Below, one piece after another: positions 1 to 64,000 of a stretch of 64,000 nucleotides of DNA. The notes under the pieces were generated by a model, which made no database searches, was not told where the DNA came from, and saw only the letters and a program-made list of their open reading frames with translations. The translations under genes were made by a program, and so were the position numbers. The stretch lies in assembly GCF_001263175.1 (NCBI RefSeq), contig NZ_CP012332.1:1671501-1735500 (forward strand), written 5' to 3'. This stretch comes from Vulgatibacter incomptus. Lineage in GTDB: Bacteria > Myxococcota > Myxococcia > Myxococcales > Vulgatibacteraceae. Each line of letters opens with the position of its first letter. The stretch's first letter is position 1.

Positions 1-91
1 CGAGTGTAAGAGCGAGGGCGGCTGCCATTGCCAACCCGAACGCAGGAAGATCGAGCCTGCGCCGAACCATGCGAGCAAATGCGCGTTCCAT
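1..91 (-). CDS. N-terminus of a third RCC1/Big2-family lipoprotein (partial, off left edge)
   Basis: On the minus strand an ATG at 91 opens a frame starting MERAFARMVRRRLDL and running into the hydrophobic stretch MAAALALTL at the window edge. The two complete RCC1 lipoproteins downstream in this window begin MERSLGRVVLWWLDL and continue with MAAAFAL in the same place. The layout (basic N-region, LDL, then the hydrophobic core) is the same, so I infer a third paralogue whose body lies outside the window. Only about 30 codons are visible, so domain content is unknown. The sequence just before the ATG also resembles the leader of the other two copies. It could instead be an unrelated lipoprotein signal peptide. 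Confidence 0.6.
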   Translation of the reverse strand, partial: MERAFARMVRRRLDLPAFGLAMAAALALTL

Positions 92-277
92 GTCGGTCCC
101 CATTTCTGCCGACGTCGCCTCGTCTCACCCGCCCGCAACGCATCGACCGCCCAACCGAAATCAGCGCAGTCAAAACATCGGCACTTCAAAGACTATCACG
201 TACGGCGATAGGGATCACGCACGCGGGATCCGCCTGACCGGACGTGCGGCGAAGACTCGTCCATGAGAACGGGAGGG

Positions 278-697
278 CTACCGAGGCTCGACGCGAACCT
301 TGGTGACGCCCTTCGAGACGAAGCCCAGCTCGTGGGCCAACGATCGGGAGAGATCGATCACCCTCCCCTTCGAGAACGGGCCACGGTCGTTCACGCGGCA
401 GGAGACGGCCTTGCCGTTCTCGAGTCGGGTGACCCGGAGCCACGTGCCGAAACGGTGGGTCCGATGGGCGCAGGTGGCGGCGGCGCCGTCGTACCTCTCG
501 CCGCTCGCGGTCTTCCGACCTTCGAGCGAGCGGGCGTAGAACGAGGCCATGCCCACCTCGGTCCCGTCACGCGGCGCCGTCTCCTTGGGGCCGCCGGTCG
601 TCCGCGGAGTGGGCTCGCCCCCCGGGCGCCCTCCCGGCTTCGGCGCCGTGGCGCACGCACCGAGCGAGAGGAGAAGGAGGGGGAGCACCATGCGCAT
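278..697 (-). CDS. RlpA-like double-psi beta-barrel lipoprotein
   Basis: 139 residues. An N-terminal lipobox (LSLGAC, Cys15) marks it as an outer-membrane or periplasmic lipoprotein. After a Pro/Gly/Thr-rich linker the C-terminal half is a RlpA-like double-psi beta-barrel, recognisable by GMASFYARSLEGRKTASGE and by the VNDRGPF and VIDLSR motifs. RlpA proteins bind or cleave peptidoglycan stripped of stem peptides at the septum. No SPOR domain is present, so this is the short form. The start at 697 is preferred over one 10 codons upstream because GGAAGG lies just before it and the lipobox then sits at normal distance. It stands alone between two RCC1-lipoprotein genes on the same strand. The enzymatic activity is inferred from the family, not shown. 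Confidence 0.88.
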   Translation of the reverse strand: MRMVLPLLLLSLGACATAPKPGGRPGGEPTPRTTGGPKETAPRDGTEVGMASFYARSLEGRKTASGERYDGAAATCAHRTHRFGTWLRVTRLENGKAVSCRVNDRGPFSKGRVIDLSRSLAHELGFVSKGVTKVRVEPR

Positions 698-840
698 GTC
701 GGATCCTTCCGTTGGAGGGCACTGCATGGGAGAGCCTATCCCATGCGGCGGTGCAAGCCCTCCTGGAAAGAGGCCCGGAGCCAGGCGCAGGGCGGAACGG
801 CCGCTGGGCTCGGCCGAGCAACAGCGCAGGACGCGCGAAC

Positions 841-865
841 GCCCTGTGAAGAACGCTCACAGGGC
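841..865. terminator. Hairpin downstream of the first RCC1 lipoprotein gene
   Basis: A perfect 9-bp inverted repeat (GCCCTGTGA / TCACAGGGC, 7-base loop) lies in the 260-base gap between the RCC1 gene ending at 961 and the rlpA-like gene. It is probably a factor-independent or rho-assisted terminator. No clear T-run follows on the minus strand. Confidence 0.5.
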
Positions 866-926
866 GTCGACGCTAAACCTGGATCACGCTCCGGCGTGAA
901 AGGAGCGCGATCGACCTCGGTTCCAT

Positions 927-955
927 GGGAGCCGCGATTTCCATCGCGAGCTCCC
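927..955 (-). terminator. Terminator hairpin of the first RCC1 lipoprotein gene
   Basis: Directly after the stop codon at 961 there is a GGGAGC(T)CGCGAT stem around a 4-base loop, with a single bulged base. The same hairpin, with a perfect stem, follows the second paralogue at 3036-3065, so the terminator seems to have been duplicated with the gene. Confidence 0.65.
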
Positions 956-960
956 AGGCT

Positions 961-2949
961 TCAGAACGACACCACCTGGGTGGGCTGATCGACGTTGCCC
1001 GTCCGGCCGATGCCGAGCTGGCCAGACGAGTTGTTCCCCCAGCAGTAGACGTTCGCATCGGTGCCGATGGCGCAGGTGTGGCTGGAGCGCGCCGCGATCT
1101 TCCTGAAGCGGAGGTTCCCGGCCACCTGGACCGGCACGTTGGAGTTGGCGCCGGTCCGGCCGAGCTGCCCGTTGGAGTTGGAGCCCCAGCACCAGGCCGC
1201 CCCAGTGGCGTCCAGACCGCATGTGTGAGATTCGCCGCCGGCAAAGCGGGTGAAGCTCACACCGCCCGAGATCTGGGCAGGAGTCGACTGCTGGGTGGTG
1301 CTATTGTTTCCGAGCTGCCCGCTCGAGTTTTGGCCCCAGCAATAGCTTACGCCGGCGGAGTTGGTCGCGCAGGATTGAGCATACCCCAGACCCAACACGC
1401 TCGCGTTCTGCATCGCCCGCACGGGACGGGCCTGCGACGTGGTCGTGCCGTTGCCGCACTGTCCGTAGGGATTCCAGCCCCAGCAGTAGACCTCGTCGGC
1501 GACGGTCAGTCCGCAGGTGTGGTAGACCCCACTCCCACGGAGCTCTCGGAACACGAGCGGCGACTGCCCCGCCACAGGAGCGGAGACCTGGAGCGGAGTC
1601 GCACTGCTGGAGGAGTTGTTCGGGTCTCCGAGCTCGTGGTCGCCGGAATTGTACCCCCAGCACCACGCGTTCCCCTGAGGGGTGAGCGCGCAGTTGAAGT
1701 TGTTCGCCGAGACGATGGAGTCGAACGGCCCAGCGGCGGCGAGCGCCGGCGTCCCGGAAGAGGACGGGCTAGTTCGGCCGAGCTGATAGCTGCCGTTGTT
1801 ACCCCAGCACCAGGCCTCGCCTGAGAGGGTAATGCCGCACGTGTGCGAGTCTCCGGCGGAGATCGCCTTGTAGAGCTGGTTGCCCGAGACCCGCACCGGG
1901 CTCTGCGCGCTCCCAGTGGTCGTACCGATCCCGAGCTGGCCGTACCCGTTGCTGCCCCAGCACCACACTTCCCCGCTGCCCTTGAGGGCACAGGAATGGG
2001 ACGTCCCGTTCACGACCTGCACGAGGGACGGCAGCACGTTGACGGTGGTCTGCCCATAGACCCCACCGGACTCCACGGTGATCGTCGCCGTTCCCGTGGC
2101 CACGCCGGTGACGACACCGGTCTGGTCCACCGTCGCGAACGACGGATTCAGGGACGTCCAGACCATGTCCCGGCCCTGCAGGACGACGCCGTCGCGGTCC
2201 ACCACCACGGCCGGGATCTTCACCGTGAATCCCGGATTGAGCTCGTAGGGTCCACCGAAGACGAACACCCGATCGACGCGTGCCTCCTCCACCTCGACCT
2301 CGACCTCCGCCACCATGCCTTCGATCGTCGCACGGATCGTGGCCGTTCCGGGGCCCACGCCGCCCACCCGGCCGGTCGAGTACGCGCGCGCGATGTTGAC
2401 GTCCGACGTATCCCACCGGACAGAGAGGCCGTGAATCGGCCGATCATTCGCGTCGTAGGCCGTAGCCGTGAGCTGGATGGCCTGGTTTTGGACCACGTGG
2501 GGCGAGTCCGGCGTCAGCTCGATCCAGGCCACGACGACCTTGTCACCGCCGCCCGCCCCGCCACCGGTTTCGATGTCGCCGCCCGTGCCGGGATCGCCGC
2601 CGGTGCCGGGATCGCCCCCCGTTCCGGGGTCGCCGCCCGTGCCGGGGTCGCCACCGGTGCCGGGATCACCGCCAGTGCCGGGGTCGCCACCCGTGCCCGG
2701 GTCGCCGCCGGTGCCTGGGTCGCCGCCGGTGCCTGGAACGCCGCCGGTGCCAGGGTCGCCACCGGTGCCGGGAGCGCCGCCAGGGCCGCCCGCGGCGCCC
2801 CCGTTTCCTCCGGTCAGGTAGTAGCCCTGGTGCCCCGGGTCATTACTACACGCGCTCGCCATGATCAGCGCAAACGCTGCCGCCATCGGCAACCTGGGCG
2901 AGATCAGATCCAGCCACCACAGAACCACGCGACCCAAGGAACGTTCCAT
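961..2949 (-). CDS. RCC1-repeat/Big2 surface lipoprotein (copy A)
   Basis: 662 residues. The order is: signal peptide with lipobox ASAC (Cys34); Gly-rich region with about 11 PGTGGD hexapeptides (about 60-126); two bacterial Ig-like group 2 (Big2) domains (about 140-225 and 228-310); then seven RCC1-type repeats to the C-terminus, each with a Cys-rich WCWGxNxxGQLG signature and about two cysteines, consistent with a seven-bladed propeller. The ATG at 2949 is chosen because GAAGGTGA precedes it and the lipobox then sits correctly; the longer open frame upstream lacks a signal peptide. The protein is probably anchored in the outer membrane, with the propeller held out on a flexible stalk. Binding partner unknown. 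It is the downstream neighbour of a close paralogue and nearly identical to it in the first half. Confidence 0.9.
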   Translation of the reverse strand: MERSLGRVVLWWLDLISPRLPMAAAFALIMASACSNDPGHQGYYLTGGNGGAAGGPGGAPGTGGDPGTGGVPGTGGDPGTGGDPGTGGDPGTGGDPGTGGDPGTGGDPGTGGDPGTGGDPGTGGDIETGGGAGGGDKVVVAWIELTPDSPHVVQNQAIQLTATAYDANDRPIHGLSVRWDTSDVNIARAYSTGRVGGVGPGTATIRATIEGMVAEVEVEVEEARVDRVFVFGGPYELNPGFTVKIPAVVVDRDGVVLQGRDMVWTSLNPSFATVDQTGVVTGVATGTATITVESGGVYGQTTVNVLPSLVQVVNGTSHSCALKGSGEVWCWGSNGYGQLGIGTTTGSAQSPVRVSGNQLYKAISAGDSHTCGITLSGEAWCWGNNGSYQLGRTSPSSSGTPALAAAGPFDSIVSANNFNCALTPQGNAWCWGYNSGDHELGDPNNSSSSATPLQVSAPVAGQSPLVFRELRGSGVYHTCGLTVADEVYCWGWNPYGQCGNGTTTSQARPVRAMQNASVLGLGYAQSCATNSAGVSYCWGQNSSGQLGNNSTTQQSTPAQISGGVSFTRFAGGESHTCGLDATGAAWCWGSNSNGQLGRTGANSNVPVQVAGNLRFRKIAARSSHTCAIGTDANVYCWGNNSSGQLGIGRTGNVDQPTQVVSF

Positions 2950-2990
2950 TTCGGTCACCTTCGTTTCTATCGATGTCCCATCTGATTCGG
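2020..2990 (-). repeat. Long direct repeat, copy A (5' half and leader of RCC1 gene)
   Basis: This segment matches 4151-5112. In the Big2-coding part (2020-2540 against 4151-4671) I find only about two base differences in 520. The signal-peptide part and about 40 bases of leader are also nearly identical. The 18-bp repeat tract in between differs in copy number. Homology drops sharply at the start of the RCC1 region. Confidence 0.88.
2579..2776 (-). repeat. 18-bp coding tandem repeat (PGTGGD), about 11 units
   Basis: Imperfect 18-bp units encode the hexapeptide PGTGGD, with one PGTGGV variant, forming a flexible collagen-like linker between the lipid anchor and the Big2 domains. The equivalent tract in the neighbouring paralogue has about 12 units, so copy number varies between paralogues. 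Confidence 0.9.
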
Positions 2991-3035
2991 CCGCGCTCCG
3001 ATGCGAAACCGGAGCGCGATCGACCGCGGATCCAC

Positions 3036-3065
3036 GGGAGCTCGCGATGGAAATCGCGAGCTCCC
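3036..3065 (-). terminator. Terminator hairpin of the second RCC1 lipoprotein gene
   Basis: A perfect 13-bp stem (GGGAGCTCGCGAT with its complement, loop GGAA) begins six bases after the stop codon at 3071. No T-run follows, as is common in very GC-rich genomes. Confidence 0.7.
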
Positions 3066-3070
3066 TGGCT

Positions 3071-5071
3071 TCAGAACGTGACCACCTGGGTGGGCACATT
3101 GGCGTCGCCGGACCGACCGATTCCGAGCTGGCCGCTGGAGTTGCTCCCCCAGCAGTAGACGTTCGCATCGTTGGTGATGCCGCAGGATTGGTTGTTGCGC
3201 GCCGTGATCTTCTTGAAGCGCAGTCCGCCGGACACCTGCACCGGCACCGAGGAGTCGGTGCTGCTGCCGGACCGACCGTTTCCGAGCTGCCCGTAGAAGT
3301 TGTAGCCCCAGCACCAGGCCGCCCCATTGGCGTCGAGGGCGCAGGTGTGACTGGAGCCGCCGGCGAAAGCGGTGAAGCTCACGCCGCCGCTCGAGATCAG
3401 AACAGGCGTGTTCTGACTCGAGGTATTCCCGTTTCCGAGCTGCCCATTCCCGTTGTACCCCCAGCAGTAGCTGACGCCAGAGCCGGTGGTCGCGCATGCG
3501 TGGCTCGAGCCCATTCCGAGCGCAACCGTCGTCTGCGTCGGGAAGGGCCGCACGGCCCTCTCCTGCGCAATGGAGTTGCCGTTGCCGAGCTGCCCGTTGG
3601 AGTTGTACCCCCAGCAATAGAGCTCATCGGTGGGGGTCAGGCCGCAGGTGAAGAAGTACCCGCCGCCCCGGAGCTCTCGGTACACCATGGGCGACGAGGC
3701 CCCCGCTGGCGCCGAGACCTGAAGCGGAGTCGCGCTGGAGCTGGTCGAAGGGTTGCCGAGCTCGTGGTCGCTGGAGTTGTACCCCCAGCAATACGCGAGC
3801 CCCTGAGGGTTGAGCGCGCAGTTGAGGCTCATCGCCGAGACGACGGAGTCGTACGGTCCAGCGCTGGCGCGTGTCGGCGCCGGGAAGGTGCTACCCGACG
3901 CTGATTGGCCGCTCTGATAGGAACCGTTGGCCCCCCAGCACCAGATTTCGCCCGAGACGGTGACGCCGCAGGTGTGCGACTCGCCGGCGGAGATCGACTT
4001 GAACAACTGGGTGCCCGAAACCCGAACCGGGCTCTGCTGGGTCCCGCCGGACGTCCCGGTCCCGAGCTGGCCGCTCGAGTTGCTACCCCAGCACCACACT
4101 TCCCCGTTGCCCTTGAGGACGCAGGTGTGGTTCGTCCCGCCCACGATCTGCACGAGGGACGGCAGCACGTTGACGGTGGTCTGCCCATAGACCCCACCGG
4201 ACTCCACGGTGATCGTCGCCGTTCCCGTGGCCACGCCGGTGACGACACCGGTCTGGTCCACCGTCGCGAACGACGGATTCAGGGACGTCCAGACCATGTC
4301 CCGGCCCTGCAGGACGACGCCGTCGCGGTCCACCACCACGGCCGGGATCTTCACCGTGAATCCCGGATTGAGCTCGTAGGGTCCACCGAAGACGAACACC
4401 CGATCGACGCGTGCCTCCTCCACCTCGACCTCGACCTCCGCCACCATGCCTTCGATCGTCGCACGGATCGTGGCCGTTCCGGGGCCCACGCCGCCCACCC
4501 GGCCGGTCGAGTACGCGCGGGCGATGTTGACGTCCGATGTATCCCACCGGACAGAGAGGCCGTGAATCGGCCGATCATTCGCGTCGTAGGCCGTAGCCGT
4601 GAGCTGGATGGCCTGGTTTTGGACCACGTGGGGCGAGTCCGGCGTCAGCTCGATCCAGGCCACGACGACCTTCTCACCCGAGCCACCAGTGCCGGGGTCG
4701 CCACCCGTGCCGGGATCGCCACCCGTGCCGGGATCGCCGCCCGTTCCGGGATCTCCGCCCGTGCCGGGGTCGCCGCCGGTGCCGGGATCACCGCCGGTGC
4801 CGGGGTCGCCGCCCGTGCCGGGGTCGCCGCCAGTGCCGGGGTCTCCGCCCGTGCCAGGGTCGCCGCCGGTGCCAGGGTCGCCTCCAGTGCCGGGATCGCC
4901 GCCAGAGCCGCCCACGGCGCCCCCGTTTCCTCCGGTCAGGTAGTAGCCCTGGTGCCCCGGGTCATTGCTACACGCGCTCGCCATGGTCAGCGCAAACGCT
5001 GCCGCCATCACAAACCTGGGCGAGATCAGATCCAGCCACCACAGAACCACGCGACCCAAGGAACGTTCCAT
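3071..5071 (-). CDS. RCC1-repeat/Big2 surface lipoprotein (copy B)
   Basis: 666 residues, with the same architecture as the copy at 961-2949: lipobox ASAC, Gly-rich linker of about 12 PGTGGD units, two Big2 domains and seven RCC1-type repeats with Cys-x-Cys-Trp-Gly cores. The Big2 region is essentially identical in protein sequence to copy A, while the propeller repeats differ at many positions, mostly in loops. The ATG at 5071 has the same GAAGGTGA leader as copy A. The gene is transcribed towards copy A but has its own terminator, so the two are probably separate units. The pattern suggests variant surface propellers on a common stalk; ligand unknown. Confidence 0.9.
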   Translation of the reverse strand: MERSLGRVVLWWLDLISPRFVMAAAFALTMASACSNDPGHQGYYLTGGNGGAVGGSGGDPGTGGDPGTGGDPGTGGDPGTGGDPGTGGDPGTGGDPGTGGDPGTGGDPGTGGDPGTGGDPGTGGDPGTGGSGEKVVVAWIELTPDSPHVVQNQAIQLTATAYDANDRPIHGLSVRWDTSDVNIARAYSTGRVGGVGPGTATIRATIEGMVAEVEVEVEEARVDRVFVFGGPYELNPGFTVKIPAVVVDRDGVVLQGRDMVWTSLNPSFATVDQTGVVTGVATGTATITVESGGVYGQTTVNVLPSLVQIVGGTNHTCVLKGNGEVWCWGSNSSGQLGTGTSGGTQQSPVRVSGTQLFKSISAGESHTCGVTVSGEIWCWGANGSYQSGQSASGSTFPAPTRASAGPYDSVVSAMSLNCALNPQGLAYCWGYNSSDHELGNPSTSSSATPLQVSAPAGASSPMVYRELRGGGYFFTCGLTPTDELYCWGYNSNGQLGNGNSIAQERAVRPFPTQTTVALGMGSSHACATTGSGVSYCWGYNGNGQLGNGNTSSQNTPVLISSGGVSFTAFAGGSSHTCALDANGAAWCWGYNFYGQLGNGRSGSSTDSSVPVQVSGGLRFKKITARNNQSCGITNDANVYCWGSNSSGQLGIGRSGDANVPTQVVTF

Positions 5072-5112
5072 TTCGGTCACCTTCGTTTCCAGCGATGTCC
5101 CGTCCGATTCGG
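4151..5112 (-). repeat. Long direct repeat, copy B (5' half and leader of RCC1 gene)
   Basis: Partner of 2020-2990. It covers the Big2 domains, linker, signal peptide and about 40 bases of leader of copy B. The homology extends upstream of the start codon, so the duplication or conversion tract includes regulatory sequence. Confidence 0.88.
4682..4899 (-). repeat. 18-bp coding tandem repeat (PGTGGD), about 12 units
   Basis: Twelve imperfect 18-bp units encode PGTGGD in copy B. Synonymous variation at the Gly and Pro codons shows that the units have partly diverged while the peptide is kept constant. Confidence 0.9.
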
Positions 5113-5294
5113 CTCCTGGCGCGTACCGCGTCCGAAGCCTCGCGCCCACGGCGGCGCACTTAGAGAACCGGCCTATCCGCGAATGTCTCGAGGCTGCGAT
5201 CCGGATCACTCGACTGACACTCGAGTGGCGAAAGAGAGGCAGAATTGTCCAGAAGCCTAACACCAACAGCCATCCGAGGCCAAGCCGGGGCGGT

Positions 5295-5327
5295 GCCGGA
5301 GAGCTGCCGGAGAGCTGCCGGAGAGCT
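5295..5327. repeat. Three tandem 11-bp repeats upstream of RCC1 copy B
   Basis: GCCGGAGAGCT occurs three times head to tail without mismatch, and a partial copy (CGGAGAGCT) follows at 5341-5349. The tract lies in the non-coding gap between the unknown gene ending at 5348 and the RCC1 gene starting at 5071. It could be an iterated protein-binding site or simple slippage. Confidence 0.75.
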
Positions 5328-5347
5328 ATAGAAGGCCTTTCGGAGAG

Positions 5348-6079
5348 CTACCGGAGGCTCGGGACCGCCGAATCGGCGCAGCCGAAGAGCGAGGCCTCGA
5401 GGTCTGCCCTCGGGCGCCCATGGCGCATTTCCAGAGCGGTCCAGACCAGCGCGAGGAGGCGGCCTCCCGGCGGGCGCCAATGCTCCGTCAGTACGGCGGA
5501 CACCTCGGCGCGGTCGATGGACGAGCCCGTCAGTCCGGTGGCAGGAGATTGCCCCGCGGGCGGAGGTCCCTGCGTGCTACGCGCCTCGAGAGCGGTCGAA
5601 AGCCGGCAGAGCCGCTCTCGGCGGCGGAGGAATGCGTCGACGACGTCGTCGGAGACCCCGCCTCCCCTCGGGACCCTCGCCGAGAGCCAGCGCTTGGTGG
5701 CGAGGCACTCGCGCACCGATTCGTGGAAGTCGATGGCGAGGGCGATCCAGCTCCCGTCCGGACACCCGGCCTCGCCATGGCAAAGCCGCTCCAGGGCCTC
5801 GTCGACCTCTCGAGCCCTTCGCTCGAGGACCTCGGCCGACAGGGAATCGAGCTCGCGCAGGGCTCCGGGGAACGAGCGGGCGATCCTTCGAAACTCACGC
5901 TTTCGCGCGGCAGCCTCGTCCGGGCCGAAGGATTGGAGCCCCTCGCGGACCGCGTCTTCCCTACGGCGCCGGAGCTCGACGAGCGCGCGGTACTTCCACG
6001 CGAGCCGCTCCAGACGATGCGCAGAGATCAGCGAAGAAACTCCCCCACTCGCGCCGAGCGCGTCTCGGTTGTGCGCCAC
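5348..6079 (-). CDS. Hypothetical protein, last gene of the ferredoxin/ligase-like operon
   Basis: 243 residues with a GTG start. I do not recognise a family. The sequence is rich in Arg, Glu, Leu and Ala and should be mostly alpha-helical (for example the region AWKYRALVELRRRREDAV near the N-terminus), with a Pro/Gly-rich break around residues 165-180. No signal peptide or membrane segment is seen. It begins seven bases after the stop codon of the lipoate-ligase-like gene, so the two are surely co-transcribed, and the 3' end overlaps the start of the 11-bp repeat area. Codon usage matches the neighbours, which supports a real gene. Function unknown. Confidence 0.65.
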   Translation of the reverse strand: MAHNRDALGASGGVSSLISAHRLERLAWKYRALVELRRRREDAVREGLQSFGPDEAAARKREFRRIARSFPGALRELDSLSAEVLERRAREVDEALERLCHGEAGCPDGSWIALAIDFHESVRECLATKRWLSARVPRGGGVSDDVVDAFLRRRERLCRLSTALEARSTQGPPPAGQSPATGLTGSSIDRAEVSAVLTEHWRPPGGRLLALVWTALEMRHGRPRADLEASLFGCADSAVPSLR

Positions 6080-6085
6080 GGCCGC

Positions 6086-7105
6086 TCAAGGCAGGCCTGC
6101 CGCCGCGAGGATCGCGTCGGGGAGGATGCGGAGCCCGCGCACGCCCAGGATCGCGGCGTGGGGCTCTCGAAAGGCGCCATCCACCACCCGGCCGATGGCG
6201 TCGTACTCGAGGGACGTTCCTTCGAGGGCCCGCTCGAGTCCGCGCAGCACGAAGGCAGGGGCGATGAAGTCTCCGCGGAGGCGGACCTCGGCGATGCGAT
6301 CGCCATCCCGGCGCACGAGGGCCTCGGCGAAGCCGATGGGAATGTCGGCGACGCCGCTGTCGGCGAAGCCGGCCTCGTCCTCGGCGACGTCGGGAACGAC
6401 CGGCTCCTCGCGAAGCCCGCCCTCCTGGACGAGTGCGGTCTCGCAGCCCAGGGACCGCCCGTAGCCGGTCGCGATCGACTCGGCGAGCGCCTCGAGGTCG
6501 TGGGGGGACTTCCACAGCTCCGCAAGGGTGCCGTGGGGCGGGCCTCCCGCCTTCGGATCGCCGTGTTCGGGATAGCCGTCGAGGCCGTCGGGGAGCGCAA
6601 GCGGTCTCGATACAGCGACGACGGCCTCGAAGAGGACGGCGCCGGACGCGAGGCCGTCCTGGGAGACGACCGCGATCTGCCGGCCTTCGGCGGAGACGAA
6701 GTCCCGCCCGAAGTAGTGGGCGCCGCTCCCGGCACCGGCAAGCGTCAGGCCCACGTTGAGCCCGCGGACATAGCGGTTGATCAGCTTGTCGGCGGTAGCG
6801 GGATCCTGCAGGAGCGCGCCCATGCGAGGCAGCGCGAGCAGGACCCCGATGGTGCCGTCACCGGCGCGGATGGCGCGGCCTCCGCCGCTCCGCCTCGCGA
6901 CGGATCGCTCCTCGAGTCCGGCCCGAGCGAGAGCGGAAGCCGCTCGCTGGTGGCGCCCGAGGAGGACGGCTTCTCCCCGGAGCCCGGCGATCAGGAGCCG
7001 CGGGCGAGGATCGGACTCGACCTGGCGGAGGAGTCCCTGGCCCAGCCGCGCGAAGCGCTCGGGCGGGCAATCCTCCAGCAGGTGGATGGCGAGGGCCTCG
7101 GACAC
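6086..7105 (-). CDS. Lipoate-protein-ligase-like protein (BPL/LplA/LipB fold)
   Basis: 339 residues, GTG start. The N-terminal region carries the VARRSGGGRAI signature typical of the biotin/lipoate ligase catalytic fold (family pattern RRxSGGGxV), and the C-terminal part (RLRGDFIAPAFVLRGLERAL) resembles the lipoate-ligase accessory domain. The segment that should hold the catalytic Lys (family GRKIAGSAQ) reads GRQIAVVSQ, so the Lys is replaced by Gln. It may therefore be a divergent ligase, a transferase or a non-catalytic binder. It lies 12 bases after a dicluster ferredoxin gene and just before an unknown gene, a context that hints at an iron-sulphur/lipoyl link, but that is inference. Confidence 0.72.
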   Translation of the reverse strand: MSEALAIHLLEDCPPERFARLGQGLLRQVESDPRPRLLIAGLRGEAVLLGRHQRAASALARAGLEERSVARRSGGGRAIRAGDGTIGVLLALPRMGALLQDPATADKLINRYVRGLNVGLTLAGAGSGAHYFGRDFVSAEGRQIAVVSQDGLASGAVLFEAVVAVSRPLALPDGLDGYPEHGDPKAGGPPHGTLAELWKSPHDLEALAESIATGYGRSLGCETALVQEGGLREEPVVPDVAEDEAGFADSGVADIPIGFAEALVRRDGDRIAEVRLRGDFIAPAFVLRGLERALEGTSLEYDAIGRVVDGAFREPHAAILGVRGLRILPDAILAAAGLP

Positions 7106-7117
7106 CGCGTGTGAACG

Positions 7118-9506
<2,389 letters not shown>

Positions 9507-9546
9507 CAAGAGACCCGGAAGCCTGTTGAGGCGACCGGGTCTCTTG
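9507..9546. terminator. Bidirectional terminator between LPP20 gene and tRNA-Gly
   Basis: A perfect 12-bp stem (CAAGAGACCCGG / CCGGGTCTCTTG) with a 16-base loop starts right after the TAG stop of the LPP20 gene. The convergent tRNA-Gly ends 8 bases beyond, so the hairpin can serve both transcripts. Confidence 0.85.
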
Positions 9547-9553
9547 GGCTACT

Positions 9554-9628
9554 TGGAGCGGGTGATGGGATTTGAACCCACGACTCCGACCTTGGCAAGG
9601 TCGTACTCTACCACTGAGTTACACCCGC
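9554..9628 (-). tRNA. tRNA-Gly (anticodon GCC)
   Basis: The minus strand folds into a complete cloverleaf: acceptor stem GCGGGTG / CACCCGC, D-arm with AACTCAGTGGTAGAGT, anticodon loop TTGCCAA (anticodon at 9594-9596), and T-arm GTGGGTTCAAATCCCAT. The 3' CCA is encoded (9556-9554). The discriminator is U, as usual for tRNA-Gly. It has its own promoter at 9676-9704. Confidence 0.97.
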
Positions 9629-9675
9629 ACAGCTTCGCCGCTCGGCACCGGCTCGGTGCGTCGCGAACGAGGGTG

Positions 9676-9704
9676 TGTATAGGGAAACCCTCGGCGAGGG
9701 TCAA
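9676..9704 (-). promoter_or_regulatory. Sigma-70-type promoter of tRNA-Gly
   Basis: TTGACC (9704-9699), 17-base spacer, TATACA (9681-9676). The start point would fall near 9669, about 40 bases before the mature tRNA. Confidence 0.8.
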
Positions 9705-9707
9705 CGG

Positions 9708-9742
9708 AAAAAGCGCGCTCCCATGGTCTTTTTCGGGAGCGC
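9708..9742 (-). terminator. Intrinsic terminator of pgsA
   Basis: An 8-bp stem GCGCTCCC / GGGAGCGC followed on the minus strand by a T5 run (9712-9708), five bases after the pgsA stop. It is one of the few canonical T-tract terminators in the window and separates pgsA from the tRNA promoter. Confidence 0.88.
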
Positions 9743-9747
9743 CCCGT

Positions 9748-10401
9748 TCACGCCGCGTCGCGCCGGGCTCCGGCCTGTGACGCGCGCTCCTTCTGCGCCA
9801 CGGCGGCGAGGAAATCGGCGAAGTAGCGCAACGCCGAGAGGATGGACGGAGCCAGCGACACCACCAGGATCCACTCGCCGATGAGCTGGAAATCGAAGGG
9901 ATAGGCGGAGACGACCAGCAGATCGATCGGGTACGTGTAGTGCACGAGGACGCCGATGATCCCCGTGAGCTGGAGGGCGGTCTTCCACTTGCCCCCCTGC
10001 CCGGCCGCGATCACGAGACCCTCTCCGATGGCGATCTGGCGGAGGCCCGAGACGATCAGCTCCCGGGAGAGGATGACAATCACCAGCCAGGCCTCGATCC
10101 GGCCCATCTGCGCCAGCATCACCAGCGCCGCGGTGACGATCAGCTTGTCGGCGAGGGGGTCCATCAGCTTGCCCACCACGCTGACGAGGTTCATCCGGCG
10201 GGCGAGCCAGCCGTCGACCATGTCGGAGATCGCGGCGAACGTGAAGAGCACGGCGGCCACGAACGACGAGAAGGGATCGCCTCTCCAGACGAACCAGAGA
10301 AAGACGGGGATCACCAGGATCCGGAGGTAGGTGATCAGGTTGGGGAGGTTGACCAGCTCGTCCTTGAGCGGCCTTCGCGCGGCGACTTTCTTGGCGGCCA
10401 T
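9748..10401 (-). CDS. pgsA: CDP-diacylglycerol--glycerol-3-phosphate 3-phosphatidyltransferase
   Basis: 217 residues. It makes phosphatidylglycerophosphate from CDP-diacylglycerol and glycerol-3-phosphate, the committed step to phosphatidylglycerol and cardiolipin, in the inner membrane. The CDP-alcohol phosphotransferase motif DGx2ARx8Gx3Dx3D is complete (Asp63, Gly64, Ala67, Arg68, Gly77, Asp81, Asp85). The N-terminal NLPNLITYLRIL and several membrane helices fit the family. The ATG at 10401 gives the conventional start MAAKK; a TTG six codons upstream is possible. It lies downstream of the CNNM-type gene, 123 bases away, and is closed by a T-tract terminator. Confidence 0.96.
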   Translation of the reverse strand: MAAKKVAARRPLKDELVNLPNLITYLRILVIPVFLWFVWRGDPFSSFVAAVLFTFAAISDMVDGWLARRMNLVSVVGKLMDPLADKLIVTAALVMLAQMGRIEAWLVIVILSRELIVSGLRQIAIGEGLVIAAGQGGKWKTALQLTGIIGVLVHYTYPIDLLVVSAYPFDFQLIGEWILVVSLAPSILSALRYFADFLAAVAQKERASQAGARRDAA

Positions 10402-10493
10402 GGCGGCGGAACCTAGCAAAGGCTGGGGCGCGATGCACCCCTCCCCTAGGCGCCTGGGGCGCGAGGAAGCGAGCGTCGGCGGACCTGCACCGC

Positions 10494-10538
10494 GCCCTAC
10501 CCCCGCCGCACTACTCCCGCCGCCCTACCCCCGCCGCG
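10494..10538. repeat. Three GC-rich direct repeats at the end of the CNNM gene
   Basis: The unit CTACYCCCGCCGC occurs three times, the last copy overlapping the stop codon at 10525. A simple-sequence tract of unknown role. Confidence 0.55.
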
Positions 10539-11913
10539 CCACGGCGGCCGGGGAGACCTCGCCCGGCTCGGACGCGGCCTTTCCGGCGGCATCCGCCGAC
10601 TGGACCGCGACGGGGAGCTCCTGGGGCGACTCGGGGAGGAGCTCGACCTCGAGCACCCTCTTCTCGTCCGCCGCGCGCACGGTGAAGACGAGCCCCCCGT
10701 AGCGGACCTGCTCGCCCCGCCGCGGCACGCGCCCCGCCATCGCGGTGACGAAGCCGCCGAGGGTGTCGTAGTCGCCGTCCTCGGGGAACTCGAACTCGCC
10801 GTCGCCCGGGAGGGCCTCTTCGAGGAACTCCTCCACGTCGCGGACGGAGACCTCGCCCTGGGCGAGGAAGAGGCCGTCGGCCAGGGCGCGGATGGGCTGC
10901 TGTTCCTCGCCGTCGTCCTCGTCCCGGATCTCGCCGACGATCTCCTCCATCACGTCCTCGAGGGTGACCACGCCGGCCGTTCCGCCGAACTCGTCGACCA
11001 CGACGGCGATCTGCACGCCGCGACGCTGGAACTCCGAGAGGAGGTGGCTGATCCGCATGGTCTCCGGCACGAAGAAGGGCGCGGTGAGGTGGCTCTCGAT
11101 GCGGAAGCGCCCCTTGCCGTTGGTCGGCGCCTTGCCGAGGCCCTCGAGAAGCCGCCGGGCGTAGAGGACGCCGACCACGTTGTCGACGGAGTCCGCGTAC
11201 ACGGGCACGCGGGAATGGCCCGACTCGACCACCACCCGAACGACCTCGTCGTAGGGGGCGTCCGCCGGGAGCGCCACGACCTTGGGCCGCGGCACCATGA
11301 TCTCGCGCACGCGGACGTGGGAGAACTCGATCACCGACTCGAGCAGATCCCGCTTCTCGTCGTCGAGGACACCAGCCTCCGAGCCCTTCTCGATCAGGTA
11401 CTCGAGCTGCTCGGTGGTGTCGTCGATCGAGTGGGACGCGGGTCCGCGGATGCGGCGCGAGATGGCCGCGAGGGGCACGACCAGCGGGCGAAGGAGGGCC
11501 TCCGCCGCGGCACCGACCGGCGCCGCCCACGAGAGGCTGGCTTCGGGGTCCCTGCATGCCAGCGCCCGGCAGAGCGTGACGAAGCCGAGGAGCACGAGCG
11601 CACCCCCGGCGGCGGCCAGTGCCGCCATCGGCGGGTCGTCGGCCAGGGAGGCGGCCAGGAGAGCGAGCGCCCCGCCGTAGATCAGCTTGGCGAGCGAGTC
11701 GATCGAAAGGAGGGCGAGGCGGACCACGTCGGGCCGCTCTACCAGGCGCTTCAGGCCTCGCGGCGGCTTGTGGTCCTTCTCTTCGAGGAGGCCCTGCGCG
11801 CGGTGCTCACCGAGAGCCGCCAGCGCGGCGGAGGCCGAAGACGCGAGCGCGGCAAGCAGGAGCGTAGAGCCCGCCGCCACGAGGCACGTCAAAGTACCGG
11901 TACTTGATCCCAA
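10525..11913 (-). CDS. CNNM/CorC-HlyC family membrane protein with CBS pair
   Basis: 462 residues. The N-terminal 150 residues form the CNNM transmembrane domain, with short hydrophobic helices and the basic loop EEKDHKPPRGLKR. Two CBS domains follow (about 200-320; IMVPRPKVVALPADAPYDEVV and VVVDEFGGTAGVVTLEDVMEEIVGE), then a CorC_HlyC C-terminal domain (about 345-430, DYDTLGGFVTAMAGRVPRRGE). Family members act in Mg2+/Co2+ export or tolerance. The first codon taken is TTG with CGGAG six bases before it; start certainty is low because the N-terminus has no ATG. A 14-bp palindrome covers codons 3-8. It is probably followed by pgsA on the same transcript. Confidence 0.9.
   Translation of the reverse strand: MGSSTGTLTCLVAAGSTLLLAALASSASAALAALGEHRAQGLLEEKDHKPPRGLKRLVERPDVVRLALLSIDSLAKLIYGGALALLAASLADDPPMAALAAAGGALVLLGFVTLCRALACRDPEASLSWAAPVGAAAEALLRPLVVPLAAISRRIRGPASHSIDDTTEQLEYLIEKGSEAGVLDDEKRDLLESVIEFSHVRVREIMVPRPKVVALPADAPYDEVVRVVVESGHSRVPVYADSVDNVVGVLYARRLLEGLGKAPTNGKGRFRIESHLTAPFFVPETMRISHLLSEFQRRGVQIAVVVDEFGGTAGVVTLEDVMEEIVGEIRDEDDGEEQQPIRALADGLFLAQGEVSVRDVEEFLEEALPGDGEFEFPEDGDYDTLGGFVTAMAGRVPRRGEQVRYGGLVFTVRAADEKRVLEVELLPESPQELPVAVQSADAAGKAASEPGEVSPAAVARRG
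11892..11905. promoter_or_regulatory. 14-bp perfect palindrome at the CNNM start
   Basis: AAGTACCGGTACTT is a complete palindrome lying inside the first codons of the CNNM gene as annotated. It may be an operator for a dimeric regulator, or show that translation really begins further in. No regulator can be named. Confidence 0.4.
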
Positions 11914-12228
11914 ACACAGCTCCGGCCGCCGGCCCCCGGCATCCCGTCCCCACGCCTGCGTTCGAGGCTCGTGGGCGAGATCCGGTTGGCTCCCCGAGGA
12001 ATCTCGAGGCCGCCAACGGTCGCTTCCTTCGGGCGCCCGGGTGCCGCCCTGGCGTCCTGCAGCTCCCGCGCGGGGAGCGTTGCGACGGTCTTCCGGGCTC
12101 TACCCCCCGCGGATCCCCACGGAGCTCCCGTCGACCAAAGGAACATCGTACTACGTCTTCCGCTTCCCGTCACATCCCTCGAGAGGTGGTTCACGACCTC
12201 CCAGCTGGGCAACGGGAACAGCATGCAA
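11914..12228. other. Intergenic region upstream of the CNNM gene, no gene seen
   Basis: About 315 bases between the terminator of the beta-helix lipoprotein gene and the CNNM start. Open frames here are short and without a ribosome-binding site or protein-like composition. It should contain the CNNM promoter, but I could not pick a convincing -35/-10 pair. Confidence 0.5.
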
Positions 12229-12259
12229 GCGCCCGGTCGCATGGATCGCGACCGGGCGC
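12229..12259 (-). terminator. Terminator of the beta-helix lipoprotein gene
   Basis: A perfect 12-bp stem (GCGCCCGGTCGC and its complement) with a 7-base loop, starting 23 bases after the stop codon at 12283. Confidence 0.82.
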
Positions 12260-12282
12260 CTGGAACCTACGAGCGAGCTGGC

Positions 12283-15200
12283 CTACCGGCCGCCCGCCAT
12301 GATCGTGTCGAAACGCTCGCGGGCCGGGAGGGTCCACGCCTGCTGCGACGTGTTCTCGGGGGTGATCCACGGCCACGGCTTGTTGCCGAAGTACGCGGGC
12401 TTCGAGCGGAGGTAGAGGGACGCCGGCATGTCGTGCCGCTGGTAGTTGCGGTCCCAGACGATCCCTCTCGTGAGGTAGTCGTAGTTGCCGTGCCGGTGCG
12501 TCGTGGCGACGACCTTGGCGTCCTGACCGCTCTTACCGGCGTTGTGCTCCACGCCGATGGCCCAGATGGGGACCGGGTTCCAGTTCCACGGCGGGCTGCC
12601 CTCGTAGACGAAGCCCCGCTGCGGCGCTGCGGTCATGTCGGCGGTACCGAGGACGTTTCCGATGTAGCTGCAGTGGGTGTGCCACTCGGGGACCTCGACG
12701 ATCTTTCGCATCGTCTCGTCGCGGAGCTGGAGCGGCGGGAACGAGCGCCTGCGCCCGGTTGCCTGGTTGCGGAAGAACACGTTGTAGATCGAGTTGCCCC
12801 AGTAGCCATCGCCGCCGATGTTGAACGCCTGGTTGCCCTCGAAGAGCGTGTAGTGGGGCGTCGCGAAGTGCGAAGCGTTCAGGCCCACCTCGGGGATGGT
12901 CGGGTAGCCTGCACCCCACCCGTCCTCGAAGTAGTTGTAGCCGATCACGTTGCCGGGGCCGGCGCCTCGCATGGTGATGACCTTGTTGAAGTTCCAGGAG
13001 ATGTTGTTCTCGAACAGGTTGTCCGAGGCGTAGACCCGCAGGTCGATGCCGTAGCCGGCGCCGCCCGGGTTGGGGTTCGCGGTGCTGTGGAAGAACGAGT
13101 CCCGCGCCTCGCAGCGGAAGGTGCTCTCGAAGGCGATGCTGCTTCCGATGGACCGCTCGCTCTCGACGTTCCTCGCCCAGCTGTACGCGGCGCCGTAGAA
13201 CGCGATGTTCCCCTGCTCGCCGCCGGCGACGTAGAGGTTCTCGACGCCCGACCACCGCTTGACGGGGACCATGGCGCCGCCCTGGTTGCCGCCAGCGAAC
13301 CGGACCACCTGGGCCTGGTTGGAGGTGTAGTACGGCAGGCGCACCGGCGTGCTGAAGGTGAGCGTGTTCCCGGAGATCGAGGTGATCTCGAGGACCTGGC
13401 CGGTGGGGCGGTTCTGCCGGGTGTACCAGCCGCGCTCGGAGCCGTTCGGGTTGGACTGGGTGACCGGGTTCCACCACGAGCCGACGCGGGTGTTGTCCAC
13501 GAGCTGGTCGATGAAGACGATCTCGCCGACCTGGTAGCCGGGGTTCCGGGACAGGGTGACCCGGTTGGAACCGCGGGGCACGTCGGCGGTCACGTCGACC
13601 GGGGTGGTGTTCTTGATCCAGAGGTGGCCGAGGTTGATGACCGAGGTCTGCGAGCCGGCCCCCTTCAGGAGGCGCGTCGCGGTGGTCCCGCGGGTTCCCT
13701 GGCCCCGGAGCGTGACGTAGCTGGGCACGTTCAGGCTCTGCGAGCGGATGTTGTAGGTGCCGGCCTTGAGGTAGACGATCCGCCGGCTGGTCTCGCTGGC
13801 CTGGTTGCCCGCGTTGTTGAGGGCGGCCTGAATGGCGGAGGAGGCGTCCGTGGAGCCGTTCGCCAGGGCCGGATCGACGGAGAATCCGCCGTAGGGATTG
13901 CCGGCGGGGAGGTAGACGGTCGCCGGCCTGCGGGAGTCGTTGTCCGACGGGATGCCGCCGACAGTGGAGAGGCCGGGCTGCCAGGGCGTGATCCGTTCGG
14001 CGGGGAGCAGGCCCGTGGCGTCGATGTCGCCAGGCGTCGGATCGACGGGCGGGTTCGGATCGACGGGCGGGTTGGGATCGACCGGATCCGGATCGGTTGG
14101 ATCGACGGGTCCGGTCGACCCGCCGTTGACCACGAAGCCGACCTCGTCGAAGTGAATCGTGGGGATCGTCCCACCGCGCCACTCCTGGATCGTGACGCCG
14201 TCGATGGTCGAGACCGCGCCGGCGATGGCGCTGAACGGCACGGTGCACTCGGTCCACTGCCCCGCGATCACCGCACGGGCCGCGCAGTTGGGGCCGAGGT
14301 CGGCGCCTTCGGACCAGATGCCGTTCGAGTACGTGCGCACGCGCAGGCCGGCGCCGCCCCCCGAGGTCCCGCCGTGGACCTGGAGCTTGAGGGCGGTGAG
14401 GCCCGAGGTCGGGAAGCCCTGGCGCATGAAGTAGACCGCCTGCCACGCGCCGAAAGACGCGGAGATCGCGGTCCGCCCGGCGTAGACCGGCGAGGTGGAG
14501 GCGAAGTTGGCGGTCGCCCAGGAGCCATTCGACCAACCGCTCGCCAGCGCGTCGCGGTAGATCCAGCTCATGGTCGGCGTGGGCTGCGGGTCGGGATCGG
14601 GCGCAGGAGCCTCGGGGAGCATCGTCGAGGTCGGAGCCGACTGCGGCCCTTCACCCTGTGCGTTGACCGCGGACACCCGATACCAATAGGACCGGCCGGC
14701 GACGACCGCGCGATCCTCGTAGGCGGTCCCGGAGATCGGCGCGGAGGTCAGCCGGTCGGAGGCGCCGGAGGCGCTCTGGGCGCGATAGACGTGGTAGCCG
14801 GTCGCGTTCGCGACGGCGGTCCAGCTCAGAGAGACCTTGTCCGTCGACGGCTCGGCGGAGGGGCGCGACGGAGCCGCGGGCAGCGCAGGGACGACCGCGG
14901 AGACGATCGCGGAGGTCGGACCTTCTCCGGCTGTGTTGAGCGCCGATACACGGTATCGATACGTCTCACCCTGCACGACGGCGCGATCCTCGTAGGCGGC
15001 GTTCGAGATCGGAGTGGAGGACAGACGCGTGAACGACGAGGAGGAGCCGACGGCGCGATAGACGTGGTAGCCGGTGGCACCGGCGGCAGCGCTCCAGCTC
15101 AGCGAGACCCGGTCGAGGGAGGCCGTCGCGCGGAGGCCCTCGGGCGCGGCGGGGAGCGCGAGAGGCGGGGCCGACTCGTCGACGAGGAGGATGTCGTCGA

Positions 15201-15723
15201 AGTAGAGGGCCGGCAGCGACTTGCCGGCGAACTCCTGGATGATGATGCCGTCGATCTTGCCCCCGGTGACGCCGAGGTCGCGCAGGGGGATCTTGCAGAG
15301 GGACCAGCCGTTGGCCGGGATCTTCCCGTTCGCGCAGTAGCGCGCGACCGGCACCCCGCCCCGCTCGACGCCGTTGACGGTGAGCTTGGCGAGCAGCGAT
15401 GGATCCGCGGTCTTCCCGCCGTTCGCCTGGAACTGAAGGTGGGTGAGCCCGTCCGTGGAGAGACCGTTGTGGTGGAGGTAGAGGCCCTGCCAGGGGCCAT
15501 AGGTGACGGCGATGGAGCGGGTTCCGGACTTGACCGTGGTCCGGTTCGCCAGGTCCCTGCCCGCCCACGACCAGTCGGACCAACCGGGTGCCAGGGCGTC
15601 GTCGTAGACCAGGGTTCCCGCGACCGCGGCCTTCGCCACCGCGTCGACCGTGTCTGCTTCTGAACGCTTCTCACCACAGGCGAATAGCGTTGCAACCAGG
15701 CAAGTGCCCAGTGCCAGATTCAT
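12283..15723 (-). CDS. Multidomain lipoprotein with pectate-lyase-like beta-helix and Fn3 domains
   Basis: 1146 residues. Signal peptide with lipobox LFAC (Cys16). Domain order: jelly-roll carbohydrate-binding-like module (about 35-180, DALAPGWSDWSWAGRDL); two fibronectin type III domains (about 187-275 and 280-370, LSWSAAAGATGYHVYRA); a second copy of the jelly-roll module (about 385-530, DALASGWSNGSWATANF); a Pro/Asp linker (VDPNPP repeats, about 535-575); then a right-handed parallel beta-helix of the pectate-lyase-3 type (about 600-1140, with IVYLKAGTYNI and VTLRGQGTRGT). It is most likely a surface polysaccharide lyase or hydrolase, but the substrate cannot be read from sequence. The ATG at 15723 is preferred to a TTG three codons upstream. 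It is transcribed alone and ends at a strong hairpin. Confidence 0.88.
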   Translation of the reverse strand: MNLALGTCLVATLFACGEKRSEADTVDAVAKAAVAGTLVYDDALAPGWSDWSWAGRDLANRTTVKSGTRSIAVTYGPWQGLYLHHNGLSTDGLTHLQFQANGGKTADPSLLAKLTVNGVERGGVPVARYCANGKIPANGWSLCKIPLRDLGVTGGKIDGIIIQEFAGKSLPALYFDDILLVDESAPPLALPAAPEGLRATASLDRVSLSWSAAAGATGYHVYRAVGSSSSFTRLSSTPISNAAYEDRAVVQGETYRYRVSALNTAGEGPTSAIVSAVVPALPAAPSRPSAEPSTDKVSLSWTAVANATGYHVYRAQSASGASDRLTSAPISGTAYEDRAVVAGRSYWYRVSAVNAQGEGPQSAPTSTMLPEAPAPDPDPQPTPTMSWIYRDALASGWSNGSWATANFASTSPVYAGRTAISASFGAWQAVYFMRQGFPTSGLTALKLQVHGGTSGGGAGLRVRTYSNGIWSEGADLGPNCAARAVIAGQWTECTVPFSAIAGAVSTIDGVTIQEWRGGTIPTIHFDEVGFVVNGGSTGPVDPTDPDPVDPNPPVDPNPPVDPTPGDIDATGLLPAERITPWQPGLSTVGGIPSDNDSRRPATVYLPAGNPYGGFSVDPALANGSTDASSAIQAALNNAGNQASETSRRIVYLKAGTYNIRSQSLNVPSYVTLRGQGTRGTTATRLLKGAGSQTSVINLGHLWIKNTTPVDVTADVPRGSNRVTLSRNPGYQVGEIVFIDQLVDNTRVGSWWNPVTQSNPNGSERGWYTRQNRPTGQVLEITSISGNTLTFSTPVRLPYYTSNQAQVVRFAGGNQGGAMVPVKRWSGVENLYVAGGEQGNIAFYGAAYSWARNVESERSIGSSIAFESTFRCEARDSFFHSTANPNPGGAGYGIDLRVYASDNLFENNISWNFNKVITMRGAGPGNVIGYNYFEDGWGAGYPTIPEVGLNASHFATPHYTLFEGNQAFNIGGDGYWGNSIYNVFFRNQATGRRRSFPPLQLRDETMRKIVEVPEWHTHCSYIGNVLGTADMTAAPQRGFVYEGSPPWNWNPVPIWAIGVEHNAGKSGQDAKVVATTHRHGNYDYLTRGIVWDRNYQRHDMPASLYLRSKPAYFGNKPWPWITPENTSQQAWTLPARERFDTIMAGGR

Positions 15724-15916
15724 GTAACGCAAGGTGAAACAGCCTTTCTTTTCGGGTGTACCGGCGCGGAGCGAGACACGAACCTGCCGGAGAGACCACG
15801 ATGGATCAGGCTGTCAGTCGGATAAAAGGCACCGATCGGCGACATGCGCCCACCTGCTCGTCCGAGCAGTGAAAGCAAGCGAACCAGTCGAGGCCTCGCA
15901 CCCCCAAAACGCACGA

Positions 15917-15946
15917 ACGGACCCCCGGGGTCTCCGGCGGGTCCGT
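15917..15946 (-). terminator. Terminator of ndk
   Basis: An 8-bp stem ACGGACCC / GGGTCCGT with an inner CCGG/CCGG pairing, about 50 bases after the ndk stop and followed by a T-rich stretch on the minus strand. Confidence 0.75.
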
Positions 15947-15996
15947 CCGCGTTTCAACGAAGCTGGCGCGGTGCTCGTAGGCGCCGCCAGACCTGG

Positions 15997-16437
15997 TTAC
16001 TTCTTGGCCCAGTCGTAGGCGACGAGCTCGGTGGCAGCGAAGTGGTACGAGATCTCGATCTTCGCGTTGTCCAGGCTGTCCGAGCCGTGGACGGTGTTGG
16101 CGTCGATGCTCTCGGCGAAGTCCTTGCGGATCGTGCCGGGGGCCGCGTCCTTCGGGTTGGTCGCGCCCATGATCTCGCGGTTCGCCGCGACGGCGTTCTC
16201 GCCCTCGAGGACCATGAGGAGCACGGGGCCCGAGGTCATGAACGAGACCAGGTCCTTGAAGAAGGGGCGCTCGCGGTGCACGGCGTAGAAGCCGCCGGCC
16301 TCGTCCGTGGTGAGCTGCTTCATCTTCATCGCCACGGGCTTGAGGCCCTTGGTCTCGAAGCGGTCGACGATCTTGCCGATCACGCCCTTCTGCAGCGCGT
16401 CGGGCTTGAGAATGGAGAGGGTACGCTCGATTGCCAT
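15997..16437 (-). CDS. ndk: Nucleoside diphosphate kinase
   Basis: 146 residues, the usual length. It transfers the gamma-phosphate between NTPs and NDPs through a phosphohistidine. The active-site motif NTVHGSDS is present, as are the N-terminal [12 protein letters not shown] and the substrate loop [18 protein letters not shown] with GGAG 8 bases upstream. It lies downstream of sucCD on the same strand, but a hairpin after sucD and a candidate promoter at 16570-16599 suggest its own transcript. Confidence 0.98.
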
Positions 16438-16569
16438 GTTCGACTCCGAACCGGCCGGCGATCGAGCCCCGCGGGCTGCCGCCGGCGTTTAAGATTGGGA
16501 AACGGAGGCGCCGCGATCCCCGCAGCGCCTCCCGGATGGCCGCCTCCAACCGAAGGCGGCGGCGCGCGC

Positions 16570-16599
16570 CTTTTACGGCAACGCGCCTCTACGTGTAAA
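16570..16599 (-). promoter_or_regulatory. Candidate promoter of ndk
   Basis: TTTACA (16599-16594), 18-base spacer, TAAAAG (16575-16570). This would give a leader of about 125 bases. Both boxes fit sigma-70 consensus only partly. Confidence 0.45.
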
Positions 16600-16611
16600 G
16601 CGGACCTCGGC

Positions 16612-16630
16612 GTCGACCGGACCGGTCGAC
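16612..16630 (-). terminator. Inverted repeat after sucD
   Basis: A perfect 9-bp inverted repeat with one central base (GTCGACCGG-A-CCGGTCGAC), eight bases after the sucD stop. Probable terminator of the sucCD transcript. Confidence 0.6.
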
Positions 16631-16637
16631 ACCGCGC

Positions 16638-17548
16638 TTACGGCGTCACGCCCCGCTCGGCGAGGAGCGCCTTCAGGGTGAGGCCGAGCTCGGCGGGGGT
16701 CGGAGCGACCTTCACGCCAGCGGCCTCCATCGCCTTGATCTTGTCCTCGGCCGTGCCCTTGCCGCCCGAGATGATCGCGCCGGCGTGGCCCATGCGCTTG
16801 CCCGGAGGCGCCGTGCGGCCGGCGATGAAACCCACCACCGGCTTGGTCACGTGCTTCTTGATGTACTCGGCGGCGTGCTCCTCGGCGTTGCCGCCGATCT
16901 CGCCGATCATGATGATCGCCTTGGTCTCGGGGTCGGCCTGGAAGGCCTCGAGGCAATCGATGAAGTTGGTGCCGTTCACCGGGTCGCCGCCGATGCCCAC
17001 CGCGGTGGACTGGCCCCAGCCGAGCTGGGTCACCTGGTGGACCGCCTCGTAGGTGAGGGTGCCGGACCGCGACACGATGCCGATCGAGCCCTTCCGGTGG
17101 ATGTGACCCGGCATGATGCCGATCTTGCACCCGCCCTTGGAGCCCTCGCCCTCCCCGGCGTGATCACGCCAGGGCAGTTGGGGCCGAGGAGCCGCGTCTT
17201 GCTGCCCGCCATGGCGCGCTTGACGCGAACCATGTCGAGCACCGGGATACCCTCGGTGATGCAGACCGCGAGCTCGAGGCCCGCGTCCACCGCCTCGAGG
17301 ATCGCGTCGGCGGCGCCCGGAGGCGGCACGTAGATCACCGAAGCCGTGGCGCCGGTGGCCTCCACCGCTTCACGGACCGTGTTGAAGACGGGAATCTTCC
17401 CCTCGAACATCATGCCGCCCTTGCCGGGCGACGTGCCGCCGACGAGCTGGGTGCCGTAGGCGAGCATCTGCGAGGCGTGGAAGGAGCCGGCGGAGCCGGT
17501 GATCCCCTGGACGATGACCTTGGTGTCCTTGTTGACGAAGATCGCCAT
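16638..17548 (-). pseudogene. sucD: Succinate--CoA ligase alpha subunit, interrupted by a one-base frameshift
   Basis: The first part (17548 to about 17157) reads [21 protein letters not shown] through [11 protein letters not shown] in one frame. The rest (from about 17150 to 16638) continues in another frame with [20 protein letters not shown] to the end, including the phosphohistidine region [13 protein letters not shown]. Adding one G to the run at 17153-17156 restores a single 303-residue protein of normal family length. The product makes ATP or GTP from succinyl-CoA with SucC in the TCA cycle. sucC ends three bases upstream, so the two form an operon. Because the gene is central and both parts are well conserved, a sequencing or assembly error is more likely than true loss. 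The type is given as pseudogene only for the visible frameshift. Confidence 0.9.
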
Positions 17549-17551
17549 GGA

Positions 17552-18742
<1,191 letters not shown>

Positions 18743-18829
18743 GATTGCTCCTCCCCGCTCACCAGCGGGATGCGTGATTTCGATGGGCCGCGGGAGCGGC
18801 CCGTGTGCTTCGCCTTCGGCTCCGCAATG

Positions 18830-19603
18830 TCACGCGCCGTCGGACTTGCCCGCCACCCGCTTGCCCTTCGACTTGGCGCGGATGAACTCGCGGTTCAGCT
18901 CGGCGATCACGCGGATGGGGATCTCCTTCGGACAGACGGCCTCGCACTCGCGGTGGTTGGTGCAGTTGCCGAAGCCCTGGGCGTCCATCTCCGCGATCAT
19001 CCCGTTCGCACGGGAGGTGCGCTCCACCTGGCCCTGGGGCAGGTGCTTGTACTTGGAGATCTGCGCGCCCACGAAGAGCATCGCCGACGCGTTCGGGCAG
19101 GCCGCCACACAGGCGCCGCAGCCGATGCAAGCGGCGGCGTCCATCGAGAGGTCGGCCTCCTCTTTCGAGATGGGGATCGCGTTGCCGTCGGGAGTGCCGC
19201 CGGTCCGGACGGAGACGAAGCCGCCCGCCGCCACCACCTTGTCGAAGGCGCCGCGGTTCACCACCAGGTCCTTCACCACCGGGAAGGCTGCCGCCCGGAA
19301 GGGCTCGATGGTGACCTCCTGTCCGTCGCGGAAGGAGCGCATGTGGAGCTGGCAGGTGGTCACGCCCGGGATCGGGCCGTGGGCCTGGCCGTCGATCACC
19401 AGCGAGCACGTGCCGCAGATGCCCTCGCGGCAGTCGTGGTCGAAGGCGATGGGCTCGTCGCCCTTGGCCTCGAGCTTCTCGTTCACGACGTCGAGCATCT
19501 CGAGGAAGGACATGTCCGGGCTGACGTCCTCGGCGAGGTAGTCGATCATCTTGCCCGGCGTGTTCCCGTTCTTCTGCCGCCAGACCCGCAGCTTCAGCTT
19601 CAT
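18830..19603 (-). CDS. sdhB: Succinate dehydrogenase/fumarate reductase iron-sulphur subunit
   Basis: 257 residues from the ATG at 19603. The N-terminal 2Fe-2S ferredoxin domain has [15 protein letters not shown] (cysteines about 58-66) and a further Cys in GVTTCQLHM. The C-terminal domain has [13 protein letters not shown] and [14 protein letters not shown] for the 4Fe-4S and 3Fe-4S clusters. It carries electrons from the flavoprotein to the membrane cytochrome. It starts 11 bases after sdhA stops, so sdhC-sdhA-sdhB is one operon, with sucCD next. Confidence 0.97.
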
Positions 19604-19614
19604 CGTTCCCGCGC

Positions 19615-21528
<1,914 letters not shown>

Positions 21529-21624
21529 GGGTGAGGTCTCCTGAGCGCCCACGGCGCTCGAACCCTTGGCATGTGACGCGCCATCCCCTCGCCTGGGGGC
21601 GAGAGGAGAGCGAACGGGCGCCGG

Positions 21625-22344
21625 TCAGCTCCCGAAGATCCCGAGCAGGATCGCGACGGGGATGGAGGCGAAGCCGGCGGCGATGATCGCGCTGAGGATC
21701 CGGCCCGCCTGGATCGCGAACGGGGTCCAGCGCCGGCCGTTGAGGCCGAAGGTCTGGATCGCGCTCCACACGCCGTGCGAGAGGTGCAGCGCCAGCAGGA
21801 ACATCCCCACCACGTAGATCACCACGATCCCGCCGATGGAGAAGCTGCGGATCATGTTCGTGTAGATGTCGTGGCGGCCCAGGGCGTCCACCATCGCGTA
21901 GTCACCCGGGAAGACCCAGCCCAGGGTGAAGTGCGCGAGGTGGAAGAGGATGAAGGCCAGGAGGAGCAGCCCCGTGTACGGCATCGTACGGGTGATCCAC
22001 GTGGCCTTCCGGTACCGATAGCCCTGGTAGCCCTGCGGCCTGGCCTTCTTGTTCAGATAGAAGAGCCTCATGCCGGCGAGGACGTGGAGGACCACGATCA
22101 CCAGCACGAAGAGCCTCTGGCCCCAGAGCAGCGCGGGCTCGTTCGCGAGGAACGCGGCGTAGCCGTTGTAGATCTCCGCGCCCTTGAACACCTGGAGGTT
22201 GCCGCCCAGGTGGAGGAGCAGCCAGAAGACGAAGAGCGCCCCGGTGACGCCCATGACCCACTTCGCGCCGACCGACGACTGAGCCACGCGGCCGATCACC
22301 GATTTTCCGGCGCGGGGGCCGGTCGTGGTTGCACCCGAATGCAT
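21625..22344 (-). CDS. sdhC: Succinate dehydrogenase cytochrome b558 subunit
   Basis: 239 residues with five membrane helices, the pattern of the single-polypeptide, di-haem anchor of type B succinate:quinone oxidoreductases. Candidate haem-ligand histidines lie in LLLHLGGN, VVLHVLAG, LFHLAHFTLG and ALHLSHGVWS. ATG at 22344 with AGGGA nine bases upstream. First gene of the sdhCAB operon. The enzyme reduces menaquinone or ubiquinone; which one cannot be read from sequence. Confidence 0.93.
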   Translation of the reverse strand: MHSGATTTGPRAGKSVIGRVAQSSVGAKWVMGVTGALFVFWLLLHLGGNLQVFKGAEIYNGYAAFLANEPALLWGQRLFVLVIVVLHVLAGMRLFYLNKKARPQGYQGYRYRKATWITRTMPYTGLLLLAFILFHLAHFTLGWVFPGDYAMVDALGRHDIYTNMIRSFSIGGIVVIYVVGMFLLALHLSHGVWSAIQTFGLNGRRWTPFAIQAGRILSAIIAAGFASIPVAILLGIFGS

Positions 22345-22485
22345 ACGAATGTTCCCTGTTGAGAGAAGCGATGGGCGGAAACCTAACAGATTCGCCCCGC
22401 CCATGGCTCGCCCGACCTTCGTCGGGTTTCCGGCGAACCGGGGCTACGGCCGAACCGCCGCCGCCCCGGATCGCGAGACTGCGTC

Positions 22486-23424
22486 TTAGAGCTTGCACGA
22501 CTCCACGACGGCCTTCACCGCGTGGAACGACTTGTCGAGCATGACCTTCTCGGCCGGGTCGAGGGCGATCTCGTAGACCTTCTCCACGCCGCCGCCGCCG
22601 ATGCGGGCCGGGACGCCGAAGAAGTAGCCGTCGATGCCGTATTCGCCATGGAGGCGCGCCGCAACCGGGAGGACCCGCTTTCGGTCGAGGAGGTAGGACT
22701 CCGCCATCGAGACGGCGCTCTCCGCCGGCGCGAAGTACGCCGAGCCGGTTCCGAAGAGCTGCACGAGCTCGCCGCCGCCCTTGCGGGTGCGGTCGACGAT
22801 GGCGTCGAGCTTGTCCTTGGGGAGGAGGCTCTCGAGGGGAACGCCGCCCACCGAGCAGAGGCGGGTCAGCGGCACCATGTCGTCGCCGTGGCCGCCGAGG
22901 ACCACCGCGTGGACGTCCTCGATGGAGACGTCGAGGGCCTCGGAGACGAAGAAGCGGAAGCGCGAGGAGTCGAGGACGCCGGCCATGCCGCAGACCATGT
23001 GGTCAGCCAGGCCCGCGACCTTGTGCATCGCGTAGACCATCGCGTCGAGGGGGTTCGAGATCACGATCACGAAGGCGTTCGGCGTGTGCTTCTTCACCTT
23101 CTCCGCGACGTCGGAGATGATCGGCATGTTCACGCCGACGAGGTCGTCGCGGCTCATGCCCGGCTTGCGGGGCACGCCGGCCGTGACGATGACGACGTCC
23201 GCGCCTTCCGCGTCGGCGAAGTCGCTCGTCCCCACGAGGCGCGTGTCGAGGCCGCGCACCGCGTTGAGCTGGTTGATGTCGAGGGCCTTGCCCTTGGTCG
23301 GACCTGCCACCCTCTCGATGTCGTAGAGCACCACGTCGCCGAGGCGCCGCTCCGCGCAGAGGAGCCCGATGTTCCCGCCGATGTTGCCGGCGCCGACGAC
23401 CGCGATCTTGTTCCTGCGAGCCAT
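22486..23424 (-). CDS. mdh: Malate dehydrogenase (LDH-like type)
   Basis: 312 residues. NAD-binding VVGAGNIGGNIG at the N-terminus, the mobile-loop GVPRKPGMSRDDL with substrate-binding Arg residues, ISNPLDAMVY, and the catalytic His in VVLGGHGDDMVP. The Arg pattern in the loop fits malate rather than lactate. GGAGG is 7 bases before the ATG, and a good promoter lies just upstream. It sits between icd and the sdh operon in the TCA-cycle cluster. Confidence 0.97.
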   Translation of the reverse strand: MARRNKIAVVGAGNIGGNIGLLCAERRLGDVVLYDIERVAGPTKGKALDINQLNAVRGLDTRLVGTSDFADAEGADVVIVTAGVPRKPGMSRDDLVGVNMPIISDVAEKVKKHTPNAFVIVISNPLDAMVYAMHKVAGLADHMVCGMAGVLDSSRFRFFVSEALDVSIEDVHAVVLGGHGDDMVPLTRLCSVGGVPLESLLPKDKLDAIVDRTRKGGGELVQLFGTGSAYFAPAESAVSMAESYLLDRKRVLPVAARLHGEYGIDGYFFGVPARIGGGGVEKVYEIALDPAEKVMLDKSFHAVKAVVESCKL

Positions 23425-23444
23425 TTCCTGACCTCCGTAAGGTC

Positions 23445-23473
23445 GTATTAGAGGGAGCCGACGCGGTGCGCAA
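23445..23473 (-). promoter_or_regulatory. Promoter of mdh
   Basis: TTGCGC (23473-23468), 17-base spacer, TAATAC (23450-23445). The start point would be near 23438, leaving a leader of about 14 bases that still includes the GGAGG site. Confidence 0.7.
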
Positions 23474-23523
23474 CAGGCTGAAAGCCGTCTAATGCGCCGA
23501 ATCGGCTCCGCTTGGGCGAGGCC

Positions 23524-24783
23524 CTACATCGCCTTGCACATCGCCACGGCGAACTCCGACGCCTTCAGCAGCGTCGCGCCCTCCATCTGGCGGTGGAAGT
23601 CGTAGGTGACCGTCTTGTTCAGGATCGCCTGCTCCATGCCCTTGACCACGAGATCCGCCGCCTCGTTCCAGCCCATGTGGCGCAGCATCATCTCGCCCGA
23701 GAGGATCAGCGAACCCGGGTTCACCTTGTCCTGGCCGGCGTACTTGGGGGCCGTGCCGTGGGTGGCCTCGAAGACCGCCGCCTTGTCGCCCACGTTGCCG
23801 CCCGGCGCGATGCCGAGGCCGCCGACCTGCGCGGCCGCCGCGTCGGAGAGGTAGTCGCCGTTGAGGTTCGGGGTGGCGAGGATCTGGTACTCGTCCGGCC
23901 GCAGGAGGATCTGCTGGAACATGTTGTCCGCGATCCGGTCGTTGATGAGGATCTTGCCGGCGGGCAGCTTGCCGTCGTGCTTCTCCCAGAGGTCGGCCTC
24001 GGAGATCACGACGTCGGCGAACTGCTCCTTGGCCACCTCGTAGCCCCAGTCGCGGAACGCACCCTCGGTGAACTTCATGATGTTCCCCTTGTGAACCAGG
24101 GTCACCATGGTCCGGCCGGTGGCGATCGCGTGCTTGATCGCCGCCGCCACGAGGCGCTTGGAGCCGAAGGCGGAGATCGGCTTGATGCCGATGCCCGAGC
24201 CCTCGCGGATCGGCTCCTTGGGCTTGAGCTCGGTGTTGATGAAGTTGCGGAGCTTCTCGACATCGGCGGAGCCGGACTTGTACTCGATGCCCGAGTAGAC
24301 GTCCTCCGTGTTCTCGCGGAAGATCACCACGTCGAGCTTGCCGGGCTCCTTCACCGGAGCGGGCACGCCCTCGAACCAGCGCACGGGGCGGATGCAGGAG
24401 TAGAGGTCGAGCTCCTGGCGGAGCGCGACGTTGATCGAGCGGATGCCGCCGCCCACCGGCGTGGTGAGGGGACCCTTGATCGCGACGATGTACTCTTTGA
24501 TCGCCTCGAGGGTGTCGTTCGGCAGCCAGGTGTTCGGGCCGTAGACCTCGTTCGCCTTCTCGCCGGCGTAGATCTCGAACCAGTGGATCTTGCGCTTACC
24601 GGCGTAGGCCTTCTCCACGGCGGCGTCGAGGACGAGCTTCGTGGCGTTCCAGATATCGGGACCGGTGCCGTCGCCTTCGATGAAGGGGATGATCGGATCA
24701 GCGGGGACGTTCAGATTCCCGTTTGCGCCCACGGTGATCCGCGAGCCGGTCGCCGGCACTTTCAGCTTCTCGAAGTTCGCCAT
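23524..24783 (-). CDS. icd: NADP-dependent isocitrate dehydrogenase
   Basis: 419 residues, close to E. coli Icd. Key regions: [16 protein letters not shown], the isocitrate-binding [33 protein letters not shown] (including the regulatory Ser region), [15 protein letters not shown], and the metal-site aspartates in [14 protein letters not shown] to LINDRIADN. Oxidative decarboxylation of isocitrate in the TCA cycle. AAGGAGAGGA precedes the ATG at 24783. A TATAAG box lies about 55 bases upstream at 24830-24835, a candidate -10 element. The reading frame upstream of this ATG is not coding. Confidence 0.98.
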
Positions 24784-24994
24784 GATCGGTCCTCTCCTTG
24801 GTTTCCTGCTCCGAGGTTGGGCGCGCCTTATACCATACGGTCCCGCTGTGGAATGGGGATCTTCCCGGGTTTGTGCCGAGCCCGGAGCCGGTGTCGGCCG
24901 CCTCCCCCGCCGTCGGTTTCGGGAGCCGCCGAAGGCCACCGGGAGCGGCCCCCCCGCCGGCCTGGAGCGATCGCCCGAAGCCTGCGGAGATTGC

Positions 24995-25024
24995 TTGACC
25001 GCTCCCGGCCGCCTTGGCTACCTA
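24995..25024 (+). promoter_or_regulatory. Promoter of the zinc-ribbon gene, apparently leaderless
   Basis: TTGACC (24995-25000), 18-base spacer, TACCTA (25019-25024). The ATG at 25033 is only 8 bases from the -10 box and no Shine-Dalgarno sequence is present, so transcription should begin at or next to the start codon. Confidence 0.65.
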
Positions 25025-25032
25025 GCCGCACC

Positions 25033-25389
25033 ATGACCATCGACTTCAATTGCCAGCAGTGCGACGCATCCTTCGAGATCGAGATCGGCGAGATCCTCGA
25101 GGGGGATCCGATCGTCTGCCCGAATTGTGGCCAGAAGGCCGCCCGCAAGATCTCCGAGGAGCTCGGAAACGCCCTCGACGAGCTCCTCGCCAAGGTCGCC
25201 GAGCTCCGGCCCAAGTTCCTGCTCGCCCTCACCATCGAATCCGACGATCTCCCCGCGCCCTACGACGAAGAGCCCGCCGAGGAGGAAGAGGAAGAAGAGG
25301 AAGAGTCCGAGGAAGAGGACGAGGGCTACGAAGACGACGACGAGGATGAGGACGAAGACGAGGACGAAGACGAGGACGAAGAACGCTGA
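25033..25389 (+). CDS. Small zinc-ribbon protein with acidic C-terminal tail
   Basis: 118 residues. The N-terminal 40 residues hold two CxxC pairs (CQQC and CPNC, about 21 residues apart), typical of a single zinc ribbon. A short helical segment follows (ISEELGNALDELLAKVAEL). The last 50 residues are almost entirely Glu and Asp, ending in alternating D/E. Such tails often contact basic proteins or RNA polymerase. It sits upstream of pyk on the same strand, 106 bases away, and divergently from icd. The composition matches real genes and the zinc ligands are intact. The function is not known. Confidence 0.82.
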   Translation: MTIDFNCQQCDASFEIEIGEILEGDPIVCPNCGQKAARKISEELGNALDELLAKVAELRPKFLLALTIESDDLPAPYDEEPAEEEEEEEEESEEEDEGYEDDDEDEDEDEDEDEDEER

Positions 25390-25495
25390 TCGTCCCGCCA
25401 GGCCTTCTGCATCGTCGGTCCGCGGACCCGCATCGCGTGCCGGCCCAAAGCCGTAGCAGCAATGCGGGGCCGTCGAGCTTCGGAAGGAAGGCATC

Positions 25496-26896
25496 ATGCG
25501 CAAAGCAAAGATCGTCTGCACCCTGGGCCCCGCTTCCGACTCGCTCGAGCAGATCGAGGCGCTCGTCCGGGCGGGCATGGACGTCGCCCGGCTGAACTTC
25601 TCCCACGGCACCCACCGCGACCACGAGCGGCGCCTGGGCCTCGTCCGGGAGGCCGCGCAGCGCGTAGGCCGCCCCGTGGCGGTGCTGCAGGACCTGCAGG
25701 GACCGAAGATCCGCACCGGAAAGATGCGGGGCGGCAAGATCACCCTCGCCACCGGCTCCGAGGTGACGATCACCACCGAGGAGGTGCTGGGCACCTCCTC
25801 GCGGTTCTCCACGACCTACGCCGGCCTCGTGCGCGACGTGCGGATCGGCGACGACGTCCTCCTCGCCGACGGCCGCATCAAGCTCACCGTCCTCAAGAAG
25901 CCCAAGAAGAACGAGATCCGCTGCAAGGTCACCCTCGGCGGCGAGCTCGGGAACAACAAGGGCATCAACCTCCCCGGCACCAAGGTCTCCGCGCCCTCCC
26001 TCACCGAGAAGGACGCCGCCGACCTCGAGTTCGGCCTCGCCATCGGCGTGGACTACGTGGCGATCTCGTTCGTCCGCACCGCGGACGACGTGCGCAACGT
26101 GAAGCGGATCGCCGGCGAGCGCGTGCCGATCATCGCCAAGATCGAGATGCCCCAGGCCGTCGCCGACATCGATGCCATCGCGGAGATCGCGGACGGCATC
26201 ATGGTCGCCCGCGGCGATCTGGGCGTAGAGCTCCCCCTCGAGCGCGTCCCCTTGATCCAGAAGATGCTGATCGAGCGGACCAACGCCCAGGGCAAGATCG
26301 TGATCGTCGCCACCGAGATGCTCGAGTCGATGATCCACGAGGCCCGCCCCACCCGCGCCGAGGTCTCGGACGTCGCCAACGCCGTCCTCGACGGCGCCGA
26401 CGCGGTGATGCTCTCCGCGGAGACCGCGAGCGGCGCACACCCGGTGGAGGCGGCTGCCACCATGGCCGCCATCGTCCAGGAGGTGGAGCGGAGCCACCGC
26501 TTCCGCTCCCTGAAGCCCCACAACCTGGCGCGCTCCGACTCCTTCTCGTCTGCGGTGGCCCGCGCCTGCTGCGCCGCCGCCGAGCAGCTCGGCCTCGACT
26601 CGATCGCAGCCTGCACCCAGACCGGCCGCGCCGCCCGCCTCATCTCCGAGCACCGCCCCGCAGCCCGGATCTTCGCCCTCACCCCGCTGCCCGAGACCTA
26701 CCGCCGGATGGCGCTGTGCTGGGGCGTGATCCCCCTGATGATCCCGGCCTACAGCACGCCCGACGAGATGCTCCGCGTCGTCACCGACGTGCTCCTGCGC
26801 GAGAAGTTCGCCAAGCGCGGCGACCCCGTGGTGATCTCGAGCGGCGTCCCCAACCAGCCGATGTCCACCAACCTGATGACGATTCATCGGCTGTAG
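25496..26896 (+). CDS. pyk: Pyruvate kinase
   Basis: 466 residues. Converts phosphoenolpyruvate and ADP to pyruvate and ATP. Family marks: KIVCTLGPASDS, RLNFSHGTHRDH, LQDLQGPKIRTG, the catalytic Lys in IIAKIEMPQAV, metal-binding Glu and Asp in MVARGDLGVELPLERVP, and VATEMLESM. A C-terminal regulatory domain is present. GGAAGG lies just before the ATG. It follows the zinc-ribbon gene on the same strand and is closed by the hairpin at 26910-26937. Confidence 0.98.
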   Translation: MRKAKIVCTLGPASDSLEQIEALVRAGMDVARLNFSHGTHRDHERRLGLVREAAQRVGRPVAVLQDLQGPKIRTGKMRGGKITLATGSEVTITTEEVLGTSSRFSTTYAGLVRDVRIGDDVLLADGRIKLTVLKKPKKNEIRCKVTLGGELGNNKGINLPGTKVSAPSLTEKDAADLEFGLAIGVDYVAISFVRTADDVRNVKRIAGERVPIIAKIEMPQAVADIDAIAEIADGIMVARGDLGVELPLERVPLIQKMLIERTNAQGKIVIVATEMLESMIHEARPTRAEVSDVANAVLDGADAVMLSAETASGAHPVEAAATMAAIVQEVERSHRFRSLKPHNLARSDSFSSAVARACCAAAEQLGLDSIAACTQTGRAARLISEHRPAARIFALTPLPETYRRMALCWGVIPLMIPAYSTPDEMLRVVTDVLLREKFAKRGDPVVISSGVPNQPMSTNLMTIHRL

Positions 26897-26909
26897 GACA
26901 ATTTCAGCA

Positions 26910-26937
26910 GCCGCCTGCCCGTCGCATCGCGGGCGGC
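26910..26937 (+). terminator. Terminator hairpin of pyk
   Basis: GCCGCC / GGCGGC outer stem with an alternative inner GCCCG / CGGGC pairing, 13 bases after the pyk stop. Confidence 0.6.
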
Positions 26938-26971
26938 AACACGTGGACTCGAAACAGTCGAGGCATATAAC

Positions 26972-27004
26972 CCATGTGCATTCGTGACTCACGAATGCAC
27001 ATGG
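26972..27004. other. Perfect 16-bp inverted repeat with one-base centre
   Basis: Arms 26972-26987 and 26989-27004 (starting CCATGTGCATTCGTGA) are exact complements around a single C. The element is less GC-rich than its surroundings and lies between the convergent pyk and the gene ending at 27165. It may be a terminator, a protein-binding site or the trace of a small palindromic repeat. Confidence 0.7.
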
Positions 27005-27105
27005 TCACGTCGTCGACCTATAGGCGTTCGCTCCGCATTCGAGAACACGCGCCGCTCGGGGAGCTCGAACCCCCTGCCGTGCATCTTCGGGACTCGATCG
27101 CAAAG

Positions 27106-27137
27106 CGGGCCCGCTCCGATGACACGGAGCGAGCCCG
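27106..27137 (-). terminator. Terminator hairpin of the pyrimidine operon
   Basis: A 13-bp stem with one mismatch (CGGGCCCGCTCCG with its partner, 6-base loop), 28 bases after the stop codon of the last operon gene at 27165. Confidence 0.65.
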
Positions 27138-27164
27138 GGCGACGCGACCAAGCGATCGCCCCGC

Positions 27165-27827
27165 TCAGCCGAACTTGTAGATGTTCTCGACGGGGACGCC
27201 GCGGTAGCGATCGAGCTTCAGCGCGAGGCGCGCGAGGTCGTAGGCGAGCTCGGAGGACGAGGCCGTAGGGTCGGCCTTCTTCCGGCGCTTGGCCTCGGTG
27301 AGGATCGCCTTGCGGGCCTCCGCCGGGTGGTACAGGAAGTGACCGCTGAAGACGAGGTTGCCGTCGATCGGGAGCAGGCGCGCGTCGAGGATGTCGCCCT
27401 TCGAGAGGGCGACGAGGCCGCGGCGCTCCAGGATGTCGTAGTCGGTGCGGCTCACCACGTCGCGAACCTTGAGGCCGAGCTTGGTGCCGAGCTTCCGGAC
27501 CTCGAAGATCCCGTGGACGGAGCGCGTGAGCGCCTCGAAGGTCCCCAGCTCCTCGGGAGAGAGCGCGGCGCGGTTCGCCTCGAGGTACGCGGCGGCGGGC
27601 GGAGCGCCCGTGCCGTCCAGGGGGCGATCGAAGAGGAAATGCTCCACGAAGAGCGCCAGGCGCTGCTCGAAGGACCGATCCTCCTCGTGGGCCTCGCCGA
27701 TCCGCTCGAAGAATGCCGCCTTGGCGCGGAGGATCTCCTCCTGCCGATCGGGACCGGACGCCCACGCGAGCACTCTGTCGAGCTGCGGCTGGTACACGGT
27801 GTGGCCTTCCGAGAAGGGTCCCGTCAC
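27165..27827 (-). CDS. Hypothetical protein translationally coupled to carA
   Basis: 220 residues, starting with a GTG that overlaps the carA stop (GTGA), so translation is probably coupled. I do not recognise a family. The N-terminal half is helical and acidic/aromatic (RAKAAFFERIGEAHEEDRSFEQRLALFVEHFLFDR is interrupted by short breaks); the middle has IFEVRKLGTKLGLKVRDV, which looks like a small beta-domain, and LPIDGNLVFSGHFLYHP follows. No signal peptide or membrane segment. As last gene of a pyrB-pyrC-carA operon it might affect pyrimidine synthesis, but that is only context. Confidence 0.82.
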   Translation of the reverse strand: MTGPFSEGHTVYQPQLDRVLAWASGPDRQEEILRAKAAFFERIGEAHEEDRSFEQRLALFVEHFLFDRPLDGTGAPPAAAYLEANRAALSPEELGTFEALTRSVHGIFEVRKLGTKLGLKVRDVVSRTDYDILERRGLVALSKGDILDARLLPIDGNLVFSGHFLYHPAEARKAILTEAKRRKKADPTASSSELAYDLARLALKLDRYRGVPVENIYKFG

Positions 27828-28945
27828 GCCTGCGAGCGATCCGGAACCGGCGCCCCCTCCATCATGGCAGTGAACCGACCGAAGAGCGCCAGGGAATCGA
27901 GGGGTCCCGGCGCGGACTCCGGGTGGAACTGCACACCGATGGCACGGAAGGCCGGCAGCTCGATCCCCTCCACGCTGCCGTCGTGGACGGAAGAGTGGGT
28001 GACTGCAGCGCCGATCGCGCCCAGGCTCTCCGCGTCGACTGCGAAGGAGTGGCTCTGTCCGGTGATGGCGACCTTGCCGGTGGAGAGCTCCTTCACCGGG
28101 TAGTTGGCGCCGTGGTGCGGATGAACGAGGCGCTGCATCCGGGCGCCGGCGGCCTTCGCCAGGAGCTGGTGACCCAGGTTGACGCCGAGTATGGGGGTCT
28201 TGCCCAGGAGCGCCCGGACGGCGGCCTCCGCCTCGGAGAGGTCGGAGGGATCGCCGGGGCCGCCGGAGAGGACGATGCCGTCGGGCTGGAGCGCCAGCAC
28301 GTCGGCAGCGGTCGTCGTAAAGGGGACGACGGTGAGGCGGCAGCCCTGCTCGGCGAGCCGCCGCAGCAGGGAACGCTTCACGCCGAGGTCGTATACGACC
28401 ACGTGGAAGCGGCTCGCCCCTTCGGCCGGGAGCTCGTAGCGCACCTTCGTGCTCACCCGGGCGACGAGGCCGGTCGCAGGCGGAAGCGCCCTCGCCTTCT
28501 CCACCAGGGTCTTGGCGTCGGCGCCGTCGAGGGTGGAGAGCACGCCCCGCTTCGGACCGCCGTCGCGGATGTGCCGGATCAGCATGCGGGTGTCGATGCC
28601 CTCGATGCCAGGCGTGCCGTGGCTCGCGAGCCAGGGCTGCAGCGCCTCCTTCGCGAGGTGGCTGGAAGGAGCCAGCGCCACGTGCCGGGCGACGACGCCG
28701 GCGGCGTGGACGGTCGCGGACTCGAAGGCCACGTCGGTCACCCCGACGTTGCCGAGCTCGGGGTAGGCGAAGACCACGAGCTGGCCGGCGGATCCGGGAT
28801 CCGTGAGGATCTCCTGGTATCCGGTGGGAGAGGTCTGGAAGACCACCTCGCCGGCGGCCTCCGCCCGTGCGCCAAAGCCCGTCCCTTCGAAGACCGTCCC
28901 GTCTTCGAGGGCCAGGATCGCCTTGCCCGTAGAACCGTCCTTCAC
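27824..28945 (-). CDS. carA: Carbamoyl-phosphate synthase small (glutaminase) subunit, catalytic Cys replaced by Asn
   Basis: 373 residues, normal length. N-terminal CPSase small-chain domain (about 8-140) and C-terminal class I glutamine amidotransferase domain (about 180-365). The nucleophile motif, normally G[IV]C[LM]GHQ, reads GVNLGHQ: residue 256 is Asn (codon AAC at 28180-28178). The other triad residues, His341 and Glu343 in QFHPESAPG, are intact. The change needs two base substitutions from a Cys codon. GTG start overlapping the pyrC stop (GTGA) with AAGGAG upstream. It should pair with CarB, not in this window. It may channel free ammonia or be regulatory, rather than hydrolyse glutamine. 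Confidence 0.95.
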   Translation of the reverse strand: MKDGSTGKAILALEDGTVFEGTGFGARAEAAGEVVFQTSPTGYQEILTDPGSAGQLVVFAYPELGNVGVTDVAFESATVHAAGVVARHVALAPSSHLAKEALQPWLASHGTPGIEGIDTRMLIRHIRDGGPKRGVLSTLDGADAKTLVEKARALPPATGLVARVSTKVRYELPAEGASRFHVVVYDLGVKRSLLRRLAEQGCRLTVVPFTTTAADVLALQPDGIVLSGGPGDPSDLSEAEAAVRALLGKTPILGVNLGHQLLAKAAGARMQRLVHPHHGANYPVKELSTGKVAITGQSHSFAVDAESLGAIGAAVTHSSVHDGSVEGIELPAFRAIGVQFHPESAPGPLDSLALFGRFTAMMEGAPVPDRSQA

Positions 28946-30243
28946 CTGCCGCTCTCCTTGCTCTCGTACACGATCGCGCCGCCGACCAGGGTGAGGTCCA
29001 CCCTCCCGCGGAGCGTCCAACCTTCGAAGGGCGTGTAACGGCCCTTGCTCTCGAAGCGGGCCGGGTCGACCCGCCATTCCGCCTCGGGATCGACGATGGC
29101 CAGATCCGCCACCTCGCCCTCGGCCACCCTGCCCCCCGGCAGGCCGAAGGCCTTCGCCGGGCCGAGGCTCAGGAGCTCGACGGCGCGCATCAGCGAGATC
29201 GCGCCGCTCCGAACCAGGGCGAGGGTGAGCGGCAGCGCGGTCTCGAGGCCGACGATCCCGTTGGCGGCCCGCTCGAACTCGACGTCCTTCTCCACCGCCG
29301 AGTGGGGCGCGTGGTCGGTCGCGATGGCGTCGATGGTGCCGTCGGCGAGGCCCACGAGGACGGCGTCGACGTCGGCCTGCGTGCGGAGCGGCGGGCACAT
29401 CTTGGCCCGGGTGTCGTAGGTGCCGACCGCCTCGTCGGTGAGGGTGAAGTGGTGCGGCGTAGCCTCGGCGGTGACCCGAAGGCCTCGGCGCTTGGCGTCG
29501 CGCACCGCCCGGACCGAGCCGGCGGTAGATAGGTGGGCGATGTGCAGCCTGCCGCCCGTGAGGGCGCAGAGCTCGATGTCGCGGAGGACCATCGCGTCCT
29601 CGGCCACGTTCGGCGAGCCGCGGAGCCCGAGGCGGGTCGAGACCGCGCCCTCGTTCATGCAGCCGCCGGCGGCGAGGTGGAGATCCTCTTCGTGGACCAT
29701 CACGGGCAGGTCGAAGGTCTTGGCGTACTCGAGGGCGCGGCGCATCAGCGCCGGATCCATCACGGGCCTGCCGTCGTCCGTGATGCACACGGCGCCGGCC
29801 TGGACCATGTCGCCGATCTCCGCGAGGTCCTTGCCCTCCTGGCCCTTGGAGATGGCGCCGCTGGGATAGACCCTGGCGAGGCCGGCCTCGGCGGCGCGGT
29901 CGAGGACGAAGCGGACGAGGTGCGCGTTGTCGATCGGCGGCCGGGTGTTCGGCATCGCCACGACGGCGGTGAAGCCGCCGGCGACGGCCGACCGGGCGCC
30001 GGTGAGGATCGTCTCCTTGTACTCCTCGCCCGGCTCGCGCAGGTGGGCGTGGAGATCGATGAACCCCGGGAGCACGAGCTTCCCGGCGCAGTCGATGACC
30101 TTGACACCCTGGGTATTCGACGGGAGATCGGCCGAGATCGAGCGGATCCGCCCGTCGACGACGTGCACGGTGCGCACGCCATCGACGCCGGTGGCCGGAT
30201 CGAGGAGCCGGCCGTTCACGAGGAAGAGCTCGGACTGGCTCAT
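28942..30243 (-). CDS. pyrC: Dihydroorotase
   Basis: 433 residues, class I dihydroorotase length. Cyclises carbamoyl aspartate in pyrimidine synthesis. Motifs: VLPGFIDLHAHLREPG with the metal-binding HxH, VAMPNTRPPIDN, HIAHLSTAGS, and the catalytic Asp in ATDHAPH. The ATG at 30243 shares a base with the pyrB stop (TGATG), and the stop overlaps the carA start, so pyrB-pyrC-carA is tightly coupled. Confidence 0.97.
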   Translation of the reverse strand: MSQSELFLVNGRLLDPATGVDGVRTVHVVDGRIRSISADLPSNTQGVKVIDCAGKLVLPGFIDLHAHLREPGEEYKETILTGARSAVAGGFTAVVAMPNTRPPIDNAHLVRFVLDRAAEAGLARVYPSGAISKGQEGKDLAEIGDMVQAGAVCITDDGRPVMDPALMRRALEYAKTFDLPVMVHEEDLHLAAGGCMNEGAVSTRLGLRGSPNVAEDAMVLRDIELCALTGGRLHIAHLSTAGSVRAVRDAKRRGLRVTAEATPHHFTLTDEAVGTYDTRAKMCPPLRTQADVDAVLVGLADGTIDAIATDHAPHSAVEKDVEFERAANGIVGLETALPLTLALVRSGAISLMRAVELLSLGPAKAFGLPGGRVAEGEVADLAIVDPEAEWRVDPARFESKGRYTPFEGWTLRGRVDLTLVGGAIVYESKESGR

Positions 30244-31166
30244 CACGCCACCCCGCCGGCTAGGAGCTGGAGGATCGCCATTCGCACCGCGACACCGTTT
30301 TCCACCTGATCGAGGATCACGCTCCGCTCCCCGTCGGCGACCTCGGGCTCGAGCTCGACGCCGCGGTTGATCGGCCCGGGGTGGAGGATCAGCGCGTCGT
30401 CCTTCAGCCACGACGTCTTGGCCTGGGAGAGGCCGTAGAGCTTCGAGTACTCGCGGGTCGACGGGAAGAGGCTCCCGGCGATCCGCTCGTTCTGGATCCG
30501 GAGCATCATCACGGCGTCGGCGCCGGTCACGGCCTCGCGGAGGTCGAAGGTCGTGTCGCAGCCGAGCGCTTCGATCCCGATGGGGATCATGGTCGGCGGG
30601 CCGCAGAGGCGCACCCGCGCCCCGAGCTTGCGGAGGCAGTAGATGTTCGAGCGGGCGACGCGGCTGTGCCGGATGTCGCCGACGATCGCCACGGTCCGGC
30701 CCTCGAGGGATCCCCAGCGCTCACGGAGCGTGAACGCGTCCAGGAGCGCCTGGGATGGGTGCTCGTGGGCGCCATCCCCGGCGTTCACCACGGCGCAGCC
30801 GACGCGGGAGGCCACGAGGTGGGGCGCCCCCGACGCCGCGTGACGGATCACGAGGATGTCGGGCCGCATGGCCTCGAGGTTCTTCGCCGTGTCGATCAGG
30901 CTCTCGCCCTTGCTCACGGACGACCCCGACGAGGACCAGTTCACCGCGTCGGCGGAGAGGATCTTCGCCGCGATCTCGAAGCTGGAACGAGTCCGGGTCG
31001 AGCTCTCGAAGAAACAGTTGATGACCGTCTTTCCGCGAAGGGCCGGGGACTTTTTCAAGTCCTGCCGGAGCAGCTCCTTCATCGAGACGGCGAGGCCTAA
31101 GATCTCCTCGATCTCGGCCCTTTCCAAAGGCTCGATACCGAGCAGGTGCTTGCGCGCGAGGGTCAT
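30243..31166 (-). CDS. pyrB: Aspartate carbamoyltransferase catalytic subunit
   Basis: 307 residues. Condenses carbamoyl phosphate with aspartate. The carbamoyl-phosphate site [10 protein letters not shown] and the downstream [11 protein letters not shown] and [12 protein letters not shown] motifs are clear. I choose the ATG at 31166 because it gives the family start ([14 protein letters not shown]) and because a promoter lies just before it; an open frame 18 codons longer would include that promoter. No Shine-Dalgarno sequence is seen, so the mRNA may be leaderless. First gene of the pyrimidine operon. No pyrI-like gene is present. Confidence 0.97.
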
Positions 31167-31178
31167 GCTGGAGGCGGA

Positions 31179-31207
31179 CCTATAGCCTACCTTCCCGACC
31201 GGTTCAA
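31179..31207 (-). promoter_or_regulatory. Promoter of the pyrBC-carA operon, apparently leaderless
   Basis: TTGAAC (31207-31202), 17-base spacer, TATAGG (31184-31179). The -10 box ends 12 bases before the ATG at 31166, leaving a leader of only a few bases. No attenuator is visible. Confidence 0.7.
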
Positions 31208-31264
31208 TGTACTCTTCCACACTCGCCTACACGAATTCTCGCGCCCCGGCCCGATCGAGCCGGA

Positions 31265-32404
31265 TCAGAGCCAGCGCCGCAGGCGCCACACGATCCACGA
31301 GACGATCTGGTTCAGCAAGGGCCGCACCCTCAGGTCGCGGAGGACGACCTCGCCGCAGCTCTCGAGATCCTCCGCGAACATCCGCTCGAGGTCGCAGGCA
31401 AAGGCCTCGTCCTCGACGATGGCGTTGGCCTCGAGGTTCATGCGGATGGAGAGGGTGTCGAGGTTCATCGAGCCCACGGTGCTCCAACGCCCGTCGATCA
31501 CGGCGGTCTTGGCGTGGAGCACCCGGCCGTGCCACTCGTAGATCCGCACGCCGGCCCGCAGCAGCCCGCCGTAGAAGCCCTGGCTGGCGAATCGGATCGC
31601 GGGCACGTCGGTGGTTCCGGCGACGATCAAGTCCACCCGGACCCCGCGCCGAGCGGCGTTCTTCAGGGCACGGAGGATCCGGGGCGTGGGCACGAAGTAG
31701 GCGTTCGTGATCCGGATGCGGTCCTCGGCGCTCTTGAAGGCTTCGAGGTAGGCTTTGCGCAGCAACTTGAGCTCGCGCCGAAGGCCGTTGCCGAGGATCT
31801 TCACCTTGGGGTCGGGGCGCCGCCCCTCGTGCCGGTACCGCGTCGGGTCGAGGTGCGCCCCGCCCTCCCTCATCCAGACGTACAGGAAGAAGGCCAGGAG
31901 CTCGTAGGCCGCCGGCCCCTCGAGGCGGAGGTGGGTGTCGCGCCAACCGCCCCCGCCGTCCTTCAGCGGGGCGTAGTCGTCCGCGATGTTGACCCCGCCG
32001 GTGAAGCCCACCTCCTTGTCGACCACGAGGATCTTCCGGTGGTCCCTTCGGAGATAGCCGCCAACGGTGCTCGCGAGCCTCGACTTGAGCCGGAAGGGCC
32101 GGAAGGCCACCACCCGCACGCCTCCCTCGCGCAGCCGGCGGAGATAGTCCGACGACACGGACGATCCCCACGCGTCGTAGAGGAGGTTCACCTCCACGCC
32201 GTCCCGGGCCCGCTCGATCAGCGCCTCGGCGAAGCGCTCGCCGGTTCGGTCGGAGCGGAGGATGTAGGTGGAGAGGCAGATCGTCGATCGGGCCTTCGCG
32301 ATGGCGTCCAGCATCGCCGCGTAGGTCTGCTCCCCGTCCCTCAGGAGGGCCAGGCGGTGCGTCCCGACCGCTCGCTGGGCGTAGACCTCGGACGGGCTTT
32401 CCAT
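31265..32404 (-). CDS. Phospholipase D/cardiolipin synthase family protein
   Basis: 379 residues with two HKD motifs: HRKILVVD (His122, Lys124, Asp129) and HAKTAVID near residue 303, the latter followed by GSMNLD. Two-HKD proteins of this length make cardiolipin from phosphatidylglycerol (ClsB-like) or act as phospholipases. No N-terminal membrane helices are seen; the C-terminus is basic and Trp-rich (SWIVWRLRRWL). The ATG at 32404 has GGAG three bases before it. Last gene of a lepA-lepB-lepB-membrane protein-cls row, all on one strand with small gaps. Confidence 0.92.
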   Translation of the reverse strand: MESPSEVYAQRAVGTHRLALLRDGEQTYAAMLDAIAKARSTICLSTYILRSDRTGERFAEALIERARDGVEVNLLYDAWGSSVSSDYLRRLREGGVRVVAFRPFRLKSRLASTVGGYLRRDHRKILVVDKEVGFTGGVNIADDYAPLKDGGGGWRDTHLRLEGPAAYELLAFFLYVWMREGGAHLDPTRYRHEGRRPDPKVKILGNGLRRELKLLRKAYLEAFKSAEDRIRITNAYFVPTPRILRALKNAARRGVRVDLIVAGTTDVPAIRFASQGFYGGLLRAGVRIYEWHGRVLHAKTAVIDGRWSTVGSMNLDTLSIRMNLEANAIVEDEAFACDLERMFAEDLESCGEVVLRDLRVRPLLNQIVSWIVWRLRRWL

Positions 32405-32439
32405 TCACTCCAACCGTCGCAGCAAGCCGCGCTCGCTCG

Positions 32440-32880
32440 TCACTTCGTTGGGACCTCGAGGTCGGTCTTCACGTGGTTGTCGAAGCGGAGCGTCCGGACC
32501 TTGCTCGTCCAGGGGTAGCGCATCGGCACCTCGTAGCTCACGTCGATGTAGACGAACGACCTGTCCCTCTCGACCGAGACGTCGGAGCCCTCGATCGCGG
32601 GCCAGTCTTCGCCGTCCTCGGCCACACGCACGATCCGATCGGTCCGGGAGAGGATCATCCGCTGCAGCGCATCGTTGCTGCCCTCGCGCCAAGCCTGGTA
32701 GCCCGCCTCCCGCATCGCGGAGATCACGTCGCGGTTTCGCATCCAGTGGGGAAGGTAGGCGTAGCCGAGGTAGGCGACCGAGCCGATCACCACGATCAGG
32801 ACGAGGGTGACGACGTTGACGAAGCCGCGATCCGGCGGCCGCCGCCCGGGAACGTGCATGGGGTTGGGCATGGCGCCCAT
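32440..32880 (-). CDS. Small single-pass membrane protein, unknown function
   Basis: 146 residues from the ATG at 32880 (a second ATG three codons in is possible). One membrane helix near the N-terminus (VVTLVLIVVIGSVAYLGYAYL), then a domain of about 100 residues with alternating helix and strand. Composition resembles type IV pilin-like or DUF4845-type proteins, which often lie next to lepB, but I cannot confirm the family. It sits between lepB and the phospholipase D gene, with 59 and 35 base gaps, so co-transcription is likely. AGG lies six bases before the start. Confidence 0.78.
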   Translation of the reverse strand: MGAMPNPMHVPGRRPPDRGFVNVVTLVLIVVIGSVAYLGYAYLPHWMRNRDVISAMREAGYQAWREGSNDALQRMILSRTDRIVRVAEDGEDWPAIEGSDVSVERDRSFVYIDVSYEVPMRYPWTSKVRTLRFDNHVKTDLEVPTK

Positions 32881-32939
32881 TCTGGCCTCGCCGCAAACGG
32901 GTAGGCAAGGAACGTTCACCGCTCCGGGGAACGCCGGCG

Positions 32940-33968
32940 TCAGTCCTCGGCCGTCTCGCGCTCCGCCGGCGCCAGCCGGGCGCCGAGCCGCGACGCCGCT
33001 TCGGCCAGGTCGGCCGTGCGGAACATCCCGCCGTCGACGGGGCGGAGGATGCGGTCGATCAAGAGCCCCTCCTCGCCCCAGAGGCGCAGGCCCTCCTTGC
33101 CCCAGGAGATCGCCACCAGCGCCGCCCTGCCCTTCACGTTCTCCAGCGGGACGTACCAGCCGCCGTCGGTGCGGCCGTCCTCGGAGTCGTCGCGGTTGTC
33201 GCCCAGGACGAAGACGTGGCCCTCGGGCACCCGGAAGGGCCCCTCCTTCGGCCGAGGCCTGGGGAGAAGCCTCGAGTGGATCGTGGCGTGCCGGTGCCCA
33301 TCGAGCTCCTCGAGGTAGAGCTCGCCGGACTGCGGGTGCCAGTACTTCAGGTCGAAGCGGTAGTTCCAATACTCGAAGCGGTCGGTGGCGAGGCTCCTCG
33401 GCTGGGCCTCGCCATTCACGAAGAGCGTCTCGTCGTTCACTTCGATCTCGTCGCCCGCCACGCCGGCCACGCGCTTGATCAGCTCGCGCTCCCCCGCCCT
33501 CGGATCCCGGAAGACGACCACCTCGCCCCTCCGCGGTCCGGCGCCTTCCCACGCGGGACCGCCCCAGGGCAGCCGCACGCCGTAGGCGAGCTTGTTCACC
33601 AGGACGACGTCGCCCGGATGGAGCGTGGGGAGCATGGACCCCGAGGGGATCCGGTAGACCTCGACGCACACCAGCCTCACGGCCAGCGCGAGGCCCGCCG
33701 CGAGGAGGATCACCTCGAAGTAGGAGCGGGTCAGGCTCTTGCGGAGGTCCGCGAGGCCGTGGACCCTAGCGGCGGCCTCGAGGCTCGCCGTCGCCATGGC
33801 GATGCGGCCGAGGTCGCCGGACTCCAGCGCCATCCGGGCCTCGGCCTGGACGGCGGCGAGCTCCGCCACCACGTGGGGACCGAGCCTGCGGCGCCGGGCC
33901 CGGGCGACGGAGCGGGTCTCCGAAAGGAGGGCGGCCAGGTGCCGCTTCGCCTTCCGGTCTGGGCTCAA
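32940..33968 (-). CDS. lepB: Signal peptidase I, with N-terminal extension (second of tandem pair)
   Basis: 342 residues. Catalytic Ser111 in RIPSGSMLPTL and Lys165 in ELIKRVAG; the C-terminal box GHVFVLGDNRDDSEDGR is intact. The N-terminal 80 residues are a charged helical extension before the single membrane segment (about 85-103), longer than in usual S26 peptidases. The start taken is a TTG at 33968 that overlaps the stop of the preceding lepB (TTGA), implying translational coupling; an internal ATG at residue 46 is possible. It cleaves signal peptides of exported proteins. Having two different peptidases suggests divided substrate sets. Confidence 0.92.
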   Translation of the reverse strand: MSPDRKAKRHLAALLSETRSVARARRRRLGPHVVAELAAVQAEARMALESGDLGRIAMATASLEAAARVHGLADLRKSLTRSYFEVILLAAGLALAVRLVCVEVYRIPSGSMLPTLHPGDVVLVNKLAYGVRLPWGGPAWEGAGPRRGEVVVFRDPRAGERELIKRVAGVAGDEIEVNDETLFVNGEAQPRSLATDRFEYWNYRFDLKYWHPQSGELYLEELDGHRHATIHSRLLPRPRPKEGPFRVPEGHVFVLGDNRDDSEDGRTDGGWYVPLENVKGRAALVAISWGKEGLRLWGEEGLLIDRILRPVDGGMFRTADLAEAASRLGARLAPAERETAED

Positions 33969-34753
33969 GCGCCCTCTGGGACCTTGGCGTCGAGGCTCCG
34001 CATGATGCGGTCGGTGCGGAGGCCGTCCTTGCCCCAGGAGAAGCCCACCACGTCCGCGCGGCCCCGGATGTTGCCCAGGGGCACGAAGCCGAAGACGCGG
34101 GAGTCCGCCGAGTTGTCGCGGTTGTCTCCGAGGACGAGGACGTGGCCCTCGGGGACCCGCCAGGGCCCCTGGGATGGCAGCCCGCGGATCTGCTCCATCA
34201 CGAAGTGCCGATGGCTCCCGTCGGGCTCGGCGAGCCGCTCCACGTAGAGATCCGCGGAGGAACCCCGCCACTGCCTGCGGTGCTCGTCGTAGTCGTCGAA
34301 GCCGTAGCCCTTCTCGAGGAGGTCGCGGGGCTGCGCCTCGCCGTTAACCTGGAGCACGCCGTCGACGATGGCGATCGTCTCGCCGGGGAGGCCGATCACG
34401 CGCTTGATCAGGGTCTCGGGCTCCACCGTGGGGCGCTCGAAGACGATGACGTCTCCCCGCATCGGCGTCGCCGCCTGGAAGAGCATCCGGTTCGTGAACG
34501 GGATCCGCACGCCGTACGCGAACTTCGAGACCACGACGTAGTCGCCGATCTGCAGCGTGGGGAGCATCGAGCCGGACGGGATCGAGAAGGGCTCGAAGAG
34601 AAAGGCGCGGATGCCCAGGGCAACGGCGAGGGCGGGCCCCACCGAGCGGACGAGGCCGAAGAAGCCCTTCTGCTCCTTGCGCGCCTTCTTCGGCTTCGCC
34701 CCGCCGACCGCGGTCGTCGCGGCGGCGAGGGCTTCGTTCTTGGTGATGGACAC
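33965..34753 (-). CDS. lepB: Signal peptidase I (first of tandem pair)
   Basis: 262 residues. Short Lys-rich N-terminus, one membrane segment (about 33-53), Ser62 in SIPSGSMLPTL and Lys117 in TLIKRVIG, then GHVLVLGDNRDNSADSR. It removes signal peptides on the periplasmic side of the inner membrane. It starts six bases after lepA ends, the widely conserved lepA-lepB order. A diverged second copy follows with overlapping codons. Confidence 0.96.
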   Translation of the reverse strand: MSITKNEALAAATTAVGGAKPKKARKEQKGFFGLVRSVGPALAVALGIRAFLFEPFSIPSGSMLPTLQIGDYVVVSKFAYGVRIPFTNRMLFQAATPMRGDVIVFERPTVEPETLIKRVIGLPGETIAIVDGVLQVNGEAQPRDLLEKGYGFDDYDEHRRQWRGSSADLYVERLAEPDGSHRHFVMEQIRGLPSQGPWRVPEGHVLVLGDNRDNSADSRVFGFVPLGNIRGRADVVGFSWGKDGLRTDRIMRSLDAKVPEGA

Positions 34754-34759
34754 CTGGAG

Positions 34760-36565
34760 CTAGTCCTCCGACTTCAGCACCGCGAGGAAGGCTTCCTGCG
34801 GGATCTCGACCGTGCCGACCTGCTTCATGCGCTTCTTCCCCTCCTTCTGCTTCTCGAGGAGCTTGCGCTTTCGGCTGATGTCGCCACCGTAGCACTTCGC
34901 GAGCACGTTCTTGCGCATGGCCTTTACCGTCTCGCGCGAGATGATCTTCCCGCCGATCGCGGACTGGATGGCCACCTCGTACATCTGCCTCGGGATCACC
35001 TCCCGCAGCTTCGCGCAGACGTCCTTGCCCCGCTGATAGGCCCGCTCGCGGTGGACGATGATGCTCAGGGCGTCGACCGGCTCCCCGTTCACCAGGATGT
35101 CGAGCTTCACCAGCGGCGAGACCTGGTAGCCGTGGAGCTCGTAGTCCAGGGAGGCGTAGCCCTTGGTGGCGGACTTCATCTTGTCGAAGAAGTCGTAGAC
35201 CACCTCGGCCATGGGGAGGTCGTAGGTGATCTGCACGCGCTTGGGCCCAAGGTACTTGAGGTCGACCTGGGTGCCGCGCCGATCCTCGCAGAGCTTGAGG
35301 ATCGCGCCCACGTAATCGTTGGGGACGTGGACGTTGCAGCGGAGGAGCGGCTCCTCCATGTGGTCGATCTTCTGCTGGGCCGGCAGGCGGGCCGGGTTGT
35401 CGACCCTGAGCACCTCGCCGTCGGTGGTGTGGACCCGGTAGACCACCGAGGGTGCGGTGGTGATCAGGTCGAGGCCGTACTCGCGCTCGAGCCGCTCCTG
35501 GACGATCTCCATGTGGAGGAGGCCGAGGTAGCCGCAGCGGAAGCCGAAGCCGAGCGCCTGCGAGACCTCGGGCTCGAAGGTGAACGCGGCGTCGTTGAGC
35601 TTCAGCTTCTCCAGGGCGTCGCGGAGGTTCTCGTACTCGTGGGACTCCACGGGGAAGATCCCCGAGAAGACCATCGGCTTGATCTCCTTGAAGCCCGGGA
35701 ACGGCGAGTCGGTGGGCGTGACCGCGTCGGTGATCGTGTCGCCGACCTTGGCGTCGTGCACGTCCTTGATGTTCGCGATGACGAAGCCCACCTCGCCCGG
35801 GATCAGGCGATCGGCGGGGACGGCCTTGGGCTTGAAGTGCCCGACGCTCTGCACCTCGAACTTGCGATTGTTGCTCCAGAGCTGGATCTGCTGCTTGGGC
35901 GAGAGCGTCCCCTCGAGGATCCGGATCAGCATCACCACACCGCGGTAGCTGTCGTACCAGGAGTCGAAGATCAGCGCCTTCAGCGGCGAAGCGGAGCTGC
36001 CCTTCGGCGGCGGGATCCGCGCGACCAGGGCCTCGAGGATCTCGTCGATGCCGATCCCCTCCTTGGCGGAGGCGGGCACGGCCTGGGAGGCGTCGAGGCC
36101 GATCACCTCCTCGATCTCCTCGCGCACCCCTTCCACGTCGGCGGAAGGCAGGTCGACCTTGTTGATCACCGGGACGATCTCGTGATCGTGCTCGAGGGCC
36201 AGGTAGACGTTGGCGAGGGTCTGGGCCTCGACGCCCTGGGTGGCGTCGACCACGAGGAGCGCACCTTCGCAAGCGGCGAGGGAGCGGCTCACCTCGTACT
36301 GGAAGTCGACATGGCCCGGGGTGTCGATCAGGTTGAGGACGTAGTCCTTCCCGTCCTTGGCCTTGTAGTCCATGCGGACGGCGGTGGCCTTGATCGTGAT
36401 CCCGCGCTCCCGCTCGAGATCCATCGAGTCGAGGAGCTGCTCCTGCTTTTCGCGCTGGCTGATGGTGCCGGTGCGCTCGAGCAGGCGATCGGCCAGCGTC
36501 GACTTGCCGTGATCGATGTGGGCGATGATCGAGAAGTTTCGGATGTGGGCGTTGTCTGCGGGCAT
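34760..36565 (-). CDS. lepA: Elongation factor 4 (LepA)
   Basis: 601 residues. GTPase that remodels stalled or mistranslocated ribosomes. G1 [10 protein letters not shown]3 DTPGH, G4 NKVD and the LepA-specific C-terminal domain ([11 protein letters not shown]-like region; [20 protein letters not shown]) are all present. Translation initiates [20 protein letters not shown] as in the family. Weak ribosome-binding site (AAAGCG). First gene of the lepA-lepB-lepB unit. Confidence 0.98.
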
Positions 36566-36696
36566 TCGCTTTCGATCGGCGGGCAGGGAGGCGGTTGCTC
36601 CCTAACACACTCCAAATGGGCGTTCCATGGAGAACACGGCGGGCGCAGGGAACGATCCCGGCACCCGCCTGCGACCATCGGAGCCGAAACCGCGAA

Positions 36697-37626
36697 TCAG
36701 GCGGCGATTTGCGCGCGGAAGAAGGCCGCGGTTCGCGCGATCCCCTCCTCCAGCGTCACCTCGGGCTCCCAGCCCAGGACCCGCTTCGCCAGGGATGGGT
36801 CGATGCAGGACCGACGCTGCTCACCAGGGCGGGCCTCGCCGAAGGTGGGGGCCTGCGGGAACCCCGCCGCCGCGGCGATCTGGCGGTGGAGCTCGATCAC
36901 GTCGGTCTCCCGCCCGGTGCCCACGTTGAGGGCGCCCACGTAGTCGCTCTCGAGGGCGAGCCGGTTGGCGCGGGCCACGTCGCCCACGTAGACGTAGTCG
37001 CGGGTCTGCCTTCCGTCCCCGTAGATGGTGCAGGGCCGATCGGCGAGGCAGCGGCCGGCGAAGATCGCCACCACGCCGGCTTCCCCGAGGGGATCCTGCC
37101 TCGGGCCGTACACGTTCGAGTAACGCAGGGCGCAGTAGGAGAGCTTCTTCTCGGCGGCGTAGTAGCCCAGGTAGAGCTCGCCCGCCGCCTTCGAAACCCC
37201 GTAGGGGGAGACGGGACGGCTCGGGTGGGTCTCGGGGGCCGGATAGACCTCCTGTTCGCCGTAGCAGGCGCCTCCCGACGAAGCGAAGAGGACGCGCCCC
37301 ACCCCGGCCTCGGCGGCGGCCTGGAGGAGGTTCAGCATCCCGATGAGGTTCACCTCGGCGTCGTAGCCGGGCTCGGAGACCGAGCGGCGGACGTCGATCT
37401 GGGCGGCCTGGTGGACGAGGGCGTCGAATCGCTCGGCCCGGATCAGGTCGGCCGCCTCCCGCGAGCGGATGTCGGCCTCGACGAAGCGGGCCCGGGCGGG
37501 CACCTGCTCCCGCTTGCCGCTCGAGAGGTTGTCGAGGACCGTGACCTCGTGGCCGGCTGCGATGAGCTCGTCTGCGACATGGCTTCCGATGAAGCCCGCG
37601 CCACCCGTAACGAGAACCTTTTTCAT
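36697..37626 (-). CDS. NAD-dependent sugar epimerase/dehydratase (GalE-like SDR)
   Basis: 309 residues. Extended SDR with GGAGFIGSH for NAD, catalytic YGVSK, and a Ser-Ser-Gly at FASSGGACYG. Closest in pattern to UDP-glucose 4-epimerases of the bacterial short type (NLIGMLNLLQAA; YSNVYGPRQDP). Likely makes a nucleotide sugar for surface polysaccharide. Strong GAGGAGGGG site before the ATG. The leader upstream (37627-37853) is full of hairpins. Exact substrate not determined. Confidence 0.9.
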   Translation of the reverse strand: MKKVLVTGGAGFIGSHVADELIAAGHEVTVLDNLSSGKREQVPARARFVEADIRSREAADLIRAERFDALVHQAAQIDVRRSVSEPGYDAEVNLIGMLNLLQAAAEAGVGRVLFASSGGACYGEQEVYPAPETHPSRPVSPYGVSKAAGELYLGYYAAEKKLSYCALRYSNVYGPRQDPLGEAGVVAIFAGRCLADRPCTIYGDGRQTRDYVYVGDVARANRLALESDYVGALNVGTGRETDVIELHRQIAAAAGFPQAPTFGEARPGEQRRSCIDPSLAKRVLGWEPEVTLEEGIARTAAFFRAQIAA

Positions 37627-37646
37627 GTTCCCCTCCTCGAGCGGGT

Positions 37647-37765
37647 GAAGAAATCGCCCCCGGGAACGGGAGCGACTTCTTCATCTCGCGCTTCGCGCGA
37701 GAAGCGCTCTTTTCGTCTGCTCGCCTCCGGCTCGCGAGAGTTCGTGAAGTGCTTCACGAACTCTC
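37647..37765 (-). other. Cluster of three strong hairpins in the epimerase leader
   Basis: Hairpin 1, 37647-37682: 16-bp stem with two mismatches and a GGAA loop. Hairpin 2, 37684-37702: perfect 8-bp stem TCTCGCGC with a 3-base loop. Hairpin 3, 37736-37765: perfect 14-bp stem starting GAGAGTTCGTGAAG with a 2-base centre. They could terminate the upstream ribbon-helix-helix transcript, control the epimerase mRNA or be mobile palindromes. Confidence 0.65.
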
Positions 37766-37853
37766 CGTCGACCGACGCCACTAGGACGCGCGGCAACCTA
37801 GCGCCCGGAGGCGCAGGGAACAATCTCTTTCTCCCCTTGAGCGTGGACCTGTT

Positions 37854-38042
37854 TCAGTCGTTCCGACCGAACATATCGAGCTGCTGGCCCGGGATCTGCG
37901 ACTTGTGCTCGTCGAGGATCTTGTCGATCCCCTGGCGGATGTACTCGGCCACCGGGACCTTCGTCACGCGATTCAGCGCCTTCAGCTTCGCGTCCTGCTC
38001 GGCCGTGATGTAGATGGTCGTGCTGATCTTCTTGCGTGCCAT
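37854..38042 (-). CDS. Ribbon-helix-helix (CopG/MetJ-type) DNA-binding protein
   Basis: 62 residues from the ATG at 38042. The N-terminus MARKKISTTIYITAEQDAKL is a typical RHH beta-strand and first helix, followed by the second helix VAEYIRQGIDKILDEHK. Such proteins dimerise through the strand and bind inverted repeats. A perfect 10-7-10 inverted repeat overlaps the start codon, so autorepression is likely. No toxin partner is evident next to it: the downstream gene is an epimerase and the upstream gene a cupin, so it is not an obvious toxin-antitoxin pair. Confidence 0.88.
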   Translation of the reverse strand: MARKKISTTIYITAEQDAKLKALNRVTKVPVAEYIRQGIDKILDEHKSQIPGQQLDMFGRND

Positions 38043-38067
38043 GGCAACGTTTACGCTACGTTGCCAT
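38041..38067. promoter_or_regulatory. Probable operator of the RHH gene
   Basis: ATGGCAACGT - 7 bases - ACGTTGCCAT, a perfect 10-bp inverted repeat that includes the start codon of the RHH gene. Position and symmetry fit an autoregulatory site. Confidence 0.6.
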
Positions 38068-38103
38068 ACGCGCACGGGTCAAGTTCAGGGCTCGAGAGCA
38101 GGA

Positions 38104-38141
38104 CTGTCGCAGCAACACGGATGACCGCGCCGCTGCGACAG
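38104..38141 (-). terminator. Terminator hairpin after the cupin gene
   Basis: Perfect 10-bp stem CTGTCGCAGC / GCTGCGACAG with an 18-base loop, 13 bases after the cupin stop at 38154. Confidence 0.72.
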
Positions 38142-38153
38142 ACTGAAGGCTGA

Positions 38154-38510
38154 CTACGGCGTCGAGCCGGTGCGGCCGTACACGTCCTCGAGGCGGACCA
38201 CGTCGTCTACCTCGGGGGTCGAGGCCTCGAGGACGTCGCTGTCCTCGAGGGCGACGATGCGATGGACGGTCCCGGGGGCGATCCGATAGCTCTCCCCTGG
38301 AGCCATCTTGCGCTCCACGGGCCCGGCTCCCTCGTCGACCACGAGGATGATGGAGCCGCGCTGCACGTGGATCGTCTCGTCCTTCTTCACGTGATACTGG
38401 AGGGAGAGCCGCTGACCGGCTCTCACGTGGAGCAGCTTTCCCACGTACTTGTCGGTCTGGGCCCACCACACTTCGTAGCCCCAGGGCTTCTCCACTCGCG
38501 TGATCCCCAT
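38154..38510 (-). CDS. Cupin-domain protein, mannose-6-phosphate isomerase type II-like
   Basis: 118 residues, a single cupin. The N-terminal VEKPWGYEVWWAQTDKY and the metal-site region SLQYHVKKDETIHVQRGS and PGTVHRIVALEDS match the C-terminal isomerase domain of bifunctional ManC/PMI type II proteins. It may be a stand-alone phosphomannose isomerase or a sugar-binding cupin. The ATG abuts the TAG stop of the SPOR gene, with GGAGGGG upstream, so it belongs to the argS-SPOR transcript. Confidence 0.88.
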   Translation of the reverse strand: MGITRVEKPWGYEVWWAQTDKYVGKLLHVRAGQRLSLQYHVKKDETIHVQRGSIILVVDEGAGPVERKMAPGESYRIAPGTVHRIVALEDSDVLEASTPEVDDVVRLEDVYGRTGSTP

Positions 38511-39310
38511 CTACCCCTCCGTCGGCGTCACGAACCCGTCGAGCCGCGCCTCCCGCCGCAGATCCTCGAGGTAGCGCGAGGCCTCCTCACGGGTACGGAA
38601 CCGCCCCACCCGCACCCGGTAGAAGGTCCCCTTCCCCGGGACTTCGGCTTTGACCACCGTCGGCGCGAACCCCTTTCGCCGGAGCTGGCCAACGAGAGCG
38701 TCCGCCTCCTGCCGGCTCGGGAACGCGGCGACCTGGACAGTATAGGCCTCCTTCCCGGCTCCGGCCTCTGCCGCGGGCGGGGGCTTCGGGGCGGATGTCG
38801 AAGAGGCGACGGCAGCGGAGCCCTTGGGAGCGGGCGCCGCGGGTGCGGGCTTCGGAGGCGGTGTCGCAGAGGGTTCCTTCGACGCCGCGGAGGCCTGGGC
38901 GGCCGAAGCGACGGCAGGGATCGGGGCCTCCTTCGGGGCGGCCCCTTCTGCGATCCCCTCCCGGTCCGGAGCGCGCGGGGCCTCGTCGGCCTTGGGCGCG
39001 GCCCGGGCGGGCTCGGCCTTCTCCGGCGACGCCCGCTTCTCGGGCGCAGACGGCGAGTCCGCCTCGGCGACGACCTCGTCCGTGAGCGCCTCGGGGAAGG
39101 TGATCTTCTCGTCGATCACGAGCGCCTGCTGATCGAGCCTCTCGAGCGGATCCGTCGGCGGCGGCGCCCTCCCCACCGAGAGATCCTTCCCGACCGTGAC
39201 GCCCAGGTAGAAGACGATCCCGAGGACCACCGCGGAGCCGAGGACGATCGACACCACCTGCCTTGTGTCGAGGGTCAGCTCGATCTTCTCGCGGATCCGG
39301 TTCTCGTCCC

Positions 39311-39314
<4 letters not shown>
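38511..39314 (-). CDS. SPOR-domain membrane protein
   Basis: 267 residues. Cytoplasmic N-terminus with one membrane helix (about 20-42), a long Pro/Ala/Glu-rich periplasmic linker, and a C-terminal SPOR domain (about 190-267; YTVQVAAFPSRQEADALVGQL and FYRVRVGRF). SPOR domains bind denuded septal peptidoglycan, so it probably localises to the division site (FtsN/DedD-like). Start overlaps the argS stop (ATGA), so it is translationally coupled to argS. Confidence 0.93.
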
Positions 39315-41122
<1,808 letters not shown>

Positions 41123-41183
41123 CTCTTGCCTTTCGGCGAGCACCGGCTCGCCAACCGCCTGCCGCGAGGGCGGCGCGACGAGG

Positions 41184-42413
41184 TCATTCGTCGTCTGCAC
41201 CGCCCGTGGCCGAGGCCAACCGCGGGATATCATGTTCCGCCGCTTTCGGAGGGCGGATCCGTCCGATGGTGTCCCATCCGTAGCAGCGGGGGCAGCGGAA
41301 GAAGAACTGCGTCAGCTCCATTCCGCAACCGCCGCAGGCGAAGGGGCGCGGCGTGTTGCCCGGCCCCTTGAGAAGCGCGCGGAGCTCGGTTTCGAGACCA
41401 TCCGCCGGGCCGCCTTCGAGGAGGAGCTCGCCGAGCTCGAGGCGGGCCTCCCCGTTCTGCGGATCGGCCTCGAGGATCCGGCGGAGCTGCCCCGCCGCCT
41501 CGTCCAGCAACCTCCGCCGCCGAAGGTGCCGCGCGAGGGCGAGGCGCAGGGACGCGTCGTCGGGATTCGCCTCCAGCCTCTCGCCGAGGAAATCGCCGAG
41601 GGCGGGGTATCGATCCTGGGCCAGGAAGGCGCCCTCGAGCAGGGGGACGATCGCCGAGAGGATCTCCGGCCGCAGCTCGAGCGCCTCGGAGAGCGCGGCC
41701 ACCGCCTCGGCTCCTTCTCCTCTGGCGAGATGCAGCTCGGCCCCGGCCACCCGCACGTCCGCGCTGCGAGGATCGGCCGCCTCGCCCAGCGCCACCACCC
41801 GCGCCGCGTCGTCGAGGCAGCGCTCGGAGAGCAGCTTGCGGGCGTGCCCGGCGTGAAGGTGCGCGGACAGCGCAGGCTGCGCGCCGCGCAGGCCTTCCAG
41901 CCGCTCCTGATGGCGGGTCGCGCCCTCCCAGTCCCCGACCTCCTCGCAGAGCTCCCGCAGCTCACGGAGCGCCTCGGCGTGGAAGGGATCGGCGTCTACC
42001 ACTTTCTCGAAGGCCTCCATCGCCCTGGCGAACATCCCGAGGCGCCGGAAGTCCAGGCCCAGCTCGAAGGTCGCGCCGGCGCGCCACTCCGCCGATAGCC
42101 CGGGCACGGCCAGGATCGCTTCGTGGATGCGGACCGCCCTGCCGAGATCGCCCTTGCGACGGAAGAGCTCGCCCAGGCCGAAGGCGGCTGCCAGCGCCTC
42201 CGGATCCCCCGACGGCAATCGGGAGAGCACCAGCGCGCCATCGTCGCCGTCGCCTTCGAGCACGTAGCGGAGGGACGTGAGCGGGACGGGGCCCGAAGGA
42301 TCACCCCCCTCGCCGCGGCGCTTGCCGCTCGCTGCGACGAGGACGCCCACGATGGCGCCGAGCGCGATGCCGAGGAGTGCGGCCCAGAGGAGATTGGCGA
42401 CGAGGGGATCCAA
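41184..42413 (-). CDS. lapB: LapB-like TPR protein with C-terminal zinc ribbon
   Basis: 409 residues. N-terminal membrane helix (LLWAALLGIALGAIVGVLVAA), multiple TPR repeats (about 60-340), and a C-terminal rubredoxin-like metal site CGGC...CPRC. That layout is LapB/YciM, which controls lipopolysaccharide synthesis by targeting LpxC to FtsH in enterics; whether the same holds here is inference. TTG start with no clear Shine-Dalgarno sequence, so the exact start is uncertain. Confidence 0.88.
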   Translation of the reverse strand: MDPLVANLLWAALLGIALGAIVGVLVAASGKRRGEGGDPSGPVPLTSLRYVLEGDGDDGALVLSRLPSGDPEALAAAFGLGELFRRKGDLGRAVRIHEAILAVPGLSAEWRAGATFELGLDFRRLGMFARAMEAFEKVVDADPFHAEALRELRELCEEVGDWEGATRHQERLEGLRGAQPALSAHLHAGHARKLLSERCLDDAARVVALGEAADPRSADVRVAGAELHLARGEGAEAVAALSEALELRPEILSAIVPLLEGAFLAQDRYPALGDFLGERLEANPDDASLRLALARHLRRRRLLDEAAGQLRRILEADPQNGEARLELGELLLEGGPADGLETELRALLKGPGNTPRPFACGGCGMELTQFFFRCPRCYGWDTIGRIRPPKAAEHDIPRLASATGGADDE

Positions 42414-42483
42414 CGTAGCCAGACGATAGCAGAGCCGCCGGGGGCGGTCGCCACGACGGGCTCCCGCGACCGCCCGAGTTTGC

Positions 42484-42990
42484 TTAGCCCGAGAAGGCCA
42501 GCGCCGCGTCGAACGCGGGCCGGAGCTTCACCCAGGTCGCGTCGAGGTGCTCGGGGATCACCCGGGTCTCGGCGAGCACGGGCATGAAGTTCACGTCGCC
42601 CGCCCAACGGGGCACGATGTGCCAGTGGAGGTGGTCGGCGATCCCGGCTCCGGCGGCTCGTCCCAGGTTCATGCCGACGTTCAGCGCGTCGGGACCGAAG
42701 GCCTCGCGGATCACCCGGATCGAGAGGCGCAGGGTGCGCTGGAGGTCGTCGAACTCGTCCTCCGGAAGCTCCCCGGGGTCCGCAGCGTGCCGCCTCGGGA
42801 CGACCATCAGGTGGCCGTTGTTGTAGGGGTACTTGTTCAGGATCACGAAGGACGAGGCGGAGCGGCCGAGGATCAACCGATCCCGATCCCGCTCCTCCGC
42901 CGGGAACCGGCAGAAGATGCAGCCCTCGTCCGGCGCCTTGTCCGCCCCTTCGATGAATGCGAGGCGCCACGGCGCCCAGAGACGTTCCAT
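42484..42990 (-). CDS. HIT-family protein (Ap4A phosphorylase/hydrolase-like)
   Basis: 168 residues. Catalytic HxHxH at His120, His122 and His124 in DHLHWHIVPRW. A CxxC pair (GCIFCRFP, Cys24 and Cys27) together with the preceding Trp-rich MERLWAPWR matches Ap4A phosphorylase-like HIT proteins. Expected to cleave dinucleoside polyphosphates or nucleotide conjugates. Starts five bases after sppA. Confidence 0.94.
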   Translation of the reverse strand: MERLWAPWRLAFIEGADKAPDEGCIFCRFPAEERDRDRLILGRSASSFVILNKYPYNNGHLMVVPRRHAADPGELPEDEFDDLQRTLRLSIRVIREAFGPDALNVGMNLGRAAGAGIADHLHWHIVPRWAGDVNFMPVLAETRVIPEHLDATWVKLRPAFDAALAFSG

Positions 42991-42995
42991 TTCGT

Positions 42996-43916
42996 TCAGG
43001 TTCCCGGGAGCCGAAACTCGACGCGCGGCGCCGCCGAGGTCTCGCTCCGAAGCTGCAGGCGCAGCTCATCCGCCACCGCCCGGACGCCTTCGCGCACGCT
43101 GGCGCGGAGGAGGCGATGGAGCGAGAGCGGCTCTTCCTTCTCGGGGTAGACGAGCTTCGGCTTCCCCTCGATCCCGGCGAGCTCCGCCGCGAGATCGACC
43201 GCGTCGTTGAAGTTGCCGAGCTGATCGATGAGGCCCGCCTGGAGCGCCTGCTCCCCCGTGAGGACCCTGCCGTCGGCGATGGCCTTCACCTGCTCTTCGG
43301 GGAGCTTCCGCCCCTCGACCACGGCCCCGACGAACTGCCGGTAGACGTCGTCGACCAGGCCCTCGAAGACCTTGCGATCCGCCTCCGTGAACGGGCGGAA
43401 CGGGTTGCCGATGTCCTTGGCGGCGCCGCTCTTCACCGTGTTCATCTGGAAGCCGATCTTCTCCGCGATCGCCGTCACGTTCGGGAACTGGGTGATCACG
43501 CCGATGGATCCCGTGAGCGTACCCGGGTTCGCGACGATCTTGTCGGCCGCCACCGCGAGGTAGTAGCCGCCGGAGGCCGCGACGTCGCCCATCGAGACGA
43601 CGACGGGCTTCTCTTCCGCCAGGCGCCGGATCTCCGCGTGGATCTCCTGGGACGGCCCCACCGCCCCGCCCGGCGAGTTCACCCGGACGACCACGGCCTT
43701 GATCCGATCCTCCTCGAGGAAGTCGTGGAGGGCCTTGACCTCGTCTTCCGCGTCGGTGATGGGCCCCTTCACTTCGACCACGCCGACGTTGCCGGCGCCG
43801 AGCTTCCCGGCACCGGCGCCGCCCGCCACCGAGAACGCGAGGATCAGGAAGCCGAAGAGCGCGAGGAAGAGGCCGCCGAAGATCACGCCGAGGACGATGG
43901 CCGCGCGCTTGTCCAC
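42996..43916 (-). CDS. sppA: Signal peptide peptidase SppA (S49 family)
   Basis: 306 residues, GTG start directly after the TAG stop of the LysM gene. N-terminal membrane helix; catalytic Ser in MGDVAASGGYYLAVAAD and Lys in TVKSGAAKDIGNPFRP. The fold motif VNSPGGAVGPSQEI is clear. It degrades cleaved signal peptides in the membrane. Short form (one S49 domain). It lies with LysM, TPR and HIT genes in one envelope operon. Confidence 0.95.
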   Translation of the reverse strand: MDKRAAIVLGVIFGGLFLALFGFLILAFSVAGGAGAGKLGAGNVGVVEVKGPITDAEDEVKALHDFLEEDRIKAVVVRVNSPGGAVGPSQEIHAEIRRLAEEKPVVVSMGDVAASGGYYLAVAADKIVANPGTLTGSIGVITQFPNVTAIAEKIGFQMNTVKSGAAKDIGNPFRPFTEADRKVFEGLVDDVYRQFVGAVVEGRKLPEEQVKAIADGRVLTGEQALQAGLIDQLGNFNDAVDLAAELAGIEGKPKLVYPEKEEPLSLHRLLRASVREGVRAVADELRLQLRSETSAAPRVEFRLPGT

Positions 43917-45074
43917 CTATCGACCCGCCACCGCGCGAAGCTCGGCGCGATCGCCCTGCCGCATCTCCTTGAGGGAGCGCGTTACGACTGCGACCGAGGT
44001 GCTGCCCCGGGCGTCCACCACGAGGAGCTCGCCGATGGACTCGGCCGGGAGATCTTCGTCGTAGCGCGCCGTGAAGCCGTCGTCGTCGAGGCCGTCCGTG
44101 GCACGGATCACGTTGAACGAGTTGCCCGGCTCGATGCCGTCGGAATAGCCCTTGTCCAGGATGACGAAGTGGCCCTGGGCGAGCTCCGCGATCCGCTCCT
44201 CCAGCGTGCCCGCGATGATCGCGGTCAGGTTCCGGGTGGCCTCCGCGCGCGCCACGCTGCGGGCGTGCTGCAGGCCGGAGGGGCCCACGAAGTCGCCGCG
44301 GGAGATCTCGACGATCGACCGCTCGATCACTGCCGTGACGACCTTCTGCTCGGGGTTCACGTCGACCACCTTCGCGCTGCCGAGGATCCGGGTCACGTAG
44401 CCGAGCGTCACGCCGCTCGAAGGATGGGCGATGGCCCGCTCGGTGCGGAAGATCACGAAGCTCTGGCCGGGCCGGACCCCGTTCCGGTTCTCCCAGTCGA
44501 TGTAGATCTTGTCGCCCTGGTAGAGGAGCTCCTTCTCCTCCCAGGACTTGACGATCCGCCCCGAGTGACCGACGTCGTCCTCCGACGCGAAGCCAACGGC
44601 GGAGATGCGCTTGCCCTTGCCCTGGAAGCCGATCTTACCGGCGACGCTCACCTGCGCGTCGTCGTCGCCGAAGGCGTCGTCGCCCTCGCCCCGGACCTGG
44701 GCGGCGGGACCGCCCTGCCCGTTCGGCCCGAAGTTGATCTCGTCGCCCGGGTAGATCCAGTGGGGGTTCTCGATCTGCGGGTTGTAGGACCAGACCTTCG
44801 GCCAGGACCAAGGGCTCCCGAGCACCTTCTCGGAGAGATCCCAGAGGGTGTCGCCCTTCTCCACGACGTGCTTGTTGCCGATACCGACGGTCTCCCCGGC
44901 CTCCGGCACCGCCTCGACCTCGCCGACCGCGCCGCCAAAGTCGCGCGCGGACGGGTCGCTCGCGAGCTGGAGCATAGGCGACGCCTCGTCCGCCGGTTCC
45001 GGCTCGGCCCCGAAGGCGATCGCGGGGAGCGCGACGACGAGGGCGGTCAGGGTTCGGAGCACAAAGTTGTTCAT
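43917..45074 (-). CDS. Secreted LysM-domain protein
   Basis: 385 residues. N-terminal signal peptide (LTALVVALPAIAFGA). One LysM domain (about 68-115; HVVEKGDTLWDLSEKVLG, then NPHWIYPGDEINF), which binds peptidoglycan. The remaining 260 residues have repeated beta-type segments with EDD-rich stretches and are not recognised (GKRISAVGFASEDDVGHSG; PGQSFVIFRTERAIAHPSSG). AGAGGTG before the ATG. Second gene of a promoter-TPR-LysM-sppA-HIT row. Confidence 0.9.
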   Translation of the reverse strand: MNNFVLRTLTALVVALPAIAFGAEPEPADEASPMLQLASDPSARDFGGAVGEVEAVPEAGETVGIGNKHVVEKGDTLWDLSEKVLGSPWSWPKVWSYNPQIENPHWIYPGDEINFGPNGQGGPAAQVRGEGDDAFGDDDAQVSVAGKIGFQGKGKRISAVGFASEDDVGHSGRIVKSWEEKELLYQGDKIYIDWENRNGVRPGQSFVIFRTERAIAHPSSGVTLGYVTRILGSAKVVDVNPEQKVVTAVIERSIVEISRGDFVGPSGLQHARSVARAEATRNLTAIIAGTLEERIAELAQGHFVILDKGYSDGIEPGNSFNVIRATDGLDDDGFTARYDEDLPAESIGELLVVDARGSTSVAVVTRSLKEMRQGDRAELRAVAGR

Positions 45075-45101
45075 GCGAACACCTCTTTCATCGTGCGGCT
45101 C

Positions 45102-45926
45102 TCATCGTGCGGCCAGGAGGACCTTGGCCCGGATTGCAGCCGGGCTCTCGGGGTGGTCCTCGACGAGCCGCTTGAAGGCAGCGCGGGCCGCGACGTCGCG
45201 GCCGAGGGAAAGGCAGGTCTCACCGTAGCGCAGAAGAGCGTCGGGCACCGCATTTCCGGCCGGGTAGTCGGTAGCGACCCGCTCGAAGGCCTTCAGTGCG
45301 TTCCCCGGCTTGCCGAGGAGGAGCCACGCGTCGCCCACCGCGAGAACGGCGTCGTCGGACCGGGAGTCGAGGGGCGCGCCTCCGACGAAGCGCTCCAGGA
45401 GCTCGATGGCCCGGGCCGGCTGCCCGGCTCGGAGGGCTGCGATCCCCTCGTCGAAGTCCCCGCCGGACGCCGTCTTCGCGCCGGGGATCTCGGGGGGATC
45501 CGCGAGCTCGATCGAGAGGGGGAGCGGCGGCGCCGCGTCGGGCCCGCCGGTGCGGGCGGAGGGACGCTGGGCTTTCCGTCCCGGGCTCCCGCCGTCGACG
45601 ATGTACGCGTAGGAGTCCTCGTCGTCCTCCGGGGCCGTCGTCGGCTCGAGGCGGACCACGTGGAGGCCGGTGGGCAGCGAAACGGCCTGGTCCCGCCCCG
45701 GCTCGGGGCGAGCGGTCTCGGGGGCCTCGAGCCGCCTCGCCAAAGAGGCGACCTGCGCCTCCAGCGCCCGGACCTTGCGGCGATCCTGCTCGCGCTCGGC
45801 GCGCATCCGGCCGAGCTCGTCGCGCACGAACCGCAGCTCCTCGTCCGCGGGCGTAGCCGGCGCGTGTGCGCAGCCGGTGGAGCCGGCGACGGCGAGCGCG
45901 GCCAGGGCGGGCAGGAGCGGTCTCAA
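45102..45926 (-). CDS. TPR-repeat lipoprotein (CpoB/YbgF-like)
   Basis: 274 residues from the TTG at 45926, giving a clean lipobox (STGC, Cys19). A coiled-coil segment (about 25-65), a long Pro-rich linker, and three TPR-like repeats at the C-terminus (about 160-270; DDAVLAVGDAWLLLGKPGNALKAF). Resembles CpoB/YbgF of the Tol-Pal system, which coordinates peptidoglycan synthesis with outer-membrane constriction. The upstream open frame to 45983 starts inside a -35 element and is not used. No strong ribosome-binding site. Confidence 0.82.
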   Translation of the reverse strand: MRPLLPALAALAVAGSTGCAHAPATPADEELRFVRDELGRMRAEREQDRRKVRALEAQVASLARRLEAPETARPEPGRDQAVSLPTGLHVVRLEPTTAPEDDEDSYAYIVDGGSPGRKAQRPSARTGGPDAAPPLPLSIELADPPEIPGAKTASGGDFDEGIAALRAGQPARAIELLERFVGGAPLDSRSDDAVLAVGDAWLLLGKPGNALKAFERVATDYPAGNAVPDALLRYGETCLSLGRDVAARAAFKRLVEDHPESPAAIRAKVLLAAR

Positions 45927-45954
45927 ACGGCGGAAGTCCCCGGAAAATGGCGCG

Positions 45955-45983
45955 ATGCTAGGAGCGGGTTCCGGCCCTGTCAA
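45955..45983 (-). promoter_or_regulatory. Promoter of the TPR-LysM-sppA-HIT cluster
   Basis: TTGACA (45983-45978), 17-base spacer, TAGCAT (45960-45955): a perfect -35 and a good -10. The leader to the TTG at 45926 is about 20 bases. Confidence 0.78.
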
Positions 45984-46036
45984 GAAAGGCGGCGGCGCCT
46001 CCCTTGGCCGTGGCAGGCCGGGCTCCGCGCCGAGTT

Positions 46037-46792
46037 CTACCCCGAGAAGACGAAGGAGAGGTGGCGGCCGGTGCGGCCGGCGTCACGCCGGTGGCTGAAG
46101 AACCGCGAGTCGTCGCAGGAGGTGCACCCTCCGACCTGCTCGATCGAGGCCTCGGGGATCCCCGCAGCTCGGAGCTGGAGGCGGTTGATCAGGATCAAGT
46201 CGAGCCGCCTGCCCTCCACCACCTCCGGTCCCGCCAGACGCACGAAGCGGTCTGCAAGCTCCGACGAGACCTCGTAGCAGCAGGGGCCGATCGCCGGGCC
46301 GATCGCCGCGATCAGTTCGGAGGGAGCGCTCCCCAGCTCCGCGAGGGCCCGGACCGCCTCGGCGGCGATTCCGGCCTCGGTGCCCCGCCAACCCGCGTGG
46401 ACGGCAGCCACGCGACCGGTTCGGGGATCGGCGAGGAGGATCGGGACGCAGTCCGCCGTGCGGATCGCGACCGCCAGCCCCGGCGCCGCCGCGAGGATCG
46501 CGTCGGCCTCCTCGCCCGGCGGAATCGGCGCGTCGGCGCCGAGGACGAGCACGCGGCTGCCGTGGACCTGGACCGCGGAGCGGAAGGCGCCGCGCTCGAA
46601 GCCCGCCGCCCGGGCGAGCCGCCGGTGGTTCTCCTCGACTGCGCCGGGATCGTCCCCGACGGATCCGCCGAGGTTGAGCGACGCGAGCGGGCCGGTCGAC
46701 ACGCCGCCGCCGCGGGTCGAGAAGCCGTGGGCGATGCCAGCCGCCGCGAAGCGCTCGCTCCGGAGGATCTCGAGCTCGTCTGGAGTCGTCAT
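46037..46792 (-). CDS. pgeF: Peptidoglycan editing factor PgeF (laccase-domain, YfiH family)
   Basis: 251 residues. Zinc-binding and catalytic motifs AVQVHGSRV, RTADCVPILL and VHAGWRGTEAG are complete. PgeF-type enzymes remove L-serine wrongly incorporated in peptidoglycan precursors; related members are purine nucleoside hydrolases. Starts one base after the small lipoprotein gene ends. It completes an aglZ-like/lipoprotein/pgeF unit. Confidence 0.94.
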   Translation of the reverse strand: MTTPDELEILRSERFAAAGIAHGFSTRGGGVSTGPLASLNLGGSVGDDPGAVEENHRRLARAAGFERGAFRSAVQVHGSRVLVLGADAPIPPGEEADAILAAAPGLAVAIRTADCVPILLADPRTGRVAAVHAGWRGTEAGIAAEAVRALAELGSAPSELIAAIGPAIGPCCYEVSSELADRFVRLAGPEVVEGRRLDLILINRLQLRAAGIPEASIEQVGGCTSCDDSRFFSHRRDAGRTGRHLSFVFSG

Positions 46793-46793
46793 C

Positions 46794-47087
46794 TCATTTC
46801 TCGTCGCAAGCCGTCGGAGCCAACAGGCAACGAGCGAGGACGCACTTTCCCTCGATCGGATCGCAGCGCAGATCCTTCTTGCAGTCGTCGTCGGAGCGGC
46901 AGACCTTCGGCACGCATTCGCCGTTGTCGGGGTCGAGCTCGAAGCCCTCGTCGCAGGGGGGCTTCGGCTTCCGCCTCTCCCCTCCCTCGAGGAGCACCTC
47001 GCCGCACGCTCCCGAGACGAGCACGCAGAGCAAGAGGGAGATGCACAGTCGCGCGACGGCGACGACGCGTCCCGCCCCCAAGGCCAT
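46794..47087 (-). CDS. Small cysteine-rich lipoprotein
   Basis: 97 residues. Lipobox SGAC (Cys28) after a hydrophobic N-region. The mature part has nine Cys residues with patterns PPCDEGFELDPDNGECVPK and CRSDDDCKKDLRCDP, a small disulphide-rich fold often seen in myxobacterial secreted proteins. The ATG overlaps the stop of the AglZ-like gene (TGATG), with GGAGG four bases before it, so translation is coupled. Function unknown. Confidence 0.82.
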   Translation of the reverse strand: MALGAGRVVAVARLCISLLLCVLVSGACGEVLLEGGERRKPKPPCDEGFELDPDNGECVPKVCRSDDDCKKDLRCDPIEGKCVLARCLLAPTACDEK

Positions 47088-50000
47088 CAATCCTCCGCCC
47101 TCTCGAAGACGAGGTCGATGTCGTCGATGGCCGCGGCGGCGCTCGATTTCTCACCCGTGGCCGGTGCAGCGGCACGGGCGCCGGAGCCGTCCGCGCGCGA
47201 GATCTTCGCGCGCACCCGGGCGAGCTCCAGCTCGGCCACCTTCAGCGCCTTGGTCTTCTCCTGGAGCGCGGCCTGGAGCCGGTTCACCTCGAGGCCCCGC
47301 TGGTGCTCACGACGCTCGAGCTCGGCCTTCTGGCGCGCCACGACCTCCTGCATCTCCCGCGAGGTGCGCAGCTCGACATCCTTCCGCTCGCGAAGGGCGG
47401 CGGTGAGCCGCGTGGAGAGGTCGGCGGCCTTGCCGTCGGCGTCGGCGATCCTCTTCTGCTGCTCGCGATCGCCCTGGGCACGCGACGCGACCAGGGACTC
47501 CATCGCGTTCTCGAGCTCCTCCGCGCGCTTCGCCCTGCCACGGGCCTGCTCGGTGAGCTCCTGGATCGACCTCTCCTTCTCCTCGACGCCCCGCTTCGCC
47601 TGGGCCTCGGCGGCCGCGAGCTGGGCCTCGACCTGCCTCGCCGCACGCCGAAGCTCCTCTTCCCGGCGGCGCGCCCCCTCCCTCTCGTTCGAGAGCTGGG
47701 CCAGGAGATCCTCGAGGCGCGCCTCGCGCTCCGCGAGGGCCGCCTTGGAATCGCGCTCCACCTCCAGGCGCAGCGCCTCCGCCTCCTCCACCCGCTCGGC
47801 GAGGCCGGCGGCGGCGCTCCGGTAACCGTCCAGCTCGCGCTGGATCGCGGCGTTCGCGCCGCGGAGGGACTCGAGCTCCTCCGAGAGCGTGCGCTCCACC
47901 GCTGCGCGCTCGGATTCGAGGGTCTGCGCCTTCCGCTCGGCGGCCCGCTGCGCCTCGGCCTTGGCGACGACCTGCCGCCGCCCTTCCTCCTCGAGGGCCT
48001 TCTTCTCCACGGTGAGCGCCTGGAGCTTCCGCTCGAGCTCGGCCGCGGTCTCGGTCCGGCTCGCGAGGTCGGTGACCCAGCGCGACTCCTTCGCCTCCAG
48101 CTCGTCGCGAAGCCCGAGCAGCTCCTGCTCGAGATCGGCGGCCCGCGCGTGGGCCCCTGCCAGCTCCGCCGTGACCTGGGACTCCCGCTCCCCGACCGCG
48201 GCCCGCACCAGGGCGAGCTCCTCGACGCCGAGCTCCAGCTCGGCCCGAACGGTCTCGAGCTCGGTCCGCGTCAGCTCGTGCTCCGACCTCGATGCATCCA
48301 GCTCGCCTCGTGTGACATCGAGAGCCGCCCGGGTGGAGTCGAGGTCCAGTCGCGTGGACTCGAGCGTGAGGTTCGTCGCCTCGAGCTCGGCCGTGGTCGA
48401 ATCCAGCGCGCCTCGCGTTCCGTCGAGATCCAACCTCGTGGTCTCGAGCGTGAGGTTCGTCGCCTCGAGCTCGGCCGTGGTCGAGTCCAGCGCGCCTCGC
48501 GTTCCGTCGAGGTCCAGCCTCGTGGTCTCGAGCGTGAGGTTCGTCGCCTCGAGCTCGGCCGTGGTCGAGTCCAGCGCGCCTCGGGTGCCGTCGAGGTCCA
48601 GCCTCGTGGTCTCGAGCGTGAGGTTCGTCGCCTCGAGCTCGGCCGTGGTCGAATCCAGCGCGCCTCGCGTTCCGTCGAGGTCCAGCCTCGTGGTCTCGAG
48701 CGTGAGGTTCGTCGACTCGAGCTCGGCAGTGGTCGAAGCCAGCGCGCCTCGGGTGGCGTCGAGGTCCAGCCGCGTGGTCTCGAGCGTGGAGCTCGTCGCC
48801 TCGAGCTCCGTCCGCGTCGAGTCCAGAACGACTCGGGTCGCGTCGAAGTCCGCGCGCGTGCTCTCGAGCGCGACGCTCGTGCTTCCGAGCTCGTCCCTCG
48901 TCGCGTCGAGGATGGCCTGGGTGCCCTCCAGCTCGAGGCGAAGCGAGTCGAGCTCCGCACGGGTCTCCTCGTGTGCCGCCCGCGAGTCCTCGAGCTCCGC
49001 GCCCGTGTGGGCAAGCTCCTCCCGCAGCCTCTCCTGCGCTTCGTGGAGGGCGGCGAGCTCCTCCCTCGCCTGGGCGATCGCCGAGAAGAGCTCGCTCTCC
49101 CGCCGATCCTTCTCCTCTCCGAGGGCGCCGAGATCGCGGGCGAGCTGCTCCGCCTCGCCGCGAAGGGTCTCGAGCTGACGCTCCCTCTCTGCGACGAGGG
49201 CGAGCCCCTCCGCCACCTCCTCGCGGAGCAGCGCCTCGCGCCGAGCCGCTTCCTCCCGCGCGGCGGCGAGGTCGGCGTCGAGGGACGCGGCCCTCTCGGA
49301 CATCTCGGCGAGCTCGCCGCCGAGAGCGGCCTCCCGGGCGTCGCGCTCCGTCACCAGGAGGTCGTAGCGAACCTTTGCAGACGCGAGCTCTCCGCGGAGC
49401 TCCGACTCGAGGTCGTCCCGCTCCGCCCGGAGGGACTCGAGCTCCCCCTCGAGATTCCCGACCTGCTCGACCCGCGCCGCGAGCTCCTGGGCGAGCTCCT
49501 CCTCCCGGCGGACTGCCAGGACCCGGTGGCTGGCGAGCTCCTCCTCGAGGGCCGCGAGCCGGTAGTCCCGCTCCGCGATCCGATCGCCCAGCGATTGCCA
49601 CAGGCCATCGCGCTGCACGCGGATGGCGTCGGCGCTCCCGGACTCCTCCCGGAGCTCGGCTTCGAGCTCGCAGACCTGCCCGGCGAGCTCCGCCTCGGCG
49701 GCCTCCCATGCGAGGTGCGCCTCGAAGAGCTCTCGCGCGAGATCCGCCGACAGGCGCTCCTTGGTCGCGAGCAGCTCGCCGAGCTTCCTCAGCTCCCGGT
49801 CGCGCTCGGCCACCGCGGCGTCCAGCAAGGCGACCTGATCGCGCCGCTGCCGCGCCTCGGAGGCGAGTCGGTCGTCGAGCTCGCGGACCGAGCGGACCCG
49901 CTCCTCCCGCGCCGCCTCGAGGTCGACCTCCTGGCCGGCGATCACCACCTCCTTGCCGCCCAGGGCCACCAGGAGCTCGTGCTCGCGCTGCCAGGTTTCG

Positions 50001-51205
50001 CCGAGCACCAGGGAGAGCTCGCCTTCGCGCTCGCCGAGTGCCTGGCGGAGCGCCTCGCGATCCGTGGCCGCCGCGTGGAGATCGTCGTCCCGGCGGAAGA
50101 CATCCTTGCGCAGGAGGTTGATCTCCCGCTCCTTGCCCGCGACGACCTCGATCAGCTCCTTCTCCTGGGTGAAGCGATCGATCAGGACCTGGTCCAGGCT
50201 CTCGCCGTGCTCGCGCTCCTTTCGCAGGAAGAGGCTGCGCGCCTCCGCGAGCCTGCCCATGAAGTCGTCGAGCTGCATCTTCAGGCTCTGGATCTCCACC
50301 TCCTTCTCGTGGAGGCGGTCGTCCACCTGCGCGAGCTCCCGCTCGCGGATGGCCCAGACCTCGGAGAGCCGGGCGATCTGCGCCTCGCGGCCCCGGAGCT
50401 CGTCGCGCAGGAGCTGGAGCTTGCCCTCCGGCGTCCCCATGAGATCCCGCCGCACCGGCGTCCGGCGGGCGCCGACCCGCGCCTCGACGAGAAGCTCGCC
50501 CTTCCGATCGGCGATCGCGCCGAAGACCCTCTCGATGAAGTGCTTGTCCTCGTCGGTGATGGCGCTTCGACGCTCGCGCCGGGGGATCCGCGGCGGCTTC
50601 GGCGCCGCACCAGGGATCGGCAGCTCCGGGATCGCCGATCCGACCTCCAGCGGCGCCCCTTCGCCGAGGTCCTCCTCGAGCGAGTGGCCCAGCTCGTCGG
50701 TGGACCCGGGGGATCCGTCGCCGTCCTCTGCGTGGACAGGGGCCTCCTCCTTCGGCTCCGAAGCCCCCTCCTCCATCGCGTCCACGAGCGCGTCGTCCAT
50801 CGGCTCCGCGAGCGCTTCCTCCGCGAACCCGACGGGAGCCAGGCGGCCCACGGTGGCGCGCAGCTCGTCCATGCCGAAGGGCACCGTCAGATAAGCGCTG
50901 GCTGCAAAGGTCGGATGGGCGGCGTGCTGATCGAGCGCCTCCTGACCGCTGTCGCTCGACGCCAACAAGATCGGGAGATCATTCAGGTCTTTGCTTCGTC
51001 GGATCCGCGCACAGAGGCTGAACCCGTTCTGCTCCGGTAGCTCGGCGCGGACGAAGACGACGTCGGGGCGGCGCTCTTCGAGCTCTCGGAAGGCGTCTGC
51101 TGCGGTGTGGGCAATCGAGGTGGAGAAGCCGTCGGAATGCAGCACTGCCGCCATCTCGAGCGCAAGATCGCTCTCATGCTCGACGATGAGGATCCGTTTG
51201 GTCAT
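47087..51205 (-). CDS. AglZ-like protein: degenerate receiver domain plus very long coiled coil
   Basis: 1372 residues. Residues about 4-118 have the CheY-like fold (RILIVEHESDLALEMAAVL). The phosphoacceptor site reads DVVFVRAELPEQNGF: Arg replaces the phosphorylated Asp of the family, and the conserved Lys before PF is Val (TVPFGMDEL), so this is a pseudo-receiver. An acidic linker (119-230) and about 1080 residues of heptad-rich coiled coil follow, with four-heptad repeats around 804-943. Size and layout match AglZ of Myxococcus, which controls the gliding machinery; FrzS is similar but shorter. The orthology is inferred. The start has no Shine-Dalgarno sequence. Confidence 0.87.
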   Translation of the reverse strand: MTKRILIVEHESDLALEMAAVLHSDGFSTSIAHTAADAFRELEERRPDVVFVRAELPEQNGFSLCARIRRSKDLNDLPILLASSDSGQEALDQHAAHPTFAASAYLTVPFGMDELRATVGRLAPVGFAEEALAEPMDDALVDAMEEGASEPKEEAPVHAEDGDGSPGSTDELGHSLEEDLGEGAPLEVGSAIPELPIPGAAPKPPRIPRRERRSAITDEDKHFIERVFGAIADRKGELLVEARVGARRTPVRRDLMGTPEGKLQLLRDELRGREAQIARLSEVWAIRERELAQVDDRLHEKEVEIQSLKMQLDDFMGRLAEARSLFLRKEREHGESLDQVLIDRFTQEKELIEVVAGKEREINLLRKDVFRRDDDLHAAATDREALRQALGEREGELSLVLGETWQREHELLVALGGKEVVIAGQEVDLEAAREERVRSVRELDDRLASEARQRRDQVALLDAAVAERDRELRKLGELLATKERLSADLARELFEAHLAWEAAEAELAGQVCELEAELREESGSADAIRVQRDGLWQSLGDRIAERDYRLAALEEELASHRVLAVRREEELAQELAARVEQVGNLEGELESLRAERDDLESELRGELASAKVRYDLLVTERDAREAALGGELAEMSERAASLDADLAAAREEAARREALLREEVAEGLALVAERERQLETLRGEAEQLARDLGALGEEKDRRESELFSAIAQAREELAALHEAQERLREELAHTGAELEDSRAAHEETRAELDSLRLELEGTQAILDATRDELGSTSVALESTRADFDATRVVLDSTRTELEATSSTLETTRLDLDATRGALASTTAELESTNLTLETTRLDLDGTRGALDSTTAELEATNLTLETTRLDLDGTRGALDSTTAELEATNLTLETTRLDLDGTRGALDSTTAELEATNLTLETTRLDLDGTRGALDSTTAELEATNLTLESTRLDLDSTRAALDVTRGELDASRSEHELTRTELETVRAELELGVEELALVRAAVGERESQVTAELAGAHARAADLEQELLGLRDELEAKESRWVTDLASRTETAAELERKLQALTVEKKALEEEGRRQVVAKAEAQRAAERKAQTLESERAAVERTLSEELESLRGANAAIQRELDGYRSAAAGLAERVEEAEALRLEVERDSKAALAEREARLEDLLAQLSNEREGARRREEELRRAARQVEAQLAAAEAQAKRGVEEKERSIQELTEQARGRAKRAEELENAMESLVASRAQGDREQQKRIADADGKAADLSTRLTAALRERKDVELRTSREMQEVVARQKAELERREHQRGLEVNRLQAALQEKTKALKVAELELARVRAKISRADGSGARAAAPATGEKSSAAAAIDDIDLVFERAED
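48375..48794 (-). repeat. 84-bp coding tandem repeats in the AglZ-like coiled coil
   Basis: Five units of exactly 84 bp (starts at 48375, 48459, 48543, 48627 and 48711), three to four of them almost identical in DNA. Each encodes 28 residues, four heptads, such as LETTRLDLDGTRGALDST followed by TAELEATNLT. The length keeps the heptad phase, so expansion or contraction would only change rod length. Confidence 0.93.
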
Positions 51206-51215
51206 GGTAGCCGCG

Positions 51216-51244
51216 ATCTTACGCGTGCCGCCGCAGGAGGCAAA
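51216..51244 (-). promoter_or_regulatory. Promoter of the AglZ-like gene
   Basis: TTTGCC (51244-51239), 17-base spacer, TAAGAT (51221-51216), ten bases before the ATG. A leader of about three bases follows. Confidence 0.55.
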
Positions 51245-51264
51245 CTCTCGGTGCTTGGAGAGTT
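51243..51264. promoter_or_regulatory. Inverted repeat overlapping the AglZ-like -35 box
   Basis: AACTCTC - 8 bases - GAGAGTT. The inner end overlaps the -35 element, a typical place for a repressor or activator dimer. Confidence 0.5.
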
Positions 51265-51345
51265 ACGATTCTTTTGCCTCTGTTCGCGAGCCGGCTCCTT
51301 CGCCAGGATCCCGGGCGAAGAACCGGCTCGGAAGCGCCTCGCGCC

Positions 51346-51373
51346 TTGCAGTACCCGCCGTGGGCGTTAGGAT
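51346..51373 (+). promoter_or_regulatory. Promoter of the secreted-protein gene
   Basis: TTGCAG (51346-51351), 16-base spacer, TAGGAT (51368-51373), about 24 bases of leader with GGAG before the ATG at 51404. Confidence 0.6.
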
Positions 51374-51403
51374 CGCCTTCGTCTCACTTCATCGGAGTCC
51401 AAA

Positions 51404-51991
51404 ATGCGGAAGTCAGCCGTCCTCGCCCTCGCCCTCGGGCTCATCGTCCACGCCGCTCCCGCCCTTGCGGCCAAGAAGCGTGGCCCTGGGAAGCCCACGC
51501 CGGCGCGCACCGCCGAGAACTGCAAGGAGCTCGAAGGGGACAAGCTCGAGGCCTGCAAGGTCGTGGGCGCCTACCTCGACCTCTGGAAGCTGCAGAAGTG
51601 GGCCGACCTCAAGAAGCTCACCCACCCGATGACCACCGACGAGATCGCCACCGCCAAGAAGAACCTGGGCGAGGAGCGCCACGCCATGGCCCCCTGGTAC
51701 TGGGCCAAGGACACCTACCTCCTCACCGACTGGAAGCTCGAAAACGTCGAGGACGCCGCGCTGGGCACCGTGGTGATCAACACCACGGAGAAGAGCTACC
51801 GCGTGGAGGAGGACGGGATCGAGGAGGGCGAGGAGGCCAGCTACCTCGTCGGAAAGAAGCAGGGGAAGTGGTTCGTGGTCGATCGTCGCGGCGGCGGCGG
51901 CGGCTTCGACGCCACCTCGATCAAGATCGGCAAGAAGGGCTTCTTCGACGAGCCCGCCGAGAAGCCGGCGACCTCCGACGCCAAGCCCTGA
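51404..51991 (+). CDS. Secreted protein of unknown function
   Basis: 195 residues. Signal peptide ending LVHAAPALA. The mature part is Lys/Glu-rich and begins with a Cys-containing helix (ENCKELEGDKLEACK), then a domain with Trp-rich strands (MAPWYWAKDTYLLTDWKLE). The C-terminus has a Gly5 stretch. It does not match a family I recognise. Divergent from the AglZ-like gene, with its own promoter and ribosome-binding site. A hairpin lies 45 bases after the stop. Confidence 0.8.
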   Translation: MRKSAVLALALGLIVHAAPALAAKKRGPGKPTPARTAENCKELEGDKLEACKVVGAYLDLWKLQKWADLKKLTHPMTTDEIATAKKNLGEERHAMAPWYWAKDTYLLTDWKLENVEDAALGTVVINTTEKSYRVEEDGIEEGEEASYLVGKKQGKWFVVDRRGGGGGFDATSIKIGKKGFFDEPAEKPATSDAKP

Positions 51992-52035
51992 GACTCGCAC
52001 GACGGGCCCGACGCGCGTGAACCGCCGCGGGCCCA

Positions 52036-52062
52036 CCGTCGGCCCCTTCTCCGGGCCGACGG
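52036..52062. terminator. Terminator between convergent genes
   Basis: A perfect 10-bp stem CCGTCGGCCC / GGGCCGACGG between the secreted-protein gene (plus) and the Sel1-like gene (minus). It can serve both strands. Confidence 0.8.
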
Positions 52063-52071
52063 AGGCGATCC

Positions 52072-54294
52072 CTACTCGACCTCGCGGACGACACGGGCAT
52101 CGCCGCTCGCGCCGAAAGCGGCGCGCACTTCCATGCCGCCAGGGGCGACGATGCAGGACGAGGGGATCCCGGTTGACTCCCTCACCGATTGTCCCGCAAT
52201 CCGCCCTTTGTCGACCTTGACGCTCATGCTCAGCGTCCGCTTCGGACCACGCAGCCCCGGCGACCCGTTCAGGAATCGCTCGTGGGCCGCACACGGTTCG
52301 ATCCACCGCCCCATCGCGTCGGACAACCAGTTCGACGCTTCCGGATCGAAGATCTGCTCGATCCACGGCCTCTCGCTGCTCGCATCCCAGATCCATCCGG
52401 GCATCCGTCGCTCGGCCGGAGGGGGCTCACGGAAGCTCGACCGTTCCTCGAGGAGATCACGGAACGCGAAGGCCTTCACGCAGGTCGATCCGCAGGCTCG
52501 CGTAAAGAACCTCGATGCGCCCTGGAGGTCACGGCGAGCTTCGTCTCCGAAGGCCAGGAGGGTCCCGAGCATCTCGCACCCCTCGCCGAAACCCCATTCA
52601 CAGAGCGTCTCGAGCGCAGCCAGGCCTCGGCCCTCGTCGCCACCCATCTCGAGATGCATGAACGCGAGGTTCCAGCATCCGAAGGGGCTCCCGAGTCGAC
52701 AGGACCGGTCCAAGAGCTCGATCTCCCCGGCGCCCGCCGACGCCTTCTTGGTTCGCGCGGCAGAGCTGCACCCGACCGCGAGTCCGAGCTGGCAGGCCTT
52801 TTCGTAGCTGGATCTCGCCAGGGCGGGCGAGGTGGGTTCCGGAGACCAGGCATCGTGGAAGGCGCCGAGGCGAAGGCAGGCCAGCGCGTTCCCGGCCTTG
52901 CACCCGCGCTCGTAGAAGGCTCGGGCCTCTCGCCCGGACTCGGGCAGCGCGGCGTCCCCCGCTCGCGCGCAGGCGTAGCCGATCCCGCGGTCGCATCCCG
53001 TCCGCCACTTCGCCGGCTCGTTCGTCGACGAGGCGGATCGCGACCCGGCTTCGGCCAGGGCCAGGTCTTGCTGGAACGGCGGCCACGAGGATTCGTTGCC
53101 ATCGATCCGCTTCGTCTCCAGGAGAGGGAACCGGAGGAAGATCGAGCGAGGTGTCTCGGTGGGCTCGATCCAGAGATCGGTCGGCCGCCATACGGTCGTG
53201 CCCTTCGGATCCTCCAGTTCGAACTCGAGCGGGAACCGGCCCACCTGGCATCGGTCCAGGTCGACCTTGGCGGTCGCGCGCGACTTGGACCACTCCGTCT
53301 CCTCCTTCAGCGCGACTTCGACGGGAGAGACGTCCGGCTGGAGGAACCTGACCTTCACCTCCGGTGCCCGGAACAGGTGCTCGACCACGAGCAGGAGCTG
53401 GACGGAACAGTGTCCCCGCTCGTCCATCGTGTAGCGGAGGAGGTTCTCCGTCACACGCGGGGCCAGGAACCGCTCGATCTCCCCCACGGGAACGAACCGC
53501 TGGTAGGCGTCTCCGCGGGGGGACGGCACGACGAAGCCTGCCAGCGATCCGTCTTCGTCGATCATGGGACCGAGCTCGATCCCCCTCGGAGCGGCGACCT
53601 GGATCGTTCCATCCAGGAGCCGCGTCTCGCCATCGATCGACGCGTCGACCAGAACGGGAGCGACCTCGTTCGAGCGGTCGTCGCGCGTCTCGGGCCTCCG
53701 GAATCCGGCGGCGACCACCCCGCCGGGAAGCGCCAGCGAGGAATCGCGGAGGGGCACGGGCTCCGGCCGCCATCCCAACCGGGAAACGTCACGCCACGAA
53801 TGGATGGCCAGGCCGAGCCTTCGATCCTCGCGAATCACACCGGTGGGGACGGCTCGTCGATCGCCGCCGGGAGGGATCCCGTAGTACAGGATCGAGGCGT
53901 TGGCTTCCGTGGACGTCAGGACGAGGGCGTCGAACGGATCGGCGTAACCGATGACCACGCCAGGCCCCCAGACCCTGCCGTTCGGGCTCTCGTAGAGGAA
54001 GGTGGCGCCACCGAGGCGCGCCAGGCCCGGGCGGTCCGCAGGCAGACTCGCGGGTGGTGCCGACAACGGAGCGCGGGCGGCGGGCATCGGCTCCGGGCCC
54101 GATGTCTCGGAAATGGGATCGTCGTTCACGATCAGCCGGGCGATCGCGACGGCCATCAGCGCCACGACGCCGATCGCGACCGGCAACGCGAACGGCAACA
54201 TCCGCCTTCCCGCCGGCTCGAGCCGCTTCTCACCGTCCGTTACCGACGATCCTTCGGTCCCCTCGGTGTGTTCGTCGATTCGCTTCGACGCCAT
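52072..54294 (-). CDS. Membrane-anchored protein with cysteine-paired Sel1-like repeats
   Basis: 740 residues from the ATG at 54294. Short cytoplasmic N-terminus, one membrane helix (about 33-54), a beta-rich domain (about 85-300) that I cannot classify, a second beta-rich region (about 300-430), then Sel1-like repeats (about 440-610) in which each helix pair carries Cys residues (TGCDRGIGYACARAG; RGCKAGNALACLRLG; KACQLGLAVGCSS). This is the Hcp/SLR pattern with one disulphide per repeat. The C-terminal 130 residues include AMGRWIEPC and further Cys residues. Probably periplasmic, binding another protein. TTGACA at 54375-54370 may be the promoter's -35, but no clear -10 follows. Confidence 0.82.
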   Translation of the reverse strand: MASKRIDEHTEGTEGSSVTDGEKRLEPAGRRMLPFALPVAIGVVALMAVAIARLIVNDDPISETSGPEPMPAARAPLSAPPASLPADRPGLARLGGATFLYESPNGRVWGPGVVIGYADPFDALVLTSTEANASILYYGIPPGGDRRAVPTGVIREDRRLGLAIHSWRDVSRLGWRPEPVPLRDSSLALPGGVVAAGFRRPETRDDRSNEVAPVLVDASIDGETRLLDGTIQVAAPRGIELGPMIDEDGSLAGFVVPSPRGDAYQRFVPVGEIERFLAPRVTENLLRYTMDERGHCSVQLLLVVEHLFRAPEVKVRFLQPDVSPVEVALKEETEWSKSRATAKVDLDRCQVGRFPLEFELEDPKGTTVWRPTDLWIEPTETPRSIFLRFPLLETKRIDGNESSWPPFQQDLALAEAGSRSASSTNEPAKWRTGCDRGIGYACARAGDAALPESGREARAFYERGCKAGNALACLRLGAFHDAWSPEPTSPALARSSYEKACQLGLAVGCSSAARTKKASAGAGEIELLDRSCRLGSPFGCWNLAFMHLEMGGDEGRGLAALETLCEWGFGEGCEMLGTLLAFGDEARRDLQGASRFFTRACGSTCVKAFAFRDLLEERSSFREPPPAERRMPGWIWDASSERPWIEQIFDPEASNWLSDAMGRWIEPCAAHERFLNGSPGLRGPKRTLSMSVKVDKGRIAGQSVRESTGIPSSCIVAPGGMEVRAAFGASGDARVVREVE

Positions 54295-54471
54295 TTCCGC
54301 CTCGAGACTCGTCACGAGAGAGCTGCGCCGTTTCGACCAACAACGAATGTCGATCGCAGCTTCTGACCCTGTCAACGAGTTCGAGACAGCGTTGATATGT
54401 GTTTATCGAGCGACATCCGGCGCTCGAATTCCGACGGCCCCGATGGGCGGAGACGACACCCGCCCGGGGGA

Positions 54472-55392
54472 TCAGGCCTGGACCAGCTCCCGCGCCTGCT
54501 CTCGGGCGCGCTGGATGTCGGCCTCGTGCTTGAGGAGCACGTTCAGCGTCTCGGTGAGGAGCTGGGGGCTCAGCTCCGAGGCGTTCAGGATCAGCAGCGC
54601 GCGGGCCCAGTCCAGGGTCTCGGCGATGGAGGGAGACTTCTTGAGGTCCAGCCCTCGGACCCGCTGCACCGTCTCCACCACCTTCGCGGCCAGGTCCTTG
54701 CCGATGCCGGGCACGCGCTTGCGGACGATCTCCACCTCGCGCTCGCGGGTCGGGTAGTCGATGAAGAGGTGGAGGCAGCGGCGCTTGAGGGCGTCGGAGA
54801 GCTCGCGGGCCGCGTTCGAGGTGAGGATCACGCGGGGCACGTGGCGCGCGCGGAAGGTGCCGATCTCGGGGACTGTGACCGCAAAGTCCGAGAGCACCTC
54901 CAGCAGGAAGGCCTCGAACTCCGGGTCGGCCTTGTCGATCTCGTCCACGAGGAGCACCGTCGGCTCGTCGGCGAGGAGCGCCTTGAGCACGGGGCGAGGC
55001 AGGAGGAAGCGCTCCGAGAAGAAGACGCTCTCACTCCCGCCGATGCGGTCCACGGCCTCGGCGAGGTCGTGGGTGCCCGCGAGGGTCTCGCTGATCTTCT
55101 CCTTCACGAGCTGGGTATAGAGGAGCTGCTTGGCGTACTCCCACTCGTAGAGCGCCTTGCTCTCGTCGAGGCCCTCGTAGCACTGCAGCCGGACGAGAGG
55201 GCGGCCCGTGGCCTTGGAGAGCGCCAGGGCCAGCTCGGTCTTCCCCACCCCGGCCGGCCCCTCGACCAGGACCGGCTTGTCCAGCTTCTCCGCGAGGAAG
55301 ACGGTGGTGGCGATCTCTCGGGACGGCAGGTAGCCGGAGCCCGACAGACGGCTCTCGACCTCGGGGATGCTCTCGAAGGGCGCAAGGGACAT
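54472..55392 (-). CDS. MoxR-family AAA+ ATPase
   Basis: 306 residues. Walker A GPAGVGKTELA, Walker B TVLLVDEIDKADPE, sensor 1 ILTSNAAREL, and the AAA lid. MoxR ATPases act as chaperones, often with von Willebrand-domain proteins in maturing metalloenzymes or stress proteins; no such partner is in the window. ATG at 55392 without Shine-Dalgarno, but a consensus-like promoter ends 7 bases upstream, so the mRNA is probably leaderless. Confidence 0.94.
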   Translation of the reverse strand: MSLAPFESIPEVESRLSGSGYLPSREIATTVFLAEKLDKPVLVEGPAGVGKTELALALSKATGRPLVRLQCYEGLDESKALYEWEYAKQLLYTQLVKEKISETLAGTHDLAEAVDRIGGSESVFFSERFLLPRPVLKALLADEPTVLLVDEIDKADPEFEAFLLEVLSDFAVTVPEIGTFRARHVPRVILTSNAARELSDALKRRCLHLFIDYPTREREVEIVRKRVPGIGKDLAAKVVETVQRVRGLDLKKSPSIAETLDWARALLILNASELSPQLLTETLNVLLKHEADIQRAREQARELVQA

Positions 55393-55399
55393 GGCGGCC

Positions 55400-55428
55400 G
55401 ATCTAGCGAGCCGCCGCGCCCACGTCAA
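55400..55428 (-). promoter_or_regulatory. Promoter of the MoxR gene, apparently leaderless
   Basis: TTGACG (55428-55423), 17-base spacer, TAGATC (55405-55400). The start codon is only 7 bases beyond the -10 box. The -35 overlaps the stop codon of the metallophosphoesterase gene. Confidence 0.7.
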
Positions 55429-56288
55429 ATCCACTCGAAGCGATCGCTCGAAGGAACGTACGCGCGGGTACGCACTTCGCGCAGCGCCTTGGCCTCGACC
55501 GTGTAGACGCCGTAGCGCGAGGTGCGATCCGGGCGCTCGTCCACCCGGGTGGCGCTGCCGGGACAGAGGATCGGCACCTGCCTCCCGCCGACCGCCAGAT
55601 CGAGGCGCATCTGCTTGTGGCGGTGGCCGTGGAGGACGACGCCGACCGGGATGCGGGCGAGCGCCTCCTCCACCTCCGGGGCGTTCTCCAGGGGCGTGGG
55701 ATCCTTGGGATCCTCCGCCGAGGCGTCCTCCGCCGAGAGGCGCAGGTGGTGGTGGAGGAGGACCACCACGAAGCGCGACGAGATCCGCGGATCCTTGCCG
55801 AGCCGCTCGAAGGCCCGGAGCTGCACCTCGGAGACCCGGCCCTTCACGTCGGATGGATCCGACGAGGCGTCGTAGGGCGAGGAGTCGAGGCCGACGAAGG
55901 CCACGTCGCCCGCGAGGTGGCAGTAGGGAAAACCGTCGCCTCCGAGGTCGCAGCTCACCCGATCGCCGAAGCTCTGCTCGAACCAGCGCCCCGACATCGC
56001 CTCGGCGCGCCATCGATCGTGGTTCCCCGGAAGCGCCGACACCCGGATCCCGGGGATCCCGGCGTCCAGGTAGGCGCGCGCCCGCTCGAACTCCTCCTTC
56101 TTCGAGGTGAGCGTGAGGTCCCCGGTGAGGACCACGTGGTCGGGCTTCTGCTCCGCCATGTCGGCGAGGAGGCGCTCGAGCAGGCGCTCGGAGTGTTTGT
56201 GGATCTTCGCCCGCCAGTGGGCCTCGTGCGGCTCCCCGTAGTCGTTCTCGTCCGCGACGTGGATGTCGGTCAGGTGCGCGATCTTCAT
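55425..56288 (-). CDS. Calcineurin-like metallophosphoesterase
   Basis: 287 residues. Metal-binding motifs of the family in order: HLTDIHV (DxH), VVLTGDLT (GD), LPGNHDRW (GNHD), LLHHHLRL (H) and VLHGHRHKQ (GHxH). Substrate could be cyclic nucleotides or nucleotide sugars; not determined. The ATG overlaps the glycosyltransferase stop (ATGA), indicating coupling with it. Confidence 0.94.
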   Translation of the reverse strand: MKIAHLTDIHVADENDYGEPHEAHWRAKIHKHSERLLERLLADMAEQKPDHVVLTGDLTLTSKKEEFERARAYLDAGIPGIRVSALPGNHDRWRAEAMSGRWFEQSFGDRVSCDLGGDGFPYCHLAGDVAFVGLDSSPYDASSDPSDVKGRVSEVQLRAFERLGKDPRISSRFVVVLLHHHLRLSAEDASAEDPKDPTPLENAPEVEEALARIPVGVVLHGHRHKQMRLDLAVGGRQVPILCPGSATRVDERPDRTSRYGVYTVEAKALREVRTRAYVPSSDRFEWI

Positions 56289-57460
56289 GGACGCATGCTA
56301 ACGCGCGGACGGCTGGAATCCTCTTCCCGACTTCGGCGTGCGGCGTCCGCGAGCAGGGCCTCCAGGCGTTCTCCCACCTGGCTCCAGCGGTAGGACCTCT
56401 CGACCTTCGCCCTCCCCCGATTCCCGAGCTCCAAGGCGAGCGCGCGGTCGTCGAGGAGCCGCTCGATGGCGGAGGCGAGGGCGGCGTCGTCGCCAGGAGG
56501 GACGAGGAGGCCGGTGCGCTCGTTCTCGACGATCTCGGGAACCGCCTCCACGCGGGCGCCGATACAAGGCAGGCCGCACGCCATCGCGTCGAGGAAGGCG
56601 ATCCCGAAGGCCTCACGCAGGGTGGGGAGTACGAACACCGTCGACTCGGAGAAGAGGGACGGCAGGCGCTCCGCCGGCAGGTAGCCGAGGTGCGTGGCGC
56701 CGTCCGGCAGCGCGAGGGGACCGGTGGGGCCGACCACGAGGAGCCGCGCCCGGGGACGGCGGCGCCGGATCCGCTCGAAGGCCCGGAGGAGCACGGGGCC
56801 ACCCTTGATCTCCCAGCGGGTGCCGACGAAGAGGATCGTCTCGCCGTCGTCCCGGCGCTCCACCTCGTCGGGAAAGACGTTGGCGCCGGCCCCCACCACC
56901 CGCGCCCTGCCGGCAGGGAGGCCGTAGTCCTCCTCCAGCGAACGGACCACGCGCTCCGAGAAGGCGCCGATGGCGGAGGCGCCGAGGTAGAGCGCCCTCT
57001 CGCGGCGCGTCCATCCCTGGCCGTAGTCCGGAGGGGCGCCCAGGCCCACGCTCGGCTCCGCCGGGCGCCCCATCGCCAGGGCGCGGGTGTTGTCGAGGAG
57101 CAGCACGTAGGGCGAGACCGGCGGCAACCCGGGGGCGAAGAGGGCGCCTGCCTGGAGCACGATGTCCGGGCGCCTGGGTAGCGCGGCGATGAGCCGGCCC
57201 GCGTTCCGCGAGTGGAGGTCGAAGGCGTAGCCCGTGTTCCAGCGGTGGTAGGGGCCGAGCCTGCCGAAGCGGAGCGCAGCGAGGGCGAGGTGGATCGCGA
57301 TCTCCGGCGTGAATCGCAACCGCCGGGTGCCGGGCTCGCGGTACTCCAGCGGCCCGATCACGTCGAGGCGGGTCACCCGGTGCCCCCGATCCTCGAGCAC
57401 CCGGCTCACCTGATCGGTGACGCCGCTCTGGAAGCCGTAGTTGACGTAGGCGATCTCCAC
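56285..57460 (-). CDS. Glycosyltransferase family 4 (GT-B fold)
   Basis: 391 residues, GTG start with GAGGTGG upstream. GT-B glycosyltransferase: FVGTRWEIKGGPVLLRAFERI and EAFGIAFLDAMACGLPCIG match the donor-binding region with the EX7E motif typical of GT4. Probably adds a sugar to a surface polysaccharide or lipid. It leads into the metallophosphoesterase gene by a 4-base overlap. Confidence 0.92.
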   Translation of the reverse strand: MEIAYVNYGFQSGVTDQVSRVLEDRGHRVTRLDVIGPLEYREPGTRRLRFTPEIAIHLALAALRFGRLGPYHRWNTGYAFDLHSRNAGRLIAALPRRPDIVLQAGALFAPGLPPVSPYVLLLDNTRALAMGRPAEPSVGLGAPPDYGQGWTRRERALYLGASAIGAFSERVVRSLEEDYGLPAGRARVVGAGANVFPDEVERRDDGETILFVGTRWEIKGGPVLLRAFERIRRRRPRARLLVVGPTGPLALPDGATHLGYLPAERLPSLFSESTVFVLPTLREAFGIAFLDAMACGLPCIGARVEAVPEIVENERTGLLVPPGDDAALASAIERLLDDRALALELGNRGRAKVERSYRWSQVGERLEALLADAARRSREEDSSRPRVSMRP

Positions 57461-57537
57461 GATCCCACCTCACCCGTCCTGGGCACCCGCCCGAGGCCGA
57501 GGCGCGTCCGACGCAACGAGACGCGCTCGCGCCGACG

Positions 57538-58619
<1,082 letters not shown>

Positions 58620-58822
58620 CGCCGTCGCCACCCTCCTGGTGCGCTGCCCACCGCGAAATCCGGCCCTCGGCGAACCCGAGGTTTTTCCGGCCCGTTCGGC
58701 CGCCGGGGTGTCGTTCCTACAGCCGAAGCCAGTTCCGTCGCGCCTTCCGCTCCCTTCCTCGCCTCCTTCGGCGCTCCTCCGGGACGAGGGAGCAACCGTC
58801 GTGCCGGCTTCGGCTCCGCTGT

Positions 58823-59401
58823 TCAGAGCACGAAGCAGGCAAGGTGGATCGCGAGCCAACAACCGGCAAGGAAGTGCCAGAAGCGGGCGACGAGGCGAAC
58901 GTGGATGGAGTCCCGGGCGTGGTAGCGCTCGCGCCGGGCTCCTCGGCGAAGCCACGCCAGCATTCCGATTCCCGCGAGGACGTGGGCCCCGAAGAGGGCC
59001 AGGAGGAGGCCGAGCACGCCCACCACGGTGGTGCTCCTGCCACCACCCGCGAGCGATACCGCGACGAAGAGCGCGGTCCCCACGGCGGCGAGGCCTACGG
59101 AGAGGAGCTCCGCCACGCCGAGGAGGCGGCGCATGCGCTCGAGGTGGGCCGAGAGGAGGGCCCGCACCGCGGCGAACATCGTGATCGAGATCGTGGCGAT
59201 CGCCCCGCTCGCGAGGAACGGGAGGAGCTTCGGGAGGCGGGGCACCGTCGACACGGGCCATCCGGAGGAGCCGCTCCGCAGGATGCCCTGGAGCACGAGG
59301 AGGCCGGCGAACATCCCGGCGGAGATCAGCAGGCTGAGCCCGACCCCCATGGAGCGTCGGCCGTCGCGGTCGGAGTCCGGGAGCCGGACGACCTTCCCCA
59401 T
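58823..59401 (-). CDS. Cytochrome c oxidase subunit III-like membrane protein
   Basis: 192 residues with five to six membrane helices. The C-terminal ARFWHFLAGCWLAIHLACFVL matches the last helix of subunit III in haem-copper oxidases, and VLAGIGMLAWLRRG precedes it. The short length fits the bacterial caa3-type subunit III. It may stabilise the oxidase core, but the catalytic subunits I and II are not in the window. It starts 13 bases after the DUF420 gene. Confidence 0.85.
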   Translation of the reverse strand: MGKVVRLPDSDRDGRRSMGVGLSLLISAGMFAGLLVLQGILRSGSSGWPVSTVPRLPKLLPFLASGAIATISITMFAAVRALLSAHLERMRRLLGVAELLSVGLAAVGTALFVAVSLAGGGRSTTVVGVLGLLLALFGAHVLAGIGMLAWLRRGARRERYHARDSIHVRLVARFWHFLAGCWLAIHLACFVL

Positions 59402-59414
59402 GGGTTACCCATCG

Positions 59415-59837
59415 CTAGAGGAGCAATGACGGCAGGTGATAGAGCATCAGGTAGACCGCGACCCCGGTGACGGAGACGTAGGCCCAGATCGGGAAGGTAA
59501 AGCGCGCGATCCGCCGATGGGGCTCGAAGCGCCCCGTCAGGGGGAGCCAGAGGGTCCGGAGGACCATGGGCAGCAGCGCGATCGCCAGGAACATATGGCT
59601 GAAGAGCACCGCCAGATACGCGACCTTCCAGACGCCCTCCACCGGGAAACGGGTGGTCCCGGAGATGGCGAAGCGGAGGAGGTACGACGCGAGGAAGACC
59701 GACGAGGCACCGAAGGCGCCGAGCATCAGCTTCTTGTGGCGCTCGCGCTTCCCCTGCTTGATCGCGCGGAGCCCCAGGAAGAGCAGGATCGCGGAGGTGC
59801 CGTTCAGGCACGCGTTGATCAGCGGGTGCAGCTCCAT
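59415..59837 (-). CDS. DUF420 family membrane protein
   Basis: 140 residues, four membrane helices with conserved His residues (MELHPLINACLNG; LFSHMFLAIALLP). DUF420/CtaM-like proteins assist haem-copper oxidase assembly; the role here is inferred from context with SCO, CtaB and subunit III. CCAGGAG nine bases before the ATG. Confidence 0.92.
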   Translation of the reverse strand: MELHPLINACLNGTSAILLFLGLRAIKQGKRERHKKLMLGAFGASSVFLASYLLRFAISGTTRFPVEGVWKVAYLAVLFSHMFLAIALLPMVLRTLWLPLTGRFEPHRRIARFTFPIWAYVSVTGVAVYLMLYHLPSLLL

Positions 59838-59867
59838 CGGCTTGACTCCTGGTCGAATGACAGCGGG

Positions 59868-59889
59868 GGCGCCGGGGCGATCCGGCGCC
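59868..59889 (-). terminator. Hairpin between SCO and DUF420 genes
   Basis: A perfect 8-bp stem GGCGCCGG / CCGGCGCC directly after the SCO stop. It may weaken transcription into the DUF420 and subunit III genes. Confidence 0.5.
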
Positions 59890-59891
59890 GA

Positions 59892-60479
59892 TCACTCCGC
59901 GGCGACGGTCCGTGCGTCCTCGGCGAGGCGAGCGAGCGCCTCCGGCGTCGGCGCGTAGTAACCCCGGATCATGCCCTTCGCATCCACCAGCACGAAGTGC
60001 TCGCCGTGGACGATGTCGAAGGCGGTGGCCTCGGGGTCGTCGGCGCCCGTGACGCCGATCCGGAAGCCTAGCTCCACGGCCTTCATCACCTCGGCCAGGT
60101 CGCCCGTGACGAAGGTCCAGCGGGACGGATCCTGGCCGAACTTCTCGCCGTAGGCCTTCAGCACCTCCGGCGTGTCGTTCTTCGGATCCACCGAGAAGCT
60201 CATCAGGTGGACCTGCTCCTCCTTGGCCAGCGCCTTCTGGAGCTCCGCCATCTTGGCGGTGAGGGTCGGACACACGGTGGGGCAGCTCGTGAACACGAAG
60301 TTCGCCACCACCACCTTGCCCTCGAGCGCCTTGGACGAGAACGCCTTGCCGTCCTGGCCCGTGAGCTCAAAGGAGGGCATCGGATAGAGCGCCGGGAGGC
60401 CGGGCCGGTCGAGGGTGAGGAAGCCGATTACGCCGGCGATCACGGCCGACGCCACCAGCAGGAACGCGAGGTTGCGCAT
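59892..60479 (-). CDS. SCO1/SenC-family copper chaperone
   Basis: 195 residues. N-terminal membrane anchor (FLLVASAVIAGVIGFL), thioredoxin-like fold with the copper site CPTVC in FTSCPTVCPTLTAKM and the distal His in DIVHGEHFVLVDAKG. It delivers copper to the CuA centre of cytochrome oxidase. The ATG overlaps the ctaB stop (TGATG). The operon order ctaB-sco-DUF420-cox3 supports the function. Confidence 0.95.
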   Translation of the reverse strand: MRNLAFLLVASAVIAGVIGFLTLDRPGLPALYPMPSFELTGQDGKAFSSKALEGKVVVANFVFTSCPTVCPTLTAKMAELQKALAKEEQVHLMSFSVDPKNDTPEVLKAYGEKFGQDPSRWTFVTGDLAEVMKAVELGFRIGVTGADDPEATAFDIVHGEHFVLVDAKGMIRGYYAPTPEALARLAEDARTVAAE

Positions 60480-61363
60480 CACGCACCCACCATCAGCGCC
60501 GTGAAGATCGCCGCGAGGTAGAGGAGCGAGCCCCGCATCATGCGCCGCGCCCAGACCAGGCCGCCGTGGCGGAGGCCGTAGACGGCGTCGGCGAGGAACC
60601 AGACACCAGCGACGGTGGCGACGATCCCGTAGAGCCAGCCGGCCATGCCCAGCGGCAGCACGAGCAGCGAGACCGCGAGCTGGGCCACGGCCCAGGCCAC
60701 CGTCCAGCGCTTGGTCGCCTCCTCACCGCGGCTGACCGAGAAGACCCGGTAGCCGGCCCGGGCATAGTCGTCCCGGCAGAGGATCGAGATGGCCAGGAAG
60801 TGCGGGAGCTGCCAGACGAAGAGGATCGAGAAGAGCACGATGCCCGGCAGGTCGATCGTACCGGTCGCGGCCGCGTAGCCGATCAGCGGCGGCAGCGCGC
60901 CGGGGACGGCGCCGACCAGCAGCGAGTCGGAGCTCATCCGCTTCATCGGCGTGTAGATCCACACGTAGCTGACCAGGGCGATGAAGGCGAGCAGCCCGGC
61001 GAGCGGCTCGATGGCGAAGGTCAGCACCGAGAGGGAGACGGCGGCGAGGCCGAGCGCGAAGGCCACCGCCAGCCCGGGGGAGAGGCGACCGGCTGCGAGG
61101 GGGCGCCTGCGCGTGCGGTTCATGAGCGCGTCGAAGTCGCGCTCGAGCCAGCAGTTGAGGGCGTTCGCCGCGCTCACGACCATCGCGGTGGCGACGACGA
61201 CGGCCAGGGACGGGACCAGCGGGAGGCGATTGGGCGCGACCCAGAGGCCGCCCGCGGTGGTGAAAACCACCATCGCGGTAATCCGCGGCTTGGTGAGCGC
61301 CACGAGATCGCGGACGACACCCGCGCGGCCGGCTTCCACGCCCGCTGCGGCGACCGAGCTCAA
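60479..61363 (-). CDS. ctaB: Protohaem IX farnesyltransferase
   Basis: 294 residues from the TTG at 61363, which has GGAGG nine bases upstream; the open frame to 61444 begins in a -35 box. UbiA-type prenyltransferase with the Asp-rich motif NCWLERDFDALMNRTRRRP and second site YTPMKRMSSDSLLVG, and several membrane helices. It converts haem b to haem o for terminal oxidases. First gene of the oxidase assembly operon. Confidence 0.96.
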   Translation of the reverse strand: MSSVAAAGVEAGRAGVVRDLVALTKPRITAMVVFTTAGGLWVAPNRLPLVPSLAVVVATAMVVSAANALNCWLERDFDALMNRTRRRPLAAGRLSPGLAVAFALGLAAVSLSVLTFAIEPLAGLLAFIALVSYVWIYTPMKRMSSDSLLVGAVPGALPPLIGYAAATGTIDLPGIVLFSILFVWQLPHFLAISILCRDDYARAGYRVFSVSRGEEATKRWTVAWAVAQLAVSLLVLPLGMAGWLYGIVATVAGVWFLADAVYGLRHGGLVWARRMMRGSLLYLAAIFTALMVGA

Positions 61364-61415
61364 TTCTCCGTTCCTCCAAGGCCTTCCGCTCGTTGGGACA
61401 CCGAGCGCGGGCGCA

Positions 61416-61444
61416 GAGTTATCGCTTCGACGGGATGTGGTCAA
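61416..61444 (-). promoter_or_regulatory. Candidate promoter of the ctaB operon
   Basis: TTGACC (61444-61439), 17-base spacer, TAACTC (61421-61416). It predicts a leader of about 45 bases with the GGAGG site. The -10 is weaker than the -35. Confidence 0.5.
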
Positions 61445-61597
61445 GGCAACCTGCTGTTATCCGTTGCACGGCCGGGCGTGACTTCCACCGCTTCGAACGA
61501 GTGAAGCCCGGGGCCGGCGCCTGTGGTATGGCCAACCCTTTGCCGCCGGTTCGACGGCAGGCGGCGCCCCCTCGCGCGATCGCTTCACGAGGAACGA

Positions 61598-62791
61598 ATG
61601 CACCGGAGCAAATCGCCCCTTCTCGTCATCTTCCTCACGATCTTCCTCGATCTGCTGGGCTTCGGCCTCGTCATCCCGCTCCTGCCCTTCTTTGCCTCCG
61701 ACCTGGGCGCAACGGGCTTCCAGGTGGGGATCGTGATGACTGCCTACTCCGGCATGCAGTTCCTCTGCGCGCCGCTGTGGGGGAGGCTCTCCGACCGGAT
61801 CGGCCGGCGTCCCGTGCTCCTGGTGTCGATCGCCGGCAACGTGGTGGCGATGCTGCTCTTCGCGGCCTCCACCAACCTCGTGGTCTTCTTCCTGGCCCGC
61901 GCCTTCGCCGGTATGGCCAACGCCAACATCGGCACGGCCCAGGCCTACATCGCCGACATCACGCCCCCCGAGCAGCGAACCAAGGGCATGGGCCTCATCG
62001 GCGCCGCCTTCGGTCTGGGCTTCGTCCTCGGACCGGCGGTCGGCGGACTCCTCGCCGGCATCTCCCACGCAGCCCCCGCCCTCGCCGCCGCCGGCCTCTC
62101 GGCCCTCAACCTGGTCCTCGCCTTCTTCATCCTCCCCGAGTCGCTGAAGCCCGAGGCGCGGGAGGCGGCGAAGCTGCGCCGGGGCTCGCGCCTCCAGGCC
62201 TTCCGCGAGTCCCTCTCGCACCCCTTCCTTCCCCTCCTCTTCCTCCTCTTCTTCCTCACGACCGTCGGCTTCGCCCAGCTCGAGACCACCTTCGCGCTCT
62301 TCACCGCGAAGCGCTTCGGCTACGACGTCACCCAGAACGGCTACCTCTTCGCCTTCATCGGCGTGGTCCTCGCCCTGGTCCAGGGCGGCATCGTCCACCC
62401 CTTGCGGCGGTGGGCCGGCGAGGCCGCCATGCTGCTCGTCGGCACCGTGGGCCTCATGATCGGCCTCCTGGTCATCGGCCAGGTCCACACCTCCTCGGGC
62501 CTCGTGGCGGCCTGCGCCATCCTTGCCTTCGGCAACGGCCTGAGCTCCCCGGCACTCTCCAGCCTGGTCTCCAAGCAGGCGCCGTCCCACTCCCAGGGCC
62601 GGATCCTCGGCGTGAACCAGAGCATGGGCAGCCTCGCCCGGGTCATCGGCCCGCTCGTCGGCGGCTTCACCTTCGACCATGGCGGCGAGGTCGCGCCCTT
62701 CTTCGTGGCGGCCGGGATCCTCGGCGTGGCGGTGCTGATCTCCCTCCGGATCTTCCGCTCCAGGGAGCGGGCGCAGACCGCCGCCGCTTGA
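61598..62791 (+). CDS. MFS transporter
   Basis: 397 residues, 12 predicted membrane helices. MFS motif A GRLSDRIGRRPVL between helices 2 and 3, the antiporter-type motif C-like GLGFVLGPAVGGLLA, and a long cytoplasmic loop after helix 6. Sequence type is that of tetracycline/drug efflux pumps (TetA-like), but the substrate is not predictable. The ATG at 61598 has GAGGAA before it. Divergent from ctaB. Confidence 0.93.
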   Translation: MHRSKSPLLVIFLTIFLDLLGFGLVIPLLPFFASDLGATGFQVGIVMTAYSGMQFLCAPLWGRLSDRIGRRPVLLVSIAGNVVAMLLFAASTNLVVFFLARAFAGMANANIGTAQAYIADITPPEQRTKGMGLIGAAFGLGFVLGPAVGGLLAGISHAAPALAAAGLSALNLVLAFFILPESLKPEAREAAKLRRGSRLQAFRESLSHPFLPLLFLLFFLTTVGFAQLETTFALFTAKRFGYDVTQNGYLFAFIGVVLALVQGGIVHPLRRWAGEAAMLLVGTVGLMIGLLVIGQVHTSSGLVAACAILAFGNGLSSPALSSLVSKQAPSHSQGRILGVNQSMGSLARVIGPLVGGFTFDHGGEVAPFFVAAGILGVAVLISLRIFRSRERAQTAAA

Positions 62792-62869
62792 CCTGCGACG
62801 CCCATTCCGTCAGGCCGAGGCGGAAATCCCGGGGCACGGACCTCGTTTCACTGTGGTAGGTACCCGCCC

Positions 62870-63502
62870 ATGAAGCTCCTCAACGAGTGCCTCGCCGCCA
62901 ATCGGGAGTGGTCCGCGCGCATGCGGGCCAACGACCCGGAGTTCTTCTCGCGGCTGCGCAACCAGCAGAGGCCGCAGCTCCTCTGGATCGGATGCGCGGA
63001 CAGCCGCCTGCCTCCCGACCAGATCGTGGGCCGCCTGCCGGGCAGCCTCTTCGTCCACCGCAACGTCGGCAACGTCGTGGTCCACTCGGACCTCAACTGC
63101 CTGAGCGTGCTCCAGTACGGGATCGAGGTCCTCGGGATCCAGGACATCATCGTCTGCGGCCACTACGGCTGCGGCGGCGTCCGTGCCGCGATGGATCGGC
63201 GTGAGCTCGGCGGCGTGATCGACAGCTGGATCGAGCACATCTGCGACGTCCACGAGGACCACCGCGTCGAGCTCGACGCCATCGCCGACGTCGACGCCCG
63301 CGCCAACCGGCTCTGCGAGCTCAACGTGCTCGAGCAGGTGGCCAACGTCGCGCGCACCAGCATCGTCCGAAACGCGTGGAAGCGCGGCGAGCGGGTCAAG
63401 ATCCACGGCTGGGTCTACGACCTCGCCGACGGCCTCGTCCGCGACCTGGCGATCCACGTCGGCTGCCCCGAAGAGATCCCGAACGCCCAGACGATCGGCT
63501 GA
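62870..63502 (+). CDS. can: Beta-class carbonic anhydrase
   Basis: 210 residues. Zinc ligands Cys42, His98 and Cys101, and the Asp44-Arg46 dyad in GCADSRLPPDQI; VCGHYGCGGV follows. It interconverts CO2 and bicarbonate, supplying bicarbonate for carboxylases and for carbamoyl phosphate. Stands alone on the plus strand; convergent with the ABC-transporter gene 15 bases downstream. Confidence 0.97.
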   Translation: MKLLNECLAANREWSARMRANDPEFFSRLRNQQRPQLLWIGCADSRLPPDQIVGRLPGSLFVHRNVGNVVVHSDLNCLSVLQYGIEVLGIQDIIVCGHYGCGGVRAAMDRRELGGVIDSWIEHICDVHEDHRVELDAIADVDARANRLCELNVLEQVANVARTSIVRNAWKRGERVKIHGWVYDLADGLVRDLAIHVGCPEEIPNAQTIG

Positions 63503-63517
63503 AGATCGAACCTTCGG

Positions 63518-64000
63518 TCAGGCCGCGACCACCCGGAGCTTGGCTCCGGTCCCGCCCGGCGTGTGGAGAAAGCAGGCGACGCCGTGGCCGTCGTCAGCCT
63601 GCGACAGCTCGGGGCACTCGCGCGTACAGCGCTCGCCGGCGTCCGGGCAGCGGGGGTGGAAGGAGCAGCCCGGTGGCGGCGCGATGGGGCTGGGCACGTC
63701 GCCCTCGAGGACGACGCGGTCGCGCCGCTTCGACGGATCGATGGAGGGCACGGCGGAGAGCAGCGCCCGGGTGTAGGGGTGCCGGGGGTCGGCGTAGAGG
63801 GAGCGCGACGGGGCGAGCTCCACCAGGCGCCCCAGGTACATCACGGCGACCCGGTCGGCGATGAACTCCACCGCGTTCAGGTCGTGGCTGATGAAGACGT
63901 AGGTGAGGCCCCGCTCCTCCTGCAGGTCGAGGAGGAGGTTGAGGATCTGGGCCTGGATCGAGACGTCGAGCGCGGAGATCGGCTCGTCGGCGACGACCAG
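63518..64000 (-). CDS. Peptide ABC transporter ATP-binding protein, C-terminal part (partial, off right edge)
   Basis: The visible 160 residues include Walker B and D-loop [19 protein letters not shown], the H-loop [20 protein letters not shown], and the C-terminal oligopeptide HPY domain with [15 protein letters not shown] and cysteines in [18 protein letters not shown] for an iron-sulphur or metal site. This matches OppF/DppF. The Walker A part and any permease genes lie outside the window. Confidence 0.95.

What the first reader, a model, noticed from the sequence alone, without database searches (positions are those of the whole stretch)
2020..5112. Tandem RCC1 lipoproteins share almost identical 5' halves but different propellers
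Between 2020-2540 and 4151-4671 only about two of 520 bases differ, and leader plus signal peptide are nearly identical too, whereas the RCC1-repeat halves differ at many positions. That sharp boundary is what gene conversion or cassette exchange would give: a constant stalk with a variable, seven-bladed, Cys-rich head. It may be a diversifying surface recognition system, for example in kin recognition or prey contact.
Basis: partly seen in the sequence, partly recalled or inferred. Interest (0 to 1): 0.72.

Follow-up and report, generated by a model that had tools for sequence, protein, structure and literature searches.

The report
Gene conversion between tandem RCC1 lipoproteins
Two neighbouring genes for predicted surface-anchored, propeller-headed lipoproteins in a myxobacterium have recently copied one about 550-base stretch (two Ig-like stalk domains) from one to the other while their propeller heads stayed different; this is real but ordinary gene conversion in a five-gene array, with no proof of a diversifying recognition system.

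Summary
In detail: 2020-2540 and 4151-4671 differ at 2 of 521 bases, and the boundary at the propeller is sharp. Silent sites confirm it: 2 differences per 138 synonymous sites in the two BIG_2 domains, against 80 per 261 in the RCC1 propellers. The near-identical block is one tract of about 555 bp. The Gly/Pro linker upstream of it is diverged (dS 0.32) and the leader plus signal peptide differ at about 5%, so the whole 5' half is not constant. The two genes are the last of five tandem RCC1 lipoproteins. The pair g1/g2 outside the window shows an independent, older and less sharp version of the same step. Three other tandem RCC1 pairs show no such step, and one has its similar stretch in the head. 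There is no third copy or silent cassette and no DGR reverse transcriptase; the A and B propellers are each other's closest relatives. Best reading: duplication, divergence, then local interparalogue gene conversion. The heads are under net purifying selection (omega 0.32); their differences concentrate in loop positions, but evidence for positive selection is weak (p = 0.024, uncorrected). No conspecific strain was available, so chimeric alleles could not be tested.

The parts
3071..5071 (-). Gene A: RCC1-propeller lipoprotein, 666 aa
   Evidence: ORF and Pfam: 2 BIG_2, RCC1 repeats
961..2949 (-). Gene B: RCC1-propeller lipoprotein, 662 aa, 80% identical to A
4970..5071 (-). Gene A signal peptide to lipobox Cys34 (ASA|C)
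   Evidence: read from sequence; no signal-peptide predictor run
2848..2949 (-). Gene B signal peptide to lipobox Cys34
   Evidence: read from sequence
4679..4936 (-). Gene A Gly/Pro-rich linker, 12 in-register copies of an 18-bp PGTGGD unit; diverged from B (dS 0.32)
2548..2814 (-). Gene B Gly/Pro-rich linker
4163..4678 (-). Gene A two BIG_2 domains
   Evidence: Pfam PF02368 and AlphaFold2 model
2032..2547 (-). Gene B two BIG_2 domains
   Evidence: Pfam PF02368
4133..4687 (-). Homogenised tract in A (aa 129-313): 2 silent differences in 176 informative codons, against 77 in 330 outside
2002..2556 (-). Homogenised tract in B (same tract at offset 2131; edges approximate, near-identity starts about 2015 and ends about 2540)
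3074..4162 (-). Gene A seven-bladed RCC1 propeller
   Evidence: Pfam; AlphaFold2 pLDDT 95; Foldseek best match UVR8
964..2031 (-). Gene B seven-bladed RCC1 propeller
   Evidence: Pfam, alignment to A
2993..3065 (-). Two inverted repeats just downstream of gene A; a related hairpin follows gene B, so the duplicated unit ran from leader through this 3' segment
   Evidence: read from sequence; the pattern scan called no T-tailed terminator here
927..955 (-). Related inverted repeat downstream of gene B
1..91 (-). 5' end of a third array member, g3 (G000:C1:1669546-1671591), which runs out of the window; g2 and g1 follow outside
278..727 (-). RlpA-family (DPBB_1) lipoprotein gene lying between g3 and B
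   Evidence: TIGR00413 E 2e-32, PF03330

Best explanation
A and B are tandem duplicates (unit about 2.1 kb: leader, gene, 3' hairpins) in a five-gene array of RCC1-propeller lipoproteins specific to this lineage (probably Vulgatibacter incomptus). They diverged over their length. Recently, homologous recombination between the two neighbours copied a tract of about 555 bp covering the two BIG_2 domains from one onto the other (ectopic gene conversion; donor unknown). The propellers kept their older differences. Shown: the silent-site step, its limits, the sister relation of the heads, no other copy of the tract. Inferred: that conversion rather than crossover did it, that the lipid-anchored Gly/Pro linker and Ig stalk display the propeller at the outer membrane or surface, and that the propeller's loops are a binding face whose paralogues differ in ligand.
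For: dS 0.015 in BIG_2 against 0.40 in propeller; runs test beyond 10,000 permutations, and best low segment LLR 29.0 against at most 9.7 in 40 shuffles; 2/521 mismatches. The diverged in-register linker on the 5' side makes this an internal tract, as conversion gives, rather than a one-sided crossover. A+B is the best-supported grouping with the A head in the whole propeller and in nearly every blade. g1/g2 repeat the pattern with different boundaries: signal dS 0.21, first BIG_2 0.14, second BIG_2 0.83, propeller 1.07. Three other tandem pairs lack it. Display: lipobox and similar TGG-rich linkers on other predicted lipoproteins of this genome with different heads. Head: confident seven-bladed RCC1 model. 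A/B differences concentrate at GxxH and WGxNxxG positions of each blade.
Against: No outgroup or second strain, so direction and date of the conversion are unknown. Leader and signal peptide (5% different) are intermediate, so there may be more than one event. Localisation and binding are untested. Net purifying selection on the head (omega 0.32) does not require divergent specificities.
Confidence: 0.78

Rival explanations
1. Unequal crossing-over: an ancestral three-gene stretch recombined inside the BIG_2/propeller region, giving a hybrid with the 5' part of one gene and the 3' part of another, and one parent was lost.
For: Tandem arrangement and a sharp boundary at the propeller start.
Against: Predicts identity through linker, signal and leader too, yet the linker is diverged in register (25/216 bases, dS 0.32). 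Rapid repeat turnover in the linker could partly hide this.
Confidence: 0.12
2. One reading: a cassette-exchange or conversion system that actively diversifies a surface recognition head (kin or prey recognition) on a constant stalk.
For: Heads differ at 34% of residues; differences concentrate in loop positions; omega at the five most variable blade positions (chosen from g1/g2/g3) is 2.63, p 0.024. An RCC1 propeller has been proposed as the adhesin of a type IV pilus in Saccharibacteria (PMC12206443), and an M. xanthus RCC1 protein is found in outer membrane vesicles (PMC4158809).
Against: No cassette archive or third copy; heads are sisters; overall omega 0.32; significance vanishes with 8 or 12 positions (omega 1.17, 1.00); linker also varies; control pairs lack the pattern or reverse it.
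Confidence: 0.07
3. Diversity-generating retroelement (DGR) mutates the head.
For: Variation at repeated codon positions in loops.
Against: The only RVT_1 hit in the genome is a group II intron-type reverse transcriptase, judged from its sequence; head differences are of all types (CG 65, CT 49, AG 46, AT 40, AC 37, GT 28) and include many silent ones.
Confidence: 0.01
4. Assembly or polishing artefact homogenised a short repeat.
For: A near-identical block about 0.5 kb long in a tandem repeat is a known weak spot for short-read assembly.
Against: The block is in a single-contig genome with two clean differences inside it, edges on domain boundaries, and an independent, less extreme version in g1/g2.
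Confidence: 0.03

Closest known systems
RCC1/BLIP-II beta-propeller superfamily (Pfam PF00415, PF13540)
   Same: Seven blades, RCC1 repeat motif, fold matching UVR8 (TM by target 0.89), HERC2 RLD and human RCC1.
   Different: Exported lipoprotein with two Cys per blade and BIG_2 stalk; no GEF or photoreceptor role implied.
PilX2, RCC1-propeller minor pilin of Saccharibacteria (PMC12206443)
   Same: Bacterial extracytoplasmic RCC1 propeller proposed as an adhesin.
   Different: Putative minor pilin, not a lipoprotein with Gly/Pro linker and Ig domains; not in a tandem paralogous array as far as read.
MXAN_0889, RCC1 repeat protein in Myxococcus xanthus outer membrane vesicles (PMC4158809)
   Same: Myxobacterial exported RCC1 protein.
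   Different: Not compared by sequence here.
Interparalogue gene conversion leaving islands of divergence (for example GOT1 paralogues, PMC3728101, abstract only)
   Same: Part of the gene homogenised, another part kept distinct.
   Different: Eukaryotic enzyme genes; here the spared part is a whole propeller domain.

Membership tests
RCC1 propeller proteins | Significant RCC1 repeat match, seven blades | tested here: met
   PF00415 E 3e-51, PF13540 E 8e-52, seven CWG anchors, AlphaFold2 model and Foldseek
BIG_2 Ig-like domain proteins | PF02368 above its gathering score | tested here: met
   64 bits against cut-off 22.8, two stretches
Bacterial lipoproteins | N-terminal hydrophobic segment followed by lipobox Cys | tested here: inconclusive
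   MAAAFALTMASA|C read by eye; no predictor or experiment
Interparalogue gene conversion | Contiguous tract with silent divergence far below its flanks | tested here: met
Interparalogue gene conversion | Shared tract more alike within a genome than between orthologues | not testable with these tools
   No second strain or same-genus genome found
Cassette antigenic variation (pilE/pilS, vlsE type) | Archive of silent donor cassettes | tested here: not met
   Only A and B carry the tract at high identity
Cassette antigenic variation (pilE/pilS, vlsE type) | Chimeric alleles among strains | not testable with these tools
   No strains available
Diversity-generating retroelement | DGR-type reverse transcriptase | tested here: not met
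   The single RVT_1 hit looks like a group II intron-type RT
TraA-type kin recognition receptor | PA14-like variable domain plus Cys-rich repeats | tested here: not met
   Pfam scan of A and B gives only RCC1-like and Ig-like domains

The most novel reading that the evidence does not exclude
The array is a paralogue-based recognition repertoire: conversion keeps the display stalk uniform while selection keeps and tunes divergent propeller faces, so that this myxobacterium shows several ligand specificities at its surface.
Probability: 0.1. Interest if true: 0.6.

Novelty: new member of a known kind. Interest (0 to 1): 0.3.

Why it matters
RCC1 propellers are widespread in exported bacterial proteins, and I found little functional work on them. 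A five-gene array with two independent stalk-side low-divergence tracts and loop-concentrated head differences gives a concrete test set for whether these propellers are binding modules. It also shows that a 'constant stalk, variable head' pattern can come from ordinary conversion plus divergence and need not mean a diversification machine.

Tried and rejected
DGR: rejected. Silent cassettes: none. Head import from another paralogue: rejected for A/B, which group together in the whole propeller, though blades 4-6 alone give only moderate support and blade 5 of g1/g2 is unresolved. General stalk/head rule: rejected by three control pairs and by L079, L087, L088. Same cluster in the only same-family genome: no RCC1 genes near its nrdJ or ligase homologues. 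NG86 dN/dS of 2.2 at GxxH/WGxNxxG positions was post hoc; with a codon-frequency model it falls to 1.23 and is not significant, so I do not use it as evidence of positive selection. Blade-order shuffling: A and B blades match best in register, blade 5 only by a tie.

Full report
Observation. Both genes lie on the minus strand: A 3071-5071 and B 961-2949. The quoted 521-bp comparison has exactly two mismatches. Domains are a signal peptide with lipobox Cys34, a Gly/Pro-rich linker (12 in-register copies of an 18-bp PGTGGD unit), two BIG_2 domains and seven RCC1 blades. The AlphaFold2 model of A from residue 131 has mean pLDDT 95 (pTM 0.77), and Foldseek places the propeller next to UVR8, HERC2 RLD and RCC1.

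Silent sites. A/B synonymous divergence by domain: signal 0.03, linker 0.32, BIG_2 block 0.015 (2.0 of 138 sites), propeller 0.40 (80 of 261), with single blades at 0.22-0.68. On codons that keep the amino acid, the longest identical run is 124 of 506, against at most 72 in 10,000 permutations. The best low segment is aa 129-313, with 2/176 codons differing inside and 77/330 outside. Protein constraint cannot give this, since only silent changes are counted. The tract ends at the BIG_2/propeller junction. On its other side the linker is diverged and still in register, so the tract is internal, as gene conversion gives and a single crossover does not. Leader plus signal peptide are 5% different, between the two extremes.

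The real extent. The window cuts an array of five such genes, g1, g2, g3, B, A, at G000:C1:1665004-1676571, with an RlpA-family gene between g3 and B. g1/g2 show the same direction of step with other limits: signal 0.21, first BIG_2 0.14, second BIG_2 0.83, propeller 1.07; best low segment aa 4-245, 33/203 inside against 108/249 outside. Its longest-run test alone is weaker (p 0.02). Two independent stalk-side tracts in one array is the most interesting fact here. Three other tandem RCC1 pairs in the genome are the control: two show no significant segment, and the third (546693/552105) has a weakly supported low segment at the 3' end of its propeller. A Gemmatimonadota contig (L087) has its low stretch inside the propeller. 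So a stalk-only rule does not hold for the family.

The heads. A and B group together over the whole propeller, as do g1 and g2, so no head was imported. A/B differences concentrate at the two x positions of GxxH and in WGxNxxG, which by standard propeller geometry should lie in the D-A and B-C loops on one face; I did not check this in coordinates. With a codon model that allows for GC3 of 0.85, propeller omega is 0.32. At the five blade positions most variable in g1/g2/g3 it is 2.63 (p 0.024 against 1, uncorrected), but 1.17 and 1.00 with eight or twelve positions. That is strong heterogeneity and at most a hint of positive selection.

Mechanism and function. Duplication, divergence and a recent conversion of the Ig block explain the sequence. 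Recombination may stop at the propeller simply because the heads are too different to pair, or because converted heads were selected against; these data cannot separate the two. The lipobox, Gly-rich linker and Ig domains look like a display stalk, and TGG-rich linkers of the same style sit on other predicted lipoproteins of this genome with unrelated heads. Precedents for exported RCC1 propellers are a proposed type IV pilus adhesin (PMC12206443), the secreted beta-lactamase inhibitor BLIP-II (PMC9218822) and an M. xanthus vesicle protein (PMC4158809). Ligand binding is therefore plausible, kin or prey recognition unproven.

Limits. The only same-family genome lacks RCC1 genes beside the homologous neighbours, and no second strain was found, so the requested search for chimeric alleles could not be done.

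Noticed in passing
G000:C1:1665004-1671591 (L031): Three further tandem RCC1 lipoproteins (g1, g2, g3) beyond the window; g1/g2 have their own stalk-side low-divergence tract.
   Followed up: yes
G000:C1:546693-554354 (L036): RCC1 pair with a weakly supported low-divergence segment at the 3' end of the propeller, continuing about 120 bp downstream: opposite polarity to A/B.
   Followed up: partly
G000:C1:513403-518057 (L037) and 1360178-1366394 (L038): Two more tandem RCC1 pairs with roughly uniform divergence; about 20 RCC1 genes in the genome overall.
   Followed up: partly
window 278-727 (-): RlpA-family lipoprotein gene inserted within the RCC1 array.
   Followed up: partly
L129, L131, L134, L138 and others: Many predicted lipoproteins of this genome carry TGG-rich linkers with different heads; L134:1825-3444 has 30 GTGG-type matches.
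   Followed up: partly
L108:1168-2541: Sole reverse transcriptase hit of the genome, looks like group II intron type.
   Followed up: yes
L087:18-3878: Gemmatimonadota neighbouring RCC1 genes with a low-divergence stretch (aa 161-240) inside the propeller.
   Followed up: no
window 5294-5358: Short tandem repeat (TGCCGGAGAGC) upstream of gene A.
   Followed up: no

Follow-up and report, generated by a model that had tools for sequence, protein, structure and literature searches.

What does the small subunit of a carbamoyl-phosphate synthetase (CPSase) do once its glutaminase site has lost the nucleophilic cysteine? The question is raised by a carA gene (carA1) in a 64,000-nucleotide stretch of the genome of the soil bacterium Vulgatibacter incomptus (hereafter the window), whose product, CarA1, has Asn at residue 256, within L-G-V-N-L-G-H-Q, and has both His341 and Glu343 in QFHPE. 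The genes pyrB, pyrC, carA1 and an unnamed gene follow one another on the minus strand with successive short overlaps of a few bases (Table 1). The preliminary description of this locus had read codon 256 as AAC in GVNLGHQ with His341 and Glu343 retained, and its frame, coordinates and residues were all correct, as was its statement that AAC lies at least two substitutions from any Cys codon, which holds for both of them.

Table 1 Features of the carA1 locus, in positions of the window
Feature	Position	Strand	Evidence and remarks
carA paralogue (CarA1, putative pseudo-glutaminase small subunit)	27824..28945	-	373 aa; ORF and translation, PF00988, PF00117, TIGR01368; start codon GTG at 28945, overlapping the pyrC stop (GTGA); gene end 27824
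Asn256 codon AAC, replacing the catalytic Cys (E. coli Cys269)	28178..28180	-	Translation and alignment
DPGSA, equivalents of E. coli Ser47 (to Gly) and Tyr48 (to Ser)	28787..28801	-	Conserved-column comparison
QSHSF, equivalents of E. coli Asn311 and Gly313 (each Ser)	28043..28057	-	Conserved-column comparison
QFHPE, His341 and Glu343 kept (E. coli His353, Glu355)	27917..27931	-	Alignment
pyrC (dihydroorotase)	28942..30243	-	433 aa; upstream of carA1 in one operon
pyrB (aspartate carbamoyltransferase)	30243..31220	-	Start GTG 31220 or ATG 31166
Unnamed 220-aa gene	27165..27827	-	4-base overlap with the carA1 end; immediately follows carA in almost every Myxococcia locus checked
Phospholipase D-like protein	31265..32404	-	PLDc_2, two domains; directly upstream of pyrB

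By domain order and full-length fold, CarA1 is a CPSase small subunit. PF00988 (CPSase_sm_chain, 147 bits against a cut-off of 27) is followed by PF00117 (GATase, 143.6 bits against a cut-off of 22.8), and the predicted structure (pLDDT 88.9) matched E. coli CarA with a TM score of 0.91–0.93 and human CPS1 with about 0.87. CarA1 also scored 391.8 against TIGR01368 (cut-off 307), a model that labels it glutamine-hydrolysing and is here an annotation trap. The position of Asn256 was occupied by Cys in 139 of 151 aligned CarA rows, by Asn in 3 and by Gly in 9, and Asn256 stands where the nucleophilic Cys of GICLGHQ is expected. We take the glutamine site of E. coli CPSase to include Ser47, Cys269, Asn311 and Gly313; beside the lost Cys269, CarA1 has Gly, Ser and Ser at the other three positions, and the catalytic His and Glu are in place.

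We defined a near-invariant set of 83 columns, each at least 97% conserved across the 139 Cys-bearing CarA sequences. CarA1 differed at 13 of these and kept 70, against a mean of 0.7 changes among the Cys rows. The changes are centred on the glutamine site and include, in E. coli numbering, S47G, Y48S, C269N, G289P, N311S and G313S; K202, L270, Q273, H353, E355, G359 and P360 are retained. A protein without the Cys would form no thioester with glutamine, and with the pocket residues changed CarA1 is unlikely to bind glutamine well. That it has lost glutaminase activity, as had been proposed, is well supported by the absence of the nucleophile together with several glutamine-site residues. With a glutaminase-like domain that lacks the nucleophile, CarA1 matches what is expected of an ammonia-dependent, CPS I-like CPSase; it differs from CPS I proper, which has its small and large parts in one chain, in that the genes are separate.

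A sequencing error at Asn256 was ruled out by the two-base change and the further losses in the glutamine site; 12 more near-invariant columns are altered in CarA1, and none in CarA2, the other CarA of this genome (below), which bears out the earlier exclusion of a single base error. A Cys at a shifted position, sought as a substitute nucleophile, was likewise ruled out, since the sole Cys of CarA1 is C202 (QGCRL), an invariant alignment position distant in sequence from the glutamine site.

CarA1 is not the only CarA of this organism. The genome of V. incomptus, described as smaller than 5 Mb (PMC12093494), is a single contig of 4,350,553 bases (G000) with two CarA and two intact carB in total. 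A second carA (carA2; L001/L116) lies at 2.199 Mb, 0.5 Mb from carA1 and directly downstream of carB2 (the pair at about 2.196–2.200 Mb), with GICLGHQ, QNHGF and HPE intact. CarA2 and CarA1 are paralogues, 57% identical, but CarA2 has the Cys, NHG, HPE, an adjoining carB and no change in the 83 near-invariant columns. Glutamine-dependent carbamoyl-phosphate synthesis has therefore probably been kept in the cell, judging from a Cys-bearing CarA2 beside its own carB. A complete second carA with Cys was what the preliminary description had named as speaking against its reading, and genome-wide it does: glutaminase loss stands for CarA1, and the implied consequence for the cell is not supported, since carA2 keeps the Cys.

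Synteny and phylogeny tell how this arrangement may have come about. Among the Myxococcia loci read (L157–L174, L176), almost all had pyrB-pyrC, then carA, then a homologue of the unnamed gene, and nearly all sampled relatives had Cys at this ancestral pyrB-pyrC-carA site. The order was pyrB-pyrC-carA-unnamed-carB-greA in a member of another order of Myxococcia (G145), and greA followed carB in 10 of 10 f3 genomes read (L178–L187), as it does carB1, which lies at 1.073 Mb, 0.62 Mb from carA1, so that carA1 and carB1 are not adjacent. Because carA is syntenic with pyrB-pyrC and carB with greA, we place carA1 and carB1 in the ancestral positions and regard carB2-carA2 as a relocated pair. CarB1 and CarB2 were 78% identical, had 2 and 4 of 291 conserved columns changed, respectively, and formed a strongly supported group with the CarB of a genome of the same family (G144), the two copies evolving at equal rates (branches 0.22 for CarB1 and 0.20 for CarB2), which indicates that carB was duplicated within the family. 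A sister relation of CarA1 and CarA2 was not rejected (p-AU 0.44), and CarA1 appears to be the copy that changed after a duplication from which two intact carB also remain. G144 had one carB, with greA (L294, contig 27), in an assembly that is 92% complete; it yielded no PF00988 match, and no convincing pyrB-pyrC locus in the 0.6 Mb of contigs inspected, so that its lack of CarA could reflect an assembly gap or a real loss.

Comparison of CarA homologues in relatives, as the preliminary description had advised, and in other bacteria revealed loss of the nucleophile in unrelated lineages, with a minimum count of at least five changes on a 64-row CarA tree. Edaphobacillus lindanitolerans (L102, G147; gene 7980–9104) and a sister genome (G281, L175:8441–9562) had GINLGHQ and QFNPE in a complete pyrR-P-B-C-carA-carB-K-D-F-E operon. 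This is a separate change from Cys to Asn, which shares with that of CarA1 its place in a pyrimidine operon; in contrast to CarA1, it affects the only CarA found (one CarA and one CarB in each genome), and the catalytic His has also become Asn. Edaphobacillus carA is under purifying selection (dN 0.07, dS 0.64 and dN/dS 0.11 between the two genomes, with dN/dS 0.12 for pyrB and 0.07 for pyrC; NG86 here and below). In genus g39, which belongs to the order of V. incomptus and has small genomes (G126–G128; L259, L171, L260), G-I/M-GLGYQ and QFQP reveal that all three triad residues, Cys, His and Glu, are gone. Each of these genomes had a single CarA match and one CarB, and dN/dS of carA across the three was 0.07–0.10, again indicating purifying selection.

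In Bacillota, 7 of 399 genomes shared a Gly type (FGI/VGLGHQ and QFDPE, the catalytic His being replaced by Asp), encoded in pyrR-pyrB-pyrC-carA-carB-pyrK(-pyrD) operons (L263–L269). The equivalent of E. coli Pro360 is Tyr in this clade. An extra Cys CarA was found in four of its genomes (G688, G758, G779, G821), and no further Cys CarA in the other three (G614, G663, G712). Another Gly-type CarA was present in each of G694 and G484. That of G484 (L262:4639-9976), a genome that also has two Cys CarA, is an arginine-linked exception: it lies in a carA-carB-argF-like locus without pyr genes, so that the link of nucleophile-less CarA to pyrimidine operons is common, not universal. A search pattern that allowed any codon not beginning with T at the Cys position was too noisy; once extended by the Phe codon before that position, it gave clean matches in Bacillota, with CarA confirmed in 10 of the 14 genomes matched. 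The extended pattern also matched 22 of 399 genomes of Pseudomonadota, none of the matches being CarA. Because Ser (TCN) and sites flanked by other residues escape such patterns, the frequencies are lower bounds.

Where the loss recurs under selection, and most of all where no second CarA was found, the simplest reading would be a solution like that of CPS I, and CarA1-type proteins are most likely pseudo-glutaminase subunits of ammonia-fed CPSases, a putative bacterial parallel to animal CPS I. The CPSase large subunit alone makes carbamoyl phosphate from ammonia. Human CPS1 has Ser in place of the Cys and uses only ammonia (PMC4655335, PMC7657897); the ammonia is believed to take a different route into the enzyme (PMC4655335). 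Like CarA1, it has a glutaminase-like fold without the nucleophile (Ser294 in CPS1) and with other changes in the glutamine site; however, CPS1 works in the urea cycle as one chain of 1500 residues that N-acetylglutamate activates, whereas CarA1 is a separate 373-aa subunit from a bacterial pyrimidine operon, with Asn for Cys, whose ammonia use is putative. E. coli CarA and its C269S variant (PDB 1c30) resemble CarA1 in subunit, fold and length and in keeping the triad His and Glu. The E. coli wild type nevertheless uses glutamine, and C269S is one laboratory change, whereas CarA1 lost the Cys in nature and has S47G, Y48S, N311S and G313S besides.

In the history that we propose, the small and large subunits would have been duplicated in a Vulgatibacter-like lineage; the relocated CarB2–CarA2 pair would have kept its glutaminase, and CarA1, at the ancestral pyrB-pyrC site, would have kept the fold while its nucleophile and glutamine pocket were lost. 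CarA1 would dock on a large subunit, probably CarB1, whose gene is orthologous to carB of the ancestral carB-greA locus, and hold it in a working conformation. The large subunit so bound would take free ammonia for pyrimidine synthesis, much as with the inert glutaminase domain of animal CPS I, and labour might be divided between the CarA1 and CarA2 enzymes. We give an even chance to this account of CarA1 as a pseudo-glutaminase that docks, probably on CarB1, and enables the use of free ammonia for pyrimidines, and no better because CarA2 leaves room for decay or for a structural role. Further points count against it: the ammonia concentrations that E. coli CPSase needs are very high and probably non-physiological (PMC6245113), and carA1, whose product has a long branch in the CarA tree, does not adjoin carB1. 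Ammonia use and a structural role, the alternatives offered in the preliminary description, are not separable by sequence, and we favour the former because nucleophile loss recurs under purifying selection where no other CarA was found.

CarA1 could instead be a decaying duplicate, its glutaminase lost by drift after CarA2 took over and the gene persisting through recency or translational coupling. An active-looking CarA2 is present, which means that CarA1 need not do anything; the CarA1 branch is twice that of CarA2 (1.08 versus 0.50), and the losses are concentrated in the part that CarA2 renders redundant. However, the reading frame is full length and coupled to pyrC, GC3 is 89.5% (88% in pyrC), and the differences of CarA1 from the consensus still climb with site variability (16, 22, 45 and 70% over four conservation bins), the bulk of the near-invariant columns being kept. 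These features and the confident predicted fold argue against old neutral decay and are still compatible with a recent relaxation; they come from one genome of the genus, in which constraint after the loss is not directly measurable. The same loss recurs under purifying selection in lineages where only one CarA was found, and we consider decay unlikely, although it fares best among the competing explanations.

We are also doubtful that CarA1 has a structural or regulatory role, stabilizing CarB or a complex of pyrimidine enzymes or competing with CarA2, with no physiological ammonia-fed synthesis. Such a role would fit a protein that keeps its fold and loses its active site in a genome offering two CarB partners, and there is precedent beside aspartate carbamoyltransferase (ATCase) for inactive paralogues that serve structurally, class A ATCase occurring with active or inactive dihydroorotase (PMC6022934). 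Yet in Edaphobacillus and g39 no CarA other than the nucleophile-less one was found, and each genome has a single CarB, so that this CarA must permit synthesis there if the pathway works.

Some Bacillota carry an orphan Cys CarA whose surroundings suggest small subunits exchanged to match nitrogen supply. G688 and G821 each had one CarB found, beside the Gly CarA, and a second, orphan Cys CarA; the orphan adjoins glutamate synthase or glutamine synthetase genes in G688, G758 and G484 and two ammonium-transporter-like genes in G779, the neighbours being named by inspection of their sequences. No carB lay near the orphan Cys-type carA at four loci (L270, L271, L273, L274). That CarA1 and CarA2 are likewise interchangeable on either CarB, expression setting whether a glutamine-using or an ammonia-using enzyme results, is very improbable, as the Cys-bearing CarA2 of V. 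incomptus has its own adjacent CarB and sharing is not needed, and the Bacillota genomes may be incomplete and the subunit exchange in them is hypothetical.

Returning to ammonia-fed synthesis, a broader proposal is more tentative than the account of CarA1 itself: ammonia-fed, CPS I-like CPSases may have arisen many times in bacteria through inactivation of the CarA glutaminase, for the most part within pyrimidine operons, and some bacteria may pair one CarB with both an inert, pyrimidine-linked CarA and a Cys CarA linked to nitrogen assimilation, switching nitrogen source by choice of subunit. According to a recent review, glutamine is the physiological donor for every bacterial CPSase, and the reaction of the E. 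coli enzyme with ammonia is probably irrelevant (PMC6245113). Repeated natural losses of the CarA nucleophile, maintained by selection and affecting in some genomes the only CarA found, argue against that generalization, and they provide several independent natural enzymes for testing the switch from glutamine to ammonia known from animal CPS I. A literature search found no report of a natural bacterial CarA without the nucleophile, which is weak evidence, most subscription papers being outside its scope.

Scans of the pyr operon in the window for promoters and Rfam families gave no matches. The phospholipase D-like gene was not found upstream of pyrB in the pyr loci of relatives. The unnamed 220-aa gene, which had no Pfam or NCBIfam match, is probably part of the pyrimidine operon. 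Its product was 34–50% identical among Myxococcia pyr loci, and in G145 the gene lies between carA and carB.
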